DNA from: Hahella sp. KA22
GTDB lineage: Bacteria; Pseudomonadota; Gammaproteobacteria; Pseudomonadales; Oleiphilaceae
DNA length: 64,000 nt
Direction: 5' to 3'
Assembly (NCBI RefSeq): GCF_004135205.1
Contig: NZ_CP035490.1
Location: 6,501,501-6,565,500 of the forward strand
The notes beneath the pieces were generated by a model that saw nothing but the letters and a program-made list of their open reading frames with translations, had not been told where the DNA came from and ran no database searches. This document shows, piece by piece, positions 1 to 64,000 of the stretch. Made by a program: the position numbers and the translations under genes. Position 1 is the first letter of the stretch, and every line of letters begins with the position of its first letter.

Positions 1-491
1 ACTACGCTCTTGAAGTGAGTCATATCCAGATTGGGAAACCGATAGCTGAAGCCCCGCAATACACCCGCCTGATGACAGTTTTTCAGGCGGTCCGCCCGAT
101 CAGCGCCTTCTTCCTCGGGTTTCTTTTTGAGAACAAATGCAGATACTGTCGACGTATATAGCGAAGAGGAAAGCCACATGGCGTTGAGGGCGTCCTTGTC
201 GTTATAGCCAGTGGTGGTAAGCAGGCCATCTAACTGGCCCTGTCCCAGCATCAGCGTTATGCGAGGTCGAGGATAGCTTTTCAGCTCGAAGTTCACACCC
301 GCCCGGGTTAATGCCTCATAGACAATTTCATAATCGATCCCTGTCGCTTTACCGTCCTCCAAGTGATAGACATAGGGCTCAACTTCCTCGGCGACAGCTA
401 AGTCCAGATGTAGATTTTCGGCGCGGCTGTCCTGCAGAGACAACCCCGCCAAGGTCAGCAGCGTTAAGCTCGTCAGTTTCATTAAGGACAT
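1..491 (-). CDS. Periplasmic solute-binding protein (SBP_bac_3-like), C-terminus outside window
   Basis: A reverse-strand frame starts at ATG 491 (a second in-frame ATG lies three codons on) and stays open to the window edge, so only about the first 160 residues are present. The N-terminus is a signal peptide with a Leu/Thr-rich core. The mature part (LAVAEEVEPYVYHLEDG, then GIDYEIVYEALTRAG) follows the start of family 3 extracellular solute-binding proteins, which bind amino acids or other small polar ligands in the periplasm. No transporter gene is visible beside it, so the ligand is unknown and a stand-alone sensor-type role is possible. No strong ribosome binding site separates the two candidate starts. 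Confidence 0.7.
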   Translation of the reverse strand, partial: MSLMKLTSLTLLTLAGLSLQDSRAENLHLDLAVAEEVEPYVYHLEDGKATGIDYEIVYEALTRAGVNFELKSYPRPRITLMLGQGQLDGLLTTTGYNDKDALNAMWLSSSLYTSTVSAFVLKKKPEEEGADRADRLKNCHQAGVLRGFSYRFPNLDMTHFKSV

Positions 492-1016
492 GTGTTTACC
501 GCGTTGCAATGACACGACGCCAGGCTCGTCCTTGACCGCCTGTATTCAAATGAGCGTGTTTATAAAGAAGATTAGTAAGCCGCTGTCTGCTTGTCCAACG
601 GCAAGGCCGCTATCCAGATTAATTTGACCCTCGCTGCATGCTGGATATTTTTTACGCCGCAACTACCCTTAGGAAAAGGCGGTCAAGGCAAAACAAGGGC
701 CTATCTGTATAAAACCGAGAGCACTTCACCATCAGCGATAGCACTGTGAGCGTCAACGCCTGTGCGGACGTAACGGTTTTAAAGTTGAGATCTCGACCGG
801 GCTCCGAACCGTCCTTATATTAATCCGGCAGACAAATAGCTTCCTTCTATTTGTCTGCAACGACAGGGCCTGCACAGGTCAGGCCCTGTCTCCCGCGGCT
901 TGTCGCCGCGCAGGCGCGTCCATGCGCCTGGTGATTAACATGCCAATATCATTGCCATGTTAATATACAAAATTCATAAGAAAAACCGACGCCTCAAGGG
1001 AAGCAGGGTTCGAACA
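492..1016. other. Long intergenic region between divergent genes
   Basis: There is no supported gene in these 525 bases. The left part has no clear motif. The right part (828-964) holds five consecutive perfect inverted repeats, listed separately, that lie directly upstream of the porin gene. Promoters for both divergent genes should lie here, but I cannot assign -35/-10 boxes with confidence. Confidence 0.7.
828..964. repeat. Run of five consecutive inverted repeats in the porin upstream region
   Basis: Five perfect inverted repeats follow each other. GCAGACAAATAG (828-839) pairs with 847-858 (12 bp, 7-nt loop). GACAGGGCCT (862-871) pairs with 881-890 (10 bp, 9-nt loop). CGCGGC (894-899) pairs with 905-910 (6 bp, 5-nt loop). 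CAGGCGC (911-917) pairs with 924-930 (7 bp, 6-nt loop). ATTAACATG (934-942) pairs with 956-964 (9 bp, 13-nt loop). The stems are unrelated in sequence and no T-tract follows. Both flanking genes read away from this region, so these are not terminators of either. They may be a structured leader or DNA-level sites. Confidence 0.75.
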
Positions 1017-2183
1017 ATGAGAATAAAAGAGACTTGTATAAATCTTGGCCTCTCAACACTGTGTATCGTGACCCCGGCCCACGCCGACAACGACAGAATT
1101 CACTTCAACGGATTCGGCAGTATCGTCGCCGCTACTACCTTTGACGATGAAAAACCTTATTTTTCCTACGACGACGACCTTAACTTCAAGAACGAGTCCC
1201 TGTTCGGCCTTCAGGTGCGTGGCGACATGGGAGAAAACCTCTCCGCCACGGCGCAGATCATCGCTCGCGGTTCAGAAGATCATGACGCCGAGTTCGACTG
1301 GGCCTATGTCACCTACGCTATCGACAATAATTGGACCATCAAGGCGGGTCGTTTCAGAACGCCTTTTTTCGAGTACAGCGACACCATTGATGTCGGCTAC
1401 ACTTACCACTGGGTCAGGCCCCCCAAATTTGTTTACGTGCCCCTGTTTAAAAACCTGGACGGTTTGAACATTACCTACGCCTCACAAATTCGTCAGTTCG
1501 ACTCCACCCTGAACTTCTTCTATGGCTCCGTGCAAGAGGATATCCCCATCGGCCAGGTGGATCTGAAGTTCGTCTACGGCGGCTCTTGGCGCATCGGCGT
1601 TGACTGGATCAGCATGCGCTTCTCCTACTTCCGCTCGAAACTCTCCATTCCCGCCATCGCCCCAGGCCTGGACAACATACTGCCCCCGGAAGATCCAAGC
1701 GCTCCAGCGCCTTCCGGCCCAACCGTGTCAGAGGAAGTCGCCGACGCCATCCGCGCCAATGACGATCGCGGCGCCTTCGGCAGCATTTCTTTGAAAGTGG
1801 AATACGATAACTTTTTCGCCGTGGCGGAAGTGACCAGATCGGAAATTGAAGACAGCATCTTCCCTGATCCGTTGGGATATTATGCCTCCATTGGCTACAC
1901 CATGGGTAAGTTTACTCCCCACCTTACTTATGAGGTTTTCGACACCAGTCCGAGAAACAATATTCTCGACGGGGTGTCTGAATCCGATCCTGTTTACTCG
2001 ACATTGGAAGGCATCATTGAGGGCACGGATCAGGACAATACAATTATCACGATCGGCGTACGTTATGACTTCCATCACAGCGCTTCTCTAAAGTTCGACT
2101 TCAGTAAAATAAACTACGACAAGGACGGGCCTAACCGCATCGACACCCAATTATTCAGCACTGCGATTAGTTTCGTTTTTTAA
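1017..2183 (+). CDS. Outer-membrane porin-like beta-barrel protein
   Basis: This predicted 388-residue exported protein probably forms an outer-membrane beta-barrel for solute passage. The frame is open from 957, but ATG 1017 gives a normal signal peptide ending PAHA before DNDRIHF. The mature chain has alternating amphipathic segments rich in Tyr, Phe and Asp, with short turns, and it ends in Phe (AISFVF), the usual C-terminal aromatic signature for BAM-assisted insertion. A Pro/Ala/Ser-rich stretch near residues 220-245 is probably an extracellular loop. The PstS-like gene begins 11 bases downstream, so the two look cotranscribed, and the pairing hints at phosphate or another anion as substrate. 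The specific porin family is not identified. Confidence 0.7.
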   Translation: MRIKETCINLGLSTLCIVTPAHADNDRIHFNGFGSIVAATTFDDEKPYFSYDDDLNFKNESLFGLQVRGDMGENLSATAQIIARGSEDHDAEFDWAYVTYAIDNNWTIKAGRFRTPFFEYSDTIDVGYTYHWVRPPKFVYVPLFKNLDGLNITYASQIRQFDSTLNFFYGSVQEDIPIGQVDLKFVYGGSWRIGVDWISMRFSYFRSKLSIPAIAPGLDNILPPEDPSAPAPSGPTVSEEVADAIRANDDRGAFGSISLKVEYDNFFAVAEVTRSEIEDSIFPDPLGYYASIGYTMGKFTPHLTYEVFDTSPRNNILDGVSESDPVYSTLEGIIEGTDQDNTIITIGVRYDFHHSASLKFDFSKINYDKDGPNRIDTQLFSTAISFVF

Positions 2184-2194
2184 GGAGCGCCGAC

Positions 2195-2617
2195 ATGTTA
2201 AGAATCATTACTATCGTGTTCGCTCTCATCTACCCGCTCCTGCAGGCGCAAGCAGTGGAGGCTGAAGTCGCGGTCATCATAAACCCCAAAGCGAATCTGG
2301 ATCTGAGCAACGAAGATATACAGAAACTGTTCATGGCGAAGCAGGCTTTCCTGCCCAACGGAGAGAAAGCGACCATCGTCTCTATCGATAGTTCTTCCGC
2401 ATTGTTCCAGGAATTTTGCGCCAAAGTCGTCAACAAAGGCTCACGCCAGTTCCTCTCCTACTGGTCCCGACTGATCTTCACCGGTAAAGCCGCCCCCATG
2501 ATCACCGCCACCAGCAATCAGGACATAAAAGAGCTGGTGGCGAAGAATCCCAACTACATCGGATTTATATCCGCCGCGGACTTGGATGATACGGTGAAGG
2601 CGGTAAAAACATACTAA
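2195..2617 (+). CDS. Small PstS-like periplasmic protein
   Basis: The 140-residue protein has a clear signal peptide (hydrophobic core ending QAQA). The mature domain contains INPKANLDLSNEDIQKLFM and FLSYWSRLIFTGKA, and resembles the short PBP_like (PstS-like) proteins annotated as phosphate ABC transporter substrate-binding proteins. At this size it matches only one lobe of a full PstS (about 320 residues), so binding and delivery to an ABC permease is not assured. An AAGGAG-like site precedes ATG 2195. It follows the porin gene by 11 bases, and no pstCAB genes are near. Confidence 0.72.
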   Translation: MLRIITIVFALIYPLLQAQAVEAEVAVIINPKANLDLSNEDIQKLFMAKQAFLPNGEKATIVSIDSSSALFQEFCAKVVNKGSRQFLSYWSRLIFTGKAAPMITATSNQDIKELVAKNPNYIGFISAADLDDTVKAVKTY

Positions 2618-2925
2618 GACTTATTAAAATGGTCGCCTCACACAACGGTGTAAAACCTCTTCCATACCTTGTGGTGGCGCATAATCTATTCTCGGTTTGA
2701 GGCGTCCCAATCAATTAATCAGTATGCCGTTCCTTTTAATTTCTTCTTTGACTCGACAATCTTCCAGCTCAGGAAGGTGCTAGCCTGAAGTCATTCTATC
2801 CGCCATTTGATTCCAATCTAAAACTACGCGCCCTCCCGCACAGTCTCCTCAAGATGAATGCGGGATGACTGACGCGAGCCATCCCTGCGCCCAATACTAT
2901 GAGTAACCCATGTCAGACGATAGTT
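2618..2925. other. Intergenic region between convergent genes
   Basis: There is no supported gene in these 308 bases. One 7-bp inverted repeat (TCCCGCA ... TGCGGGA, near 2840-2870) has an 18-nt loop and no T-tract. I see no clear rho-independent terminator for either converging gene. Confidence 0.6.
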
Positions 2926-3789
2926 TCAGCCTGGATCTGCGTGTTGCTTGCGATACTTGAGTGGCGACTCGTTAAAGTACTTGGCGAAGACCTCATAAAA
3001 CCGGGTGACGGAAGAGAACCCACTGGCGAAAGCGATCTCAATCACCTGATCCTGAGAATACAGCAATAATCGGCGAGCATGATTCACTCGTAAATCAGTC
3101 AGATACTCCAGTACGGACATCCCTACGGCTTTCTTAAACACACTCATGGCGAAATTTTTGTGTAGCCCGACTCCGTCAGCCACATCAGCAATCGTGATGG
3201 GGGTTCGATAGTTGCCATTAATAAACTCCACCATGCAATGCGCATGATGCAAGTGCCGGCTGCGGTATTCGCCACAGCCAGCGCCTTGTCCGGATTTACA
3301 GGGATTACGCATGATCATGCGGCGCAAAAACAGGGTGATCTCGTCCAGCACCAAATCCTGCAGCGGTCCATCCAGACACCGCAGTTCCTGCACCCAACGC
3401 TCTACCGAATCCAGAGATAACAAGCCCGTTGCACTAGAGCGATAAGGCGTCCCGCGAATCAGCAAATGTTTGAACATTTCATTCGCACACATATCCGTGA
3501 GTAGAAACAAAGGCAGGCGTAACTGTAACAGCAAGGCGCTCTTATCCGCAGATACTATCTGATGCCTGTGTAGCGCGGAAAAACAGATGACGTCGCCGTT
3601 TTCCAGCTCGTACAACTGATCGAGGTAGCTCAGCCTCATGGAGCCTGACAGAAGGATATTGATTTCAAGGTGACAGTGTTGATGTGAGCCTCTCATGATC
3701 TCGGGCTCACCAAAGTGAAAACTGACCAGTCCAGAGTCGTCAGCATGCGAATTGGCGTCATGCCTATCGTGAATAGAAGGACTTTTCAT
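2926..3789 (-). CDS. AraC family transcriptional regulator (first paralogue)
   Basis: The 287-residue DNA-binding regulator has an N-terminal cupin-like ligand domain (HQHCHLEINILLSG near residues 37-50) and a C-terminal AraC double helix-turn-helix domain (about 190-280). The second HTH contains IAFASGFSSVTRFYEVFAKY, the typical AraC signature. It closely resembles the regulator at 6464-7318 along its whole length, and the two flank the fructokinase/isomerase operon, so control of sugar genes is likely. The upstream region carries an inverted repeat and a direct repeat, annotated separately. The effector is unknown. Confidence 0.85.
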   Translation of the reverse strand: MKSPSIHDRHDANSHADDSGLVSFHFGEPEIMRGSHQHCHLEINILLSGSMRLSYLDQLYELENGDVICFSALHRHQIVSADKSALLLQLRLPLFLLTDMCANEMFKHLLIRGTPYRSSATGLLSLDSVERWVQELRCLDGPLQDLVLDEITLFLRRMIMRNPCKSGQGAGCGEYRSRHLHHAHCMVEFINGNYRTPITIADVADGVGLHKNFAMSVFKKAVGMSVLEYLTDLRVNHARRLLLYSQDQVIEIAFASGFSSVTRFYEVFAKYFNESPLKYRKQHADPG

Positions 3790-3802
3790 TGCTTTCCCCG
3801 TG

Positions 3803-3817
3803 TTATTTTTATTCAGG
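3803..3817 (-). promoter_or_regulatory. 15-bp element shared by the leaders of both AraC genes
   Basis: TTATTTTTATTCAGG (plus-strand reading) is identical to 7334-7348, just upstream of the second AraC gene. It lies 14 bases before the start here and 16 bases before the start there. It may be a promoter -10 region, a translation control site, or a remnant of the gene duplication. Confidence 0.5.
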
Positions 3818-3854
3818 AATAAGCGAGACTACTCAGTAGTGTCAGACCAATGGC

Positions 3855-3891
3855 AAATATATTCCACATAAACGAAAAATGGAATATATTT
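3855..3891. promoter_or_regulatory. 11-bp inverted repeat upstream of AraC gene
   Basis: AAATATATTCC at 3855-3865 and GGAATATATTT at 3881-3891 form a perfect inverted repeat with a 15-nt spacer. It lies 66-102 bases upstream of the AraC start at 3789. It is AT-rich with no adjacent T-run, so an operator is more likely than a terminator. Confidence 0.5.
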
Positions 3892-3903
3892 TCCGATAAA
3901 TCA

Positions 3904-3938
3904 TATCTGACTCAAATATTTCTATCTGACTGAATATC
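3904..3938. promoter_or_regulatory. Direct repeat, possible AraC-type binding sites
   Basis: ATCTGACT occurs at 3905-3912 and 3924-3931, followed by similar AT-rich tails (CAAATAT and GAATATC), a 19-bp period. AraC family proteins often bind direct repeats about two helical turns apart. Whether these are their sites is inference. Confidence 0.4.
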
Positions 3939-4095
3939 TCTTACTTACTGCGTTCCGGCTTGGGGGCATTTTTAGTTTTTGTTGTTTTTTTACTTCATTT
4001 TTACAGTTCCACATTCTAACGCCAGCATGGACAAAAAAACAACAAACCATCTTATTTTTAACCAATAACTGGCCTGACTCCTTAAAAGAAAGCAC

Positions 4096-4129
4096 AAAAA
4101 AACCGCTTATCTTTTTCAGAGATAAGCGG
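4096..4129 (-). terminator. Rho-independent terminator of the isomerase/fructokinase operon
   Basis: Read on the minus strand, CCGCTTATCT (4129-4120) pairs with AGATAAGCGG (4112-4103), a perfect 10-bp stem with a 7-nt loop, followed by seven U residues (4102-4096). It lies about 60 bases beyond the isomerase stop. Confidence 0.88.
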
Positions 4130-4190
4130 CTATTCATTTATCAAAATCGCCAAAAAGAAAGAAAAATTACCTACATTACTGATCAACCCG

Positions 4191-5396
4191 TCAGACTGAT
4201 AAAGCGCGCAGCACGCGCAATGTCTCCAGACAGGCGTTCAATGAGTGATAGTCACACTTCGCGCCAGCTTCACTCTTCTTATCAGTGACTTTGGAGTTAT
4301 CCGCATTAAGTATTCGATACCAGGCGCCATGGTCATGGTCGACAAAATGCGCCCAGGAATATTCCCAAAGACGCTCATACCAGCGCCAATAGCCTTCTTC
4401 TCCTGTCGCCTCGCCCAGCAACGCCGCCGCCGCGAAGCTTTCCGCCTGCACCCAGAAATATTTATCGTCATCGCAAATACTCTGGTCTAGAGCAAAGCCG
4501 TAAAACAGTCCGCCGTGGCGATCATCCCAGGCGGCTTCCATAGCACGATCAAACAGCTCACGCGCTTTGGCGGTCAGCCAGGGTAAATCGCTGTGACGGG
4601 CGAGCATCAACAACAGCTTGGTCCATTCAGTCTGATGACCTGGCTGAAATCCCCAGGGCTTATAGAGGTTCTTGGGATCGTCTTTGTTGTAGTCCCAATC
4701 GATATCCAGATCCTGGGTGAAGTGTTCCCACACCAGCCCATCTGATTTCCCTCCAAGCTCCAGGACAACCTTTTCCGCAAGCGCAATGGCGCGCGACAGA
4801 AAACGTGAGTCCGACGTGGCTTCATAGGCGGCGATCATCGCCTCGCAGGCGTGCATATTAGCGTTCTGGCCACGATAGGCCGACACCTGACTCCAGTCAG
4901 CGCTGATTTCATCCGCATAGAGACCTTGTTGAGGCTGCCAGAAGTGTTTTTCCATCAGCTCCCAAGCCGCGTACAGATCTTCACGCGCTGACTCTTCTCC
5001 GGCGCTGACTGACGAAGCGAACGCCAGAATCAGGAAGGCGTAACCATAGCAGTACTGCCGTAGGTCTGTGGGTTGGTAATCCTTGAAGGTCCACACATAA
5101 CCGGGCGCATCCGCCCTTTTGTGCGTCTCACGCAGATAAGCCAGTCCGTGTTCGGCCCACTCCAGCCATTGCGCCCGCTCCTCTTCATTGCGTGCCTCCA
5201 AAAACTGGTGCGCCTGATAAAAGTTGAACGTCATCCGGCAACTGCTGACCAGATGTTTGTCTCCCGGAGAAAACACGCGGCCGTCGTCAAAATAGTTTTG
5301 AAAATAACCGCCTCGCTCGTCACGGCCTGCGCGCAGATAGAAATCCAGTATCTCGCGGCTATGCGCAGTTAAAAAATCCCTGCTTCTGAAATTCAT
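4191..5396 (-). CDS. AGE-family sugar epimerase/isomerase, probably D-mannose isomerase
   Basis: The 401-residue protein has the (alpha/alpha)6 pattern of the N-acylglucosamine 2-epimerase superfamily, with motifs such as RGGYFQNYFDDG near the start, GYAFLILAFA, NANMHACEA and GFQPGHQTEW, and conserved His and Glu residues. Family members interconvert N-acylglucosamine, mannose/fructose, or cellobiose isomers in the cytoplasm. The start ATG overlaps the fructokinase stop (ATGA), so the genes are translationally coupled. A mannose-to-fructose isomerase feeding fructokinase is the most economical reading. An N-acylglucosamine or disaccharide epimerase cannot be excluded. Confidence 0.8.
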   Translation of the reverse strand: MNFRSRDFLTAHSREILDFYLRAGRDERGGYFQNYFDDGRVFSPGDKHLVSSCRMTFNFYQAHQFLEARNEEERAQWLEWAEHGLAYLRETHKRADAPGYVWTFKDYQPTDLRQYCYGYAFLILAFASSVSAGEESAREDLYAAWELMEKHFWQPQQGLYADEISADWSQVSAYRGQNANMHACEAMIAAYEATSDSRFLSRAIALAEKVVLELGGKSDGLVWEHFTQDLDIDWDYNKDDPKNLYKPWGFQPGHQTEWTKLLLMLARHSDLPWLTAKARELFDRAMEAAWDDRHGGLFYGFALDQSICDDDKYFWVQAESFAAAALLGEATGEEGYWRWYERLWEYSWAHFVDHDHGAWYRILNADNSKVTDKKSEAGAKCDYHSLNACLETLRVLRALSV

Positions 5397-6364
5397 TCAC
5401 TCAGCTCCCAAAAACGACTGACTTCAGACCAGTCAGGCAATGCAGGAAAAGCTCCTTGCCGACTTACCGTTAATGCCCCGCACTGGGAAGCGAAACGCAC
5501 CAGCGCGGCGACCTGTGATTGTGAATCGAGCAGCGTCGCCTGGTCGCCGCATTTCGACAATCCAAACAATATGGCTCCCATAAACGAATCCCCCGCCGCC
5601 GTGGTGTCCACCACCTTCACCGGCGGCGTCGCTTCCTCTCCAGAAAATGCGGGGGAAACATAACGAATAGGCTTGCCGCCGTCTGTCACCAGGATCAACT
5701 TCACGCCCTGTTGCAGCCAGTTCTGACAAAGCGCTTCGGAATCAGAACCTGCAGCGAGATACTCCAGCTCATCCAGAGACAGCTTTAATAAGTGAGAAGA
5801 GGCCGCCAAACGAATGATCACGTCTTTATCCGCTTGTCCCGACGCCCACAGATTATGGCGCAGATTCACGTCAAAGCTGATAACGCAGCCGGCGTCTTTG
5901 GCCCGACGCAGCGCGCTCTCAGTGACGGCGGCGATCGAGGGTGTCGTGAGGGTGTTAGAGCAATAATGAAAGACGGAAGCGCCCGCAAACCAGTCCGGAG
6001 TGACCTGCTCCGCCTGCAAAACCATATCCGCGGAGCCATCTCGATAAAAAGAAAACGTACGCTCGCCCGAGTCGTCCAACATCACGAACGCCAGGGCGGT
6101 TTTCGCTGTCGGGTGAAACAGCAACTGGCTGGTGTCTACGCCATAGGCTTGCAGCGCATGAGCCAGAAAGCGGCCGAACTCATCTTCTCCCACCTGCCCC
6201 GCAAACCTGGCGTCGCCTCCCAGCTTGGCGATGGCCACCGCCACATTGGCTGGGGCGCCGCCTGGAAACTGTTTGAATTTGCGCAGACGCAGAGGGGCTT
6301 CCTCATCCTGTCCGATATTCAGAAAATCGATGAGGGCTTCACCAAAACAAACGACAGTGCTCAT
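5393..6364 (-). CDS. PfkB-family sugar kinase, probably fructokinase
   Basis: This 323-residue ribokinase/PfkB-family kinase phosphorylates a sugar with ATP. The N-terminal GEALIDFL and the GGAPANVAVAIAKLGG motif match PfkB signature 1, and the C-terminal DTTAAGDSFMGAI supplies the anion hole and catalytic Asp (signature 2). The sequence most resembles bacterial fructokinases (fructose to fructose 6-phosphate). It is the first gene of a two-gene operon, with an ATGA overlap into the isomerase. The second AraC gene lies 99 bases upstream in the same direction and may be cotranscribed. Confidence 0.85.
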   Translation of the reverse strand: MSTVVCFGEALIDFLNIGQDEEAPLRLRKFKQFPGGAPANVAVAIAKLGGDARFAGQVGEDEFGRFLAHALQAYGVDTSQLLFHPTAKTALAFVMLDDSGERTFSFYRDGSADMVLQAEQVTPDWFAGASVFHYCSNTLTTPSIAAVTESALRRAKDAGCVISFDVNLRHNLWASGQADKDVIIRLAASSHLLKLSLDELEYLAAGSDSEALCQNWLQQGVKLILVTDGGKPIRYVSPAFSGEEATPPVKVVDTTAAGDSFMGAILFGLSKCGDQATLLDSQSQVAALVRFASQCGALTVSRQGAFPALPDWSEVSRFWELSE

Positions 6365-6463
6365 AGTTACTAATCCGCTAAATCAGTCCGGGGCTAAACA
6401 TTATAAGTCGAAGCCGGCGATAGATTTATCACCGAAAATCCCCTGGTTATACACGTCTTCCTC

Positions 6464-7318
6464 TCACTCGTCTCCTACCAAAACGCAACTTTTCCGATAC
6501 TTTTGCGGCGACTCGCCAAAGTATTTAGCAAACACTTCGTAGAACCGCGTCACAGAAGAAAACCCGCTGGCGTAGGCGATCTGAGTCACCTGCTCTCCGG
6601 TATATTGCAACATACGTCGGGCGTGATGCACCCGCAGCGCAGTCAAGTACTCAAGAATCGACATCCCCAGGGTTTTCTTGAACAACGTCATGGCGAAGTT
6701 CTTGTGCAGCCCCACATGGTCCGCCACATCACAAACGCTAATAGACGCATGATAATTGTCATTGATGAATTGCAGCATCACCGGAATATGCTGACTGACC
6801 TTGAGTCCCGTGACGCCGGGGATCTGTTGATCAGGAGGGGTGTAACAAGCGTCCTTGAACAGGCGCCTTAACAACAGTGTGATTTCATCCAGAATGAGAT
6901 CATCCAAGGCGGGATCACACAGCCTCAATTCCGCCACCCAACGCGCCAACATAGTATCGTCCACCAACCCGGCGCAGCGCGCGCGGCAGGGAACACCATG
7001 AAACAGTTGCTGCTTTACGCCGCAGGAAAGTTGCAGGTTAAACAAGGCGAAAAGAGGGAGTCTGAAGCTGTACGCCACGGCGTCATCGCTCACAGCGCCA
7101 AACTGATGAAAGTGCAACGCGGAATAACACAGAAGGTCTCCGGCGGATAATTTCATCGTCTGTTGACCATACAGCATCTCAACACTGCCGCGGGTCAGAA
7201 TAAGGATCTCAAGATGACAGTGCTGATGCGCAGTCGTCATCGCTTCCGGCTGGTGGCGTTCGCCTTCCAGCTCAAATCCGTACGGATGGCTTTCTCGGCC
7301 ATAGGATTGACCAATCAT
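6464..7318 (-). CDS. AraC family transcriptional regulator (second paralogue)
   Basis: The 284-residue protein has the same architecture as the regulator at 2926-3789: an N-terminal cupin with HQHCHLEILILTRG and a C-terminal double HTH (VGLHKNFAM, then ITYLT-type and IAYASGFSSVTRFYEVFAKY elements). It lies just upstream of the fructokinase gene on the same strand, so it is a likely direct regulator of the isomerase/kinase operon and perhaps of the sugar ABC transporter next to it. The leader contains the shared 15-bp element at 7334-7348. The effector is unknown. Confidence 0.85.
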   Translation of the reverse strand: MIGQSYGRESHPYGFELEGERHQPEAMTTAHQHCHLEILILTRGSVEMLYGQQTMKLSAGDLLCYSALHFHQFGAVSDDAVAYSFRLPLFALFNLQLSCGVKQQLFHGVPCRARCAGLVDDTMLARWVAELRLCDPALDDLILDEITLLLRRLFKDACYTPPDQQIPGVTGLKVSQHIPVMLQFINDNYHASISVCDVADHVGLHKNFAMTLFKKTLGMSILEYLTALRVHHARRMLQYTGEQVTQIAYASGFSSVTRFYEVFAKYFGESPQKYRKSCVLVGDE

Positions 7319-7333
7319 CGCTTCACCCCCTAA

Positions 7334-7348
7334 TTATTTTTATTCAGG
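7334..7348 (-). promoter_or_regulatory. 15-bp element shared by the leaders of both AraC genes
   Basis: TTATTTTTATTCAGG is identical to 3803-3817 upstream of the first AraC gene and at nearly the same distance from the start codon. Confidence 0.5.
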
Positions 7349-7370
7349 TAAAGGCATGCCCGGGACGCAG

Positions 7371-7464
7371 TCGCCGAGGCAAAGCCTCAGCGAGCGCCAT
7401 GAGCTTGATATTTTTTAGTGAACGCAAACACGCCCGGGTCTGATTCGCAGCAGACGCTCCGGGC
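7371..7464 (-). terminator. Two tandem hairpins after the gts transporter operon
   Basis: On minus-strand RNA the first hairpin has outer stem GCCCGG (7464-7459 with 7437-7432) and inner stem GTCTG/CAGAC, with an 8-nt loop and a 3-nt bulge. The second pairs 7393-7384 with 7380-7371, a 10-bp stem with one U-G pair and a 3-nt loop. The first lies 8 bases after the gtsD stop. Neither has a good U-tract, so they may stabilise the mRNA 3' end or act with Rho. Confidence 0.5.
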
Positions 7465-7472
7465 TAAAAGCG

Positions 7473-8591
7473 CTAGCCGATACGGGCTTGGCTCTCGATA
7501 TCGAAGAAAACGGCTTTGGACAGATCAAGCATCAGGTTCATCTTCTCTCCCAGCTTGCCCGCACTGTCAGGCGCTACACGACAGCTCACTTCCGTACCGT
7601 TCAGATGGATATGCATAACAGTATCCGGTCCGGTAGGCTCGACCATATCAATCTCAGCCTCCAGCACCATGACATCAGCTCTCTCCACTTCATGCGGATT
7701 CACCTGAGTCACCCTTTCAGGACGCAGACCCAGAGTCACCTGCTTGCCGACGTAGTTAGTCAGGCAGGCGCCACGCTCGCCCAGAGGCAGACTGTAAGTG
7801 CGGCCGTCACGGGTAGTGACTTTCGCCACCAGGCCGCCGCCTTCGTTTTGGATCTGCACTGGAATGAAGTTCATCGCTGGTGAGCCCATGAAGCCGGCAA
7901 CGAAAATGTTGGCGGGTTCGTCATAGATCTCCTGCGGGGTGCCGAACTGCTGTACGATGCCGTCTTTCATGACCGCGATTCGATCCGCCAGGGTCATCGC
8001 CTCGATCTGATCGTGGGTCACGTAAACAATGGTAGTGCCCAGATTCTGGTGCAGTTTTTTGATTTCCGTCCGCATTTCCACCCGCAACTTGGCGTCCAGG
8101 TTACTCAGTGGTTCGTCGAACAGATAAATCTTGGGTTTGCGCGCTAATGCCCGCCCCATCGCCACGCGCTGACGCTGACCACCGGAAAGCTGGGAAGGCT
8201 TGCGGTCCAGCAAATGCTCAATTTGCAGCATTTTCGCCACACGCTCCACCTCAGCTGTGCGCTCGTCTTTTGGCACCTTGCGCATTTCCAAGCCGAACGC
8301 GATGTTGTCGCGAACGTTCATGCTTGGATACAACGCATAGCTCTGGAATACCATGGCGATGTCGCGATCTTTCGGGCTACGGCCGGAAACGTCTTCACCG
8401 CCGATCAAAATAGCGCCATCGGTGATCTCCTCCAGTCCGGCGATGCTGTTCATCAGCGTGGACTTACCGCAGCCGGACGGACCGACAAGGATCAAAAACT
8501 CGCCCTTCTCGATACTGATGTTAATGCCTTTGAGGACTTCCGTTTTACCGCCGTAGGTCTTACGAACGTTTTGAATTTCTAATGCAGCCAT
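7473..8591 (-). CDS. gtsD: Sugar ABC transporter ATP-binding protein (MalK/GtsD type)
   Basis: This 372-residue ATPase energises the sugar importer encoded by the three genes upstream. The nucleotide-binding domain has Walker A GPSGCGKST (37-45), Q-loop VFQSYALYP, signature LSGGQRQRV (135-143), Walker B IYLFDEP (155-161) and switch His193. A C-terminal regulatory TOBE/MalK-type domain (about 240-372) follows, as in the UgpC/MalK subfamily. A GAGG site precedes ATG 8591. It is the last gene of the gtsABCD order and is followed by tandem hairpins. The gene symbol rests on context with the GltR/GtrS-like pair. Confidence 0.9.
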   Translation of the reverse strand: MAALEIQNVRKTYGGKTEVLKGINISIEKGEFLILVGPSGCGKSTLMNSIAGLEEITDGAILIGGEDVSGRSPKDRDIAMVFQSYALYPSMNVRDNIAFGLEMRKVPKDERTAEVERVAKMLQIEHLLDRKPSQLSGGQRQRVAMGRALARKPKIYLFDEPLSNLDAKLRVEMRTEIKKLHQNLGTTIVYVTHDQIEAMTLADRIAVMKDGIVQQFGTPQEIYDEPANIFVAGFMGSPAMNFIPVQIQNEGGGLVAKVTTRDGRTYSLPLGERGACLTNYVGKQVTLGLRPERVTQVNPHEVERADVMVLEAEIDMVEPTGPDTVMHIHLNGTEVSCRVAPDSAGKLGEKMNLMLDLSKAVFFDIESQARIG

Positions 8592-8643
8592 TTAAATTAA
8601 CCTCGAAACTGTCTTTGTTCTTGTGTGAAAGGAGGCTGTGCGC

Positions 8644-9525
8644 CTAGCCTTTCACAGACCCGGCGGTCAGTCCTCTGACGAAGTATTTGCCGGCCAGTAC
8701 GTAAACCAATAGTGTTGGCAGACCCGCGATAATCGCCGCCGCCATATGCACGTTATATTCCTTCACGCCAGTGGAGGTGTTCACCAGGTTGTTCAGTGCA
8801 ACGGTAATCGGCTGAGTATCGCCGCTGCCGTAAACCACGCCGAACAAGAAGTCGTTCCAGATCTGTGTGGTCTGCCAGATAATGGTCACCACAATAATCG
8901 GACCGGAAATCGGCAGCAGAATACGCCAGAAAATAGTGAAGAAGCCGGCCCCGTCCAACTGCGCCGCCTTGACCAGCTCACCAGGAATATTGATGTAGAA
9001 GTTACGGAAAAACAGAGTCGTAAACGCCATACCGTAGACAATGTGCACGAACACCAAACCAGCGGTGGTGTTGGCCAGGCCCAACAGTCCCAGGGTCTGC
9101 GCCATAGGCAACAACACTACCTGAAACGGAATAAAGCATCCGAACAACAGCAGACCGAAGAGCAGCTCGCTTCCGCGGAATTTCCACTTAGTGAACACAT
9201 AGCCGTTCAGGGCGCCCAGGAATGTAGAGATCAGAACCGCCGGCACAACGATTTGCACGGAGTTCCAGAAGTAGCCTTCCACGCCTTCACAGCGAACGCC
9301 TGTACAAGCGGTGCTCCAAGCCTTAGACCAGGCGTCGAATACAAACTCTGTCGGCCAGGAAATCAGGTTGCCGCTACGGATGTCGTCCATCGTCTTGAAC
9401 GAGGTCAGCACCATAACCACCAGCGGCAGCAAATAAAACAGCGCTGCGGTCAGCAACACCGCGTAGATAAGGCCGCGGTTAATACGATTCCAGTTCATGG
9501 ATGATTGCGCAGTCTGATTAACCAT
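8644..9525 (-). CDS. gtsC: Sugar ABC transporter permease (GtsC/MalG type)
   Basis: The 293-residue inner-membrane permease has six predicted membrane segments, and the EAA cytoplasmic loop appears as AAQLDGAGFFTIFWRILLPISGP, the docking site for the ATPase. It matches the MalG-like half of CUT1 sugar importers. Its ATG overlaps the stop of the upstream permease by eight bases (ATGGTTAA), indicating translational coupling. A Cys-containing loop (TACTGVRCEG) between segments 1 and 2 is periplasmic by topology. Confidence 0.9.
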   Translation of the reverse strand: MVNQTAQSSMNWNRINRGLIYAVLLTAALFYLLPLVVMVLTSFKTMDDIRSGNLISWPTEFVFDAWSKAWSTACTGVRCEGVEGYFWNSVQIVVPAVLISTFLGALNGYVFTKWKFRGSELLFGLLLFGCFIPFQVVLLPMAQTLGLLGLANTTAGLVFVHIVYGMAFTTLFFRNFYINIPGELVKAAQLDGAGFFTIFWRILLPISGPIIVVTIIWQTTQIWNDFLFGVVYGSGDTQPITVALNNLVNTSTGVKEYNVHMAAAIIAGLPTLLVYVLAGKYFVRGLTAGSVKG

Positions 9526-10453
9526 TACGGGACCCTCTCAATTCTGAGTACAGATAGGGAATCAGGATAGCCAGTACGCCGCCCAGCATAAGCATCGCGC
9601 TCGCCGCGCCCAGACCAATCTGGCTACGGGTGAATGAGTGCGCATACATAAAGGTCGCCGGCAAGTCAGTAGAATAGCCAGGGCCGCCGCCCGTCATCGC
9701 CGCCACCAAGTCAAAACTCTTGATCGCGATGTGAGACAGAATGATAAAGGCGCTGAAAAACACCGGGCGCAGACTCGGTAGAATAATGCGACGATAGATT
9801 TTCGGCAGCGTGGCGCCGTCTATCTGCGCCGCTTGGATAATGGAATTATCGATGCCGCGCAGCCCCGCCAGGAACATCGCCATCACAAATCCAGATGACT
9901 GCCATACGGCGGCGATCACCAGCGTGTAGATGGCCATATTCGGGTCGACGATCCAGTCAAAACTGAAGCTTTCAAACCCTAAATCCCGCACCACTTTTTC
10001 CAGACCCAGTCCAGGATTCAGCATCCACTTCCAGGCCGTACCAGTAACGATGAAGGACAACGCCATAGGATACAGATAGACCGTACGGATCGCGCCTTCC
10101 TGACGAATCTTCTGGTCCAACAATATCGCCAGGGTCACCCCCAGAACCAGGCAGACCAGAATGAACAGTCCGCCAAAAATACCCAGGTTGGTGCAAGCCA
10201 CCAGCCAACGGTCGTTTTCAAACAGCTTTTCGAATTGAAGCAGGCCGACAAAATCATATGACGGCAGAAAACGCGAATTAGTCATCGACAGGACCGCCGT
10301 CCAGATGATGTAGCCATAGATAAAGACCAGCATCATGATGAACGTCGGAGCCAGCACCATTTTTGGCAGCCAGCGCTCCAACCAGGCAAGACCGCCTTTC
10401 GCTTTTGCAGTTGCTTCGGGACGATCGTGTGCGCCCATGGATATCGCCCTCAT
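9518..10453 (-). CDS. gtsB: Sugar ABC transporter permease (GtsB/MalF type)
   Basis: The inner-membrane permease has about 311 residues from ATG 10453, chosen because AGGGGA lies four bases upstream; the frame is open to a TTG at 10474. Six membrane segments are visible, with the EAA loop AAQIDGATLPKIYRRIILPSLRP. It pairs with GtsC to form the transmembrane channel. A strong 12-bp hairpin separates it from the binding-protein gene, which probably sets its lower expression. Confidence 0.9.
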   Translation of the reverse strand: MRAISMGAHDRPEATAKAKGGLAWLERWLPKMVLAPTFIMMLVFIYGYIIWTAVLSMTNSRFLPSYDFVGLLQFEKLFENDRWLVACTNLGIFGGLFILVCLVLGVTLAILLDQKIRQEGAIRTVYLYPMALSFIVTGTAWKWMLNPGLGLEKVVRDLGFESFSFDWIVDPNMAIYTLVIAAVWQSSGFVMAMFLAGLRGIDNSIIQAAQIDGATLPKIYRRIILPSLRPVFFSAFIILSHIAIKSFDLVAAMTGGGPGYSTDLPATFMYAHSFTRSQIGLGAASAMLMLGGVLAILIPYLYSELRGSRNG

Positions 10454-10496
10454 GGTTCCCCTCGTTAAAGGCAAGTTTAGGATAGAGATGGGGGTT

Positions 10497-10526
10497 GCGC
10501 GCGCGAACAGGTCAGTTCGCGCGCGC
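10497..10526 (-). other. 12-bp GC hairpin between gtsA and gtsB
   Basis: GCGCGCGCGAAC (10497-10508) and GTTCGCGCGCGC (10515-10526) form a perfect 12-bp stem with a 6-nt loop, 8 bases past the gtsA stop and 43 bases before the gtsB start. There is no U-tract. Hairpins at this spot in binding-protein operons are known to protect the upstream mRNA and lower downstream expression. Confidence 0.8.
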
Positions 10527-10534
10527 TAAGCCGA

Positions 10535-11797
10535 TTACATTGCTGCTTTTACAGCCTGAGCCAGCTTGTTGACCGCTTCTTTAGCGGACTGACTGTCGTC
10601 ATTGAAGAAGTTGGTGACGACGTCATAGATAGCGCCCTGGATGTAGGACGTAGTGGACATGCCATGCGCCATACTGGGCACCAGATCGCCAGTGGAAGCA
10701 GCGGCGTTGAAAGCGTCCATAGATGATTCCGCACAGCTGTCGAACTTGTCGCGAGCCATACCGCTACGAACTGGAATAGAACCCTTGTTCAGGTTAAAAG
10801 TTTCCTGGAAAGTCGGCTCCATGATCAGACGCGCCATTGCGTTCTGTGCTTTGACGTTATCGTCATTGTTCAGTTTGAACATGGCGAAGCTGTCGATGTT
10901 AAACGTGTACTGACCGGAAGTACCTGGAGCAGGCAGACACATGTAGTCGATACCAGGCTTTTTACCCGCTGCGGAGAATTCGCCTTTGGCCCAGTCGCCC
11001 ATCACCTGCATCGCAGCTTTGCCATTGATGACCATGGATGTAGCAATGTTCCAGTCGCGACCGGCTGCATCTTTGTCGATGTATTTACGCATGCTCTTGA
11101 AGGTTTCGAAGATCTTAACCATCTTCTCGCTCTTCAGCGTATCAGCATCGTGCTTAACAAAGGCTTTGTTGTAGAACTCGCTGCCGCCCATGCCCAAAGC
11201 GATGGCTTCGAACAGAGTGGCGTCCTGCCATGCCTGACCGCCGTGCGCCAGCGGAATGAAGCCCGCTTTCTGAATCGCGTCAGCCGCTGCAGGGAATTCT
11301 TCCCAAGTGGTTGGGATGCCTACGCCCGCTTTACGGAAAACGTCTGGGTTGGCCCACAGCCAGTTCACCCGGTGCACGTTTACCGGAACAGCAACGTAGT
11401 GGTTTTCATATTTCATGACGTTGGAAACGACTTCTGGGAGCAGTTTGTCCCAGTTTCCGGCTTTGGCGACAGAGTCCAGGTTCGCCAACAGACCGAGATT
11501 CGCCCACTCCTGAATGTCCAGACCTTTGATCTGGGCTGCTGCAGGTGGGTTTCCAGATACGGCTCTTGATTTCAGAACGGTCATGGCGCTTTCCCCGCCA
11601 CCCCCGGCAACCGCAAAGTCTTTCCAGGTGTGCCCTTCTTTCTCCAACAAGCCTTTCAATACAGCGACAGACGCCGCTTCACCGCCGGAGGTCCACCAGT
11701 GGAGAACCTCAACTTCGCCCGCCTGTGCTGAAGTTGCTGCTGCGATGCCAGAAAGAACGATAGGAGCAAGAGCTTTTTTAATTCGTTTCATGACCAA
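10535..11797 (-). CDS. gtsA: Periplasmic sugar-binding protein of ABC transporter (GtsA-like)
   Basis: The 420-residue family 1 extracellular solute-binding protein has a signal peptide cleaved after ATSAQA. Mature VEVLHWWTSGGE and the PPAAAQIKG segment resemble the glucose/mannose-binding proteins of Pseudomonas and Thermus. It captures the sugar in the periplasm and delivers it to GtsBC. It is the first gene of the operon and has about 230 bases of upstream DNA for the promoter. Glucose is the likely ligand by homology. Mannose is also plausible given the isomerase/fructokinase genes nearby. Confidence 0.88.
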   Translation of the reverse strand: MVMKRIKKALAPIVLSGIAAATSAQAGEVEVLHWWTSGGEAASVAVLKGLLEKEGHTWKDFAVAGGGGESAMTVLKSRAVSGNPPAAAQIKGLDIQEWANLGLLANLDSVAKAGNWDKLLPEVVSNVMKYENHYVAVPVNVHRVNWLWANPDVFRKAGVGIPTTWEEFPAAADAIQKAGFIPLAHGGQAWQDATLFEAIALGMGGSEFYNKAFVKHDADTLKSEKMVKIFETFKSMRKYIDKDAAGRDWNIATSMVINGKAAMQVMGDWAKGEFSAAGKKPGIDYMCLPAPGTSGQYTFNIDSFAMFKLNNDDNVKAQNAMARLIMEPTFQETFNLNKGSIPVRSGMARDKFDSCAESSMDAFNAAASTGDLVPSMAHGMSTTSYIQGAIYDVVTNFFNDDSQSAKEAVNKLAQAVKAAM

Positions 11798-12031
11798 ACC
11801 TACTGTTTATTGTTGTTTAAATAAAAGGTTCGCCATTCCCGAGTGAACAATCCCGATGGGATATTTTAGGAAGGCTGAAATCCTCTGATTACGCTCAAAG
11901 GTTCACTCAGTATAGGGGTGGAAATACGGGGGCGGGGTAAGATAGAGCAACCTAATGTAACAAAACCTTAAAAACCTTGCAGGTTCCCAACAGCCACAAT
12001 TAAGCGGCCATTGACAGGGGGCGGGCCAGAT

Positions 12032-13513
12032 TCAGACTTCCTGATACTGCCTTGGCAGCCAGACTTCCACGACAAAGCCGCCCTGCTCATGGTTTCTGAC
12101 CTTCAGCCTGCCGCCATGAGCATGGATAATATTGCGGGCGATACTCAAACCAAGTCCTGATCCGCCCGTGTTACGATTGCGTGACTTTTCTAACCTTACG
12201 TAAGGTTCGAAAATGCGATCCTGCTCCATTTCCGGAACTCCGGGACCAAAATCCCGCACCGCAACGTGCACGCCTTCATTCACATCTTCCAGAAATACTT
12301 CCGCCTGATGTCCGTAGAACAGCGCATTATCGATGATATTGCTGAACGCTCGCTTGAGCGCCAGCGGCTTACCCCAGAACGGCTGTTCCAACACGCCGGT
12401 CAGCACTACTTTCTTGCGCTGCAGATCCGCGCCCTCGCAAATTTGCTGCAATAAATAGTGTAGATCGATATTCACCGGATTTTCATGAACAGTGGTGTCT
12501 TTAACGCACTGCAAGGCGCCATGCACCATATGATCGAGATCTTCCAGGTCTTGAATGAACTTACCCCGCAACTGGTCGTCGTCCAGCATTTCCGCCCGTA
12601 GTCGCAGGCGGGTGATCGGCGTTTTGAGGTCATGGGAGATAGCGGAGAACAACGTTTCCCGATCCTGAATATAACGCTGAATGCGCTCTTGCATAGCGTT
12701 AAAGGTGCGCGCCGCCGCGACCACTTCCGTGCTGCCTTCTTCCGGTAGCGGAGGACGCTCGATATCCTTACCTAATTCATCCGCCGCCCGCGATAGCAAT
12801 TTCAGCGGGCGCGTCAGCCAACGCACCACCACAAACAACGACAGCACCACTAGAACCACCGTAATTCCCATAAACCAAAGACGCTCGGCGGGTAGATAAT
12901 CGCCCTCAATCAGGCCGTCAGGCGTGGGCAACAGCGTAGCCAGATACAGCCACTCGTCTTTCTCCAATCCTATCTGCACCACCAGGATCGGAGTCTTTTG
13001 CGGGTGTAACAACAGGCTGTGGTGCCCCCATCCAGGCGGCAGATCCAACAGGCGAATGTCATTGTTAAAAACATGCAGGGACTCGGCGAAAGAGAACTCG
13101 GAGATGATCTCCACCTGACGGCCCAGCTCCCGTTGCAGAACAGAGTCCACTTCTTCTAAAACCCAGCGCTTCAGGTCGGCGTCCGGCGTCGGACTGATAT
13201 TAATGAGCTCACTGTTGAAAGTGACGAAGAACCGCGAGCCGCCCATGCGCCGTAACTGATCGAGGACAATATGACGGTATTCAACCGGCAGAGATTTGAA
13301 GAAGCGCACCGTAGAGGCGATGCTGAACGCCAAATGATTGGACATGCTCAGCACATTTTCCTGGTTACGGGTTTTTATCTGCGCCACCCAAATCAAGCTG
13401 GACAGGGCTTGCGCCGCGAGAACGGCAATGACCAGGACAATCACCATACGCGACAATAAAGACTGTGGAACCAAGCGCGCCAGGCCCCGGCGAGCGCCTC
13501 GCTTAATCCCCAT
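12032..13513 (-). CDS. gtrS: Sensor histidine kinase, GtrS-like
   Basis: This membrane sensor kinase has two membrane helices (about 22-45 and 214-236) bracketing a periplasmic sensing domain, then HAMP, a HisKA domain with FSAISHDLKTPITRLRLR (phospho-acceptor His near 294), and an HATPase domain with the N box (NIIDNALFYG), G1 (DFGPGVP) and G2 (GGSGLGLSI). It probably phosphorylates the response regulator encoded just upstream; its start overlaps that gene's end by about 11 bases (ATG 13513; another ATG is at 13525). In Pseudomonas the GtrS/GltR pair controls glucose uptake through gtsABCD, and the adjacency here supports the same role. Confidence 0.85.
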   Translation of the reverse strand: MGIKRGARRGLARLVPQSLLSRMVIVLVIAVLAAQALSSLIWVAQIKTRNQENVLSMSNHLAFSIASTVRFFKSLPVEYRHIVLDQLRRMGGSRFFVTFNSELINISPTPDADLKRWVLEEVDSVLQRELGRQVEIISEFSFAESLHVFNNDIRLLDLPPGWGHHSLLLHPQKTPILVVQIGLEKDEWLYLATLLPTPDGLIEGDYLPAERLWFMGITVVLVVLSLFVVVRWLTRPLKLLSRAADELGKDIERPPLPEEGSTEVVAAARTFNAMQERIQRYIQDRETLFSAISHDLKTPITRLRLRAEMLDDDQLRGKFIQDLEDLDHMVHGALQCVKDTTVHENPVNIDLHYLLQQICEGADLQRKKVVLTGVLEQPFWGKPLALKRAFSNIIDNALFYGHQAEVFLEDVNEGVHVAVRDFGPGVPEMEQDRIFEPYVRLEKSRNRNTGGSGLGLSIARNIIHAHGGRLKVRNHEQGGFVVEVWLPRQYQEV

Positions 13514-14231
13514 ATTCGCGCTCAACCGGCACTGCTAAAACATAACCGGAGCCGCGCACAGTCTTGATCAGCGTGGGATTTTTGGCGTCGTCGCCTAAAC
13601 GCTGCCGCAATCGACTCATATGTACGTCAATGCTACGGTCTAATGGCGAGCACTCGCGCCCGTGCAGCACGTCGGAAATTTCATCCCGGCTTAACACCTC
13701 ATTGCCCTTTTCCAAAAACAGACACAATAAAGTGTAGTCAGCGCCGCTAATGGCGCTCTTGTCGCCGTTAGGTTGCAACAGCATGCGGGACGTAGTGTCC
13801 AGAACCAGATTGCCGAAACGGTAGATTTTGGGTTGCCCGGAAGGCGCGCTCTGCTTGGGCTGCACCCGACGCAGGATCGCTTTCATCCGCGCCAGCAACT
13901 CCCGAGGATTGAAAGGTTTGGCGATATAGTCATCAGCCCCCATTTCGAGACCGACGATACGATCCGTGTCATCCGCATTGGCGGTCAACATGATGATGGG
14001 AACGGTGGACGACTTACGCAAACGCTGGCAGATAGTGAAGCCATCGTCGCCGGGCAGCATGATGTCCAGAATAATCAGATCCGGCGTCTCGCCCTCCAGC
14101 AGCTTGAACAGCGTCTCGCCATCCTCAGCCGGAGATACGTCAAAGCCGTTTTTGGAAAGATACTGGCTCAGCAATTGCCGAATTTCCAAATCGTCGTCCA
14201 CAACGACTATATGCTTGTTTTTGTGCGTCAT
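13503..14231 (-). CDS. gltR: OmpR-family response regulator, GltR-like
   Basis: The 242-residue DNA-binding response regulator has a receiver domain (1-120) with acidic pocket VVDDD (11-14 region), phospho-acceptor Asp56 (LIILDIMLPGDDG), Thr in MLTAN and Lys in IAKPF. A winged-helix output domain follows (about 135-235; SPLDRSIDVHMSRLRQRLGDD). It is first in an operon with the sensor kinase. By homology and context it regulates the neighbouring gts sugar transporter. Confidence 0.87.
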   Translation of the reverse strand: MTHKNKHIVVVDDDLEIRQLLSQYLSKNGFDVSPAEDGETLFKLLEGETPDLIILDIMLPGDDGFTICQRLRKSSTVPIIMLTANADDTDRIVGLEMGADDYIAKPFNPRELLARMKAILRRVQPKQSAPSGQPKIYRFGNLVLDTTSRMLLQPNGDKSAISGADYTLLCLFLEKGNEVLSRDEISDVLHGRECSPLDRSIDVHMSRLRQRLGDDAKNPTLIKTVRGSGYVLAVPVEREYGD

Positions 14232-14409
14232 CGCTGCTTAAAACTTAACCTCGTAAACTGTGCGCGATCATAACACAAAATTATCGCCGTCCCAGTTGTG
14301 ATTGTACTTGTGTCGCATGCTTCAGTTGCGGACAGTCATTACTCACTTTTTGGCCATAATCTGTATAATTCGCGCTCTTTTCGTCAACCCAGCCCTTTGC
14401 GGAGCTTCC

Positions 14410-15042
14410 ATGTACGTGTTTCTGGATTTCTTTGGTATCGCTGTATTCGCCATTTCCGGCGCGCTTGTCGCCGGACACAAGAAACTGGACGTTTTCGGCG
14501 TGCTTGTGGTCGCCCTGGTAACCTGCCTCGGTGGCGGCACTCTGCGCGATCTCGTATTGAACGCTCACCCCGTCGTCTGGATCGCCAACACAACCTATCT
14601 TGGCGTAGGCATTATTTCCGCCCTCGCCACGTTCGTACTGGTCAGGCTCAAACGAATCCCTCTTCATATGCTGGAAGTTTGCGACGCCATCGGGCTGGCC
14701 TTTTTCACGATCGCCGGTACGCAAAAAGCGCAAGCGCTGGGCCACAGCTTCGAAATTTGCCTATTGATGGGCATCATGACTGGCGTTGCTGGCGGTGTTT
14801 TACGCGATATTATCTGTAACGAAATCCCGCTGATTTTCCATCGCGAAATCTATGCGACGCCCGCCATCGCCGGCTCATTTTTATACCTGACTTTGAGCTA
14901 CTTCGGCATAGACTCGGACGTCGCTGCGTTGTCCGGCATGGCGGTCACGCTGGCGTCACGACTCGCCGGCGTGTACTTCAATATCAGCTTGCCCGCGTTT
15001 CTTTTTTCTGAAGACGAGCAGGAAACGCCTAAACTGGAGTAG
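14410..15042 (+). CDS. TRIC/UPF0126 family membrane protein (YadS-like)
   Basis: The 210-residue inner-membrane protein contains two tandem repeats of the UPF0126 domain (each three helices with a Gly-rich motif: GGGTLRDLVL and GGVLRDIICNEIPLI), as in trimeric intracellular cation channel relatives. ATG 14410 is chosen over the upstream in-frame ATG at 14302 because GGAG lies five bases before it and the family starts there. It is divergent from gltR. The physiological ion or solute in bacteria is not established. Confidence 0.88.
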   Translation: MYVFLDFFGIAVFAISGALVAGHKKLDVFGVLVVALVTCLGGGTLRDLVLNAHPVVWIANTTYLGVGIISALATFVLVRLKRIPLHMLEVCDAIGLAFFTIAGTQKAQALGHSFEICLLMGIMTGVAGGVLRDIICNEIPLIFHREIYATPAIAGSFLYLTLSYFGIDSDVAALSGMAVTLASRLAGVYFNISLPAFLFSEDEQETPKLE

Positions 15043-15143
15043 GCTCCATAAGCTCATGCATCAGAAAGGCTTGAATCCGCCGCTCCAGCGTACGATTATG
15101 CTTTTCTGATCGCCAGCGCATTCAATATCCAAGGAGTATGCCC

Positions 15144-15779
15144 ATGCATGAGTACTGGACTGAGTTTCTTACTGTCGCCCTCGCCCACCTATTGGCCGTC
15201 GCCAGCCCCGGACCGGATTTCGCCGTGGTGATGCGCCAAAGCCTGTGTCGAGGACTGAAACCCGCGTTATGGACCAGTACGGGAATTGGCTCAGGCATAC
15301 TTCTTCACATCACTTATTCATTATTGGGTATTGGGCTGCTGATTTCTCAGTCCGTGGTCGCATTCAACGTATTGAAGTGGATTGGCGCCGCTTATTTAAT
15401 CTGGGTGGGCTTCCAGTGTTTGCGCGCCAAACCTCAAGCGCCTTCTGACGAACCGCTGCAACAAGCACTGCCTAGCGAGTCTGCCTGGCAGGCGTTTCGA
15501 CTGGGCTTTTTAACCAACGTGCTTAACCCTAAAGCCACTTTGTTCTTTGTCGCCTTGTTTTCCGTCGTGATCAGCCCGGATACGCCCAAGTGGGTTCAAG
15601 GCATTTATGGCGGCTGGATGTTCGTGGCCACTACGCTGTGGTTCTGCGGTTTCAGTTTCTTCCTTTCTGGAGAGCGCGTACGCAGAGTATTCCAGCGCTG
15701 TTCACACTGGATTGAGCGAGTGATGGGAGTGGTGTTATTTGGTCTCGCGGCAAGACTGTTCGCGGCGACCCGGGACTGA
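15144..15779 (+). CDS. LysE/RhtB-family amino-acid exporter
   Basis: This 211-residue inner-membrane protein has about six membrane segments and the family N-terminus (LLAVASPGPDFAVVMRQSL). LysE/RhtB members export amino acids or derivatives such as homoserine, threonine or lysine. ATG 15144 is chosen because AAGGAG (15131-15136) is seven bases upstream, while the ATG at 15138 is too close. Two strong hairpins follow the gene, which converges on the DAHP synthase gene. The substrate is unknown. Confidence 0.88.
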   Translation: MHEYWTEFLTVALAHLLAVASPGPDFAVVMRQSLCRGLKPALWTSTGIGSGILLHITYSLLGIGLLISQSVVAFNVLKWIGAAYLIWVGFQCLRAKPQAPSDEPLQQALPSESAWQAFRLGFLTNVLNPKATLFFVALFSVVISPDTPKWVQGIYGGWMFVATTLWFCGFSFFLSGERVRRVFQRCSHWIERVMGVVLFGLAARLFAATRD

Positions 15780-15807
15780 GAACGCGCTAATACCGCGACA
15801 AGAAGCA

Positions 15808-15867
15808 CAGAGAGGCGAGCGGGAAGTCTCGCCTCTCTGACCTCGACGCGACGATTAAGCGTCGAGG
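15808..15867. terminator. Two tandem hairpins between convergent genes
   Basis: CAGAGAGGCGAG (15808-15819) pairs with 15828-15839 (perfect 12 bp, 8-nt loop), and CCTCGACGC (15841-15849) pairs with 15859-15867 (perfect 9 bp, 9-nt loop). Neither is followed by a T-tract on either strand. Sitting between convergent gene ends, they may serve both transcripts as RNA 3'-end structures. Confidence 0.6.
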
Positions 15868-15895
15868 CGTACACAGAGTTTTTAATTCCTGATTC

Positions 15896-17020
15896 TTACC
15901 TGGCTGGCAACTGTCCGTACAGATCAGTCAGCAAACGCTCCGTTTCATCCCAACCAATGCAACCATCCGTGATGGAGACGCCATACTGCAGCGGTCTGTC
16001 AGGATGTACTTTCTGAGTTCCTTCTTGCAGATAACTTTCCAGCATGACGCCCATGACCGTGGAGCTACCTGTTTTCAACTGACGCGCGACTTCATTCAGC
16101 ACTTTGGACTGGTTACGGAAATCTTTCCGGCTGTTGTCGTGGCTGCAGTCCACCATCAAACGCACGGGAAGGCCGTGTTTTTCCAGCGCTTCGCTGTACT
16201 CTCTTACGCTATCTTCATCATAGTTAGGTTTTCCTCTGCCGCCGCGCAACACTAAGTGAACGTGGGGGTTGCCGAGGGTTTTGCGCATTTGGGGACGTCC
16301 GCAGGTGGACAAGGTGGGGTAACAGTGAGGAGAGCGGCTGGATTGCATGGCTTGTATCGCCACTTCCACACCGCCGTCCGTTCCGTTCTTGAATCCGACT
16401 GCGGAGGTCAGGCCGCTGGCCATCTCTCTGTGCAATTGACTCTCTGTGGTGCGAGCGCCAATTGCTGTCCAGGACACCAAATCCTGCAAGTAGTCCGACA
16501 CAATCGGACTCAACGCCTCAGTCGCCAAAGGCAGACCGAGATGCGCCAGTTCAACCATCAGCCTTCTGGCTTTGTCCAAGCCGTAAGCCATATGGTGAGA
16601 ACCGTCCAGCAGAGGGTCATACACCAGACCTTTCCAGCCGACGGTAGTGCGAGGCTTTTCTACGTAGGCGCGCATAACGATCTGCATGCGGTCGTCCAAT
16701 TGCGGCTTCAGTTCAGCCAAGCGGCGACCGTACTCCAGCACGCCATCGGTGTCGTGTACGGAGCAAGGTCCGACAACAACCAACAGACGCGGGTCATCGC
16801 CGTGCACAATATTATTGATCGCTGTCCGCGCATTCTCAAGCTGTGTGGCCAAGTACGCGTTAACGGGATAGCGGTGCCGAAGTTGATTGGCGGAGGGCAG
16901 GATATCGCCCATCGGCTGTATTGGTGGCTCCATATGTTTCAATGTCTCGTCGATAACTGCTCTTGCCTTGATTCCCATCGACTTTACGCCGGATTCTTTG
17001 ACTGTCGCTGCCTGGTTCAT
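15896..17020 (-). CDS. 3-deoxy-7-phosphoheptulonate (DAHP) synthase, class I AroFGH type
   Basis: This 374-residue enzyme condenses phosphoenolpyruvate and erythrose 4-phosphate to DAHP, the first step of aromatic amino-acid synthesis. Motifs include VGPCSVHD, MRAYVEKPRTTVGWKGL, GARTTESQLHRE, GFKNGTDG, HLVLRGG and DCSHDNS, which carry the PEP and metal-binding residues of the E. coli-type family. ATG 17020 has GGGAGAG six bases upstream, so it is preferred to the ATG at 17053. The upstream region encodes an aromatic leader peptide and a terminator, implying attenuation. Which feedback type (Phe, Tyr or Trp) it is cannot be told by eye, so no symbol is given. Confidence 0.93.
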   Translation of the reverse strand: MNQAATVKESGVKSMGIKARAVIDETLKHMEPPIQPMGDILPSANQLRHRYPVNAYLATQLENARTAINNIVHGDDPRLLVVVGPCSVHDTDGVLEYGRRLAELKPQLDDRMQIVMRAYVEKPRTTVGWKGLVYDPLLDGSHHMAYGLDKARRLMVELAHLGLPLATEALSPIVSDYLQDLVSWTAIGARTTESQLHREMASGLTSAVGFKNGTDGGVEVAIQAMQSSRSPHCYPTLSTCGRPQMRKTLGNPHVHLVLRGGRGKPNYDEDSVREYSEALEKHGLPVRLMVDCSHDNSRKDFRNQSKVLNEVARQLKTGSSTVMGVMLESYLQEGTQKVHPDRPLQYGVSITDGCIGWDETERLLTDLYGQLPAR

Positions 17021-17292
17021 TGGTTCTCTCCCGGTATTACTCTGTGTCTGCATTCGATTCGTTAGTTAGTGATTCAGTTTTAAAATCAATAACTAAATCG
17101 AGACTGACACCACCATCTAGGCAGAAAGCGACCGCACACATCACTATGTTGAAGCGCCGGCGCCGGTTCCCTGTCCTCATTAGTATACGACTGATTACCC
17201 GTCATGACCTTACCCTATTGATTACCTGTTTGCTTCAATCCAACTGCCAACGACACCTTGTTGATTCGCAGCTTCCAGTCTCGCGAGGGTAT

Positions 17293-17325
17293 AAAAAAAG
17301 CCCCGGAGACGTTTGCCTTCGGAGC
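17293..17325 (-). terminator. Attenuator terminator upstream of DAHP synthase
   Basis: On the minus strand GCTCCGAAG (17325-17317) pairs with CTCCGGGGC (17308-17300), with one mismatch and one G-U pair and an 8-nt loop, followed directly by seven U residues (17299-17293). It sits about 75 bases after the leader stop and about 270 bases before the DAHP synthase start. Confidence 0.82.
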
Positions 17326-17398
17326 TTCTTTGAGAGTTCTTCCGGAAGGCAGTTTCGTTAAACGCGCCTTCCTGTAAACCTATGTATGCGGGGGCTCG

Positions 17399-17518
17399 TT
17401 AACGATGGTTATAAAAATAAAACCAAAAATGCCAACCGCTAAAATACGCACGAACGCCAGCAACCGCTGCGTTGCCGGAGAAAGATTTGGAAATGTTGAG
17501 AGTGTTGTGCGTATTCAT
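17399..17518 (-). CDS. Aromatic leader peptide for attenuation of DAHP synthase gene
   Basis: This 39-codon ORF starts at ATG 17518 and stops at TAA 17401-17399. Residues 25-36 read YFSGWHFWFYFY: four Phe, three Tyr and two Trp in 12 codons, far above any chance expectation. The ORF lies on the same strand as the DAHP synthase gene and ends about 75 bases before a terminator hairpin with a U-tract. This is the arrangement of amino-acid biosynthetic attenuators, in which ribosome stalling at control codons prevents termination. The mix suggests that starvation for any of the three aromatic amino acids relieves termination. The ribosome binding site is weak (AGG about 13 bases upstream). Confidence 0.85.
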   Translation of the reverse strand: MNTHNTLNISKSFSGNAAVAGVRAYFSGWHFWFYFYNHR

Positions 17519-17566
17519 GGACTAAATACTAACCTGCGGTTTTAACAAAAAGCAACTGCAAACGGG

Positions 17567-17604
17567 AAAAAAGTTCGAAGGCGCCAATAACGCCTCCCTT
17601 TCGA
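17567..17604 (-). terminator. Probable terminator of the YceH-like gene
   Basis: Minus-strand AGGCG (17595-17591 pairing with 17583-17579) with flanking TCGA complementarity forms an imperfect hairpin, followed by six U residues (17572-17567). It begins five bases after the YceH-like stop. The bulged stem lowers confidence. Confidence 0.5.
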
Positions 17605-17608
17605 CGCC

Positions 17609-18268
17609 TTACACCACCTGCCCCAACTGCCTTAGCTTCTTCTTCAATGCCTCGTTTTCCTCCTGCAGCGCCTCCAGACGCGCCTCCAAATCCGTAATCC
17701 TCGCCTTGTAGGCGGAAATGTTGCCGGAGTCAGAAGGGGCCGCCGTTTCTATCGGCTCTATGTCGCTGCTGAACATGTGCATGTATCGCGACTCTCTCTT
17801 GCCTGGCTCACGGGGCAACATCGCGACCAGCGGTCCCTGCTTGTGTTCCAGCAGCCGTTTCAGCGTCGCTTCCACAGCCAGGACATCGGTGAACTCCGCC
17901 ATTCTGCTGGCGCGTGAGCGCAGCTCTCCCGGCGTTTGCGCGCCCCGGAGCAGGAGTTCACATACCACCGCGACTTGCTGCGCATCCAGCTTAAGTTCGC
18001 CAAACTCTGTGTTACAAAAACGATGATGGTACTTTTCCACCCGGCTTCCATAACTGCTGCCTTTCACCAGGTCTTTGCGCTGCAACGCTTCCAGAGTCTG
18101 GCGGACAGTCGCTTCATCCAATTCCAGCACTGGATGGCGGTTGCTCTTCTGATTACAGGCGTTCACCAGCGCATTCAATGACAGCGGATATTGGTCCGGC
18201 GTAGCGATTTCTTTTTCCAGCAAGACCCCGACCACACGGGTTTCATACAACGTCAGATCTTTTTTCAT
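17609..18268 (-). CDS. YceH-like DUF480/UPF0502 protein
   Basis: The 219-residue cytoplasmic protein matches the UPF0502 family: ETRVVGVLLEKEIATPDQYPLSLNALVNACNQKSNR at the start is diagnostic, and two winged-helix-like domains span about residues 5-170. The C-terminus (about 182-215) is a predicted coiled coil with Leu heptads. The function is unknown; the fold suggests nucleic-acid or protein binding. An AGGAGAGG site precedes ATG 18268. The membrane J-domain gene lies 39 bases upstream on the same strand. Confidence 0.88.
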   Translation of the reverse strand: MKKDLTLYETRVVGVLLEKEIATPDQYPLSLNALVNACNQKSNRHPVLELDEATVRQTLEALQRKDLVKGSSYGSRVEKYHHRFCNTEFGELKLDAQQVAVVCELLLRGAQTPGELRSRASRMAEFTDVLAVEATLKRLLEHKQGPLVAMLPREPGKRESRYMHMFSSDIEPIETAAPSDSGNISAYKARITDLEARLEALQEENEALKKKLRQLGQVV

Positions 18269-18307
18269 TTCCCCTCTCCTTACCCGTTATCGACCACTGG
18301 TTTCAAT

Positions 18308-19060
18308 TTATTGGTATCTCTGGCTGCGCAGATGGGCCAGTAGTATGCGTTTGGCTTCGTTGATTTTCGCCGCCAGATAATTACTGCCGCCGCGATCAGG
18401 GTGAAACTTTTGCATCAGTCGGCGATGCGCCTCCACGACCTCATCTTCACTCAAATCATGATCCGTCAGGCCAAGCACGTCTTTGGCGTCAGCCAGCGTC
18501 ATCGCCTCATCATGGGTTGGAACGTTATCCACATCGTCCACGGAGAACTGGGTCCGCCAATGCACGCCATAGACTCGTTCAAAGTAGGTCTCCAGAATCT
18601 CAATAGAGTCTTGATAATCTCTCACTGCTGAGCGATAGAGATTCGCCAGGCTGCTCACATCCATAGCCTGCAGGTTCTGCCCTGAGTAACGGTCCGCCAG
18701 GACCTCTCCATCCATCTTGCCGCTACGGTGATCCAGCGTCATACGCAACAGGCTGGTTTCGATACTGGATTGCCCATCGCTTCCCGTCACAGCGTTACGT
18801 CCGGCGTTGAAAAGTTTGCGCAGCAAGGGCAGCCATTGCAAGACGGAAGGAAGACGTTTAAACAGCAACAGGAGCGCCGCAAACAAAGCAGCAATAATAT
18901 TCAATCGGCCGGTCACCACCAGCAATAGAATAGCGGCTCCGCCAATACCCAGTGCGAGATAGGTCAGATTTTTCTTTCTTTTTTCCGGCGGAGCCTGAAA
19001 TACATGCTGCAGCAACCAGAAAAAAATTAACGCCAGCAAGAACCCCAATATCAGTTGCAC
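18308..19060 (-). CDS. Membrane-anchored J-domain protein
   Basis: The 250-residue protein starts at a GTG with AGGAAAGAGA upstream. The N-terminus has three hydrophobic segments (about 2-20, 33-52 and 56-68). The C-terminal 65 residues form a J domain with the HPD tripeptide in QKFHPDRGGS, which stimulates the ATPase of DnaK-type chaperones. The topology would put the J domain in the cytoplasm. It belongs to the short Pam18/DjlA-like type without the zinc-finger region. It lies 28 bases after the VWA gene, so the two may be an operon. The client is unknown. Confidence 0.83.
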   Translation of the reverse strand: MQLILGFLLALIFFWLLQHVFQAPPEKRKKNLTYLALGIGGAAILLLVVTGRLNIIAALFAALLLLFKRLPSVLQWLPLLRKLFNAGRNAVTGSDGQSSIETSLLRMTLDHRSGKMDGEVLADRYSGQNLQAMDVSSLANLYRSAVRDYQDSIEILETYFERVYGVHWRTQFSVDDVDNVPTHDEAMTLADAKDVLGLTDHDLSEDEVVEAHRRLMQKFHPDRGGSNYLAAKINEAKRILLAHLRSQRYQ

Positions 19061-19087
19061 TTCTCTTTCCTTATTGTCGCCGCTATG

Positions 19088-19822
19088 TCAGGGCGTTTTT
19101 GTATCTATTTTCGGCCCGGGAAGTTGTCGCCTCAGTTCCAGCAAACGAGGGCCGCCTCGACGACTGTAGACATCCAGCGCAGGCAAGCCGCCACGCGCAT
19201 ACTCGGCAACAGCGCCAAGCAGTTCCTTTAGCTGTTCTGCGCTACCTTCGTCAAACCGACACCAGGCGCCGCCGGAGAGTCGGGCGATGTCTCTGTACAC
19301 CGACTCCACACCTGCATCATAACCTTCCTGGAACATAAAGACCGGCGCGCCGATAATGCCAAGCTCCCCCGCTTGTCTCAATAACCCGGGAGCGTCTTCC
19401 TCCAGCGCATCACCAACAAACACCAACGCCTGCACTCTACGCTTCAAGGACTCTGCCTTTCCATGCGCCAGCACTCGGCCAATCTGTGTTTGGCCCGCCA
19501 TACAATATACGGAGGTCATCGCCCGCACCAAAGCATTTGCGTCACTCACCCAATCCGAACAATTAAACTCCCGGAATCCCCGGTAATAGACAAACTGCAC
19601 CTGCAGCCCTTTCACGTCACCGGCGCTCAGAAACATTTCGGTCTGCAGTTGACTCGCCTGATCCCAGAGCCGCTGACGACTCATGGTGGCGTCAACGGCG
19701 AATATAAAGCGGCCGCTCCCAGGAGAGTCCGCCAAAGGCGTTGTCTTGACCTTTTGCAGAAAGTGCTGGATCGCCTGTCTGCTTGCCGGCGGCGCATTCG
19801 GTCTCGCTGGCGTCTTATTCAT
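19088..19822 (-). CDS. VWA-like domain protein
   Basis: This 244-residue cytoplasmic protein has no signal peptide. The core from about residue 38 (RFIFAVDATMSR) matches the first strand and metal-site loop of a von Willebrand A domain; the usual DxSxS reads DATMS, so the first Ser is Thr-shifted and metal binding is uncertain. The later ALVFVGDALEED strand fits the same fold. A GGAGG site precedes ATG 19822. It is followed closely by the membrane J-domain gene, suggesting a joint role in assembling or remodelling a complex; that role is inference. Confidence 0.7.
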   Translation of the reverse strand: MNKTPARPNAPPASRQAIQHFLQKVKTTPLADSPGSGRFIFAVDATMSRQRLWDQASQLQTEMFLSAGDVKGLQVQFVYYRGFREFNCSDWVSDANALVRAMTSVYCMAGQTQIGRVLAHGKAESLKRRVQALVFVGDALEEDAPGLLRQAGELGIIGAPVFMFQEGYDAGVESVYRDIARLSGGAWCRFDEGSAEQLKELLGAVAEYARGGLPALDVYSRRGGPRLLELRRQLPGPKIDTKTP

Positions 19823-19876
19823 CTCATTGCCTCCGCAAACCGCTTATCTGTTAAATATACTAAAAAGTATTGCAGG

Positions 19877-19888
19877 TTAAGCGCTTAA
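19877..19888. promoter_or_regulatory. 12-bp palindrome upstream of pheA
   Basis: TTAAGCGCTTAA is a perfect palindrome in the gap between the VWA gene and pheA, 197 bases before pheA and 54 bases before the VWA start. It may be an operator for either. No regulator is assigned. Confidence 0.3.
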
Positions 19889-20084
19889 GCGGCGACGCCG
19901 ACGGCAAAATTAATGTAATCGCGGACTCTTCTCCCACAAACTATTAGAAAACTTAACGGGAAGTCCTTAGAGTACATGCTTTTCTATTTCCAAACGCCAA
20001 CACTCCCGGCGACGCTTGGGGCCAGAGTCAGTTCAGACACGCGGCGTCCCGCTTTTCGTCCGGCGCATAGTTACGAGGTTCAAG

Positions 20085-20930
20085 GTGATTGTCTATCAAG
20101 GTCATGAGGGCGCTTACTCCCATCTGGCGTGCAAGCATGTATTTCCCGATCGCGAAGCGCGGGCTTGCGGCTCGTTTCGCGCAGCCATGGAAGAAGTGGA
20201 GCAAGGCAAAGCGGAACTGGCGATGATCCCTCTGGAAAACTCCACCGCTGGACGTGTGGAGGAGATTTACCGCTTAATTCCGCAAATGAGCCTGCACATT
20301 CAGGAAGAACACTTCGAAGCGGTAAACCACTGCCTCATGGCGCTTCCCGGGGCGCATCTGGAAGATCTGCGCATCGTCGGCTCACACCCCCAGGCGCTGG
20401 CGCAATGCGCCGACCACATCCGCGAGCTGGGACTAGACCCAGTCGCCACGTTGGATACCGCCGGCGCAGCCCTTGAGGTCAGCCAGAGCGGCGATAAAAC
20501 CAGAGCCGCCATCGCGTCCAGCCTGGCGGCGGAGCTGTATGGGCTGGAGATTCTGAAAGAAAATTTTCAGGACAAAACCGGCAATACCACTCGTTTTATT
20601 ATCCTCTCCCACGAAAACAGACTCCCTCCCCTTGAGCCGGGTGTGAAGTACATCACTTCGCTGCTCTTTCGGGTGCGCAATATTCCCGCCGCGCTATACA
20701 AGGCTTTGGGCGGGTTCGCCACCAACGGCGTCAATCTGGTGAAACTGGAAAGTTATATGCCCGGCGGCACTTTGAACGCCAGTCAATTCCACGTGGACAT
20801 TGAGGGGCATATCGACTCGCCGAATATGAAGCTGGCCTTGGAAGAGCTGACTTTCTTCGCTGAGGATATCCGCATGCTGGGCACATACCGGGCTCACCCC
20901 ATGCGCGCCAGCCGCAGCTTTCACGACTAG
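20085..20930 (+). CDS. pheA: Prephenate dehydratase
   Basis: This 281-residue monofunctional enzyme converts prephenate to phenylpyruvate in phenylalanine synthesis. The catalytic domain (about 1-180) contains YQGHEGAYSH, MIPLENSTAGRV and GNTTRFIIL, the last with the Thr-Arg-Phe active-site motif. A C-terminal ACT domain (about 190-270; NIPAALYKALGGFATNGVNLVKLESY) is the Phe feedback site. The N-terminal chorismate mutase domain of the P-protein is absent. GTG 20085 is preferred because GAGG lies six bases upstream and the family begins here; the longer frame would need TTG 20016. Confidence 0.92.
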   Translation: MIVYQGHEGAYSHLACKHVFPDREARACGSFRAAMEEVEQGKAELAMIPLENSTAGRVEEIYRLIPQMSLHIQEEHFEAVNHCLMALPGAHLEDLRIVGSHPQALAQCADHIRELGLDPVATLDTAGAALEVSQSGDKTRAAIASSLAAELYGLEILKENFQDKTGNTTRFIILSHENRLPPLEPGVKYITSLLFRVRNIPAALYKALGGFATNGVNLVKLESYMPGGTLNASQFHVDIEGHIDSPNMKLALEELTFFAEDIRMLGTYRAHPMRASRSFHD

Positions 20931-20990
20931 CGCTCCCGGGCTCGCCTGCGCGGCAGGCCTTCCGTAACTCTGATCAAGGTGATTGAACAC

Positions 20991-21800
20991 ATGACACATT
21001 CCCTACACGACATTTCAACGTTCGCGGTGGATCTGGCGTTGCTGGCTGGCGAGTTAATGGAAAAAGAGCAGCGCAACGCACAGTATGAGAGCAGCTTCAA
21101 AAATCACCAGGAGCTGGTGACTTCCGTTGACCTGAAAGTCGATGAACTGATACACAAGCGCATCCGCGCCAACTATCCTGATCACGCCATTTTGTCGGAA
21201 GAGAATATGTCCGACATAAGCAAAGTGGGCGACCTCAACGGCCCACTGTGGGTCATCGACCCCATCGACGGCACCGTTAATTTCGCTCACGGCCATTATC
21301 AGGTGGCGGTATCCATCGCCTATTTTGAAGGAGGTGAAGCCAAAATCGGCGTGGTGCATTGCCCGTTTCAGAACGAAACCTTTCACGCCATGCGCGGCCA
21401 GTATTCACTGCGCAACCACAAGCCGATCCAGGTCAGCGGCGCAACTAATTTGCGGCAAGCGCTGGTTGCAACAGGTTTTCCTTACGATAAAAGCCGACTG
21501 CCGGAACTGATTCAACGGCTGCAGGCGGTGATGATGGAGTGCCAGGATATTCGCCGTATCGGCTCGGCGGCGCTGGATATCTGTTGGGTGGCCATGGGAC
21601 GCCTTGACGCTTATTACGAAACCGTCAGCCCATGGGACTGTGCGGCAGCGCGTCTGATCGCTCAGGAAGCGGGCGCAAGTTGCGGCAATTTGACAGTGGC
21701 GCCGGAGGGCATGCCAGAGGAATTAAACAGCAAGGATTTGCTCATCGCCAGCCCGGCGCTGTATCAGCCTTTGGCGGACATTCTGCTAAAAACCCTGTAA
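20991..21800 (+). CDS. Inositol-monophosphatase family protein
   Basis: This 269-residue Mg-dependent, Li-sensitive type phosphatase has metal motif 1 in WVIDPIDGTVNFAHG and motif 2 in SPWDCAAARLIAQEAG; the Glu of LSEEN completes the site. Family members hydrolyse inositol phosphates, 3'-phosphoadenosine 5'-phosphate or sugar phosphates. The substrate here is not clear, and the sequence is not an obvious SuhB or CysQ. ATG 20991 has AAGGTGA eight bases upstream. It lies 60 bases after pheA and may be cotranscribed, with a 6-bp hairpin (about 20944-20958) in the gap. Confidence 0.85.
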   Translation: MTHSLHDISTFAVDLALLAGELMEKEQRNAQYESSFKNHQELVTSVDLKVDELIHKRIRANYPDHAILSEENMSDISKVGDLNGPLWVIDPIDGTVNFAHGHYQVAVSIAYFEGGEAKIGVVHCPFQNETFHAMRGQYSLRNHKPIQVSGATNLRQALVATGFPYDKSRLPELIQRLQAVMMECQDIRRIGSAALDICWVAMGRLDAYYETVSPWDCAAARLIAQEAGASCGNLTVAPEGMPEELNSKDLLIASPALYQPLADILLKTL

Positions 21801-21810
21801 TCCATTTGTT

Positions 21811-22650
21811 TTAATGTTCTTTGCCCGCTGGCGGCTTGATCTCACTGGCGGGTTTCTCGTAATCCCCATCACGCATGGCCCGCATGTACTGATCCCAAAT
21901 ACCCTCGCGCTTTAACTCGACTAACTGTGCGTTGAAGACTTTCAACAGCTCTGGGCTGGAAGGGTTATCCCGCGGAAAAATAAGGTGCAGAGTTTTAGTG
22001 TGAATGGGCCTGGGATGGTGGGTCAGCAACTCTTTTTGATGTGGATACATGTGACGAACCGTGCTGTAACCGACTTCTTTGTCCTGAGGAAACAGCTTAA
22101 TGCGCCCCATCAGCAGCAATTGCATGTTTTTTTCATCACTGGCGATGCGTTTCACCATCAGTTCGCCGCTAATCTCCGCCTGTTCAAAGGCCTCTCCGTA
22201 GTAATAGCCAAGCGTGGCGCCGATTGAATATCCTTTCAGGTCAGATAGCTGCTCCCACTGAACAGGCACCTCTTTCAGGTGAAAGAACACCTGCTCGCCA
22301 CTAACCAAAGGATTGCTGCAATAGAATTCCTGCTCGCGCTCCGGTGAGCAGTAGTAAGGCATGGTCGCATCCCAAACGCCATCCTTGACCAGCTGATATC
22401 CCCTCGCCCAGGGAAAATTCTGAAACTTCACCTGATAACCCGCGCGGTTAAAAGCGGTCGTGATGATGTGACCCAAAGCGCCCCAATAAGGCTGTGTCTC
22501 ACTGACGTAAGGCAACCATTCGCCGGTGGCGATACGGACCGTTTTGCCTTCTTCAGCAGGCGCTTCCGCACCCATAGCCGGCCCGGTGAACCCCAACCAC
22601 AAAACAAACACGCTGCATAATGCAGCGTGCAATCGATAAAAACCCGTCAC
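21811..22650 (-). CDS. Periplasmic amino-acid-type solute-binding protein
   Basis: The 279-residue protein has a signal peptide (core FVLWLGF, cleavage near AMGA) and a family 3 binding-protein fold: VRIATGEWLPYVSET, then GALGHIITTAFNRAGYQVKFQNFPWARG and a C-terminal FNAQLVELKREGIWDQYMRAM. It resembles the stand-alone PBPb proteins common in marine gammaproteobacteria, often with no transporter genes nearby, as here. The ligand is unknown. It converges with the phosphatase gene, ten bases apart. Confidence 0.78.
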   Translation of the reverse strand: MTGFYRLHAALCSVFVLWLGFTGPAMGAEAPAEEGKTVRIATGEWLPYVSETQPYWGALGHIITTAFNRAGYQVKFQNFPWARGYQLVKDGVWDATMPYYCSPEREQEFYCSNPLVSGEQVFFHLKEVPVQWEQLSDLKGYSIGATLGYYYGEAFEQAEISGELMVKRIASDEKNMQLLLMGRIKLFPQDKEVGYSTVRHMYPHQKELLTHHPRPIHTKTLHLIFPRDNPSSPELLKVFNAQLVELKREGIWDQYMRAMRDGDYEKPASEIKPPAGKEH

Positions 22651-22762
22651 TGGCGATTTCCAAAAACCTGTATTTGGTTGTACTTATGGCGGGAGAGTGT
22701 ACCACGCAGCCCATTACATTCTTGTACAATAGTCTCAGTCCAGCCCAAAGTAATCCATAACC

Positions 22763-22779
22763 CGTTTGTACTACAAACG
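22763..22779. promoter_or_regulatory. 7-bp inverted repeat between slmA and binding-protein gene
   Basis: CGTTTGT and ACAAACG are separated by ACT. The site lies about 115 bases upstream of the binding-protein start and 54 bases past the slmA stop. It is operator-like in size, with no T-tract. Confidence 0.3.
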
Positions 22780-22832
22780 AACAATAGGAGCGCTTCGAGC
22801 TCACTTTAACATAGTTAAAAGAATAGCTGCTT

Positions 22833-23420
22833 TCAAACGAACAGGTGTTGAGAGATAAAGCCCCAGTGCTCATCCCAGCCTTGCAGCGGGTCGATGCGGA
22901 AGCCGGAACGGATAAAGCGGTGCATATTCCCTTCGATCAGACTCAGAAAGAGTTGTGCGCTGTCTAATTGAGTCAACTGGGTACGTTGACCATGCAGCAC
23001 GTCCCCATCCCGCAGCATACTGCGAAACTCAGTTTCCAAACGCTCGAAGAAAGAGGCTGCGCGAGCGCGCAATTTATCTTTTTCTCCTTGCAGCGCATCG
23101 CCGAGCAAAAGACGGCACATGCCAGGATTGCGCTGGGCGAAGGTCAAGCACAACAGTACGGATTTATTGATTTTCTGGGCGGTGCTGATTTCCTCAGAAC
23201 GGATCAGCTTGATGCGGGAAAAAATGCTCTCTTCAATGAATTCAAACAGTCCCTCGAACATCCTCCCTTTGCTGGGGAAGTGTCGGTACAAAGCAGCTTC
23301 CGAAACGCCGACGGTCTTCGCCAGCTTGGCCGTGGTTATGCGTTCCCCCGGCTCGTCCTGCAGCATTTGCGCGAGGCATTGCAGAATTTGTTCTTTACGA
23401 TTGTTCCGATCTTTACTCAT
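22833..23420 (-). CDS. slmA: Nucleoid occlusion factor SlmA
   Basis: This 195-residue TetR-family protein binds specific chromosomal sites and blocks FtsZ ring assembly over the nucleoid. The N-terminal HTH reads ERITTAKLAKTVGVSEAALYRHFPSKGRMFEGL, which is nearly invariant in SlmA, and the length fits (E. coli 198). ATG 23420 is used since GGAGAACC and GGGA precede it; the frame is open to 23459. Its position beside the apaH-ksgA block is not the E. coli context (dut-slmA-pyrE). The C-terminal dimerisation helices are complete. Confidence 0.87.
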   Translation of the reverse strand: MSKDRNNRKEQILQCLAQMLQDEPGERITTAKLAKTVGVSEAALYRHFPSKGRMFEGLFEFIEESIFSRIKLIRSEEISTAQKINKSVLLCLTFAQRNPGMCRLLLGDALQGEKDKLRARAASFFERLETEFRSMLRDGDVLHGQRTQLTQLDSAQLFLSLIEGNMHRFIRSGFRIDPLQGWDEHWGFISQHLFV

Positions 23421-23494
23421 TTTTCCCAGGTTCTCCTTGGTCAAATACAACACAACCAAACTACGGATCTAGATAGCGCGGTGCGTTGGTTCCC

Positions 23495-23908
23495 TTATAA
23501 CGCCCGCTCACGCCTGCCCCATTTCAGGCGTATCGCTTCAGCTCCCCAAATCAGCCATCCCAGAATAAAGGCCATGCCTCCAGAGGGTATGAATCCATTG
23601 GGGAAACTGAACTGCAATAAAGTCTTGGCGTACAGTCCGCCACAAAACAAAACCAGCCCTGCGGCGAAAAAGGCCGCCACAATACCATAAGCCTTACGCG
23701 ACCAAAATCCCCGTGACAGCGCCAGAATAATCAGTCCCATCGCATGGAGTGAGTGGTAGCGTACGGCCGTTTCAAAACTGCCTATCGCCTCGGGATGATA
23801 ATGCGCGACCAGATGCGCGCCGACTGCGCCCATGGCCACCGACAGCCCCATCAGAATCAGGCCGACCGCCAGGATACCGGAACCGCCATGTTTATCTTCC
23901 TCACGCAT
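23495..23908 (-). CDS. DUF423 membrane protein (YgdD-like)
   Basis: The 137-residue inner-membrane protein has four predicted helices and the family motif GAVGAHL followed by RYHSLHAMGLI. The function is unknown. GAGGTGG precedes ATG 23908, and the start overlaps the apaH stop by eight bases, so it is the downstream member of the apaG-apaH transcription unit. Confidence 0.88.
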   Translation of the reverse strand: MREEDKHGGSGILAVGLILMGLSVAMGAVGAHLVAHYHPEAIGSFETAVRYHSLHAMGLIILALSRGFWSRKAYGIVAAFFAAGLVLFCGGLYAKTLLQFSFPNGFIPSGGMAFILGWLIWGAEAIRLKWGRRERAL

Positions 23909-24704
23909 GCGCCACCTCGGTCATTTCCATTGTGCCCAGATTGACCGCGCGCAGGGTTCCTCCCCATACGCACCCCGTATCCAACGCCACAAACCGGGGC
24001 CGCCCGGTATGTCCTTGCAAAGCCGCCCAGTGGCCAAACAGAATCGTCGTATCGTCTTGCCTTGGATAGCTAAACCAGGGCGCATATCCCGGCGGGGCGG
24101 TTTCAATTTTCTCTTTGTGCTTAAACTCAAGACCGCCTTCTGCATCCAGAAAGCGCATGCGCGTGAAATAGTTGGTAATGCAACGTAAACGCTCCAGCCC
24201 TGTCAGGTCATCCCGCCAGCTGGCCGGTTCATTACCGTACATATTTTGAAAGTAGGTCTTGGCGTCAGGGCCAAGCAATGCCTGTTGCAACTCCTCCGCC
24301 AAGGTTAACGCCTGGGCGACGCTCCATTGTGGCGGTAGTCCGGCATGGCTCATAAAAATATCGCGGCCGGAATCATAGTATGCAAGCGGATGGCGCAGTA
24401 ACCATTGCATCAGCTCCTCGCAGTCCGGCGCTTGCAGGATGCTTTGGAAGGTGTCTTTACGTTTTAGCTTTTCACCACCGTAATACACCGCCAGGGCATG
24501 CAGGTCGTGATTGCCAAGCACGCTAAGCGCGCTGTCGCCCAGGCTTTTAATGTAGCGCAGACATTCCAGGGACTGCGGCCCCCGGTTGATCAGGTCCCCC
24601 GCAAACCAGAGTGAATCCACTGCGGGATCAAAACTCAACTTATCCAGTAAGCGTAGTAAGGGCTCATAACAGCCCTGTATGTCTCCGATCGCATAGATCG
24701 CCAT
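23901..24704 (-). CDS. apaH: Diadenosine tetraphosphatase ApaH
   Basis: This 267-residue symmetrical Ap4A hydrolase cleaves Ap4A to two ADP and can also act on NpnN RNA caps. The calcineurin-type metal motifs GDIQG (7-11), GDLINRGP (36-43) and GNHD (64-67) are intact, and the later His in MSHAGLPP completes the site. It lies directly downstream of apaG, the usual order, and overlaps the DUF423 gene. Confidence 0.94.
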   Translation of the reverse strand: MAIYAIGDIQGCYEPLLRLLDKLSFDPAVDSLWFAGDLINRGPQSLECLRYIKSLGDSALSVLGNHDLHALAVYYGGEKLKRKDTFQSILQAPDCEELMQWLLRHPLAYYDSGRDIFMSHAGLPPQWSVAQALTLAEELQQALLGPDAKTYFQNMYGNEPASWRDDLTGLERLRCITNYFTRMRFLDAEGGLEFKHKEKIETAPPGYAPWFSYPRQDDTTILFGHWAALQGHTGRPRFVALDTGCVWGGTLRAVNLGTMEMTEVAHA

Positions 24705-24765
24705 AACCAGGAGTCACATCTTTGTCGTTAGGTTTAAGAATGCCCTTCGAACGGCGCGAAAGCGC

Positions 24766-25149
24766 CTAATGCAGAACGCGGGGCGCGGCGAGTATAAAAC
24801 GGGGAATCTCCGCGTTGAACAGATGGCCATCGTCAGCCAGCATCTCGTAATGCCCTTCCATCGCGCCAACTTCCGTATCCAATACGCAGCCGCTGGAATA
24901 TTCATAGCTCGCGCCGGGTTGAATCACCGGCTGCTGCCCCACCACACCATCGCCGGTAACCTCCTGCTCCTTGTTGTCGCCGTCAATGATCAGCCAGCGC
25001 CGCCGCAAAAGCTGCGCCGCACGCTCGCCTTCATTAAGGATAGTGATGTGATAGGCGAACACAAAGCGGTTATTGTCCGGGTCCGATTGTGACGCGATAA
25101 ACTGCGTGCGGACAGTTACCCGAATATCATACAAAGACGTCTCACTCAT
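24766..25149 (-). CDS. apaG: ApaG
   Basis: The 127-residue protein has a fibronectin-III-like fold. Motifs include FAYHITILNEG, LLRRRWLIIDGDN, VTGDGVVGQQPVIQPGASYEYSSG and MEGHYEML, all typical of ApaG, a small protein of uncertain function linked to cobalt/magnesium sensitivity. It lies in the conserved ksgA-apaG-apaH order, 48 bases after ksgA and 61 before apaH. Confidence 0.93.
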   Translation of the reverse strand: MSETSLYDIRVTVRTQFIASQSDPDNNRFVFAYHITILNEGERAAQLLRRRWLIIDGDNKEQEVTGDGVVGQQPVIQPGASYEYSSGCVLDTEVGAMEGHYEMLADDGHLFNAEIPRFILAAPRVLH

Positions 25150-25197
25150 CTGCCTGGTCCCTTATGCTCAGCGGATTACACGCTGGCGCTGATATTC

Positions 25198-26019
25198 TTA
25201 TGATTCGTTTTCCAGCGGGTGATCATATACATAGTCCGCGATTCTCACAAACTCAGGCAGACCCAGTCGTTCCGGCCGAATTTGAGGGTCAATGTCCAGT
25301 GATTGCAGCGCCTCTACGGTAATCAACTGCTTGAGCGTATTGCGCAGCGTTTTACGGCGCATTGCGAACGCTTGACGCACTACCATGGCGAACGTACTGA
25401 CATCCTTGCAGGAGACAGGGGGCTCCGTGTAGGGCGTCAGCCGGACTATGGCCGACCAGACTTTGGGCGCAGGCTGAAAAGCGCCGGGGCCGACATTAAA
25501 CAGAGATTCCACCTTGCAGTGGTACTGCGCCATCACGCCCAAGCGGCCATAAGCATCATCGCCAGGCTTCGCCGCCAGACGGTCCACTACTTCCTTCTGC
25601 AGCATGAAGTACATATCCTGCACCAGCTCGCGAAAAGTCAGCAGATGAAAAATAAGGGGAGTGGAAATGTTGTACGGCAGATTGCCCACCAAACGCATTG
25701 GTCGTTCCGGCGTGGCCAGTTGCGTGAAGTCGAATTTCAGCGCATCGGCCTCAATGACATTGAACTGCGGATAATTAAAAAACTTTGTACGCAGAATGGG
25801 CGTCAGGTCTCGGTCCAGCTCCACCGCGGTCACAGAGCCGCCGCTTTTCAGCAGCTCTTCCGTCAATGCGCCAAGCCCCGGCCCGATTTCCACCAGATTC
25901 TGATCTGGTTTGGGATTAATGGACCGCACGATGCGGTCAATGACGCCCTGATCATGCAGGAAGTTCTGCCCAAAACGCTTTCGCGCCTGATGCCCGATGT
26001 TCTCGTTATGCCTTCCCAT
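25198..26019 (-). CDS. ksgA: 16S rRNA dimethyladenosine transferase KsgA (RsmA)
   Basis: This 273-residue enzyme dimethylates A1518 and A1519 of 16S rRNA with S-adenosylmethionine. The start [11 protein letters not shown], the SAM motif [10 protein letters not shown] (43-52) and the catalytic NLPYNIS (113-119) are all present. ATG 26019 has GGGGAAG upstream and the family length; the open frame extends to 26184 inside pdxA. The start overlaps the pdxA end by 14 bases, so translation is probably coupled. Confidence 0.95.
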
Positions 26020-27010
26020 GAATGCTTCCCCGACTGCGCTCAACCATATTAATTGCGTATTCCAAAGCGGTTTCCAGACTGCCGCCGTCCGCCTTACCCG
26101 TCCCGGCAAGATCCAGCGCGGTGCCGTGATCAACGGAAGTACGGATAAAGGGCAGGCCCAGCGTAATGTTCGCGGCGCGCCCAAAGCCCTGGTACTTCAA
26201 CACCGGCAACCCCTGATCGTGATACATAGCCAGCACGGCGTCGCCCGTCTCCAGGACTTTGGGCGTAAACAGCGTGTCCGCCGGCAACGGGCCAATGAGA
26301 TTCATCCCCTGGCCGCGTAAACGCTCCAGCGCGGGCTGGATAATGTCAATTTCCTCGCGTCCCATATGGCCGCCCTCCCCCGCATGGGGATTAAGCCCCG
26401 CCACAATAATGCGCGGATCAGCAATGCCGAATTTGTATCGCAGATCTTTATGCAGGACGGTGATCACCCGCTCCAGGCGCTCATCAGTGATGCTGCGGGC
26501 GACCTGCGACAGTGGCAGATGTGTTGTGACCAGCGCCACTTTCATGGCGTCCGAGGCCAGCATCATCACTACTTGCGACACATTGCTGAGCTGCTGCAAA
26601 TACTCGGTATGCCCGGAAAAGGCGACGCCTGCGTCATTGATTACGCCCTTATGCACCGGCGCCGTGACCATGGCGTCAAACTCCCGCTGCAGACAGCCAG
26701 TAATAGCCCGACGCAGGGTATTCAACACATATTGGGAGTTGGCGGGATTCAGTTCGCCTTGAGTGACTGGCGCGCCGCAGGATACGGGCAACACCAACAC
26801 CGATCCCGGCTGACGGGCATGAGGCGGGCTATCATCCCCTGGCGAGTAGATTGTCACTTGTAGCGGAAGCCCCAGGCTTTCAGCCCGTTTGAGCAGCACT
26901 TCCGGGTCACACACAAACACCAAATCGGCCGGCCAGCACTTTTGCGCCAGGGTGACGCAAATATCCGGCCCGATGCCCGCCGGTTCTCCCGGGGTGATCG
27001 CTATTTTCAA
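26006..27010 (-). CDS. pdxA: 4-hydroxythreonine-4-phosphate dehydrogenase PdxA
   Basis: The 334-residue NAD-dependent enzyme of pyridoxal phosphate synthesis begins [12 protein letters not shown] and carries [18 protein letters not shown]-type and [13 protein letters not shown] motifs, with metal His residues in HTEYL, NPHAG and MYHDQG. The start codon is TTG, supported by CAGGAG seven bases upstream and by the family N-terminus; no in-frame ATG or GTG is as well placed. It lies between surA and ksgA, the classical order. Confidence 0.94.
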
Positions 27011-27075
27011 CGTCTGGCTCCTGTCCGTCGCCGTCAGTAGCGCTTCCCAGGAAGAGGAAGCGCAGGGTCAATGTG

Positions 27076-28380
27076 TTAAAGCTTGAGTTGAACGAACGCT
27101 TCGTCGCGAATTTCATTCAACCAGTTCTGCAACTCTTCTTCATACTTACGACGATGCAGCACCTGTCTGGCCTGACTCGCCATCAGCCGGTCGCCGATAT
27201 CCGCCTCGCGACGATCCTGCACCTGCAGGATGTGCCAACCAAAAGTGCTCTGGAACGGCTTACTGACAGCGCCGACCGTGGTTTCCCGCATCATCTGATC
27301 AAACTCAGGCACCATGTCGCCAGGGCTCACCCAGTCCAGGCTGCCGCCAGCGGCTGCGCTGACAGCGTCGTCGGAATAGGCCTTGGCCAGTTCAGCGAAG
27401 TCTTCGCCTGCCTGCACTTTGTCATAGATTTCTTCAATCAGCTTTTTCGCAGCGATGTCGTCGCGTAACTCATTTTGCTGCACCAGAATATGCCTGACCT
27501 TGGACTGCTCAACCACTTTGCTGGCGCCGCCGCGCTTTTCCAGCATAGAAACGAAATGCACGCCACTGCTGTTGCGAATGGGTTCCGAAGTCTGGCCTGG
27601 AGCCAGTTTGGGAGCGACGTCGGCAAACAGGGACGGCACCTGATCCGGCTTACGCCATCCCAGATCGCCCCCCTCTGTGGCGGTCGATGCGTCGGAATAA
27701 GTGATCGCCAGTTGTTTAAAATCCACGCCTTGGTCAAGCTGACTGAGGATCTTCTCGACCTTGCTCTCCGCCTCTTTACGCTGAGCCTCAGACGCGTTTT
27801 CCGACAAGGCGATCAGGATATGGGCCAGGTGATATTCTTCCGCGCGCTGCTGTTTGGCGGAAGCGGACTTAAGAAAATCGTTCACCTCTTTCTCTGTCAC
27901 TCGAACCCGGCTGTCCACACTGCGCTGTTGAACGCGGGAGATGATCATTTCACGGCGGATCTGCTCACGGGCGTTTTGATAGGTCACGCCTTCTTCACTC
28001 AGCGCCTGCTGGAACTGGTCCAAGGTCATGCCGTTCTGCTTGGCGATATTCTGCATGGTCTGGTTCAGTTGTGAATCGCTGATCCGGATGCCTCCGCGGT
28101 CCGCCATCTGCATCTGGATGCTTTCCAGCACCAGCTGATCCAGCACTTTCTCCTGCAATACTGACTCAGGCGGCAGGGAGGTCTTTTGTTGACGTAACTT
28201 GTCTTTGATGCGACTGGCGCGGTCTTGCAGCTCGGAGTACAGCACGATGTCATCGTTAACTACCGCCACTACGCGATCAAGCTCCTGCACCTGAGCGTGG
28301 ACCAAGCATCCCTGGAGCAGTAACAGCGCGCCCAGCGCGTTGAGTATGGCGGATCTGAAATTATGTCTTAGCGTTTTCAT
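27076..28380 (-). CDS. surA: Periplasmic chaperone/PPIase SurA
   Basis: This 434-residue protein folds outer-membrane proteins in the periplasm. The signal peptide ends near LVHA. An N-terminal chaperone domain (about 25-165) is followed by two parvulin domains: HILIALSE to SGVHFVSMLEKR, and VRHILVQQN to GWHILQVQDRR. A short C-terminal helix follows. ATG 28380 has AGGG upstream; the frame is open to 28419. It is adjacent to lptD, whose product it helps assemble. Confidence 0.94.
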   Translation of the reverse strand: MKTLRHNFRSAILNALGALLLLQGCLVHAQVQELDRVVAVVNDDIVLYSELQDRASRIKDKLRQQKTSLPPESVLQEKVLDQLVLESIQMQMADRGGIRISDSQLNQTMQNIAKQNGMTLDQFQQALSEEGVTYQNAREQIRREMIISRVQQRSVDSRVRVTEKEVNDFLKSASAKQQRAEEYHLAHILIALSENASEAQRKEAESKVEKILSQLDQGVDFKQLAITYSDASTATEGGDLGWRKPDQVPSLFADVAPKLAPGQTSEPIRNSSGVHFVSMLEKRGGASKVVEQSKVRHILVQQNELRDDIAAKKLIEEIYDKVQAGEDFAELAKAYSDDAVSAAAGGSLDWVSPGDMVPEFDQMMRETTVGAVSKPFQSTFGWHILQVQDRREADIGDRLMASQARQVLHRRKYEEELQNWLNEIRDEAFVQLKL

Positions 28381-28472
28381 GAAACCCTGTATATCTGAAT
28401 AAAACTGTACTTTGATCAACTCTGTTCATCGCCGTCCGTCACTACGGCGGAAGATAGACCCGCAATGCGGTC

Positions 28473-30866
28473 CTACCATTGATAACGCTCCGTGCGGTAG
28501 GTTTCGCGCTCGTTGAAGTTGCGCATTTCCTTGGCCATCACATCTTCGAAGCGGCTGCCTATGTTACCCAGGCCGCGCAATTGGAAGCGCAGAAAGACGC
28601 CATGATCCAGCTCGCTGTTTTCGGTATCGTCCGCATCTTTCAGGAAGCTTCTGGCGATAACCTGAAAGCGCCAGCAGCAGTCGTTGTATTCTACACCGGC
28701 CATAGTACCGATGGTACGGTGATTGACCAGGTCAAAAAACCAGCGACCCAACACGCTGACGGAATCGGTCACCGGGAAAAGCACCGACACATCCGTCTGC
28801 TCCAGATCGTTATGGGTGTATCTGTGGCTCAGGTTGAGCAGCTTGCGATATTCCGGATCATGGAACGCCAACGTGGTGGCGCCTTTCTCGGTTTGACGCT
28901 CCTGCCAGTCCCACAGCCCTTCCACTTTGAAATCTAATCTGTCGGTCGGACGCCAGACCAATTCACCCGCCCAGGGCGATTCACTTTCACCGCTGAGTCC
29001 CTCCGTCCCCAGGCCGACTTGCTGGTCCTCATAGTAGAAGATCTGACCGACGCTGGCGCGGAGGCGCTCGGCGCCGGTGGCGCGGTCGTTGAAACGCGAG
29101 GTGACGCCCAGAGTTAGACGATTGTTATCGCCGACGCGGTCGCCGCCGACAAAACGGTCGTCTTTATAGAGCTGGGAATAACTGAACGTCGCTACGGAGG
29201 TGTCGAAGTCAGGAATATCGTCCTGATCCTGCTCTGGGGAGTAAACATAAAACAAACGTGGCTCAAGGCTCTGGTTGTACTCATCGCCAAACAAGCTCAG
29301 CGTACGATCGAAATACATGCCCGCATCCAGGCTGTAAAAAGGCACGGTGCGGCTGATGGACTCATCCAGCCCGTCAGCGCGCTGCTCCAGCTGATAATCA
29401 GTGTGATCAAGACGCAGTTTGGGCGTCAGGTAGCCCCAGGTTGTTGACAGAGGTAGCTTGAGACTCGGTTGCGTACGCCAGCGGGCGCCCACTACCTGTT
29501 GATCCTTGGCCGGATCGAGGTTTTCGTCGTCACGCCAGAAATAGGTGAACTCCGACTCCAGGCCAAACGCCACCGGATCAAAGTCGCGCGCCCATCCAAA
29601 GCTCAACTGCGGCAACAGCATATAAGGGCGGTCGTTATCCACGATATCATCGTCGACAGTCTGATAGCCCTGCACGTGGCTCTTGAAGCTGTATCCGCCG
29701 CCCAGATAAGCGACATCCCAGGAACGCTTGATATGGGTTTCCTGTTGAATCTCCAGAGTGCGGTTCAGGTCGTTGAGATAGTCCTTGTCGCTCACCACGT
29801 TGTAATCGATAGTGGAGCGCCAGTTCTCACTCACGTCATAACGGTTGGTGAAGTCCAACGCCCAGCGGCGGCCGCGTTCGTCCGGGTTCTCTTTGCTGAA
29901 CTCGCTATCATGGGCGATATAGCCAAGACGCATTTCGCTGTACGTGTCTTCTGTCAGCCAACGTCCTTCCAGCTCAGACAGCAAGCCGCGACCGTGCATA
30001 TATAAAGGCGAATAGGTCGCGTCATAGTCAGGCGCCAGGTTGAAATAGTAAGGAATGCCGAAAGACATGCCCCGCCCGGTGTTCGATGTGCCAATGGTCG
30101 GATACAGGAAGCCGCTCTTACGGCGGTCATCGATGGGAAAGCGCAGATAGGGAAAATACATCACCGGGACGTCTTTGACCCGCAATGTCATGTGCTTGGC
30201 GGTCCCTTCACCTTGCTCACGATCCAGAATGATCTCGCTGGCGGCGATAGACCAGTCGTTATGCATCGGATCACAGGTGGTATAGCTGCCGTCTTCGATA
30301 CGCACCAGCTGAGCGTCGGCGCTGCTTATCCGCTCAGCATCGCCGCGGGCGTGGCGCTGGTGTATTAAGTAACTGGCGTCGGACAGGCTAAAGTCTTTGC
30401 TGTCCAGGTTGTAGCGGGCCGTATCCCCGTGCAGCAGCAGCCCGGGAGCCCGGGCGGCCTTCAAGCCCTGTAAATCCACCACATTGGTCTGGCGATCCAG
30501 CTCGACCTGATCCGCTTCCAGCCACCAGGCGCCTTGCTGAGCTTTGACATTGCCCTGCAGACGCATGGCGGATTCGCTGGGCGAGACCAGGGAGTCGGAA
30601 CGGGCCCTTAGCGCCTCGTTATCAGACTGAGTGGCAGTAGAAGGAGCATTGACGAAACCGTACTCCGGCTCAACATAGGTTCCTCTGCATTGAGGCTCTA
30701 ATGTCGTCATTTGCTGTGGGGTCAGGAACTCACGCATTCGCCAGTCCAGCATGGCCGCGGACTGCAGTGCGGAATCCGCACGCGAGGACCCTGTCGAAGC
30801 CATGCCGACCACTCCGGCGAGCATGTAACAATAGCCGGCGCGCAGACGCTTCCGCCCTTCCTTCAT
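28473..30866 (-). CDS. lptD: LPS-assembly protein LptD
   Basis: This protein of about 797 residues (from ATG 30866, AAGGGG upstream) is the outer-membrane LPS translocon. The N-terminus is a signal peptide, followed by a periplasmic OstA jellyroll (about 95-220; MRLQGNVKAQQGAWWLEADQVELDR) and a large C-terminal barrel. Cys residues occur near the mature N-terminus (QCRGTY), at TTCDP and as a pair in NDCCWRF, matching the conserved disulfide layout. It is first in the lptD-surA-pdxA-ksgA-apaG-apaH series. The divergent patatin gene begins 242 bases away. Confidence 0.94.
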   Translation of the reverse strand: MKEGRKRLRAGYCYMLAGVVGMASTGSSRADSALQSAAMLDWRMREFLTPQQMTTLEPQCRGTYVEPEYGFVNAPSTATQSDNEALRARSDSLVSPSESAMRLQGNVKAQQGAWWLEADQVELDRQTNVVDLQGLKAARAPGLLLHGDTARYNLDSKDFSLSDASYLIHQRHARGDAERISSADAQLVRIEDGSYTTCDPMHNDWSIAASEIILDREQGEGTAKHMTLRVKDVPVMYFPYLRFPIDDRRKSGFLYPTIGTSNTGRGMSFGIPYYFNLAPDYDATYSPLYMHGRGLLSELEGRWLTEDTYSEMRLGYIAHDSEFSKENPDERGRRWALDFTNRYDVSENWRSTIDYNVVSDKDYLNDLNRTLEIQQETHIKRSWDVAYLGGGYSFKSHVQGYQTVDDDIVDNDRPYMLLPQLSFGWARDFDPVAFGLESEFTYFWRDDENLDPAKDQQVVGARWRTQPSLKLPLSTTWGYLTPKLRLDHTDYQLEQRADGLDESISRTVPFYSLDAGMYFDRTLSLFGDEYNQSLEPRLFYVYSPEQDQDDIPDFDTSVATFSYSQLYKDDRFVGGDRVGDNNRLTLGVTSRFNDRATGAERLRASVGQIFYYEDQQVGLGTEGLSGESESPWAGELVWRPTDRLDFKVEGLWDWQERQTEKGATTLAFHDPEYRKLLNLSHRYTHNDLEQTDVSVLFPVTDSVSVLGRWFFDLVNHRTIGTMAGVEYNDCCWRFQVIARSFLKDADDTENSELDHGVFLRFQLRGLGNIGSRFEDVMAKEMRNFNERETYRTERYQW

Positions 30867-31108
30867 AAAACCCCTTGATTCATTTTTGGAAATGCCCGCC
30901 ACCCAACGATATCCCCCGATGACGGCAGCTGTAATTTGGAACCGGACATGATAGCGGCGCAGGCAACGTCAGTACAGCCGCAATATTCGGTAAGCCGGCG
31001 AGTATCGCGGCGTCCAACAAAACCTTAAAGATAGCATCCAGATGCATTGTGTTATGCTAATTTCTAAGCAACGGACAAAAACAAACAACCATACGTTTAG
31101 GGGGCGCT

Positions 31109-32248
31109 GTGTCTCAAACCTCACAAACCGCGGGCTTGGTGTTAACCGGCGGTGGAGCGCGAGCAGCTTATCAGGTAGGGGTATTGAAAGCCATTTCCGA
31201 TCAGTTACCGGATCTTCATTATCCGTTTCCGGTCATTTGCGGCACCTCCGCCGGCGGTATCAACGCGGTAGGCCTCGCCAGCAGCGGCGATATATTCCGG
31301 CATAGCGTCGAACGCCTGGAGAATTTGTGGAGTGAGTTACGCACTGAACAGGTGTATCGCTCCGACTTCTGGGGCATGGCCAAGCGTATGGGGCACTTTG
31401 TAAAGTCCTTTCTAAGCGGCGATGATAAAGAGATTCCCGCCTCCATGCTGGATAACGCCCCTCTACGCGACTTCCTTAACACGCATACTGACTTCAACCG
31501 TCTGCGGGAAGCCCTCGCCAGTCCAGAAGGCATTCGCGCCGTCTGTCTCACCGCCTGCGGCTATCGCAGTGGCCAAAGCGTCAGCTTTTTCGAGGCGCCG
31601 CCTGACGTCCAGGGCTGGCACTTGGGGCAACGGGTTGGCGTGCGTTGTGAGCTGGGAGTCGACCACCTGCTGGCGTCTGCAGCGATCCCGACTATTTTTC
31701 CTCCTGTGAAAATCAACCGCGAGTACTTTGGCGATGGCGTTGTCCGCAATATGGCGCCGCTTAGCCCGGCCGTGCATCTGGGATGTGACCGCATACTGGT
31801 CATCGGCGTCAGCGCCAACCGGGTCTGCGCGCCCGTGCGCCGCACTAGCGGCAAATATCCGTCTTTGGCGCAGATCATGGAACACATGCTGAACGGCGCA
31901 TTCATCGACACCATGGAGAATGACATCGACCGCGCCCTCATTATTAATCAGCTGTTAAAACTCGCTCCAGAGGAAAGCTTGCGCGAGGCCGGCATCAGCA
32001 TGCGTCCTTTGGAGATGCTGGTGATTTCCCCCAGCCAACCTATTGATGAAATCGCCGCCCGGCATGCAGGAGAGCTGCCGAAAGCAGTGCGCCAGTTTCT
32101 GGGCCAGGGCAAACCTAACCAGGAAGGCGGAGCCAGCCTCGCCAGCTACTTGCTGTTTGAAGGCCCGTTTATGCGGGACCTGATTAAACTCGGCTATCAG
32201 GACGCGCAGGCCCATGCCCGGCAGATAGAGAATTTTTTCAGTCAGTAA
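31109..32248 (+). CDS. Patatin-like phospholipase
   Basis: This 379-residue cytoplasmic protein starts at GTG 31109 with AGGGGG upstream. The oxyanion loop GGGARAAYQVGVL (about 14-26), nucleophile elbow GTSAG (Ser near 47) and the catalytic Asp in FGDGVVRN complete the Ser-Asp dyad of patatin lipases. It resembles the RssA/YchK-like bacterial group, with an unusually long C-terminal part. There is no signal peptide or secretion motif. It is divergent from lptD, which might hint at a lipid-related role, but the substrate is unknown. Confidence 0.87.
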   Translation: MSQTSQTAGLVLTGGGARAAYQVGVLKAISDQLPDLHYPFPVICGTSAGGINAVGLASSGDIFRHSVERLENLWSELRTEQVYRSDFWGMAKRMGHFVKSFLSGDDKEIPASMLDNAPLRDFLNTHTDFNRLREALASPEGIRAVCLTACGYRSGQSVSFFEAPPDVQGWHLGQRVGVRCELGVDHLLASAAIPTIFPPVKINREYFGDGVVRNMAPLSPAVHLGCDRILVIGVSANRVCAPVRRTSGKYPSLAQIMEHMLNGAFIDTMENDIDRALIINQLLKLAPEESLREAGISMRPLEMLVISPSQPIDEIAARHAGELPKAVRQFLGQGKPNQEGGASLASYLLFEGPFMRDLIKLGYQDAQAHARQIENFFSQ

Positions 32249-32348
32249 GCGCCGCCAGTTGCAGCCGCCCGGAAAAGCGGCATAATCTGGGGCCTTTGGC
32301 CTGCATGCCCGGTAGCAGTTGTACACCTTTAGAACTTCAAGAGATTCC

Positions 32349-33383
32349 ATGACCCAGCGTCCTGACCTAATCCGCCACTGGCTCGCCACCTACTTCGGCG
32401 ACGACCAGTTCGACGTCAGCTTTTTATCCGGCGACGCCAGTTTCAGACGTTACTTTCGCGTTACCCGCGAACAGCGCGTGTTTGTATTGATGGACGCCCC
32501 ACCGGCGCAGGAAGACTGCCGCCCATTCATCGCCATCGCCCGCAGCTGGCGCGCCAAAGGCATTCGGGTTCCTGAGATTTATGCGGAAAACCTCAAAGAC
32601 GGCTTTTTATTGTTGGAGGATTTTGGCGACAACTTGTTCGGAAGCGTCATAGCAGACGCGCCGGAGTTGCAGGTAGACCCATTGTATCGACAGGCGATTG
32701 ACGCCCTGCTTCCTATACAGAAAGCCGCCGACATACAGGGTTACGCGCTCCCCTCTTATGACGAAGCCATGCTGCGCTTTGAAATGAGCATATTCCGGGA
32801 GTGGCTACTGGAGAAAAAACTGGGCTTCAACCTCGACCCCACCGAAACGGAATACCTCGACCACTGCATGAATCGTCTGGTGGAAAGCGCTTTGGAGCAG
32901 CCAGTGGTGGTCACTCACCGCGACTATCACTCCCGCAACCTGCTTGTTTCCGAGGAGGGCGACCTAGGAATCATCGATTTTCAGGGCGCGGTCAAAGGCC
33001 CCCTGGCTTATGACCTGGCTTCACTGCTGAGAGATTGCTACGTTAAATGGCCCCGTGAAAACGTAGAGGCTTGGAGCCGTTATTATTACGAACAAGTCGA
33101 CCCCGCTTTATTAAATGGCGCGGACTTCGCCACCTTCACCCGCTGGTTTGACTGGATTGGCGTGCAACGTCACCTGAAAGCCGCTGGCATCTTCGCCCGC
33201 CTTTCGCTTCGAGACGGCAAACATGGCTACCTGGCCGATATCCCGCGCACGCTCAACTACATTATTGAGGTGGCGAGCAAATACGACGAGTTCACCGAAA
33301 TCAACGAATGGATCCAGGAGCGTCTGGTTCCCGCTGTCAGACTACTGGAAAGCAACCCGGAGGTTGTCCTATGCGCGCAATGA
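32349..33383 (+). CDS. amgK: Anomeric N-acetylmuramate/N-acetylglucosamine kinase AmgK
   Basis: This 344-residue aminoglycoside-phosphotransferase-fold kinase has the catalytic loop THRDYHSRN (189-197) and metal DFQG (210-213). The sequence and the overlapping downstream nucleotidyltransferase match AmgK of Pseudomonas, which makes MurNAc 1-phosphate in cell-wall recycling and bypasses fosfomycin-sensitive MurA. ATG 32349 has AAGAGA upstream. In Pseudomonas amgK-murU also lies next to lptD; here a patatin gene intervenes. Confidence 0.9.
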   Translation: MTQRPDLIRHWLATYFGDDQFDVSFLSGDASFRRYFRVTREQRVFVLMDAPPAQEDCRPFIAIARSWRAKGIRVPEIYAENLKDGFLLLEDFGDNLFGSVIADAPELQVDPLYRQAIDALLPIQKAADIQGYALPSYDEAMLRFEMSIFREWLLEKKLGFNLDPTETEYLDHCMNRLVESALEQPVVVTHRDYHSRNLLVSEEGDLGIIDFQGAVKGPLAYDLASLLRDCYVKWPRENVEAWSRYYYEQVDPALLNGADFATFTRWFDWIGVQRHLKAAGIFARLSLRDGKHGYLADIPRTLNYIIEVASKYDEFTEINEWIQERLVPAVRLLESNPEVVLCAQ

Positions 33384-34060
33384 TTCTAGCCGCAGGTCTC
33401 GGAACGCGCATGCGGCCATTGACCGAAAATCTACCCAAACCGCTGCTACAGGCGGGAGATAAGACCCTGATCGAGCACATTATCGAGGCGTTGAAGCGCG
33501 CCGGCGTCACTGAGCTCGTTATCAATCACGCCTGGCACGGAGATAAACTGGAGCAGTTTCTGGGTGACGGGGCCGGTTTTGGTGTAAGCATTCACTACTC
33601 CCCTGAGGGTTCGCCGCTGGAAACCGCCGGCGGCATCAAGAAAGCCTTACCGCTATTGGACGACGGCGCGGACACTCCATTCGTAGTGGTGAACGGCGAT
33701 ATATGGAGCAACTACAATTTTTCCGGCTTGGTTAACCGCCCGTTCGCCAGCGATGACCTTGCCCATCTGGTGCTGGTGGATAATCCTCCCCACAACCAAA
33801 CCGGCGATTTCCAACTCGGCGACGACGAGCGAGTTCTTCCCCGCGGCCCAAGCAAACTGACCTTTTCAGGCATAGGCGTATACCGCCCCAGCCTGTTCGC
33901 CAGCGTACCCAATGGCGTTTACCCATTGGCGCCCGTTCTGCGCGCGGCGATCGCCAAAGGCAAAGTCAGCGGAGAGCGTTTCAATGGGTTATGGTTTGAT
34001 ATCGGGACGCCAGACCGCCTGCAATGGCTGGATGAGCAGTTGACGAAGGCCGCCCTTTAA
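33371..34060 (+). CDS. murU: N-acetylmuramate alpha-1-phosphate uridylyltransferase MurU
   Basis: The 229-residue nucleotidyltransferase has the signature LAAGLGTRMRPLT (about 6-18), KPLLQAG and the NGDIWSNY metal site. It converts MurNAc 1-phosphate and UTP to UDP-MurNAc. ATG 33371 overlaps the amgK end by 13 bases, with GGAGG nine bases upstream, so the pair is translationally coupled. It lacks the C-terminal left-handed helix of GlmU, as expected for MurU. Confidence 0.91.
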   Translation: MRAMILAAGLGTRMRPLTENLPKPLLQAGDKTLIEHIIEALKRAGVTELVINHAWHGDKLEQFLGDGAGFGVSIHYSPEGSPLETAGGIKKALPLLDDGADTPFVVVNGDIWSNYNFSGLVNRPFASDDLAHLVLVDNPPHNQTGDFQLGDDERVLPRGPSKLTFSGIGVYRPSLFASVPNGVYPLAPVLRAAIAKGKVSGERFNGLWFDIGTPDRLQWLDEQLTKAAL

Positions 34061-34144
34061 CCGCATTCTGCACAAGCACTTTTAAAGGATTCATTCAGGC
34101 GCAGCTGTAAACGCCATAACCGCAATCACGCACAGGAGCGCACG

Positions 34145-34933
34145 ATGTGGTGGGGTAAGTTTTTCGGCAGTGTAATGGGATTCATGTCCGGCGGCCCTTT
34201 CGGCGCCGCCTTCGGCATCTGGCTGGGCGATAAGTTCGACCAGACCCTGCAGCCATTCGCCCCTGGGTGGCGGCTCAACTTTAATGATCACCATAGCGCC
34301 AGGGTGCTGAACGGACTGTTCCGTATATTGGGAAACCTCAGCGCGTCGACGGAAGCGCATAAAGACGATCTTCAGCCCCTACTGGAAGCCCGCCTTGTGA
34401 GTCTCGCCCACTTTCTCGACCTGGATGAAGTTCGTCATAAACGCTGCCGCGAAGCCTTTTTCAGAGGAACCTCCCATGACTTTAACTTAATGGGGGATGC
34501 GCGCGAGTTTCGTCAGGCGAACCGATTCCAGCCGTACAATATCGCTTTATTGCTGAATCTGGCCATCCAGATATCGATAGCTGAGGGAGAACCAGGGGCC
34601 GCCTCGCGCGACGCCCTGGAAACCCTTCGCCAGGGCCTGGGAATAAGTCGCAGCGAGTTTGAGTATATCTTTCAGGAAATTCTCAAGGCTCGCCGCCAAC
34701 AGGGCCATTCACATAGAGCCCCCCTGAGGGACGCGTATCGCACCCTGGGCGTCAGCGAAAACGCAGACGCCCAGCAGATAAAGCAAGCCTACCGCCGCCT
34801 GATGAATCAGTTTCATCCCGATAAATTAATGGCGCGTGGAGCGTCGATGACTGAAGTGGAGCGCGCCAAAGAAGTTGCACAGCAAATACAGCAGGCCTAC
34901 GCGCAAATAAAAAGTACGCTCAAAGCCGTTTAG
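34145..34933 (+). CDS. djlA: DjlA-like membrane co-chaperone
   Basis: The 262-residue protein has an N-terminal Gly-rich membrane segment (about 4-28; GSVMGFMSGGPFGAAFGIWLG), a central TerB-like helical domain (about 50-175) and a C-terminal J domain (about 195-262) with HPDK in NQFHPDKL. This is the DjlA layout (E. coli 271 residues), a type III membrane-anchored DnaK partner. AGGAG precedes ATG 34145. Its end overlaps the converging DUF3530 gene by 14 bases. Confidence 0.88.
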   Translation: MWWGKFFGSVMGFMSGGPFGAAFGIWLGDKFDQTLQPFAPGWRLNFNDHHSARVLNGLFRILGNLSASTEAHKDDLQPLLEARLVSLAHFLDLDEVRHKRCREAFFRGTSHDFNLMGDAREFRQANRFQPYNIALLLNLAIQISIAEGEPGAASRDALETLRQGLGISRSEFEYIFQEILKARRQQGHSHRAPLRDAYRTLGVSENADAQQIKQAYRRLMNQFHPDKLMARGASMTEVERAKEVAQQIQQAYAQIKSTLKAV

Positions 34934-36029
34934 GCTGCTTCTTCACCCCCGGCGCATGGAAGGTCAGCCAACTCTCTACTTTACGGGTGACCTGACCGTC
35001 CTCTGACGATGGAATCAGGCTCAAGCCGCTCATCCCCTCCACGCGATAGCCTTCCATGCTGTTGCGTCGTGCGAAATCCCGCCTCAGCATGGCGTTTCGG
35101 CTTTGCAGGTCCAGAGTGGAGTCATACAGATCAAGCACTTGCAATGAGAAAAAGGTCGGCGCCTTTTCTTTAATTTCTTCCAACAGCCCCTCACTGACCT
35201 CGGCATTGATCCATACCATGGACAACCCTGACGCCATGCTCTGCGGATTCGCCAATACATAACGCAGCATAGCGTCAACGCCACTGCCGACGCCCAGCAG
35301 CACCTTGTTCTCCTGCCCGAACGCGCTGAGCTGCTGCATGCCCAGCTCGATCCTTTCGGTATTTCCAACCCTCGCTTCTGCAGTTTTTTCGGCGGCTTCA
35401 GCAGTCGTGCTCCCCTCCCCGCTGACATCAATATCCACGCCTTCAGACGCCTGCTGCTGTTCCAGCTGTTCAGTCGCTTCATTAGTCTCCGCCAGTTGTT
35501 CCGGCGTTAACGTTTCCAACTGGCGTGAACCGGTTTTCTCTGGAGCGTCTCCGGCCGCCGGCTGCTTCGACGCATAGGGGAATTCTTTATCACTAGCAGA
35601 TAACAAAACGCGCTTGGGCGTTTTAGCTTCAGCCGGGGGAGTCAGTGCAATAGACAGTGTGTGCCAGCCTTCATCCGGCAGCTCATTTCGCAACGAATGG
35701 ATAAATTGTGGCCAGTCTGGGTGCTGTCCGCGATCATGCAGCAGCATGACCGCGCCTTGCTGCTCCGCCACATTTGCCGGCTTATATAAAGCCAGCATGG
35801 CGCTGGCGTCACCCTGTTTGCCATTGAGCCACAACACCTGACTGCCAGGAAGGTCTTTCGCCAGAGAAAGCAGCATACTGACCTGCGGGTTCAACGCCGG
35901 TTTCCTCTGTGGCGCAGGTTCAGGCGCAGTCTGCCCGCCGCTCTCAGCGGCGGCTTTTTCCTCCGCCTGCGCGGGAACTGCGCCCAAAAGCAGGCATCCC
36001 ACAATGATTCCAGTAATGATTCTCGCCAT
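34920..36029 (-). CDS. DUF3530 family exported protein
   Basis: The 369-residue protein has a signal peptide ending VPAQAEE. The body resembles the alpha/beta-hydrolase-like DUF3530 family: GAVMLLHDRGQHPDWP, LRNELPDEGWHTLSIALTPP and a later LLGVGSGVDAMLRYVLANPQS strand-turn-helix in which the nucleophile motif appears as GVGSG. An acidic, Glu/Ala-rich insertion (about 165-225) is probably disordered. The function is unknown, with a periplasmic location likely. Confidence 0.78.
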   Translation of the reverse strand: MARIITGIIVGCLLLGAVPAQAEEKAAAESGGQTAPEPAPQRKPALNPQVSMLLSLAKDLPGSQVLWLNGKQGDASAMLALYKPANVAEQQGAVMLLHDRGQHPDWPQFIHSLRNELPDEGWHTLSIALTPPAEAKTPKRVLLSASDKEFPYASKQPAAGDAPEKTGSRQLETLTPEQLAETNEATEQLEQQQASEGVDIDVSGEGSTTAEAAEKTAEARVGNTERIELGMQQLSAFGQENKVLLGVGSGVDAMLRYVLANPQSMASGLSMVWINAEVSEGLLEEIKEKAPTFFSLQVLDLYDSTLDLQSRNAMLRRDFARRNSMEGYRVEGMSGLSLIPSSEDGQVTRKVESWLTFHAPGVKKQPKRL

Positions 36030-36186
36030 AAAACAGCGCCCATACGCCTATTAGCACATTTCAGTCGGAGCCCCGCGCCGATCTGGGTTTTAAAAGCATA
36101 GCACGATACAATACCCCGCATTTCAAGCGACCGCGACCGGACGCCAATGCGGCGACGGCGCCTCAATCATACCGGAGACTTTCCCC

Positions 36187-36864
36187 ATGGCTGATCCATT
36201 GATCGCTCCTTCGATTCTGTCCGCAGACTTCGCCAGATTGGGCGAAGAAGTTGTTAACGTGCTGGAGGCGGGAGCGGACATCGTGCACTTCGATGTCATG
36301 GACAATCACTACGTTCCAAACCTCACTATTGGCCCGATGGTGTGTTCAGCCCTAAGGAAGCATGGCGTGACGGCCCCCATCGACGTGCATTTGATGGTCA
36401 AGCCGGTTGACGCAATGATCGCATCTTTCATTGAAGCCGGCGCCACTTATATCACCTTCCACCCGGAAGCTTCCGAGCACATTGATCGCTCCCTGCAATT
36501 GATTCGTGACGGCGGCTGCAAAGCCGGTCTGGTGTTCAACCCCGCTACGCCCTTGCACTACCTGGATTACGTGATGGATAAGGTGGACATGGTGCTGTTA
36601 ATGTCAGTCAACCCAGGCTTTGGCGGACAGGCCTTCATCCCCGCCACGCTGGACAAGTTGCGTGAAGCCCGCGCCAAGATTGACGCCAGTGGATTACCGA
36701 TTCGCCTGGAAATCGACGGCGGCGTAAAAGTGGACAACATTCGCGAGATCGCTGCAGCGGGGGCAGACACCTTCGTCGCCGGCTCCGCCATCTTCAATAC
36801 CGACGACTACGCAGCGACCATCGCCAAAATGCGCGACCAGATCGCCTTGGCGCAGTCCGTTTAA
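36187..36864 (+). CDS. rpe: Ribulose-phosphate 3-epimerase
   Basis: This 225-residue TIM-barrel enzyme interconverts ribulose 5-phosphate and xylulose 5-phosphate. It has [27 protein letters not shown] (metal His and Asp), [14 protein letters not shown] and EIDGGV. GGAGA precedes ATG 36187. It is followed by gph, 28 bases on. Confidence 0.95.
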
Positions 36865-36892
36865 CCTTAAACAGCTAGGACGTTACGGAAGA

Positions 36893-37588
36893 ATGCCAGA
36901 CCTTTTGAGCCCAACCTACGAGGACGGCCTGCCGCAATTGGCGTTATTCGACCTGGACGGCACGTTGATCGATTCCGCGCCGGATTTGGCGGATGCGGTG
37001 GATTACATGCTGGAGCAATCCGGTTTTAGGGCGGCGGGAGAAGCATTAGTGCGTGAATGGGTCGGCAATGGCGCGCCGATGCTGATCAAACGCGCATTGG
37101 CGTATGCACTGGAGCTGGAAGACCCGCAACAGGTCGCAGATACGCAATTTCAGGCCGCGGCGGCGATCTTCTACGATCGCTATGACGAATACTGCTGCGT
37201 GCGTACTCGCATTTATCCTGGCGCAAAAGAGTTGTTGCAACATTGGCGTGATCAGGGGGTAACGATGGGGGTGGTCACCAATAAACCCGCCCGCTTTACT
37301 CAGCCGATACTGCAGGCCCTCAAACTGGAGCAGTACTTCGCCATCAGTTTGTCCGGCGACTCCCTGCCCGTCAAAAAGCCAGATCCAGCTCCCCTCCTGC
37401 ATGCATGCGAAGCCCTACAGGCTCAACCGCAGACTACTCTGATGATCGGCGACTCCATCAATGACGTCCAGGCCGCCCGCCGCGCGGGAATGAAAATCGC
37501 CTGCGTCACCTATGGCTACAACCATGGCGAAGACATCCGCGACGCCAATCCGGATTGGGTCATGGACTCGCTCATTGAGTTGAAGTAA
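36893..37588 (+). CDS. gph: Phosphoglycolate phosphatase
   Basis: This 231-residue HAD hydrolase has motif I FDLDGTLIDS (19-28), motif II VTNKP and motif IV IGDSINDVQAARRAG. It dephosphorylates 2-phosphoglycolate, clearing a product of DNA repair or oxidative damage. It is paired with rpe as in many gammaproteobacteria. In Pseudomonas the next gene is trpE; here about 25 kb intervenes. A strong terminator follows. Confidence 0.93.
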   Translation: MPDLLSPTYEDGLPQLALFDLDGTLIDSAPDLADAVDYMLEQSGFRAAGEALVREWVGNGAPMLIKRALAYALELEDPQQVADTQFQAAAAIFYDRYDEYCCVRTRIYPGAKELLQHWRDQGVTMGVVTNKPARFTQPILQALKLEQYFAISLSGDSLPVKKPDPAPLLHACEALQAQPQTTLMIGDSINDVQAARRAGMKIACVTYGYNHGEDIRDANPDWVMDSLIELK

Positions 37589-37617
37589 CTCAAACCAAGA
37601 TTCACGATCAGAAAAGC

Positions 37618-37659
37618 AAAAGGCCGTCCATGCTGCATTTGCAGAGGACGGCCTTTTTT
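37618..37659 (+). terminator. Rho-independent terminator of rpe-gph
   Basis: AGGCCGTCC (37621-37629) pairs with GGACGGCCT (37646-37654), a perfect 9-bp stem with a 16-nt loop and a following T-tract to 37659. It is partly symmetric (A-run on the left), so it could also act on leftward transcription from the RTX gene that ends at 37716. Confidence 0.9.
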
Positions 37660-37715
37660 ATTTGCAGTTTGCCGAGAGAAACAGGCGCTAAAGCGCCTGT
37701 TTTAAACGAGATAGA

Positions 37716-40700
37716 TCAGGAAGGTTGCCAAGCGGCAGCGATCGCCGCGTTCACCTGACTACGCTCCTCATCGGTCAACGTCATCTCTCCGCCTGATGGC
37801 GCGCCGAAAGCGGCCATGGCGTTGACAAGCGCCTCCACTTTGGAGTGGTCAAGCATGGCGTCTTGGGTGTGGATTTCTTCGATTTGGAATGAGTCGTTGA
37901 CATACCAGTTGACTATACTGACATGATCTTCTGATGACCCCAAGAGCTGAATATCCAGATGATTCCCATCCCGAGCCAGCCATAGATCAGTTGCCTTAAT
38001 ACTCTCTCCAAACATCAGCTTATCTGTATCGTCAATGCCATTGGCTCCGCCATCTTCAATAACAAAATCCCGACCAGTGCCGTGCTCAAAAATATAGCTA
38101 TCACTGCCAAGCCCTCCGTATAAAGTGTCATCGCCAGCGCCACCAATCAGTGAGTCATCTCCCTCTCCGCCTTTAAGCACGTCATTGCCAGCGCCTCCGT
38201 CTAACGTGTCATGGCCTTCCAGGCCTACAAGTTCATCGTCACCGCCAAGCAAGGAATCTACGCCCTCAAAACCCACTAAAACATCATCCCCAAGCCCGCC
38301 TTCAGAAAGGACTGTGCGCCACGACACCATCTCTTCTGCATCGTATTCCACTCTGTTATTCCAACGGTCTTCGGTCACAAATTTTTCTATACGGTATTGC
38401 GGCCCTTCAAACCAACGCAGGAGCGTGATCTGATCTTCACTGTCTGTGAGCCCAATCACCAAGTCATTGCCGACCTTCTTAAACTCCAGATTATTTAGCT
38501 CGACTTCCATATCAAATACTAAAGAGTCGTCGCTATCCTCACTATTCTCGATCAACGTGTCTCGGCCAGCCCCATACCCAAATCTGTAAACATCGTTTCC
38601 TGCACCACCCTCTAATATGTCATCGCCAGCGCCTCCAGTCAGAGAGTCATCCCCCTCTCCGCCCTCAAGCACATCGTCGTCAGCGCCTCCAAACAGATAG
38701 TCGTTTCCGCCTCCCCCTTTAAGCACGTCAGCGCCAGCGCCTCCATCTAACGTGTCATCACCCTCCAGTCCGACAAGTTCATCGTCACCATCGCCGCCGA
38801 GCAAGGAATCTACTCCCTCAAAACCCACTAAAACATCATTCCCAAGCCCGCCTTCAGAAACGATCGTAAGCCACGACAGCATCTCTTCCGCACTATATTC
38901 CACTCTGCCATTCCAACGATCTTCGAGCACGAATCTCTCTATGCGATGGTGCGCCCCCTCGAACCAACGCAAGAGGGTGATCTGATCTTCACTGTCTGTG
39001 AGCCCAATTACCAAGTCATTGCCGACCTTCTTAAACTCCAGATTATTCAGCTCGACTTCCATATCAAATACTAAAGAGTCGCCGCTATCCTCACTATTCT
39101 CGATCAACGTGTCTCGGCCAGAGCCATATCCAAATGTGTATTCATCGTTGCCAACGCCGCCCTCTAATATATCATCGCCAGCACCTCCAAACAGATAGTC
39201 GTTTCCGTCCCCCCCTTTAAGCACGTCAGCGCCCGCGCCTCCGTCCAACGTGTCATCGCCCTCCAGTCCGACAAGTTCATCGTCACCGTCGCCACCAAGC
39301 AAGGAGTCTACGCCCTCAAAACCCACTAAAACATCATTCCCATGCCCGCCTTCAGAAACGATCGTAAGCCACGACAGCATCTCTTCCGCACTATATTCCA
39401 CTCTGCCATTCCAACGATCTTCGAACACGAATCTCTCTATGCGATGTTGCGCCCCCTCGAACCAACGCAAGAGGGTGATCTGATCTTCACTGTTTGTGAG
39501 CCCAATTACCAAGTCATTGCCGACCTTCTTAAACTCCAGATTATTCAGCTCGACTTCCATATCAAATACTAAAGAGTCGCCTCTATCCTCACTATTCTCA
39601 ATCAACGTGTCTCGGCCAGAGCCATATCCAAATGTGTATTCATCGTTGCCAACGCCCCCCTCTAATATGTCATCGCCAGCACCTCCAGTCAGAGAGTCAT
39701 CTCCCTCTCCGCCCTTAAGCACATCGTCGTCAGCGCCTCCAAAAAGATAGTCGTTTCCGCCCCCCCCTTTAAGCACGTCAGCGCCCGCGGCTCCATCTAA
39801 CGTGTCATCGCCCTCCAGTCCGACAAGTTCATCGTCACCGTCACCGCCAAGCAAGGAATCAATTCCCTCAAAACCCACCAGAACATCATTCCCAGGCCCG
39901 CCTTCAGAAACGATCGTAAGCCACGACAGCATCTCTTCCGCACTATATTCCACTCTGCCATTCCAACGATCTTCGAACACGAATCTCTCTATGCGATGTT
40001 GCGCGCCCTCGAACCAACGCAAGAGCGTGATCTGATCTTCACTGTCTGTGAGCCCGATAATCAGGTCACTACCTGCCTTCTTAAACTCCAACTTATCCAA
40101 ATAGACGCCTTGACCAAAGTGAAGCTTTGTTGTCTCAGCATTCGAGCCCTCTATAACTTGTATCTCAACCTGGCCAGAACCATAGCCAAAAGAGTAACTG
40201 TTATGAGTGTCCCCAGTGCCAGGTATTTCATCTCCCCAAACATTGTTCATGCTACCTAGCGCCAGTTTTGCATGACACCCGTTTCCACTTTGATCGTGGA
40301 CAATTGTCCCTTCACCTTCTCGAAAGTCGTACCACAGATAGAGTTCCTCTTCATTCCCATTTAGGGTTGTGTTCCATGTATTCGCAACTTCGTTAGCATT
40401 TTTTGCATAACGCCAAATACGAAGTTCACCTAAGCTTCCATCAAGGTCAGCAACTCTGTTGTCTTTAGAAAGTGTTGATAGAGGCAAATTAACGCCAACA
40501 TTAAGAGAATCCTTCAAGACACCATTTTCATACAGATAAGTCTTACTTTTTGCACGAACGATGGTCAAACTGACCCACTCATTCACAGGAGCGGAATAAT
40601 CAAACTGGTGGTCTTTGTCTCCATAGGAGGTTATTCCTACTTTGCCGTTACTACCCCATTGAGAGAGACGTATTGATGTAGAAGGTGAATTCAATAACAC

Positions 40701-40895
40701 AGAGGCGCCATCTTCATCCGGCGCACGTTTAACAAGTACTTCTAATGTCCAGTCTCCTTCAAGATCAGACTCACCAATAAATGCCTGCCTACTTCCTTCT
40801 GGTAATCTGAACTCGTGATTAAATGGATTAATAGTTGAGCTCGTTGCACCCATTTTTGAGTTCGATAATTGAGCAGAATTTTTATTGCCTTCCAT
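37716..40895 (-). CDS. RTX protein with LamG-like N-terminal domain
   Basis: This protein of about 1059 residues is probably exported by the type I system upstream. ATG 40895 is preferred (the frame is open to TTG 40910). Residues about 20-215 form a LamG/concanavalin-like domain (DWTLEVLVKRAP, VNEWVSLTIVRA, GSLGELRIWRYAKNANEV). The rest is blocks of GGxGxDxLx calcium-binding nonapeptides alternating with a spacer (LEFKKVGNDLVIGLTDSEDQITLLRWFEG). The last 60 residues nearly match those of the other RTX protein, consistent with a shared secretion signal. No enzymatic domain is recognised; a binding or adhesion role is plausible. Confidence 0.85.
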   Translation of the reverse strand: MEGNKNSAQLSNSKMGATSSTINPFNHEFRLPEGSRQAFIGESDLEGDWTLEVLVKRAPDEDGASVLLNSPSTSIRLSQWGSNGKVGITSYGDKDHQFDYSAPVNEWVSLTIVRAKSKTYLYENGVLKDSLNVGVNLPLSTLSKDNRVADLDGSLGELRIWRYAKNANEVANTWNTTLNGNEEELYLWYDFREGEGTIVHDQSGNGCHAKLALGSMNNVWGDEIPGTGDTHNSYSFGYGSGQVEIQVIEGSNAETTKLHFGQGVYLDKLEFKKAGSDLIIGLTDSEDQITLLRWFEGAQHRIERFVFEDRWNGRVEYSAEEMLSWLTIVSEGGPGNDVLVGFEGIDSLLGGDGDDELVGLEGDDTLDGAAGADVLKGGGGNDYLFGGADDDVLKGGEGDDSLTGGAGDDILEGGVGNDEYTFGYGSGRDTLIENSEDRGDSLVFDMEVELNNLEFKKVGNDLVIGLTNSEDQITLLRWFEGAQHRIERFVFEDRWNGRVEYSAEEMLSWLTIVSEGGHGNDVLVGFEGVDSLLGGDGDDELVGLEGDDTLDGGAGADVLKGGDGNDYLFGGAGDDILEGGVGNDEYTFGYGSGRDTLIENSEDSGDSLVFDMEVELNNLEFKKVGNDLVIGLTDSEDQITLLRWFEGAHHRIERFVLEDRWNGRVEYSAEEMLSWLTIVSEGGLGNDVLVGFEGVDSLLGGDGDDELVGLEGDDTLDGGAGADVLKGGGGNDYLFGGADDDVLEGGEGDDSLTGGAGDDILEGGAGNDVYRFGYGAGRDTLIENSEDSDDSLVFDMEVELNNLEFKKVGNDLVIGLTDSEDQITLLRWFEGPQYRIEKFVTEDRWNNRVEYDAEEMVSWRTVLSEGGLGDDVLVGFEGVDSLLGGDDELVGLEGHDTLDGGAGNDVLKGGEGDDSLIGGAGDDTLYGGLGSDSYIFEHGTGRDFVIEDGGANGIDDTDKLMFGESIKATDLWLARDGNHLDIQLLGSSEDHVSIVNWYVNDSFQIEEIHTQDAMLDHSKVEALVNAMAAFGAPSGGEMTLTDEERSQVNAAIAAAWQPS
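38446..40047. repeat. Three tandem coding repeats (552, 498, 552 bp) in the RTX/LamG gene
   Basis: A landmark sequence recurs at 38446, 38998, 39496 and 40048, giving units of 552, 498 and 552 bp (184, 166 and 184 codons). The short unit lacks 54 bp, exactly two RTX nonapeptides. DNA similarity between units is very high by eye. Confidence 0.85.
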
Positions 40896-40927
40896 TTTCA
40901 ACTTCACCAAAGATTAAGCATCATATA

Positions 40928-41093
40928 CTTCCAGCAATGGGAACCCCTCATTGCTGGAACTGTTTTCTTTATGCACGACTTACGTCATAGGTAAGCAGTC
41001 ACCGAAAAGCCATTTATAGCTTTCGATAAATAACTCAATCCCAAATAGCTCTATATGGGATAGTTAAGTTACAAGCGGGACTTAAAGTCCCGC
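40928..41093. repeat. Four consecutive inverted repeats between the two RTX genes
   Basis: TTCCAGCAATG (40928-40938) pairs with 40948-40958 (11 bp). CGAAA-GC (41003-41010, one bulge) pairs with 41019-41025. ATCCCAAAT (41038-41046) pairs with 41053-41061 (one mismatch). GCGGGAC (41075-41081) pairs with 41087-41093. None has a T-tract. The first lies 33 bases upstream of the LamG/RTX start; the last lies 8 bases after the larger RTX gene's stop. Confidence 0.7.
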
Positions 41094-41100
41094 GGTGTGA

Positions 41101-44100
41101 TTAGATGGATTGCCAAGCGGCAGCGATCGCGGCATTCACCTGACTACGCTCTTCATCGGTCAACGTAATCTCTCCGCCTGATGGCGCGCCGAAAGCAGCC
41201 ATAGCGTTGACTAGCGCCTCCACTTTGGAGTGGTCAAGCATGGCGTCCTGGGTGTGGATTTCTTCGATTTGGTAATGACTCTTTAAGTACCAGTTATTGA
41301 TACGAACACTGTCACCAGAAGAACCCAGCAAGGCGATATCAAGAGCATTACCATTGCGGGTAAGCCAAAGGTTTTCAGCTTCGATTCCCTCTCCAAGGTT
41401 AAGACGGTTTGTCAAACTGTGATCGTCATCGTAGTTATGGATCTGATCCTGGCCGTCGCCCAGGTTGAACTCGAAGACATCCGCGCCCTGCTCGCCGTTC
41501 AGCACGTCATTGCCTGCGCCGCCGTGCAGGACATCCGCGCCCGTGCCGCCGATCAGCGTATCGTTCCCCGCACCGCCCTGCAGCACGTCGTCGCCGTCTT
41601 TCCCTTCCAGGCGGTCATTCCCTTCCCCTCCTTCCAGACGGTCGTCGCCCAATCCGCCATTCAGCGTATCGTCGCCGGCTCCGCCCAGCAGCTCGTCATC
41701 GCCGCCTTCGCCCATCAGGATGTCGTTCCCGCCTAGCCCTTCCATGCGATTGCGTTCGTGCGTTCCATACACCGTGTCGTTCCCTTCCGTCAGGCCCGCG
41801 ATCTTCACTTCGCTCTGCTCTTTCAACAGATCCTGCAGCAGCATCGCCGCGCCTTCGATCTCGATCTCTTCGATCTGATAAACATCACGAGAATAGTGGT
41901 TCTTGATCGTCACCTGCTCGCCGCCGGTTCCTATCGTCATCACCAAGTCCGCTCCATGACGCGTAAAGCTCAAGTCTTCTTTCTTGATCCCCGCGCCCAG
42001 TTTCAGGCGGTTCATCACGCTAGACGTATCGTCATAGTTGAAGATCTGATCCTGGCCATCGCCCAGATTGAATTCAAAGACGTCCGCGCCCTGCTCGCCG
42101 TTCAGCACGTCATTGCCTGCGCCGCCGTGCAGGACATCCGCGCCCGTGCCGCCGATCAGCGTATCGTTCCCCGCACCGCCCTGCAGCACGTCGTCGCCGT
42201 CTTTCCCTTCCAGGCGGTCATTCCCTTCCCCTCCTTCCAGACGGTCGTCGCCCAATCCGCCATTCAGCGTATCGTCGCCGGCTCCGCCCAGCAGCTCGTC
42301 ATCGCCGCCTTCGCCCATCAGGATGTCGTTCCCGCCCAACCCCTCCATGCGATTGCGCTCGTGCGTTCCATACACCGTGTCGTTTCCTTCCGTTAGGCCC
42401 GCGATCTTCACTTCGCTCTGCTCTTTCAACAGATCCTGCAGCAGCATCGCCGCGCCTTCGATCTCGATCTCTTCGATCTGATAAACATCGCGAGAATAGT
42501 GGTTCTTGATCGTCACCTGCTCGCCGCCGGTTCCTATCGTCATCACCAAGTCCGCTCCATGACGCGTAAAGCTCAAGTCTTCTTTCTTGATCCCCGCGCC
42601 CAGTTTCAGGCGGTTCATCACGCTAGACGTATCGTCATAGTTGAAGATCTGATCCTGGCCATCGCCCAGATTGAATTCAAAGACGTCCGCGCCCTGCTCG
42701 CCGTTCAGCACGTCATTGCCTGCGCCGCCGTGCAGGACATCCGCGCCCGTGCCGCCGATCAGCGTATCGTTCCCCGCACCGCCCTGCAGCACGTCGTCGC
42801 CGTCTTTCCCTTCCAGGCGGTCATTCCCTTCCCCTCCTTCCAGACGGTCATCGCCCAAGCCGCCATTCAGCGTATCGTCGCCGGCGCCGCCCAGCAGCTC
42901 GTCATCGCCGCCTTCGCCCATCAGGATGTCGTTCCCGCCCAACCCCTCCATGCGATTGCGCTCGTGCGTTCCATACACCGTGTCGTTTCCTTCCGTCAGG
43001 CCCGCGATCTTCACTTCGCTCTGCTCTTTCAACAGATCCTGCAGCAGCATCGCCGTTCCTTCGATCTCGATCTCTTCGATCTGATAAACATCGCGAGAAT
43101 AGTGGTTCTTGATCGTCACCTGCTCACCGCCGGTTCCAATCGTCATCACCAGGTCCGCTCCATGACGCGTAAAGCTCAAGTCTTCGTTCTTGATCCCCGC
43201 GCCCAGTTTCAGGCGGTTCATCACGCTAGACGTATCGTCATAGTTGAAGATCTGATCCTGGCCATCGCCCAGATTGAATTCAAAGACGTCCGCGCCACGC
43301 TCTCCATTCAGCACGTCATTGCCTGCGCCGCCGTGCAGGACATCCGCGCCCGTGCCGCCGATCAGCGTATCGTTCCCCGCACCGCCCTGCAGCACGTCGT
43401 CGCCGTCTTTCCCTTCCAGGCGGTCATTCCCTTCCCCTCCTTCCAGACGGTCATCGCCCAAGCCGCCATTCAGCGTATCGTCGCCGGCGCCGCCCAGCAG
43501 CTCGTCATCGCCGCCTTCGCCCATCAGGATGTCGTTCCCGCCCAACCCCTCCATGCGATTGCGCTCGTGCGTTCCATACACCGTGTCGTTTCCTTCCGTC
43601 AGGCCCGCGATCTTCACTTCGCTCTGCTCTTTCAACAGATCCTGCAGCAGCATCGCCGCGCCTTCGATCTCGATCTCTTCGATCTGATAAACATCACGAG
43701 AATAGTGGTTCTTGATCGTCACCTGCTCGCCGCCGGTTCCTATCGTCATCACCAAGTCCACTCCATGACGCGTAAAGCTCAAGTCTTCTTTCTTGATCCC
43801 CGCGCCCAGTTTCAGGCGGTTCATCACGCTAGACGTATCGTCATAGTTGAAGATCTGATCCTGGCCATCGCCCAGATTGAATTCAAAGACGTCCGCGCCC
43901 TGCTCGCCGTTCAGCACGTCATTGCCTGCGCCGCCGTGCAACACATCCGCGCCTGTGCCGCCCACCAGCACATCGTCGCCCGCGCCGCCCAGCAGCACGT
44001 CGTCGCCCTCTTTTCCTTCCAAGCGGTCGTTTCCTTCCCCGCCTTCCAGACGGTCGTCGCCCAAGCCGCCATTCAGCGTATCGTCGCCGGCGCCGCCCAG

Positions 44101-46863
44101 CAGCTCGTCATCGCCGCCTTCGCCTATCAGGGTGTCGTTCCCGCCCAACCCCTCCATGCGATTGCGCTCGTGCGTTCCATACACCGTGTCGTTTCCTTCC
44201 GTTAGGCCCGCGATCTTCACTTCGCTCTGCTCTTTCAACAGATCCTGCAGCAGCATCGCCGTTCCTTCGATCTCGATCTCTTCGATCTGATAAACATCGC
44301 GAGAATAGTGGTTCTTGATCGTCACCTGCTCACCGCCGGTTCCAATCGTCATCACCAGGTCCGCTCCATGACGCGTAAAGCTCAGGTCCTCTTTCTTGAT
44401 CCCCGCTCCCAGTTTCAAGCGGTTCATCAAGCTATGATCATCGTCATAGTTGTGAATCAGGTCCTGGCCGTCGCCCAGGTTGAACTCAAAGACGTCCGCG
44501 CCACGCTCTCCATTCAGCACGTCATTGCCTGCGCCGCCGTGCAACACATCCGCGCCTGTGCCGCCCACCAGCACGTCATCACCCGCGCCGCCCAGCAGCA
44601 CGTCGTCGTCACCACCGCCTTCCAAACGGTCATTACCAGCTAAGCCAATTAATATATTGAAGCCAGAGTCGCCTTTTTCTGTGGTATCTGCATCGGATAA
44701 GTTGGAGATATCACCGCTAAATCTATTGATATGCTGAATTAACTCATCAACCGCCGCCTCGCCATTTACTCTCCGCAAGCGCTCCAGTTGAGACTCAAGT
44801 ATGGCGACGCCATTGCGCCACCCAGCTTTAAAAAGCCTTTCTCCATTAAAGTGGAATAACTCAGCAACGTCATAAGTAGCGTTTAATAAATCCGCACTCT
44901 CTTTCTGCTTTATAAATTCTTCTAGGCCGCTGAAGTCCACACCTAGTTCGCCATTATCATTGACGTTAAGCTGCAACTTATCCAGATAAGGCCTAAGGCG
45001 AGTCTGATTTGCCAATGAGGAATATATCGAAGATGATAATAACTGATAAGATTTGTCTATAAAGACTATTTGCTGCTCACTAAAACCAAAGGCTTTTTGC
45101 GTAATAATAATGGGTCCAAAAGCTACCCCCATTCTATATCTGCGTCCTGTACTTCCAACTTTCAGGCTCACATCTGATATTCCGTTCTTTTGATCTTCTT
45201 CAAATCCGAATTCAAAAAAGTTTTCACCATTAAATACTTCCAGAACTCGAATCTTAGCCAGAGTGTTTAGCTGAACATCAGCTGCATAGTCTCCGACTTT
45301 CAAGTCATATCCTGAGATAGTATTAAGGTAATTAGGCCTATCCGATGTACCTCCAGAACTGCTATTGCTATCTTTATCAACAATCCATACATCTGCAGTA
45401 TTTGTAGACTCAGGACTCGATATTCTAAACTCAACATCCCGAATTCCCATCTTGGCGTCAGCGATGCGCTCCAACCAGTCATCGAAGTCGGCGCTATCCG
45501 CCCATACGTCGATCAGCTTATCCAGCAACCCGAGTTGCGCATCTCTAGTCGATGCATTTGCATATTCTGTTAGCACTTCCGCCAGGTCTGAATTTAATGC
45601 CGCAGCCTCGATCAGGTCGCGCACGGCGCCTGACCCTGCCATATCAGGCAACCCTTGAAGGGCTTCAGGGATCGCAATCGTGTCCGTGAATTCTCTATAA
45701 AAATTATTCGATGACAGGTTTAAGCTTTCCGCCGCTCCCGTTTCCCCAGTTGTTCCATCAGACTTCGTAAATTGACCTTGCGCTATTGACTGGTTGCCAT
45801 TGCCAACATTAATTGTCCCTTCCTTATGGGATGTACCAATTGCAGTGATACCCAAATCTGACAGTTTGAAAAGTTCATTGGCCTGACTTTCGCCGTCCTG
45901 ATTCAAATCTCTCCATACACGAAGACCCCCAAACTGGGCGTCACTTGCATTAACAACACCGTCACCGTTGCTATCCATATCAGCCAACGCGTCAAAGCCG
46001 TTCTTGGCTTTATCTCCATTAGTCTTGATGGTGTTATCTCCAAACAACTCGGAGCCATTATCCACAACGCCATTGCCGTTACGATCAAGAACTAATATGC
46101 CATCATCGGACTTAATCCAGCCTGACGCATTCTTAATGCCATCGCCATCATGATCGAAAAGGACAGAGCCATCCGCTGGAGTTGTTTCTATACCGTCTCC
46201 ATCTAGATCCAAAATCAACGGATCTTTACGTTGAACCCAGCTCTTTCCTTTATGAAACTCATTATTGGATTCCGGATCTATTCCCGCCCTCATTTTCTGT
46301 TTCAACCACTCTGTGTGCGACAGCGTAGTTTCGCCATTGACAAATGCTTCATTCCAAGCAGCTCTTGTGGCGAATAGTTGCCCAGTAAAAGAGCCCTCTA
46401 TCACATCATAAGCCTTATCAGCCCACTCCTCGACTGTCATTTCGAAAGCGGTGAAACCAACATCTACAGATAATTCAAGCCCTTTATCCGGCGTATACTC
46501 AAGAACTAATTCACCCTTTATACCAACGGGAATAATTCCATATAATCGGGTACTGACACCAAAGTCTGGACTATCATACCGGACCTTATCCAGTTGCACG
46601 CCATTTGGGCCAATAGTCGCATCAAGCTTAAGATTAGAGGTGGCCCCCAAAGAAGCGTCTAAAGAGATCTTTCCATCACTACTAATACTGATTTCACTAT
46701 CGCCAAACTTAATAGTTCCGCTAGCATTTCCATCACCAAAGTGAACTTTTCCATTCTCGCCACTGATGTCGACCTTGCCATCTGGAGAAATCTGAATAGA
46801 GCCTCCAGCACCATCATTTATGGTTACACTTCCATCAGTTCCAATATTAATTCCTGCGCTCAC
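41101..46863 (-). CDS. Giant RTX protein with 201-residue tandem repeats
   Basis: This 1920-residue protein starts at GTG 46863 with TAGGAG six bases upstream. There is no N-terminal signal peptide, as expected for type I export. Residues about 1-170 are novel to me. Residues about 215-340 hold EF-hand-like loops (DLDGDGIETT, DHDGDGIKN, DRNGNGVVDNG, DLNQDGES). The region 345-740 is unassigned. From about 740 the protein is five 201-residue units, each a block of RTX nonapeptides plus a calcium-binding-associated segment (LKLGAGIKKEDLSFTRHG to YQIEEIEIEG). The C-terminal 60 residues match the second RTX protein. No catalytic domain was recognised. Confidence 0.87.
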   Translation of the reverse strand: MSAGINIGTDGSVTINDGAGGSIQISPDGKVDISGENGKVHFGDGNASGTIKFGDSEISISSDGKISLDASLGATSNLKLDATIGPNGVQLDKVRYDSPDFGVSTRLYGIIPVGIKGELVLEYTPDKGLELSVDVGFTAFEMTVEEWADKAYDVIEGSFTGQLFATRAAWNEAFVNGETTLSHTEWLKQKMRAGIDPESNNEFHKGKSWVQRKDPLILDLDGDGIETTPADGSVLFDHDGDGIKNASGWIKSDDGILVLDRNGNGVVDNGSELFGDNTIKTNGDKAKNGFDALADMDSNGDGVVNASDAQFGGLRVWRDLNQDGESQANELFKLSDLGITAIGTSHKEGTINVGNGNQSIAQGQFTKSDGTTGETGAAESLNLSSNNFYREFTDTIAIPEALQGLPDMAGSGAVRDLIEAAALNSDLAEVLTEYANASTRDAQLGLLDKLIDVWADSADFDDWLERIADAKMGIRDVEFRISSPESTNTADVWIVDKDSNSSSGGTSDRPNYLNTISGYDLKVGDYAADVQLNTLAKIRVLEVFNGENFFEFGFEEDQKNGISDVSLKVGSTGRRYRMGVAFGPIIITQKAFGFSEQQIVFIDKSYQLLSSSIYSSLANQTRLRPYLDKLQLNVNDNGELGVDFSGLEEFIKQKESADLLNATYDVAELFHFNGERLFKAGWRNGVAILESQLERLRRVNGEAAVDELIQHINRFSGDISNLSDADTTEKGDSGFNILIGLAGNDRLEGGGDDDVLLGGAGDDVLVGGTGADVLHGGAGNDVLNGERGADVFEFNLGDGQDLIHNYDDDHSLMNRLKLGAGIKKEDLSFTRHGADLVMTIGTGGEQVTIKNHYSRDVYQIEEIEIEGTAMLLQDLLKEQSEVKIAGLTEGNDTVYGTHERNRMEGLGGNDTLIGEGGDDELLGGAGDDTLNGGLGDDRLEGGEGNDRLEGKEGDDVLLGGAGDDVLVGGTGADVLHGGAGNDVLNGEQGADVFEFNLGDGQDQIFNYDDTSSVMNRLKLGAGIKKEDLSFTRHGVDLVMTIGTGGEQVTIKNHYSRDVYQIEEIEIEGAAMLLQDLLKEQSEVKIAGLTEGNDTVYGTHERNRMEGLGGNDILMGEGGDDELLGGAGDDTLNGGLGDDRLEGGEGNDRLEGKDGDDVLQGGAGNDTLIGGTGADVLHGGAGNDVLNGERGADVFEFNLGDGQDQIFNYDDTSSVMNRLKLGAGIKNEDLSFTRHGADLVMTIGTGGEQVTIKNHYSRDVYQIEEIEIEGTAMLLQDLLKEQSEVKIAGLTEGNDTVYGTHERNRMEGLGGNDILMGEGGDDELLGGAGDDTLNGGLGDDRLEGGEGNDRLEGKDGDDVLQGGAGNDTLIGGTGADVLHGGAGNDVLNGEQGADVFEFNLGDGQDQIFNYDDTSSVMNRLKLGAGIKKEDLSFTRHGADLVMTIGTGGEQVTIKNHYSRDVYQIEEIEIEGAAMLLQDLLKEQSEVKIAGLTEGNDTVYGTHERNRMEGLGGNDILMGEGGDDELLGGAGDDTLNGGLGDDRLEGGEGNDRLEGKDGDDVLQGGAGNDTLIGGTGADVLHGGAGNDVLNGEQGADVFEFNLGDGQDQIFNYDDTSSVMNRLKLGAGIKKEDLSFTRHGADLVMTIGTGGEQVTIKNHYSRDVYQIEEIEIEGAAMLLQDLLKEQSEVKIAGLTEGNDTVYGTHERNRMEGLGGNDILMGEGGDDELLGGAGDDTLNGGLGDDRLEGGEGNDRLEGKDGDDVLQGGAGNDTLIGGTGADVLHGGAGNDVLNGEQGADVFEFNLGDGQDQIHNYDDDHSLTNRLNLGEGIEAENLWLTRNGNALDIALLGSSGDSVRINNWYLKSHYQIEEIHTQDAMLDHSKVEALVNAMAAFGAPSGGEITLTDEERSQVNAAIAAAWQSI
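41465..44479. repeat. Five near-identical 603-bp tandem coding repeats
   Basis: The same sequence landmark recurs at 41465, 42068, 42671, 43274, 43877 and 44480, exactly 603 bp apart, giving five full units and a partial sixth. Units differ by only a few scattered bases over most of their length, including synonymous positions. A cluster of differences lies near 43930-44010, where the unit nearest the N-terminus uses a variant nonapeptide block. Confidence 0.93.
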
Positions 46864-47167
46864 TTACAACTCCTAAGTATAAATATTTTCTATATAGCGT
46901 TTTGCTATTTTACATACATAAAAACCATGAGGATCAGAGGTTCAATATCATAAGAATCTATCAAGCGAGCATTCTATAATGCCCGCTTGCCATATGACCT
47001 CCCAGGAGACAAAACTTGCCCCTGCTCTATCCAAGCCGCCAAACAACAGCGACCGCCGCTTCTCTCTAACAGCATACCTGTCTTTTCAGGCCTTTCGTCT
47101 ATATAGCAGTTAGAAATATTTCATCCATTTACCGCCAAAAAACCAGTCAATAAGATGATTAAATGAT
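46864..47167. other. Intergenic region upstream of the giant RTX gene
   Basis: There is no supported gene in these 304 bases. An interrupted hairpin pairs CAAGCG-GCATT (46962-46973) with AATGC-CGCTTG (46978-46989), 11 pairs with one mismatch and a 4-nt loop, without a U-tract. The gap probably also holds a separate promoter for the RTX genes. The DNA is AT-rich compared with its surroundings. Confidence 0.6.
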
Positions 47168-47695
47168 TCAGTACACAGACCAAGTCAACATAACTTCATC
47201 TTCTCCCCTAGGCGCTTCCACATAAGTCGCCAATGTACTTTTTAGCGTTTTCCATACACCTAACTCTTGACCGACTTTCTCTTTGGATCCAGGTGAAATC
47301 CCGACATAACGAAAGTTATCATCCAAATAAGACTTAAGGTCTCTGTGCTTTTCCACATCGAACGTTACTCTAAGGAAGCGATACCTGTCATCTCGAAAGA
47401 AAAAAGCAATGTCCTTGGCGGGAACGCCATTGAGTGACGATATACGCGTCCAACATACCCGATCTCCCAAGTCTGAAGATTCGTTCTGACAAACAAGATA
47501 AAGGTGGTCAAATTGCTGAACCAATTGGTTCTCCGTCCATCCTGGATCTGCACTAAGATTTATATTAACAGTTGAATCAAATAGTATTGAGTCAGCGACA
47601 AAATCCAGAAACCAGTCTGGTTTTTCTTCAGTTACTTTATTCCAAGCGAAATGCGCAACACCCGACAAGATCAGGATTAATACTAAGTTTTTCAT
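47168..47695 (-). CDS. Small membrane or exported protein in type I secretion operon
   Basis: This 175-residue protein is unrecognised. ATG 47695 follows the HlyD-type stop by one base (TGATATG), with GGGGGAGAGG upstream, so it is coupled to the secretion genes. The N-terminus has a hydrophobic helix (LVLILILSGVAHFAW). The body contains two Cys (LVCQNESS and RVCWTR) that could form a disulfide in the periplasm. Nothing in it resembles an RTX acyltransferase or TolC. It may be a secretion accessory or an immunity-like protein, but neither is shown. Confidence 0.75.
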   Translation of the reverse strand: MKNLVLILILSGVAHFAWNKVTEEKPDWFLDFVADSILFDSTVNINLSADPGWTENQLVQQFDHLYLVCQNESSDLGDRVCWTRISSLNGVPAKDIAFFFRDDRYRFLRVTFDVEKHRDLKSYLDDNFRYVGISPGSKEKVGQELGVWKTLKSTLATYVEAPRGEDEVMLTWSVY

Positions 47696-47696
47696 A

Positions 47697-49067
47697 TCAC
47701 CTCTCCCCCAAACTCTCCTGCTTATACCGCAACAACGGAGACAGGAAGTATTCAATTAATCGTCTTTGACCTGTTTTAATTTCGCTGGTGACGGACATGC
47801 CGGGGCTTAGGCGGACGTATTTGTTTTCCACCGTCAGTCCATCTTGTTTGAGTTTGAGTCTGGCTTTGTATACCAAGCCGAGGTTTTCGTCCTGGATGGC
47901 GTCGTCGGATAGGTCGACGAGTTCCGCGTCGATAACGCCATACTTGGTGAAGTTGAAGGTGTCTACTTTTACTTCTGCGGATTGCCCTTCCTGAACGAAG
48001 CCGATGTCTTTGTTAAGCACTAACGCCTCAACTTCCATTTCACTGTGTTCCGGTACGATTAGCATCAATTCCTGAGCCGGGGTCACAACGCCGCCAACCG
48101 TATGCACCGCTAATTGCTGGACGGTTCCATCAATGGGTGCGGTCAGGCGGGTTTGACGACTACGCTGTTCCGCCTTGATGCGTTCTTCCTGCAGCGAGGC
48201 GGCGCGGGTGTCCGCTTCCCGCCATTGCGCCAGTGTATTTTTATACTGTTCATGCAACAGGGTTTCTTGCTGAGCTTCATTGGCGGCGAGAGAGGCGCCA
48301 AGCTGCTTCAAGCGCGCTTGCTGCACCGCCAGATCCTGTTCGACTTCAATTAGCTCCTGTTTAAGCTCCAGATACTGAACACGCGAGCCTAGCTTACGGT
48401 TTTGCATGATATCCAAGGCATTCACCCGCTCCCGCAGCACTTCCAGAATACGGCTTTGCTTGGTGATCTCGGCCACGGTCATGTCATGCTCCGCGTTCAG
48501 CCGGGCCGCCTCGCGCTCCAAGGCGTTCAAACGGGCAATAAATTCGGCCGCTTCCTGTTGCAGCAAGTTGCGATGTTGCTGCTGCAGAATGGCTGGCAGC
48601 GTTTCATCTTCAGGCATGACAGGAACGTCTTTACGCTCCTGCTGCAGCCAGTCAGCCATGGCTTTGTAGCGTTGCGCCTGAGCCGCGCTTTCCCGCCACT
48701 CGCCGTCCAATCGACGCAAGTCCGCTTCCGCCTGCGCCCCATCCAGGGTTATCAGCAAGTCGCCAGCCTTGACCAGTTGACCGTCGCCAACATGAATTTT
48801 AGATATGACAGCAGTTTCCAAGGGCTGAATTGTTTTAACTCGTTCACTGGGAATGACTTTGCCCTGCGTAACGGCGACGATGTCGATCTTGCCGAAGCAC
48901 GCCCAGACCACGGCGATGCTGAATAACAGGACAATCGCCCAAAGAATGGCTCTCCCCAACGGAGACGCAGGCGTTTGCTCGATCTCAATCGCCGCCGGCA
49001 GAAACTCCAGAATTTCCTGCTGGGAAAGAATTTCTTTTTTTTGCGGTTGGGGTTGCGTCTGACTCAT
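47697..49067 (-). CDS. Type I secretion membrane fusion protein (HlyD family)
   Basis: The 456-residue protein has one N-terminal membrane helix (about 40-62; AILWAIVLLFSIAVVWACFG), a lipoyl half (IVAVTQGKVIPSERVKTIQPLE), a long periplasmic coiled-coil hairpin (about 110-300), and the second lipoyl half with beta-barrel (TAPIDGTVQQLAVHTVGGVVTPAQELMLIVP). The C-terminal LSPGMSVTSEIKTGQRRLIEYFLSP is the HlyD family signature. Its ATG overlaps the ABC transporter stop (ATGA). It bridges the ABC exporter to a TolC-type outer-membrane channel, which is not encoded here. Confidence 0.93.
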   Translation of the reverse strand: MSQTQPQPQKKEILSQQEILEFLPAAIEIEQTPASPLGRAILWAIVLLFSIAVVWACFGKIDIVAVTQGKVIPSERVKTIQPLETAVISKIHVGDGQLVKAGDLLITLDGAQAEADLRRLDGEWRESAAQAQRYKAMADWLQQERKDVPVMPEDETLPAILQQQHRNLLQQEAAEFIARLNALEREAARLNAEHDMTVAEITKQSRILEVLRERVNALDIMQNRKLGSRVQYLELKQELIEVEQDLAVQQARLKQLGASLAANEAQQETLLHEQYKNTLAQWREADTRAASLQEERIKAEQRSRQTRLTAPIDGTVQQLAVHTVGGVVTPAQELMLIVPEHSEMEVEALVLNKDIGFVQEGQSAEVKVDTFNFTKYGVIDAELVDLSDDAIQDENLGLVYKARLKLKQDGLTVENKYVRLSPGMSVTSEIKTGQRRLIEYFLSPLLRYKQESLGER

Positions 49068-51283
49068 TGTGCGCCTCCCTTCTCAGCATTACCGATAACG
49101 GCTTCGATTGGCGCAGTCGTCTCCACTTTACGTATTGCGGGAGTATGATTCTGATAGCTGTAGAGCTTGGTGTAGTAGCCACCCTGCTGCAGCAGTTGGT
49201 CATGATTACCGCTTTCCACGATTTCGCCTTTATCCACCACGATAATACGATCCGCCTGACGAACGGTGGAAAGCCGGTGCGCGATAATGAACACAGTACG
49301 GCCGCGACACATATGGCGCATGTTTTCCTGAATGACTCGCTCAGACTCATAATCCAAAGCGCTGGTGGCTTCATCAAAAATCAGAATGCGCGGATTACAG
49401 ATCAACGCCCGGGCGATGGCGATGCGCTGACGCTGACCTCCAGACAGAGACGCGCCCTGCTCGCCCACAACCGTGTCGTATCCCTGCGGCAGCTGCACGA
49501 TGAACTCATGAGCGCCGGCCAGTTTCGCAGCCTGAATAACCCGCTCCATGGGTAAGCTTGGGTCGACCAGGGCTATATTGTCTTTCACCGACCGGTTAAA
49601 TAGCCGGTTCTCCTGCAATACAACGCCAACCTGACGGCGCAGCCAGGCGGGCTCCATTTGCGCCAGATCCACGCCATCAACCAATACTCTCCCAGCTTGT
49701 GGGACATAGAGACGCTGCACCAGCTTGGTCAGCGTACTTTTGCCAGAACCGGAACGACCAACGATGCCGATAACTTCGCCCGGCTTCACGTCCAGAGACA
49801 GGTTGCGCAAGATATGAGGCTGATCAGGGCTATAACGGAAGGAGACATTCTCTAGGCTGACTTGTCCCTGGATTTGCGGCAAGGTGGTGCGGTTGGGATT
49901 ATGCCCAGGCTCCGTCGGAGTATTGAGAATGTCGCCTAGTCGCGCAATGGAGATACCCGCCTGCTGGAAGTCCTGCCACAGTTGCACGAGCTTCAGAATT
50001 GGACCGCTAACGCGCCCCGCGATCATGTTGAAAGCGATAAGCTGACCGATGCTCAAATCGTTCTGCATGACCAATGTGGCGCCAATCCACAGAATCAACA
50101 CCGTTACAATTTTATTGATTAGCTGTGCGGACTGGCTGGCGATATTGCCCAGGTTACTGGCTTTAAAAGACGCCGCGACATATGCCGCCAGATTCTCCTC
50201 CCAGCGACGCTGCATCTGCGGCTCCACAGCCATGGCTTTCACAGTTTCCATGCCGGACACGGACTCTGTTAGAAACGCCTGGTTTTCGGCCCCGCGCTTG
50301 AACTTCTCATCCAGACGGTTGCGCAGGATTGGCGTGATATAGACGGACAGCGCCACATAGAAAGGTATCGAGCCCAGCACTACCCATGTCAGGGTCGGGC
50401 TGTAAAAGTACATCACCACAAAAAAGACGATGGTGAAAAATAGATCAATCACCAGAGTCAACGCAGAACTGGTGATAAAGTTCCGAATCGTGTCCAGCTC
50501 CCGCACCCTGGCTACGGTATTGCCCACTTGGCGCATCAGGAAGTAGGAAATCGGCAGATGAATCAGGTGGTGATACAACTTAGAGCCAAGGGTCACATCA
50601 ACCCGGTTGGTGGTATGACTGAACACATAGTTCCGCAGGCCGTTCAACACCACATCAAATATAGAGAGGACAATCAGCCCGAAAGCGAGCACATCCAGTG
50701 TGGTTAAGCCCTTATGCACCAGCACTTTATCAATGATTACCTGGAAAAACAGAGGCGTAATCAACGCAAAAAGCTGGATAAAAAACGAGGCGATGATTAC
50801 ATCCCGCAACAGGGACTTATATTTGAGGATGGCGGGAATAAACCAGCTGATATCAAACTTCCCGCTCATGCCTGGCAACACTGAACGTTTCGTAATGAGG
50901 ATTAACCGTCCTGACCAAAGCGCCATAAACTCATCTTTGGATAAAGTCTGCGGGCCCTGACTTGCCGGGTCCTGAATCAGAACTTTGTCTTCCGCCGCGC
51001 GAGCAAGCACGACATAGCGTCCATCTTGCGTCGCAGCTATAGCCGGTAAAGCGATATGAGCCAGCTTCTCCCAGGAAGAAGTAAAGGCTTTGGCTTTCAA
51101 TTTCAGATGCCGGGAAGCACGGATAAGCGCCTGTTCAGTAAAGGCGTTTTCGTGAGTACCGAAGTGGTGTTGAATCTGGGCGGGATCGGCGGCGACCTGG
51201 TGAAACCGGGCCAACATCACCAACGCAGCGAGGCCGGTATCCAACCTCCCTGTGGAATTTTTTTCAGACATCCTGACTACCAT
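49064..51283 (-). CDS. Type I secretion ABC transporter (HlyB family, C39-like domain)
   Basis: The 739-residue exporter has an N-terminal C39-like domain (about 11-134) in which the protease Cys is missing (RLDTGLAALV), as in HlyB-type RTX exporters that do not cleave a leader. The membrane domain spans about 150-450. The ATPase has Walker A GRSGSGKST (509-517), signature LSGGQ (613-617), Walker B ILIFDE (633-638) and H-loop His669. It is the first gene of the operon, coupled to the fusion protein. The two RTX proteins downstream are the obvious substrates. ATG 51271 is an alternative start. Confidence 0.93.
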   Translation of the reverse strand: MVVRMSEKNSTGRLDTGLAALVMLARFHQVAADPAQIQHHFGTHENAFTEQALIRASRHLKLKAKAFTSSWEKLAHIALPAIAATQDGRYVVLARAAEDKVLIQDPASQGPQTLSKDEFMALWSGRLILITKRSVLPGMSGKFDISWFIPAILKYKSLLRDVIIASFFIQLFALITPLFFQVIIDKVLVHKGLTTLDVLAFGLIVLSIFDVVLNGLRNYVFSHTTNRVDVTLGSKLYHHLIHLPISYFLMRQVGNTVARVRELDTIRNFITSSALTLVIDLFFTIVFFVVMYFYSPTLTWVVLGSIPFYVALSVYITPILRNRLDEKFKRGAENQAFLTESVSGMETVKAMAVEPQMQRRWEENLAAYVAASFKASNLGNIASQSAQLINKIVTVLILWIGATLVMQNDLSIGQLIAFNMIAGRVSGPILKLVQLWQDFQQAGISIARLGDILNTPTEPGHNPNRTTLPQIQGQVSLENVSFRYSPDQPHILRNLSLDVKPGEVIGIVGRSGSGKSTLTKLVQRLYVPQAGRVLVDGVDLAQMEPAWLRRQVGVVLQENRLFNRSVKDNIALVDPSLPMERVIQAAKLAGAHEFIVQLPQGYDTVVGEQGASLSGGQRQRIAIARALICNPRILIFDEATSALDYESERVIQENMRHMCRGRTVFIIAHRLSTVRQADRIIVVDKGEIVESGNHDQLLQQGGYYTKLYSYQNHTPAIRKVETTAPIEAVIGNAEKGGAQ

Positions 51284-51362
51284 GACAACTAACGATGGGT
51301 GAGCGGGGGCGGATTATATTTTGATCACCCGCCTCTATCAACCATAAAAATGACAAACTGCA

Positions 51363-51378
51363 ACGGCGTTCCCGCCGT
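51363..51378 (-). terminator. Possible terminator hairpin of the zinc-ribbon operon
   Basis: ACGGCG (51363-51368) and CGCCGT (51373-51378) form a 6-bp stem with a 4-nt loop, about 107 bases after the DUF1266 gene stop. On the minus strand a short U-rich stretch follows some 15 bases later. It is weak. Confidence 0.35.
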
Positions 51379-51484
51379 CAATTTCATTGCTATGAAGAGA
51401 CGAAATTATGCCAGAGTAAAACGACAGGAGTTGACGATTGCGTGACAGGAATAAAGCAATGAACCCAGTAGGAAACAGGCGCGG

Positions 51485-52669
51485 CTAGTGCACCGCGCCA
51501 TGGTTTTCCTCTTCTTCGCCGCCTAGATCAAGGTCCCAGGGCAACTTCACCCAATAGCTGTCAGGACTGACTGTCTGACGTCGCAGCAGATTGAAAAACC
51601 TTGTCATATGCTCATCGCTGGCGTCGGATTGCCAGTACATGCGCCCGACGACGTATCCCAGGCCCATTTGCCGCCAGCTATGGTACATGCTCTGCACCGC
51701 CCGCGACGCGTGCAGGATACGCTCCCAGGCCTCCTCTTCGGACATCATGCCTACCAAATACCCCCAGCGGCACAGGGAAATATAGCGCGCGATATCCCAG
51801 GCGGCGATGCCAGCTTCGCCCAATGCGTTGGAAAAACGACGGATGATTTTCATATTAGCGCGAAGCGCTTCATCTTCATTCGCTTCCCAGGCGGCTTTGT
51901 ATTGCTCCGCCGTCAGCGGCATGACCTGCTCACGCAGCTTATCAAAGCCCGCCCGATGGCCGCCTTCGAGTAAAAAGTCCAATGTCTCCAACAGGCTGTC
52001 TCTGTCCGTCACCGACCACCATTCCTGCAACCCCTCCTTCCAGGCCTGCACGCTTTCCGGCGTCGTCACTTCACTCCCCAGCAAGTCATGCCTGGCTCGA
52101 TTGAACTCAGTCAAGATAGCGGAAACCGCCAATCCCCAGAGTTGAACGTCAGACAAGGGTTTATCAGAAGGTGTTCTGCGTGGGGAGTCATTGCCGCTAT
52201 CCGGGGCTGAGTTGGTGAAAACACGCCAGTCTCCGTCAGGGTGATGCGACCAAAGCGCCTCTATCGGCCCGAGAAATCGACCGAGGCCTTGCGGCGTGAG
52301 TCCGTCCATCGTCCAGGCCCAATGCCGCATATCCGTCGCCAGCCATTCTTCTTCACCGGCGTCGCGACGAAAGCGGAGATGCTTCGCCACGGTTTCCAGG
52401 TCGCAATGCGTCCATAAAATGCAGCCCATGGTCGCGTCACTGCTCAACCATTCCAGAAACAAAGCGCCGTCCACCCGTAAAGGCAGCAGATAGTACTGCC
52501 CTTTTTCCAGATTGTATTGCCAGCGGATTGTATGCAGACCTAGCGACACCTGCCCCACTCGCTGATAAGGAATATTTTCAGCCGGACATACCAGCCAATA
52601 GGCCTGCAGTAGCGGATCATCCACAACTCGCTCAATAACCGTTTCGCTGATTTGGTTGTGGTTTATCAT
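51485..52669 (-). CDS. DUF4123-like / DUF1266 two-domain protein
   Basis: This 394-residue protein starts at ATG 52669, which overlaps the upstream stop as ATGA. The N-terminal half (about 8-145) resembles DUF4123, the adaptor domain of type VI secretion effector chaperones: QAYWLVCPAE, YYLLPLRVDG, LETVAKHLRFRR and GRFLGPIEALW. The C-terminal half (about 195-370) matches DUF1266: WWSVTDRDSLLETLDFLLEGGHR, AWDIARYISLCRWGYL and EEEAWERILHASRAVQ. No VgrG or other T6SS gene is visible. The last 15 residues are acidic. The DUF4123 call is by eye and less certain than DUF1266. The function is unknown. Confidence 0.7.
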   Translation of the reverse strand: MINHNQISETVIERVVDDPLLQAYWLVCPAENIPYQRVGQVSLGLHTIRWQYNLEKGQYYLLPLRVDGALFLEWLSSDATMGCILWTHCDLETVAKHLRFRRDAGEEEWLATDMRHWAWTMDGLTPQGLGRFLGPIEALWSHHPDGDWRVFTNSAPDSGNDSPRRTPSDKPLSDVQLWGLAVSAILTEFNRARHDLLGSEVTTPESVQAWKEGLQEWWSVTDRDSLLETLDFLLEGGHRAGFDKLREQVMPLTAEQYKAAWEANEDEALRANMKIIRRFSNALGEAGIAAWDIARYISLCRWGYLVGMMSEEEAWERILHASRAVQSMYHSWRQMGLGYVVGRMYWQSDASDEHMTRFFNLLRRQTVSPDSYWVKLPWDLDLGGEEEENHGAVH

Positions 52670-55600
52670 TGCAGCGTTCCCTTGTACTGTTGCGACATCG
52701 CCCGCCAAGTATCGTCGGACAGGGCCTCAAACATCTGGTTCAGGTTAAACTCATAAACTTGCCCACGCTCTCGGGCCTGATGGAACTCCGCCAATTGCAA
52801 CATGTAGGGATAACGAAAGGGACTGCCCTCCGCCAATTGCTGAAACAAGGTCAGCGCTTGATAAAAAACCGTCATGCCCTCGTCTTCCGGCAAATCGCCA
52901 GCATGGGCCACCAACCGAGTTAATTGAGCGAACAGCGTATTCGCTACGCCAGGAGAATGGGTTACCGTCTGCTTCAACTCGTCGACCTGCCCGTGCATGC
53001 TGCCGAGCAACACAGGCAAGGCTTCATCCTCCGGAGCGAACAAGCGTTCTACGACTTCCGTCAGCCAGGTTTCTGACGCATCACAACAAGCGGCGAGCTC
53101 AATTAATGAAGCAGGAGCGTCTTCCTGTGTTTCTTCCTCGCAGGCCGTCTCTTCAATCGAATCTTCAACGGGCTCTTCGACCGGCGCTGCTTCCGCCGCC
53201 TGCGGCTGAGACGCCATCCATGCCTCTCCCCACTCCGCCCAAAAGTCCTTGAGCACATACAACAGACTTGAGTTAACTGCTGGATGCTCCATTAAGGCCT
53301 GGGTCATGTTAGCGCAGGTCTGCGGATCTTGCTCCGCAAGCCAGCGCAGTGAGCGGGCCAACATATTTTCCATGTAGTAATGCATGTCTGAAGTGATATC
53401 CGGCAACGTCGACAACCGCCAGATAAGTTCTTCCGAAACATAACTTTCATCAAAGGCTTTTTGCGTGGCGCGACTGAGGTAATTGCGCCAATGCGTGTTG
53501 TCTTCATCCAGATCTTTGAAGCGCAGCAGATTCAGCGCTGCGCACATAAAGTAGATAGCGGCGTTGGGGCGCTCCGCCAGCAAGGTCGACAGATAATTGT
53601 CCTCGTCTTCTCGCACTACTTTCTCCACAAACCAGGCGGCCGAGATGGGCGGTTGCGGCGCATAGAACAGATTAATGAGGCTTTGCAGGAAGTGACCTTC
53701 ATCATGAAACATATCCGCGATCCACTGCGCGCTGAGCCTGCAAGGGCGTTCTTCGCCATCAGGGGAAATTCGGTAGCGGTGCAAGGACAACGAAAGGTTA
53801 CGCGCCCATCTCGCTGCGCGACGTGTCAAGGTTGAGGACTCATAGGTCAGCGCCATCGTCAGCAACGTGCGCAGGACATGATAAGACCCCACTCCACGCC
53901 GATAGGCCTGATATTCAGCAAACTTGGCTATTGCGCGATCCGTCTCTTCATTTTCCTGGGTTAAGGCGAATTCAAAGATTTTTTCCACCATTCTGGCGGA
54001 GTACTCTCCACAATCTTCGCCATCCATAATTGCTTCCAGGTTGTTAGCGTCGATGCTCAATTTTTCCAATGCTTGGACCAGAGGAGAAATTATTCCGCTT
54101 GGCGCTTGAAACATAAATCTGGCGATCTTTCTGCGATCATAATCTCCTTGCCCTGCGCGTCCTATCAGCTGCATAGCGAGTCGTTCAAGCAACATATGTT
54201 TGGAAGGCGTAATGTGCATCCAGATACTATCCTGGACGCCGTCGAACTTCGAACGATCCAACTGCTCCAGCGCCCAGTTCCACACGAGCATATCGTCCGC
54301 CCGGGAAATGAGTTCACAGAACATGGTGGCGAACAGGTCAGCGGAGCCAAAGAAGTGACGCGCGAACTCTGGCCCCATCTCCAACTCCGTCATAGAGCCG
54401 TCTTCGGGAGAACGATAGGTCATGCGCGTTCCCGCTGAATCGCGCAATAGCTGGAAACAGGCGTTTGCATAAAGTGGAGCTTTGGCGTTAAAGCTCTGCT
54501 GCAAAATAAAGCGCAAACACAGAAAACCTTCATGGCCATCCAGATTAATCTGCCCACACAGAATCTGTCCCAACGCTTTGCTGTATTGATCCAGCGTTCC
54601 AGCGCCAATCGCCTCAAGTATAAATTTGCGCCAGGCCTCGATCATATTCAGCGGCATGGGCGTGCGGGACGCCGCATAGGCGATAGCCTCCAAATACTGC
54701 GGCGCCAGCGGATATTCCCCCATCGCCTCCAGGGCGCAGCGTTGCGCTCCTGCGTCGCCAATAGCCAGCATCGTGTACAATCCATCCAACAATTGGCTGC
54801 GCTGACAAATCGCGGCTATACGAGAGTCATCCCGTTTTTCCTGGGGTAGCGCCAGGAGTATCTGAATGGCGTATCGACGCGAGTTCTCTCCTACTGTTTC
54901 GTCCTCCAATAATCCCCAAAGGGATAACGTCAGCGCCGCCGGCAAAGCTGAACGTCTTTCCTCAATCAAACGCCACAACAAAAACTCACAGTGATCGCCT
55001 CGACGGGACACATAAGCAGCCAGCGAGGCTGAGCCTTGGCGCGCCAATACGACAATTGCTTTGCATACAAGGGAGGACAGCGGCGAATTGAGGCATTCGG
55101 CAAGCACTGCTTCATCCTCCAGCAACAAAGCGGCCGAGCAACGAAGGTCAGCCTCCGCAGACGTCAAGGCCTCGCTGACCAGGGAAATAACGTCGTCCTG
55201 CTCGGCTTGAGGCAGGTCCAACTCGCAGAGTCTGGAAAGATGCAAAAGTGCGCAGGCCAGCCAGGGACGTCCAGTGTCTGGCTGCGTCTTCCATAATCTG
55301 AACATGGCCTGCAGACATTCCTGCGCGCGCTCAGGCTGCTTTAGCGGCCCAGACTCGGCCAGACGCCCCTGCGTCCGCCAATGACCGAGGGCATGAAAAG
55401 CCTCCCTGGCAATGACGCCGCCTGTTTGCACACCGGCCAAAACCGCGTCGAACCAGTGCGCTTCCAACTCTTCATTGATTTCAATTGTCGGGCAGCGCAC
55501 CCACGCAATAAAAGCGAGGATTCGGGTAGACGACAAGGGACTTGCAGCCGCGATTTCGGAAAGTCGTTCAATCTGATTTTCGAATGGCCCTTGCGGTCCC

Positions 55601-56040
55601 GATTTCATCAGAGTGGACTGTTGGTCATTCCATGGCAAATGGCCGATCAGCTCATTTTCCAGATTGAAAACATGTTCCTTGAACGTCAGATAACGCTGAC
55701 ATAGACGCAGCTCGTCAATGCGGTTCAAAGCCAGAGTGAGATGCTGATTGTACAGGCTGTTGTAATGGTCGATGCGATCCTGCGGCAGGCTCAGCAAACG
55801 TTCCCTTAACTGCAGTTGATCCACCCCGGCCTGCTTCAGCATACGAGCGACGCCGTAATGCTCCGCGTTGGTCATTTCAAAGCCGCATTGCCGACAGAAC
55901 TTGCCCGGCGCGGTCAGTTTCGCGCACCAGCCACAGCGCACATCGGAGCGCACAATGCCGCCGCATTCCACGCAACTGTCGCCGGCGCGCCAGTCATTGG
56001 GTTGCTTCGCATGACATTGCTCGCAATACATTACATCCAT
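52666..56040 (-). CDS. Large double-zinc-ribbon protein with helical repeats
   Basis: This 1124-residue protein is not assigned to a known family. ATG 56040 has AGGTG six bases upstream; the frame is open to GTG 56049. Residues 6-52 contain four CxxC pairs (Cys 6/9, 23/26, 36/39 and 49/52), a double zinc ribbon nearly identical in spacing to that of the upstream gene product. The rest is almost entirely alpha-helical with irregular HEAT/ARM-like repeats (for example SSLVCKAIVVLARQGSASLAAYV), broken by an acidic linker near residues 945-970. There is no signal peptide or catalytic motif. It may act as a scaffold. Confidence 0.8.
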   Translation of the reverse strand: MDVMYCEQCHAKQPNDWRAGDSCVECGGIVRSDVRCGWCAKLTAPGKFCRQCGFEMTNAEHYGVARMLKQAGVDQLQLRERLLSLPQDRIDHYNSLYNQHLTLALNRIDELRLCQRYLTFKEHVFNLENELIGHLPWNDQQSTLMKSGPQGPFENQIERLSEIAAASPLSSTRILAFIAWVRCPTIEINEELEAHWFDAVLAGVQTGGVIAREAFHALGHWRTQGRLAESGPLKQPERAQECLQAMFRLWKTQPDTGRPWLACALLHLSRLCELDLPQAEQDDVISLVSEALTSAEADLRCSAALLLEDEAVLAECLNSPLSSLVCKAIVVLARQGSASLAAYVSRRGDHCEFLLWRLIEERRSALPAALTLSLWGLLEDETVGENSRRYAIQILLALPQEKRDDSRIAAICQRSQLLDGLYTMLAIGDAGAQRCALEAMGEYPLAPQYLEAIAYAASRTPMPLNMIEAWRKFILEAIGAGTLDQYSKALGQILCGQINLDGHEGFLCLRFILQQSFNAKAPLYANACFQLLRDSAGTRMTYRSPEDGSMTELEMGPEFARHFFGSADLFATMFCELISRADDMLVWNWALEQLDRSKFDGVQDSIWMHITPSKHMLLERLAMQLIGRAGQGDYDRRKIARFMFQAPSGIISPLVQALEKLSIDANNLEAIMDGEDCGEYSARMVEKIFEFALTQENEETDRAIAKFAEYQAYRRGVGSYHVLRTLLTMALTYESSTLTRRAARWARNLSLSLHRYRISPDGEERPCRLSAQWIADMFHDEGHFLQSLINLFYAPQPPISAAWFVEKVVREDEDNYLSTLLAERPNAAIYFMCAALNLLRFKDLDEDNTHWRNYLSRATQKAFDESYVSEELIWRLSTLPDITSDMHYYMENMLARSLRWLAEQDPQTCANMTQALMEHPAVNSSLLYVLKDFWAEWGEAWMASQPQAAEAAPVEEPVEDSIEETACEEETQEDAPASLIELAACCDASETWLTEVVERLFAPEDEALPVLLGSMHGQVDELKQTVTHSPGVANTLFAQLTRLVAHAGDLPEDEGMTVFYQALTLFQQLAEGSPFRYPYMLQLAEFHQARERGQVYEFNLNQMFEALSDDTWRAMSQQYKGTLQ

Positions 56041-56105
56041 TGGAAACACCTGTACTGAATCATGACGCAGCCCGCTTCACGTCAATCGATGATGCAAAAT
56101 AGAGA

Positions 56106-56125
56106 CGCAGCGCATGAGCGCTGCG
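56106..56125 (-). other. 8-bp hairpin between the two zinc-ribbon genes
   Basis: CGCAGCGC (56106-56113) pairs with GCGCTGCG (56118-56125) across a 4-nt loop. It lies 24 bases after the stop of the small zinc-ribbon gene and 66 bases before the large one. There is no U-tract; it may tune the ratio of the two products. Confidence 0.6.
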
Positions 56126-56148
56126 CAGAGAAGCTAGTTCGCCAGCAG

Positions 56149-56730
56149 TTAAGAGTGGCCGCGCAGGCTACGAATCCGTCCCCACAGGGTATCTTTTTCA
56201 TCTGCGGACATGTCTCGGACTCGCTGTGCAATCTGATCTTTGGCGACGCCTTCTCGCTTGAGCAATACTGCGATTTCAAAATCCGCTACCGGTACGAACT
56301 CTGCGCCGCATGAGCGGCAGAAATTGCCGGGGCCGGACGCCGCGCACCAGTGACAGGTAGCGAAGCGCTCTACCTGACGTCCACAGGAAACGCAAAGGTC
56401 GCCGCTTTTATAGTCTTTGGGCTGGCGCTGCTGACAATGGGCGCACTTCACGATGTCCGCGCTTTCAACAACAACGGAAGGGTTTAATACAGATGCGGAA
56501 GAAGTTGAGGAAGAGGAGGACGTAGAGGCCGCTTGTGGACCAACCGCCCAGGCCATCACTTCAGCAGCGACACTTTGCTCAAGTCCGGACAATGCAGCCA
56601 GAGTTGCGGCGTCGCCGACGGTCTGAAAGTCCTGTTTGCTTTCAATGCCTGCGTCCACCAAGGACTGAATGTTGTCTTCGCTGAGGCCTTTCGCTTTCAA
56701 TATGTTCTGTTCAAGTTTGGAAAACGCCAT
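56149..56730 (-). CDS. Helix-hairpin-helix / double-zinc-ribbon protein
   Basis: The N-terminal 65 residues form helix-hairpin-helix-like repeats (KAKGLSEDNIQSLVDAGIES, then LSGLEQSVAAEVMAW), a fold often used in nucleic-acid or protein contacts. A Ser-rich linker (about 69-82) follows, then a double zinc ribbon (Cys 96/99, 113/116, 126/129 and 138/141) and a terminal helix pair (VADFEIAVLLKREGVAKDQIAQRVRDM). The zinc-ribbon plus helix module is homologous to the N-terminus of the next gene. It is the first gene of the three-gene operon. The function is unknown. Confidence 0.8.
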   Translation of the reverse strand: MAFSKLEQNILKAKGLSEDNIQSLVDAGIESKQDFQTVGDAATLAALSGLEQSVAAEVMAWAVGPQAASTSSSSSTSSASVLNPSVVVESADIVKCAHCQQRQPKDYKSGDLCVSCGRQVERFATCHWCAASGPGNFCRSCGAEFVPVADFEIAVLLKREGVAKDQIAQRVRDMSADEKDTLWGRIRSLRGHS

Positions 56731-56899
56731 AACTTCTCATCCGTTGGTCAAGATAAAGGTGGGAATGTTTAGAAAGAGCATGTCTAAACTTAGCAGAGCC
56801 CTATCCTCAAACATAGGCTCTGTTTTGCATGTCGATACGCCCTGCGCATTTTTAGGCGATAGCACAGCCAAACCAAGCGGCGTTTTTACTCAGAACCCG

Positions 56900-57769
56900 T
56901 CATCCGCCAGCGCGTTCCTGGGTCCCCGCTTCTTCCCAGCGCCTTAGACACAGTCCTTGCAGACAGGCCAAGGGCCCTTCCATGGCGCGCTTCTTCGGAT
57001 ACGCCAGACCAATTTCCAGCTCCAGCTTCACATCGACCAGAGGGCGCAATACGATGTCCTTACGCTCACGGGTTTCCGGCCAGTCCGGCGCCAGCGCGGC
57101 GCCTACGCCAGCGCTGACCAGGCCCAACGCGTACTCAATCGTGCGAATATTCGCCCGTGTCAGAAAACTGATTTTGCGATGCCGTAATTCCTGCTGCAGG
57201 CTTTCCAGGGCGTCACATGGACTACGATGAATAAAGGGCAGATTATCCAGTTCCTCCAATGTCACCTGTTCCTGCAGACTGAGCGAATGCCCCGCTGGCA
57301 GCGCCAACAGATAACGGTCGAGCCAGATAGGTTGAAAGCGTTCGTCTTCACGCAAATAGGCCGGCGTGATAATGCGGGCGTCGCAGGGCTCCTCGGGGTT
57401 CACCAGACTCAGTTCCAGCGACTCCACCGACTGAATCAGCTCTTTCAGCAAAAAACTCATGCGCTCCGCCCCCAAAGACCGCATCAGCCCGAGGGAAAAG
57501 GGCATGGGTTGCGGCTTGTTGCGAAATAATTGAGATATCGCCAATGCTTCGCTAGTGAGCTTTTTCGCCAGAGGATAAAGTCGTTGCGCCGAGTCACTGG
57601 GATAAACGCCTTTACTGTGACGGGAAAACAGCATCGTATCCAGATGCGCCTCCAAATGCTGAATAGCGGCGGAGATAGAAGGCTGCGCCACATAACAACG
57701 CCTTGCAGCGGCGGAGATAGAGCCCAACTCATACACCGCAATGAAGTACCGCAGTTCTCGTAAATCCAT
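56900..57769 (-). CDS. LysR family regulator, GcdR-like
   Basis: The 289-residue regulator has an N-terminal winged HTH (about 1-60; GSISAAARRCYVAQPSISAAIQHLE) and a periplasmic-binding-protein-like effector domain (about 90-285). It is divergent from glutaryl-CoA dehydrogenase, an arrangement common for the activator of glutarate/lysine catabolism. A LysR-type operator lies 18 bases upstream of its start. The effector is probably glutarate or a derivative, by context only. Confidence 0.85.
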   Translation of the reverse strand: MDLRELRYFIAVYELGSISAAARRCYVAQPSISAAIQHLEAHLDTMLFSRHSKGVYPSDSAQRLYPLAKKLTSEALAISQLFRNKPQPMPFSLGLMRSLGAERMSFLLKELIQSVESLELSLVNPEEPCDARIITPAYLREDERFQPIWLDRYLLALPAGHSLSLQEQVTLEELDNLPFIHRSPCDALESLQQELRHRKISFLTRANIRTIEYALGLVSAGVGAALAPDWPETRERKDIVLRPLVDVKLELEIGLAYPKKRAMEGPLACLQGLCLRRWEEAGTQERAGG

Positions 57770-57787
57770 AGTGAGCGTTCCGGCTTT

Positions 57788-57810
57788 TGATATAGGAATT
57801 AACTATATCA
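57788..57810. promoter_or_regulatory. LysR-type operator between regulator and gcdH
   Basis: TGATATAG (57788-57795) and CTATATCA (57803-57810) form a perfect 8-bp inverted repeat with a 7-bp spacer. It contains ATAG-N7-CTAT, the usual T-N11-A LysR box form, in the gap between divergent genes. Confidence 0.75.
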
Positions 57811-57911
57811 CATGCATATAAATAATATTTCTACTTTACCAAAAGCGCTCGTATGCTAGACCTAAAATGGCGCGCGTATGGCGCGAACCCAATTCAGGAA
57901 AAGGTGATCCA

Positions 57912-59099
<1,188 letters not shown>

Positions 59100-59168
59100 G
59101 CGCCGGCTCTACGCCGTCAAGACATAAACAGCTTTTCCAAGAACTGAATCAGGCTGAGGTAGCTCTTC

Positions 59169-61406
59169 ATGCAAAACCGGGCTGAAGTGGTGGAACAAAA
59201 CTTTCTTCGTCGCGTCAGCACAGGGGATCTACCCGCCCCGCTGTCCGACACATCGCCACAACAGGCCGGCTTAAGTCCGGCGCAGGCGGCGGCGATATTC
59301 GAATCCCAGGCGCTCTCGCGCATTCTGGATCTGCACTCGCGCAAGTTGCAGTCCCGGGGAGAAAGTTTCTACACCATCGGCAGCTCGGGTCATGAGGGCA
59401 ACGCCGCCATTGCTGCGGCGTTCCGGCACAACGACATGGCCTTTCTGCATTACCGGGACGCCGCTTTTATGATTCAACGCAGCAAGCAGGTTCCCGGGCA
59501 GACTATCGCCTGGGACTTCTTGCTTAGCTTCGCCGCATCCGCAGAAGATCCTATCGCTGGCGGACGGCATAAAGTGCTGGGCTCGAAATCACTGTTCATT
59601 CCGCCGCAAACCAGCACCATCGCCTCACACCTGCCGAAAGCAGTAGGGGCGGCATACAGCATCGGACTCAACCGCCGCCTCAAGCTCAATGGCGAAATGC
59701 CTGACGACGCGGTGGTTCTGTGCAGTTTTGGCGACGCGTCGCTGAACCACTCAACCGCTCAGGGGGCCATTAACACCTCATGCTGGACCGCTTACCAGCG
59801 CGTGCCGCTGCCCTTATTGTGGGTCTGCGAAGATAACGGCATCGGCATTTCCGTACGCACCCCCCAGGGCTGGGTGGAGGCGAATATGAGTCGCCGTCCC
59901 GGTCTGCATTATCTGCGCTGCGACGGACTGAATTTTGCGGATGTCTACGCTACGGCCCACCGTGCTGAGAGCTTCGTCAGAAAGCGTCGTGAACCTGCAT
60001 TTCTACATATGTCCTGCGTACGTTTGATGGGGCATGCGGGCTCTGACGCCCAGCAGGCTTATCTGAGCATGAAAGAAATCGAAGCCCATGAAGCGCAGGA
60101 CCCCTTACTGCACTCGGCGCGTATTCTCATTGAGCATGGGATATTGAGCGCCCACGACATTATCGAGATGTATCAGAGCACGACAGAGCGCGTGGTGAAG
60201 GTGGCGGAGGAAGCCATCAAGCGCCCCAAATTACTGACCAGCAAATCTGTAATGGCCAGCCTGACGCCGCCGCGCCGCGCAACCGCGCCTCAAACGGAAT
60301 ACGACGACGCTTACCAGGAAGCGCGCGAGCGCATATTCGCCCGCGAGCGCGTGCAGATGGAGTCGCCGCAACATACCGCCCGCCTGATTAACTGGGCGCT
60401 TAGCGACTTAATGCTGAGCCACACCGACATCATCCTCGCCGGTGAAGATGTCGGGCGCAAAGGCGGTGTATACGGGGTCACCCAGAAGCTGCAGGAGAAG
60501 TTCGGCTCCCATCGCGTCATCGACACGCTGTTGGACGAGCAAAGCATTCTCGGTCTGGGTATTGGCGTCGCCCACAACCGTTTGCTGCCCATCGTGGAAA
60601 TCCAGTTTCTCGCATACGTACACAACGCCGAAGACCAACTGCGCGGGGAAGCCGCCACTCTGAGTTTCTTCTCGCAGGGACAGTTCACCAACCCCATGGT
60701 GGTGCGCATTGCAGGTCTGGCCTATCAGAAAGGGTTTGGCGGACACTTCCATAACGACAACTCCTTTAATGTGTTTCGCGATATCCCCGGTCTGGTTGTG
60801 GCCTGTCCGTCCAACGGCTGGGATGCAGTGTCCATGCTGCGAGAATCCGTCCGCCTGGCGCGGGAAGAGCAACGCGTGGTGATATTCCTTGAGCCCATCG
60901 CCCTGTACATGACTCGCGATTTACACGAAGAAGGCGATGGACAATGGACTTTCCCCTACTTACCGCCGCAGGAAAATCAGCACATTGGTTTCGGGCAAAT
61001 CGGCCAGTGGGGCAAAGGCAAGGACCTGGCGATCATCACCTACGGCAATGGCTACTACCTGAGCCGTCAGGCGGCGAAAACGCTGGAGCAGGATGGCGTT
61101 CGCCTGCGTATTATCGACCTGCGCTGGCTGTTACCGCTACCCGAGGACGCATTGTTGGAAGCCATTGATGGCTGTGAGCGAATTTTAGTGGTGGATGAGT
61201 GCCGACGCACAGGATCTGTCAGCGAGGAAATCATGACTCTGCTCATGGAGTCCGGCTGGGATCGTACGCAAGTCAGTCGTCTGTGCGCGGAAGACTCCTT
61301 CATCCCCCTGGGTCGCGCCGCCACCTGCACACTGCCCGACAGAAACGGCATCGTCGAGGCGGCCAGGTCTCTGCTCGGCCATATCCTACTAGCGAAAGCG
61401 GAATAG
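59169..61406 (+). CDS. Fused E1 alpha-beta subunit of a 2-oxoacid dehydrogenase
   Basis: This 745-residue thiamine diphosphate enzyme joins the two E1 subunits in one chain. The alpha part (about 35-370) holds the TPP/Mg site GDASLNHSTAQGAINT (188-203) and EDNGIGISV. The beta part (about 395-745) holds EDVGRKGGVYGVT, DTLLDEQSILGLGIG and the C-terminal transketolase domain (VRLRIIDLRWLLPLPED). Such enzymes oxidatively decarboxylate branched-chain 2-oxo acids, pyruvate or 2-oxoadipate-like substrates and need E2/E3 from elsewhere. GAGG precedes ATG 59169. Its position after gcdH suggests, but does not prove, a 2-oxoadipate or branched-chain substrate. Confidence 0.85.
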   Translation: MQNRAEVVEQNFLRRVSTGDLPAPLSDTSPQQAGLSPAQAAAIFESQALSRILDLHSRKLQSRGESFYTIGSSGHEGNAAIAAAFRHNDMAFLHYRDAAFMIQRSKQVPGQTIAWDFLLSFAASAEDPIAGGRHKVLGSKSLFIPPQTSTIASHLPKAVGAAYSIGLNRRLKLNGEMPDDAVVLCSFGDASLNHSTAQGAINTSCWTAYQRVPLPLLWVCEDNGIGISVRTPQGWVEANMSRRPGLHYLRCDGLNFADVYATAHRAESFVRKRREPAFLHMSCVRLMGHAGSDAQQAYLSMKEIEAHEAQDPLLHSARILIEHGILSAHDIIEMYQSTTERVVKVAEEAIKRPKLLTSKSVMASLTPPRRATAPQTEYDDAYQEARERIFARERVQMESPQHTARLINWALSDLMLSHTDIILAGEDVGRKGGVYGVTQKLQEKFGSHRVIDTLLDEQSILGLGIGVAHNRLLPIVEIQFLAYVHNAEDQLRGEAATLSFFSQGQFTNPMVVRIAGLAYQKGFGGHFHNDNSFNVFRDIPGLVVACPSNGWDAVSMLRESVRLAREEQRVVIFLEPIALYMTRDLHEEGDGQWTFPYLPPQENQHIGFGQIGQWGKGKDLAIITYGNGYYLSRQAAKTLEQDGVRLRIIDLRWLLPLPEDALLEAIDGCERILVVDECRRTGSVSEEIMTLLMESGWDRTQVSRLCAEDSFIPLGRAATCTLPDRNGIVEAARSLLGHILLAKAE

Positions 61407-61424
61407 TCGGACGAAAGCGGAATA
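61393..61424. repeat. 19-bp-period short tandem repeat after the E1 gene
   Basis: CGAAAGCGGAATA occurs at 61393-61405 and 61412-61424 with a 6-base spacer, and a degenerate third copy follows. The first copy contains the E1 stop codon. Confidence 0.6.
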
Positions 61425-61478
61425 AGTGGAAATAATCGGATAACTCGCAGAGACGATTAACAGCGTGCGGAACATAAC

Positions 61479-62522
61479 ATGAAAGAAAGAATCGCCATTG
61501 TCTGCCCCGGTCGCGGGACCTACAACCAGAATGAACTGGGTTATCTGAAGCGCAATCACGCCGACAAAATCTCTTTGCTCAGCGAGTTCGACGCCTATCG
61601 GGCGCAACAGGGACAGGTGACGCTCAGCGACCTGGATGGCCGCGACAAGTATTCCTTGAAAGAGCATTCTTCCGGAGACAACGCGTCCGCTCTCATTTAC
61701 GCTTGCGCCTACGCGGACTTCCTCAGTATCGACCATGACCGCTACGACATTGTCGCCGTCACCGGCAACAGTATGGGCTGGTATATCGCCCTCGCGTGCG
61801 CCGGCGCGCTAGCGCCGATGGACGCCCTGCATCTGATCAACTACATGGGGTTGGCGATGCACAACGCGCTTATTGGCGGCCAGTTGGTCTACACCCTGCT
61901 CGACCCGCAATGGAATCCGCTTCCCGGTCGGCGCGAACAGGTTCTGGCGCTGCTAAACGACATCAATGACGAGCTAGGCGCAGAAGAAGCCTTTGTCTCC
62001 ATTGAACTGGGCGGTATGCTGGTGCTGGCCGGCAGCGATCGCGCCTGCAAAATGATGATGGCGCAGTTGCCGCCGGAGCAGGAACGTTTTCCCATGAAGC
62101 TGCACAACCACGCCGCGTTCCATACGCCTTTGCAAAATCCCGTTATGCAACAGGCGCGTCGGGAACTTCCAACAGCGCCGTTCCGCGCGCCGCAGACGCC
62201 GCTGGTGGATGGTCGCGGCGTCATCTGGACGCCCTGGAGCACGGACACGCAGGCATTGTGGGATTACACGCTGGGTCATCAGGTCGTTGAGGCCTATGAT
62301 TTCACCAAAGCGGTAGAAGTCACGCTGAAAGAATTTTCTCCGGATCGCATCGTCGTGCTTGGCCCTGGCGACACCCTGGGCGGCTCAGTGGCGCAAACCA
62401 TGGCGCGCATCCACTGGCGCAGCGTCGAAGATAAACACAGCTTCTCCACGAGACAAAGCGCCGATCCGGTTCTGCTGGCAATGGGACGTGAAGAACAGGC
62501 GGCTCCCCTGCGTAAAAAATAA
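61479..62522 (+). CDS. FabD-like ACP acyltransferase homologue
   Basis: The 347-residue protein has the acyltransferase fold. The nucleophile elbow is GNSMG (96-100, Ser98), in place of the usual GHSLG, and a later HNHAAFHTPLQ (His near 215) supplies the partner base. The N-terminal PGRGTYNQNELGYL replaces the usual PGQGSQ loop, so it is a diverged relative rather than a standard malonyl-CoA:ACP transacylase. It follows the E1 gene by 72 bases. It may handle an acyl-CoA made by the preceding enzymes; that is inference. Confidence 0.72.
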   Translation: MKERIAIVCPGRGTYNQNELGYLKRNHADKISLLSEFDAYRAQQGQVTLSDLDGRDKYSLKEHSSGDNASALIYACAYADFLSIDHDRYDIVAVTGNSMGWYIALACAGALAPMDALHLINYMGLAMHNALIGGQLVYTLLDPQWNPLPGRREQVLALLNDINDELGAEEAFVSIELGGMLVLAGSDRACKMMMAQLPPEQERFPMKLHNHAAFHTPLQNPVMQQARRELPTAPFRAPQTPLVDGRGVIWTPWSTDTQALWDYTLGHQVVEAYDFTKAVEVTLKEFSPDRIVVLGPGDTLGGSVAQTMARIHWRSVEDKHSFSTRQSADPVLLAMGREEQAAPLRKK

Positions 62523-62547
62523 CGCCGGGGATTTTGCCTGTTGATTC

Positions 62548-62579
62548 ACCGCCAGAGCTTTTGTAAGCTACTGGGCGGT
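62548..62579 (+). terminator. Hairpin after the FabD-like gene
   Basis: The nested stem pairs ACCGCC (62548-62553) with GGCGGT (62574-62579) and AGCTT (62556-62560) with AAGCT (62565-62569), closed by a 4-nt loop. It starts 26 bases after the stop. There is no T-tract. Confidence 0.55.
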
Positions 62580-62615
62580 TACGATATTGTTCATGCACCA
62601 GAGACCCAGGTTTCA

Positions 62616-62678
62616 GTGAATATAAAAAACGTCCTGAACATCTTTCTTCCCTCCTCCGTCTGGACTCGATGGCGCTAG
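62616..62678 (+). CDS. Trp leader peptide upstream of trpE
   Basis: This 20-codon ORF runs from GTG 62616 to TAG 62676-62678, ending SSVWTRWR with Trp codons at positions 16 and 19. AGG lies five bases before the start. It lies 100 bases before trpE and its last codons overlap the 5' arm of a terminator hairpin. Control of trpE by a Trp leader is known in pseudomonads, which fits. The GTG start is inferred. Confidence 0.75.
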   Translation: MNIKNVLNIFLPSSVWTRWR

Positions 62679-62697
62679 GCGCCGCACATCTTTTTTT
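62668..62697 (+). terminator. Attenuator terminator of trpE
   Basis: GATGGCG (62668-62674) pairs with CGC-CATC (62683-62690, one bulged A) across an 8-nt loop, followed directly by seven T residues (62691-62697). Its 5' arm contains the second Trp codon of the leader peptide. Confidence 0.68.
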
Positions 62698-62777
62698 GCC
62701 GTTTCATCGGCATGCCTATATTTCAAATCTTTGTATTTTAGTGCTTAGCTTATTCGAGCTCGGAGGCAAGATTCATC

Positions 62778-64000
62778 ATGACACCCGAACAATTGGCCGC
62801 CTATCATCAGGCGGGATATAACCGCGTCCCGGTCGTCCGCGAAGTAATGGCGGACCTGGACACTCCGTTGTCCACCTATCTGAAACTGGCCAACGCGCCC
62901 TATACCTACTTACTGGAATCCGTTCAGGGCGGCGACAAATGGGGGCGTTACTCCATCATTGGTCTGCCCTGTCGCAGCGTGTTGAAGGTTAACGGCCATC
63001 AGATCAATTTCTATGAAGACAATGGGCTCGTCGAGTCCACTGAAAGCGCTGATCCGCTGGCCTACATCGAGACCTTCCAGCAACGTTTCAAAGTGCCGGA
63101 CGTAGACGGCCTGCCCCGTTTCAACGGCGGACTGGTGGGCTACTTCGGCTACGACACCATTCGCTACATTGAACCGAAGCTGGCCAAAAGCACGCCGCCA
63201 GACCCTCTGGGCACGCCGGATATTCTGTTGATGGTGTCGGATGAGCTGGTGGTGTTCGATAACCTGAGCGGACGTCTGATGTTGATACATCATGTCGATC
63301 CTGGCGCAGCGGAAGCCAGCGAACGCGCCCAGGCCCGTCTGGATGAACTGGAAACCCTGTTGCGACGCCCCATTCCCGAGCACAACCTGCATGTCCAGCA
63401 AGACCTGCAGATTGCCGAGGAGGATTTCGCTTCCGGCTTCACACAACCGAACTTCGAAGCCGCCGTGGAGAAGATAAAAGAATACGTACTGGCGGGAGAC
63501 GTCATGCAGACAGTGATATCACAACGCATGTCCGTCCCCTTCACCGCCGAACCCATCAACCTGTATCGTTCTCTCCGCTGCCTCAACCCTTCACCTTACA
63601 TGTACCATCTGGATCTCGGCGATTTTCATGTCGTCGGCTCCTCACCGGAAATCCTCGCCCACCTGGAAGACGGCGTCGCCACCGTGCGGCCTATCGCCGG
63701 CACTCGTAAGCGGGGCGCCACCGAGGCGGAAGACAAGGCGTTGGAAGAAGAGCTGCTGGCGGACCCCAAAGAACTCGCCGAGCATTTGATGCTGATCGAT
63801 CTGGGTCGCAACGATGTTGGCCGCGTCAGTGATATCGGCAGCGTCGAACTGACCGACAAGATGGTGATCGAACGCTACTCTCATGTAATGCACATTGTCT
63901 CCAACGTCACCGGCAAACTACGCCAGGGCTTGAGCGCCATTGACGTACTGCGCGCCACCTTGCCCGCAGGTACGCTGAGCGGCGCCCCGAAAATTCGCGC
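62778..64000 (+). CDS. trpE: Anthranilate synthase component I, C-terminus outside window
   Basis: The first 407 residues or so of TrpE are present; the frame is open to the window end. It makes anthranilate from chorismate with the glutaminase TrpG. The N-terminal [18 protein letters not shown] contains the Leu-Leu-Glu-Ser Trp feedback site. Catalytic segments [44 protein letters not shown] and the start of [11 protein letters not shown] are visible. GGAGG (62762-62766) precedes ATG 62778. A Trp-codon leader lies upstream. Confidence 0.96.

Follow-up and report, generated by a model that had tools for sequence, protein, structure and literature searches.

A putative transcription attenuator with phenylalanine, tyrosine and tryptophan control codons upstream of one DAHP synthase paralog in Hahella and its relatives

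A DAHP synthase gene in the window, a 64,000-nucleotide stretch of the Hahella sp. KA22 genome (contig NZ_CP035490.1, positions 6,501,501 to 6,565,500; coordinates below count from its first letter), is preceded by an element that we read, with a probability of about 0.87, as a ribosome-mediated transcription attenuator carrying control codons for all three end products of the pathway and standing before one DAHP synthase paralog (Table 1). Should this reading hold, a single leader would bring together the supply of all three at the first committed step of the pathway, a multivalent leader design that is otherwise known from branched-chain amino acids.

Table 1. Features of the leader region and the gene that follows it in the window.
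Feature	Position	Strand	Basis or remark
Promoter-like boxes TTGCTT (17555-17550) and TAGTAT (17531-17526), 18-nt spacer	17526..17555	minus	By eye; just before leader ATG
Leader 1 ORF, 39 codons/39 aa, MNTHNTLNISKSFSGNAAVAGVRAYFSGWHFWFYFYNHR	17518..17399	minus	ORF list
Putative control codons, residues 25-36, YFSGWHFWFYFY	17411..17446	minus	F, Y and W all also in relatives
Segment 1, CGTTAACGAGCCCCCG	17389..17404	minus	Spans leader stop codon; segment 2 is the proposed partner on an upstream stall
Segment 2, GGAAGGCGCGTTTAAC	17357..17372	minus	Alignment, swap test
Segment 3, GCCTTCCGGA	17341..17350	minus	Proposed partner 2 (termination) or 4 (antitermination)
Segment 4, terminator 5' arm	17315..17326	minus	Fold, alignment, swap test
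Segment 5, terminator 3' arm with U7	17293..17310	minus	Terminator/fold, alignment
ORF2, second aromatic-rich small ORF, MTGNQSYTNEDREPAPALQHSDVCGRFLPRWWCQSRFSY	17086..17205	minus	RFS/WRFS core recurs in other families
Possible hairpin over ORF2 stop (CGATT...AATCG, AGTTA...TAACT)	17055..17100	minus	Predicted from fold
DAHP synthase gene, AroFGH type	15896..17020	minus	NCBIfam aroFGH, 436 bits (cut-off 173)

The leader is exactly as a preliminary description of this DNA had it: the 39-codon ORF encodes four Phe, three Tyr and two Trp at residues 25-36, that is, 9 aromatic residues in 12, and a rho-independent terminator on the strand of the DAHP synthase gene is present as a hairpin with seven T at 17293-17327. 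A block of 9 in 12 is far beyond chance. Among the 724 window ORFs of 20-80 aa, the leader alone has at least 7 aromatic residues in 12, and in the chance control of 60 first-order Markov windows (71,587 ORFs of 20-80 aa) four ORFs reach 7 of 12 and none reaches 8 or 9. The 236-nt leader also folds better than 200 of 200 dinucleotide shuffles (z -4.8). Three of the features that mark an attenuator are found together here, namely a short ORF with what appear to be control codons for the pathway product, an intrinsic terminator between this ORF and the gene (its U run is absent in L010 and interrupted in 14 of the best 80 of 580 related loci, which counts against the reading; see below), and a conserved, mutually exclusive antiterminator over the locus set, with one of its helices (1:2) weak in the window copy. 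The window leader has a weak Shine-Dalgarno sequence, which we counted against the attenuator reading.

A consensus promoter scan at its threshold called no promoter before the leader, a further point against that reading. Among 16 hand-chosen own-family loci, all but L034 (15 of 16) carry GTTG(C), resembling a -35 box, some 35 bases upstream of the leader ATG, and in those loci an AT-rich, -10-like box can be seen by eye near the leader ATG; the RNA start would then fall within a few bases of that codon. The upstream gene (17609-18268) is followed by a terminator-like hairpin at 17577-17597 on the minus strand, which leaves about 60 bases for the leader promoter. At the other end of the element, the DAHP synthase start at 17020 seems preferable to the ATG at 17053 because of the GGGAGAG at 17032-17026. 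Some 3 kb from that gene, on the opposite strand, lies a stand-alone prephenate dehydratase gene (20016-20930, plus strand, NCBIfam PRK11899).

Comparison with relatives suggests a five-segment switch like that of the his operon, in which a readthrough state (1:2 with 3:4) and a termination state (2:3 with 4:5) are mutually exclusive. RNA polymerase would start beside the leader ATG, and a ribosome would translate the leader. With Phe-, Tyr- and Trp-tRNA all charged, this ribosome would proceed to the stop codon and cover segment 1, so that 2:3 and 4:5 would pair and transcription would end at the U7 terminator. With a shortage of any of these three, the ribosome would instead stall in YFSGWHFWFYFY, upstream of segment 1, which would be free to form 1:2; 3:4 would then pair, the terminator would be blocked and the gene would be read. 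This is the stall/no-stall segment logic of his-type attenuators. The leader peptide is probably the starvation sensor, and the codons point to sensing of Phe, Tyr and Trp alike; the promoter, the ribosome stall and the response to each amino acid are parts of the scheme that we infer. A ribosome halted as late as the last Tyr codon would overlap segment 1 in part, which counts against the scheme.

The earlier account of the switch was right about the pairing of GCCTTCCGGA with the terminator 5' arm (3:4), which is present and conserved, and had missed the pairing of segment 1, at the 3' end of the leader behind the aromatic codons, with segment 2, which the switch needs. It had also proposed that AGCCCC, just after the leader stop, pairs with GGGGCT of the terminator 3' arm. 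These letters are present in the window and are not conserved: the pair occurs in four near-identical loci (L001, L004, L005 and L006) of the six Hahella-type loci and is absent in L007 and L008, and we rejected it as a general mechanism. The check that it had proposed came out in its favour: the aromatic codons are kept in relatives and the stems covary.

For the stems, we aligned 44 own-family loci, leaving out L010 (no U run) and L003 (a duplicate); a shorter alignment, misregistered at segment 2, was dropped. The terminator-state pairs (2:3 and 4:5) are formed in 81.3% of cells compared with 74.8 +/- 0.5% in shuffles, with two-sided changes in 60 cells vs 22.6, and sliding the helices lowers pairing to 26-46%. 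Two of the five measures computed on this alignment, the count of pairs in which both partners changed (equalled or exceeded in 71 of 500 shuffles) and the count of pair types (in 467 of 500), lay within the range of the shuffles.

We then compared each segment's own partner with partners swapped between loci (15 representatives, 20,000 permutations). Own partners win on average in all four helices: for 1:2 the mean energy is -19.1 vs -15.3 when swapped (3 of 20,000 permutations as good), and no permutation was as good for 2:3 (-17.3 vs -14.3), 3:4 (-17.1 vs -13.5) or 4:5 (-15.9 vs -13.9). Single loci vary. The 1:2 helix of the window (L001; -11.5 kcal/mol, z -1.3) is the weakest of the 15 and ranks 7 of 15 in the swap, and among the 44 aligned loci only L033 has a weaker one (-10.8). 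Own partners were not preferred for 1:2 in L009 (rank 11 of 15), nor for 3:4 in L048 (rank 11), L018 and L042 (both rank 9). Examples of the 1:2 pairing are TTAAGCG/CGCTTAA in L007, CCGGGC/GCCCGG in L013, and GGCCAGCC with GGCTGGCC in L018.

DAHP synthase was detected in 161 of the 163 own-family genomes searched. We examined 52 own-family loci, two of which (L001 and L003) are one place, and found the leader ORF in 45 of the 51 distinct loci, a set that leans towards the leadered paralog since most of its members are best-scoring hits. The six leaderless loci comprise the second paralogs L002, L051 and L052 together with L039, L040 and L049. Each of the latter three is the sole DAHP synthase match in its genome, at 48-50% identity to the query, and two of the three genomes are 68% and 88% complete. 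The leaders vary from SGWHFWFYFY in Hahella to FFWWFGYGFYFSQ..GRP in many species of another genus, named Marinobacter.

The preliminary description took the leader to replace separate control of isozymes. This was rejected: the window genome has two DAHP synthase genes, the second of which (L002) lacks a leader, and in all eight genomes in which a leadered copy and another paralog were examined, the other paralog is leaderless. We extracted 90 DAHP synthases, removed 18 near-copies and built a tree of the other 72. One branch with support of 100/99 separates its 45 leadered from its 27 leaderless enzymes, compared with 21.9 changes in shuffles; the bootstrap had not fully settled, labels were set by hand, loci found with the RNA model R1 (below) are leadered by selection, L010 was placed among the leadered, and no leader was scored for weak chance ORFs in some leaderless loci (e.g., L087 and L098). 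Judging from these sequences, the leader is a mark of one DAHP synthase paralog and not a substitute for isozymes.

To follow the leader beyond the family, we took 46 other families and sampled a single genome of each. DAHP synthase was present in 44 of them (59 matches), and upstream DNA was covered for 57 of the 59 matches, two G183 fragments being left out. Defining presence as an aromatic ORF plus a terminator at most 750 nt upstream, we found the leader in 5 of the 44 families (f43, f20, f36 and f38, plus f7 at L076), and the other paralogs of those five genomes (L114, L121, L113, L115 and L091) are without one. Judging in part by the named loci, we take handles such as f1, f7 and f20 to stand for Marinobacter/Hahella, Pseudomonas or Halomonas. 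An RNA model trained on the own-family alignment alone (R1) gave full-length matches before DAHP synthase in f7, f20, f36, f38 and f43. At E 0.05 it matches 319 of 390 genomes of the order, a tally that we set aside as a leader count; many of the matches listed span model positions 105-185 (the terminator) only. In one batch of R1 hits, 12 loci (L139-L149 and L152) have both leader and DAHP synthase, while the f16 hit shared by R1 and P15 (G521, L150; P15 is treated below) and the f23 hit of R1 (G441, L151) were rejected as leaders. Outside the order, a class-wide search with R1 found the same kind of leader before DAHP synthase in two f207 loci (L153 and L159), where it could reflect inheritance or transfer. 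Beyond the window, L153, L159, L161 and G181:C9, none of the class-search hits examined lies before a DAHP synthase gene (L156 was read in part and G568:C131 left out).

The preliminary description had named Oceanospirillales as the place to look for relatives. The range is wider and takes in Pseudomonas, Halomonas and Marinobacter: among named loci, taken as the best 80 of 580 relatives by similarity to leadered enzymes and silent on other DAHP synthases, the genera include Halomonas, Salinicola, Chromohalobacter, Marinobacter, Stutzerimonas and many Pseudomonas, next to a Hahella sp. HN01 locus at 99% identity. All 80 of these best 80 of 580 have Phe, Tyr and Trp codons in the leader. Under a strict leader-plus-terminator rule 66 of the 80 qualify, and in each of these the last 22 residues include F, Y and W; the remaining 14 show, by eye, such a leader followed by a GC-rich hairpin whose U tract is interrupted. 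Interrupted U tracts (GGGGGTTCTGCGTTT and similar) were seen in L171, L174, L176, L179, L185, L188, L203, L213 and other Halomonas-type loci.

The retention of all three kinds of codon bears on whether the attenuator might answer mainly to one amino acid, such as Phe, with the other aromatic codons of little effect. There is a precedent in Corynebacterium glutamicum AroR, which is described as containing Phe-Tyr-Phe and yet responding to Phe and not to Tyr (PMC11802643). In the best 80 of 580 named relatives, F, Y and W are all kept, even where the block is as short as FFGYWFS, and we consider a response to essentially one amino acid rather unlikely.

The element has a catalogued counterpart in Pseudomonas. 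The Rfam family RF00627, entered as 'Pseudomonas sRNA P15' with the type Gene, spans the stretch from leader codons to terminator at 93-136 bits (cut-off 70) in 7 of the 11 loci scanned, six of them named Pseudomonas and the seventh L081 of f20. Two Halomonas loci scored 24 bits, under this cut-off, and there was no match up to E 5 in L007 and L043 or up to E 10 in window positions 17000-17700. Across the order, P15 matched 40 of 381 genomes, 19 of them above the cut-off, in families f20, f43, f36 and once f16; none of the 40 belongs to the window's own family. The P15 and R1 places coincide in G280, G522, G346, G326 and G253. The window element and P15 share their place before the same DAHP synthase paralog and their extent from leader codons to terminator; they differ in that P15 is catalogued as an sRNA and its model finds no match on the window. 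As the window element falls below the P15 threshold, we do not file it as P15; by its position, the enzyme tree and model R1, it nevertheless appears to be related to it, and P15 in Pseudomonas is best read as the terminated transcript of the attenuator. This would give a concrete function, across several Pseudomonadales families, to an RNA that the sources covered here call only 'sRNA' or a possible riboswitch.

Those two labels correspond to two further explanations. The terminated RNA could be a trans-acting small RNA, with the ORF incidental or secondary, in keeping with the Rfam entry and with the statement in PMC2375449 that counts P15 among the sRNAs detected by Livny et al. Against this, sequence change has left the ORF with its aromatic codons in place before one DAHP synthase paralog, and the mutually exclusive pairings suit attenuation; we regard such an RNA as highly improbable as the main explanation, and a trans role may exist in addition to attenuation. 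Still less credit goes to a ligand-binding riboswitch, an idea put forward for P15 in PMC2527527 on the ground of its synteny with a TPP riboswitch: conservation falls on codons and on short arms that alternate, and no riboswitch is among the four sub-threshold Rfam hits at the element. No Rfam family scored above threshold in the window. The best hit on the element was RF00514 (His_leader), itself below threshold at 24.8 bits and E 0.09 (cut-off 49).

The attenuator reading has several parallels among known systems. The his operon attenuator (RF00514) likewise uses alternating segments shifted by a stalled ribosome, and the enterobacterial ilvGMEDA attenuator reads several amino acids with alternating segments; both differ from the present element in having their own control codons and gene, and the His_leader score on the window is weak. 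The trp and pheA attenuators of gammaproteobacteria each read their own end product in a terminal branch rather than at the entry step; they too act through leader translation, as described in PMC5343134 and PMC11878033. Closer in target is the aroR-aroF attenuator of C. glutamicum (Neshat et al., 2014; PMC11802643, PMC4046766), in which an aromatic leader peptide before a DAHP synthase gene controls transcription by ribosome stalling; it belongs to another phylum and its description gives Phe-Tyr-Phe and mentions no Trp, and it is by description that we set it apart. The uORFC-13-1 motif before Acholeplasma aroF, again from another phylum and compared by description, is a predicted attenuator with a Phe-codon uORF and a terminator before DAHP synthase, for which Phe alone is mentioned (PMC8632094). 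For Shewanella, aroF is given in PMC2659441 as an 'attenuator sensing tyr-tRNA', with E. coli work cited. The terms 'aroF', 'DAHP' and 'aromatic' are absent from the main text of the terminator survey by Naville and Gautheret (PMC2965389). In the literature covered, we found no description of a triple aromatic attenuator for P15 or for a gammaproteobacterial DAHP synthase leader; an earlier prediction could be contained in Livny 2006, Panina 2001, Vitreschak 2004 or Neshat 2014. The attenuator reading bears on how Pseudomonas, with a TyrR-type regulator reported to act mostly on degradation (PMC5343134), controls aromatic biosynthesis and, if right, would be useful for engineering aromatic production in Pseudomonas putida.

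Between the terminator and the gene lies ORF2, which is probably functional. Its core TGGCGATTTAGC (WRFS) is present in Pseudomonas, in Halomonas-type loci and in several own-family genera, and the ORF is found also in L007, L018, L024, L043-L047, L073-L075, L080-L082, L171, L193 and others; we did not see it in those short-gap Marinobacter-type loci that were examined. Among the named loci (best 80 of 580), 58 of 80 carry the core string upstream, at least one of these (L175) being a chance match, and 56 of 80 carry it at a distance of at most 420 nt. A scan of 11 loci gave no Rfam match above its cut-off at ORF2.

Tentatively, and at somewhat less than even odds, we propose that this paralog in Pseudomonas, Halomonas and Hahella relatives carries two tandem leaders that read aromatic codons: the trivalent attenuator, whose terminated form would be P15, and ORF2 (TGGCGATTTA core, WRFS), which would gate translation through an H-type pseudoknot or through complementarity to the ribosome-binding region. 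If true, tRNA charging would control entry into the aromatic pathway twice.

The putative pseudoknot after ORF2, two helices that cross, was assessed in 33 loci, namely 32 of the 56 core-string loci plus L230, which were picked by their looks with near-copies and the other type left out. Pairs are formed in 90.7% of cells vs 86.9% in shuffles, with 18 two-sided changes vs 8.2 and a covariation score of 0.170 vs 0.110; as these loci were hand-picked by type, the figures lend support and are no proof. Sliding the structure by +3 columns gave 22 two-sided changes, 46.5% pairing and a score of 0.110. Two column pairs fail often (30:54 in 15 of 33 loci and 42:73 in 14 of 33), and helix 2 is out of register in L167 and L172.

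As a general mechanism, pairing between ORF2 and the ribosome-binding region of the gene found no support: in a swap with 13 representatives, own partners averaged -18.7 vs -17.5, and 1,633 of 20,000 permutations were as good. The only loci in which it stands out clearly from shuffles are L024, L043, L044, L045, L047 and L004, and it is weak in L001 (L046 was left out). In a Pseudomonas subgroup of 21 loci, many of them close relatives, a complementary stretch (G-U allowed) of at least 6 bases precedes the start codon in 18; 10 of these lie under 2% of shuffles, 7 at 6.8-7.4% and one (L186) at 15.6%, and the other three loci have 5 bases, at 55-60% of shuffles.

A translational variant may exist in the window's own family as well. 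In L010 (genome G018), the leader AAWSFGFYFWYFLAAF is present without a U-run terminator, and ACTCTCT...AGAGAGTAATG could mask the ribosome-binding site of the gene, which suggests a switch from transcriptional to translational attenuation at this locus.
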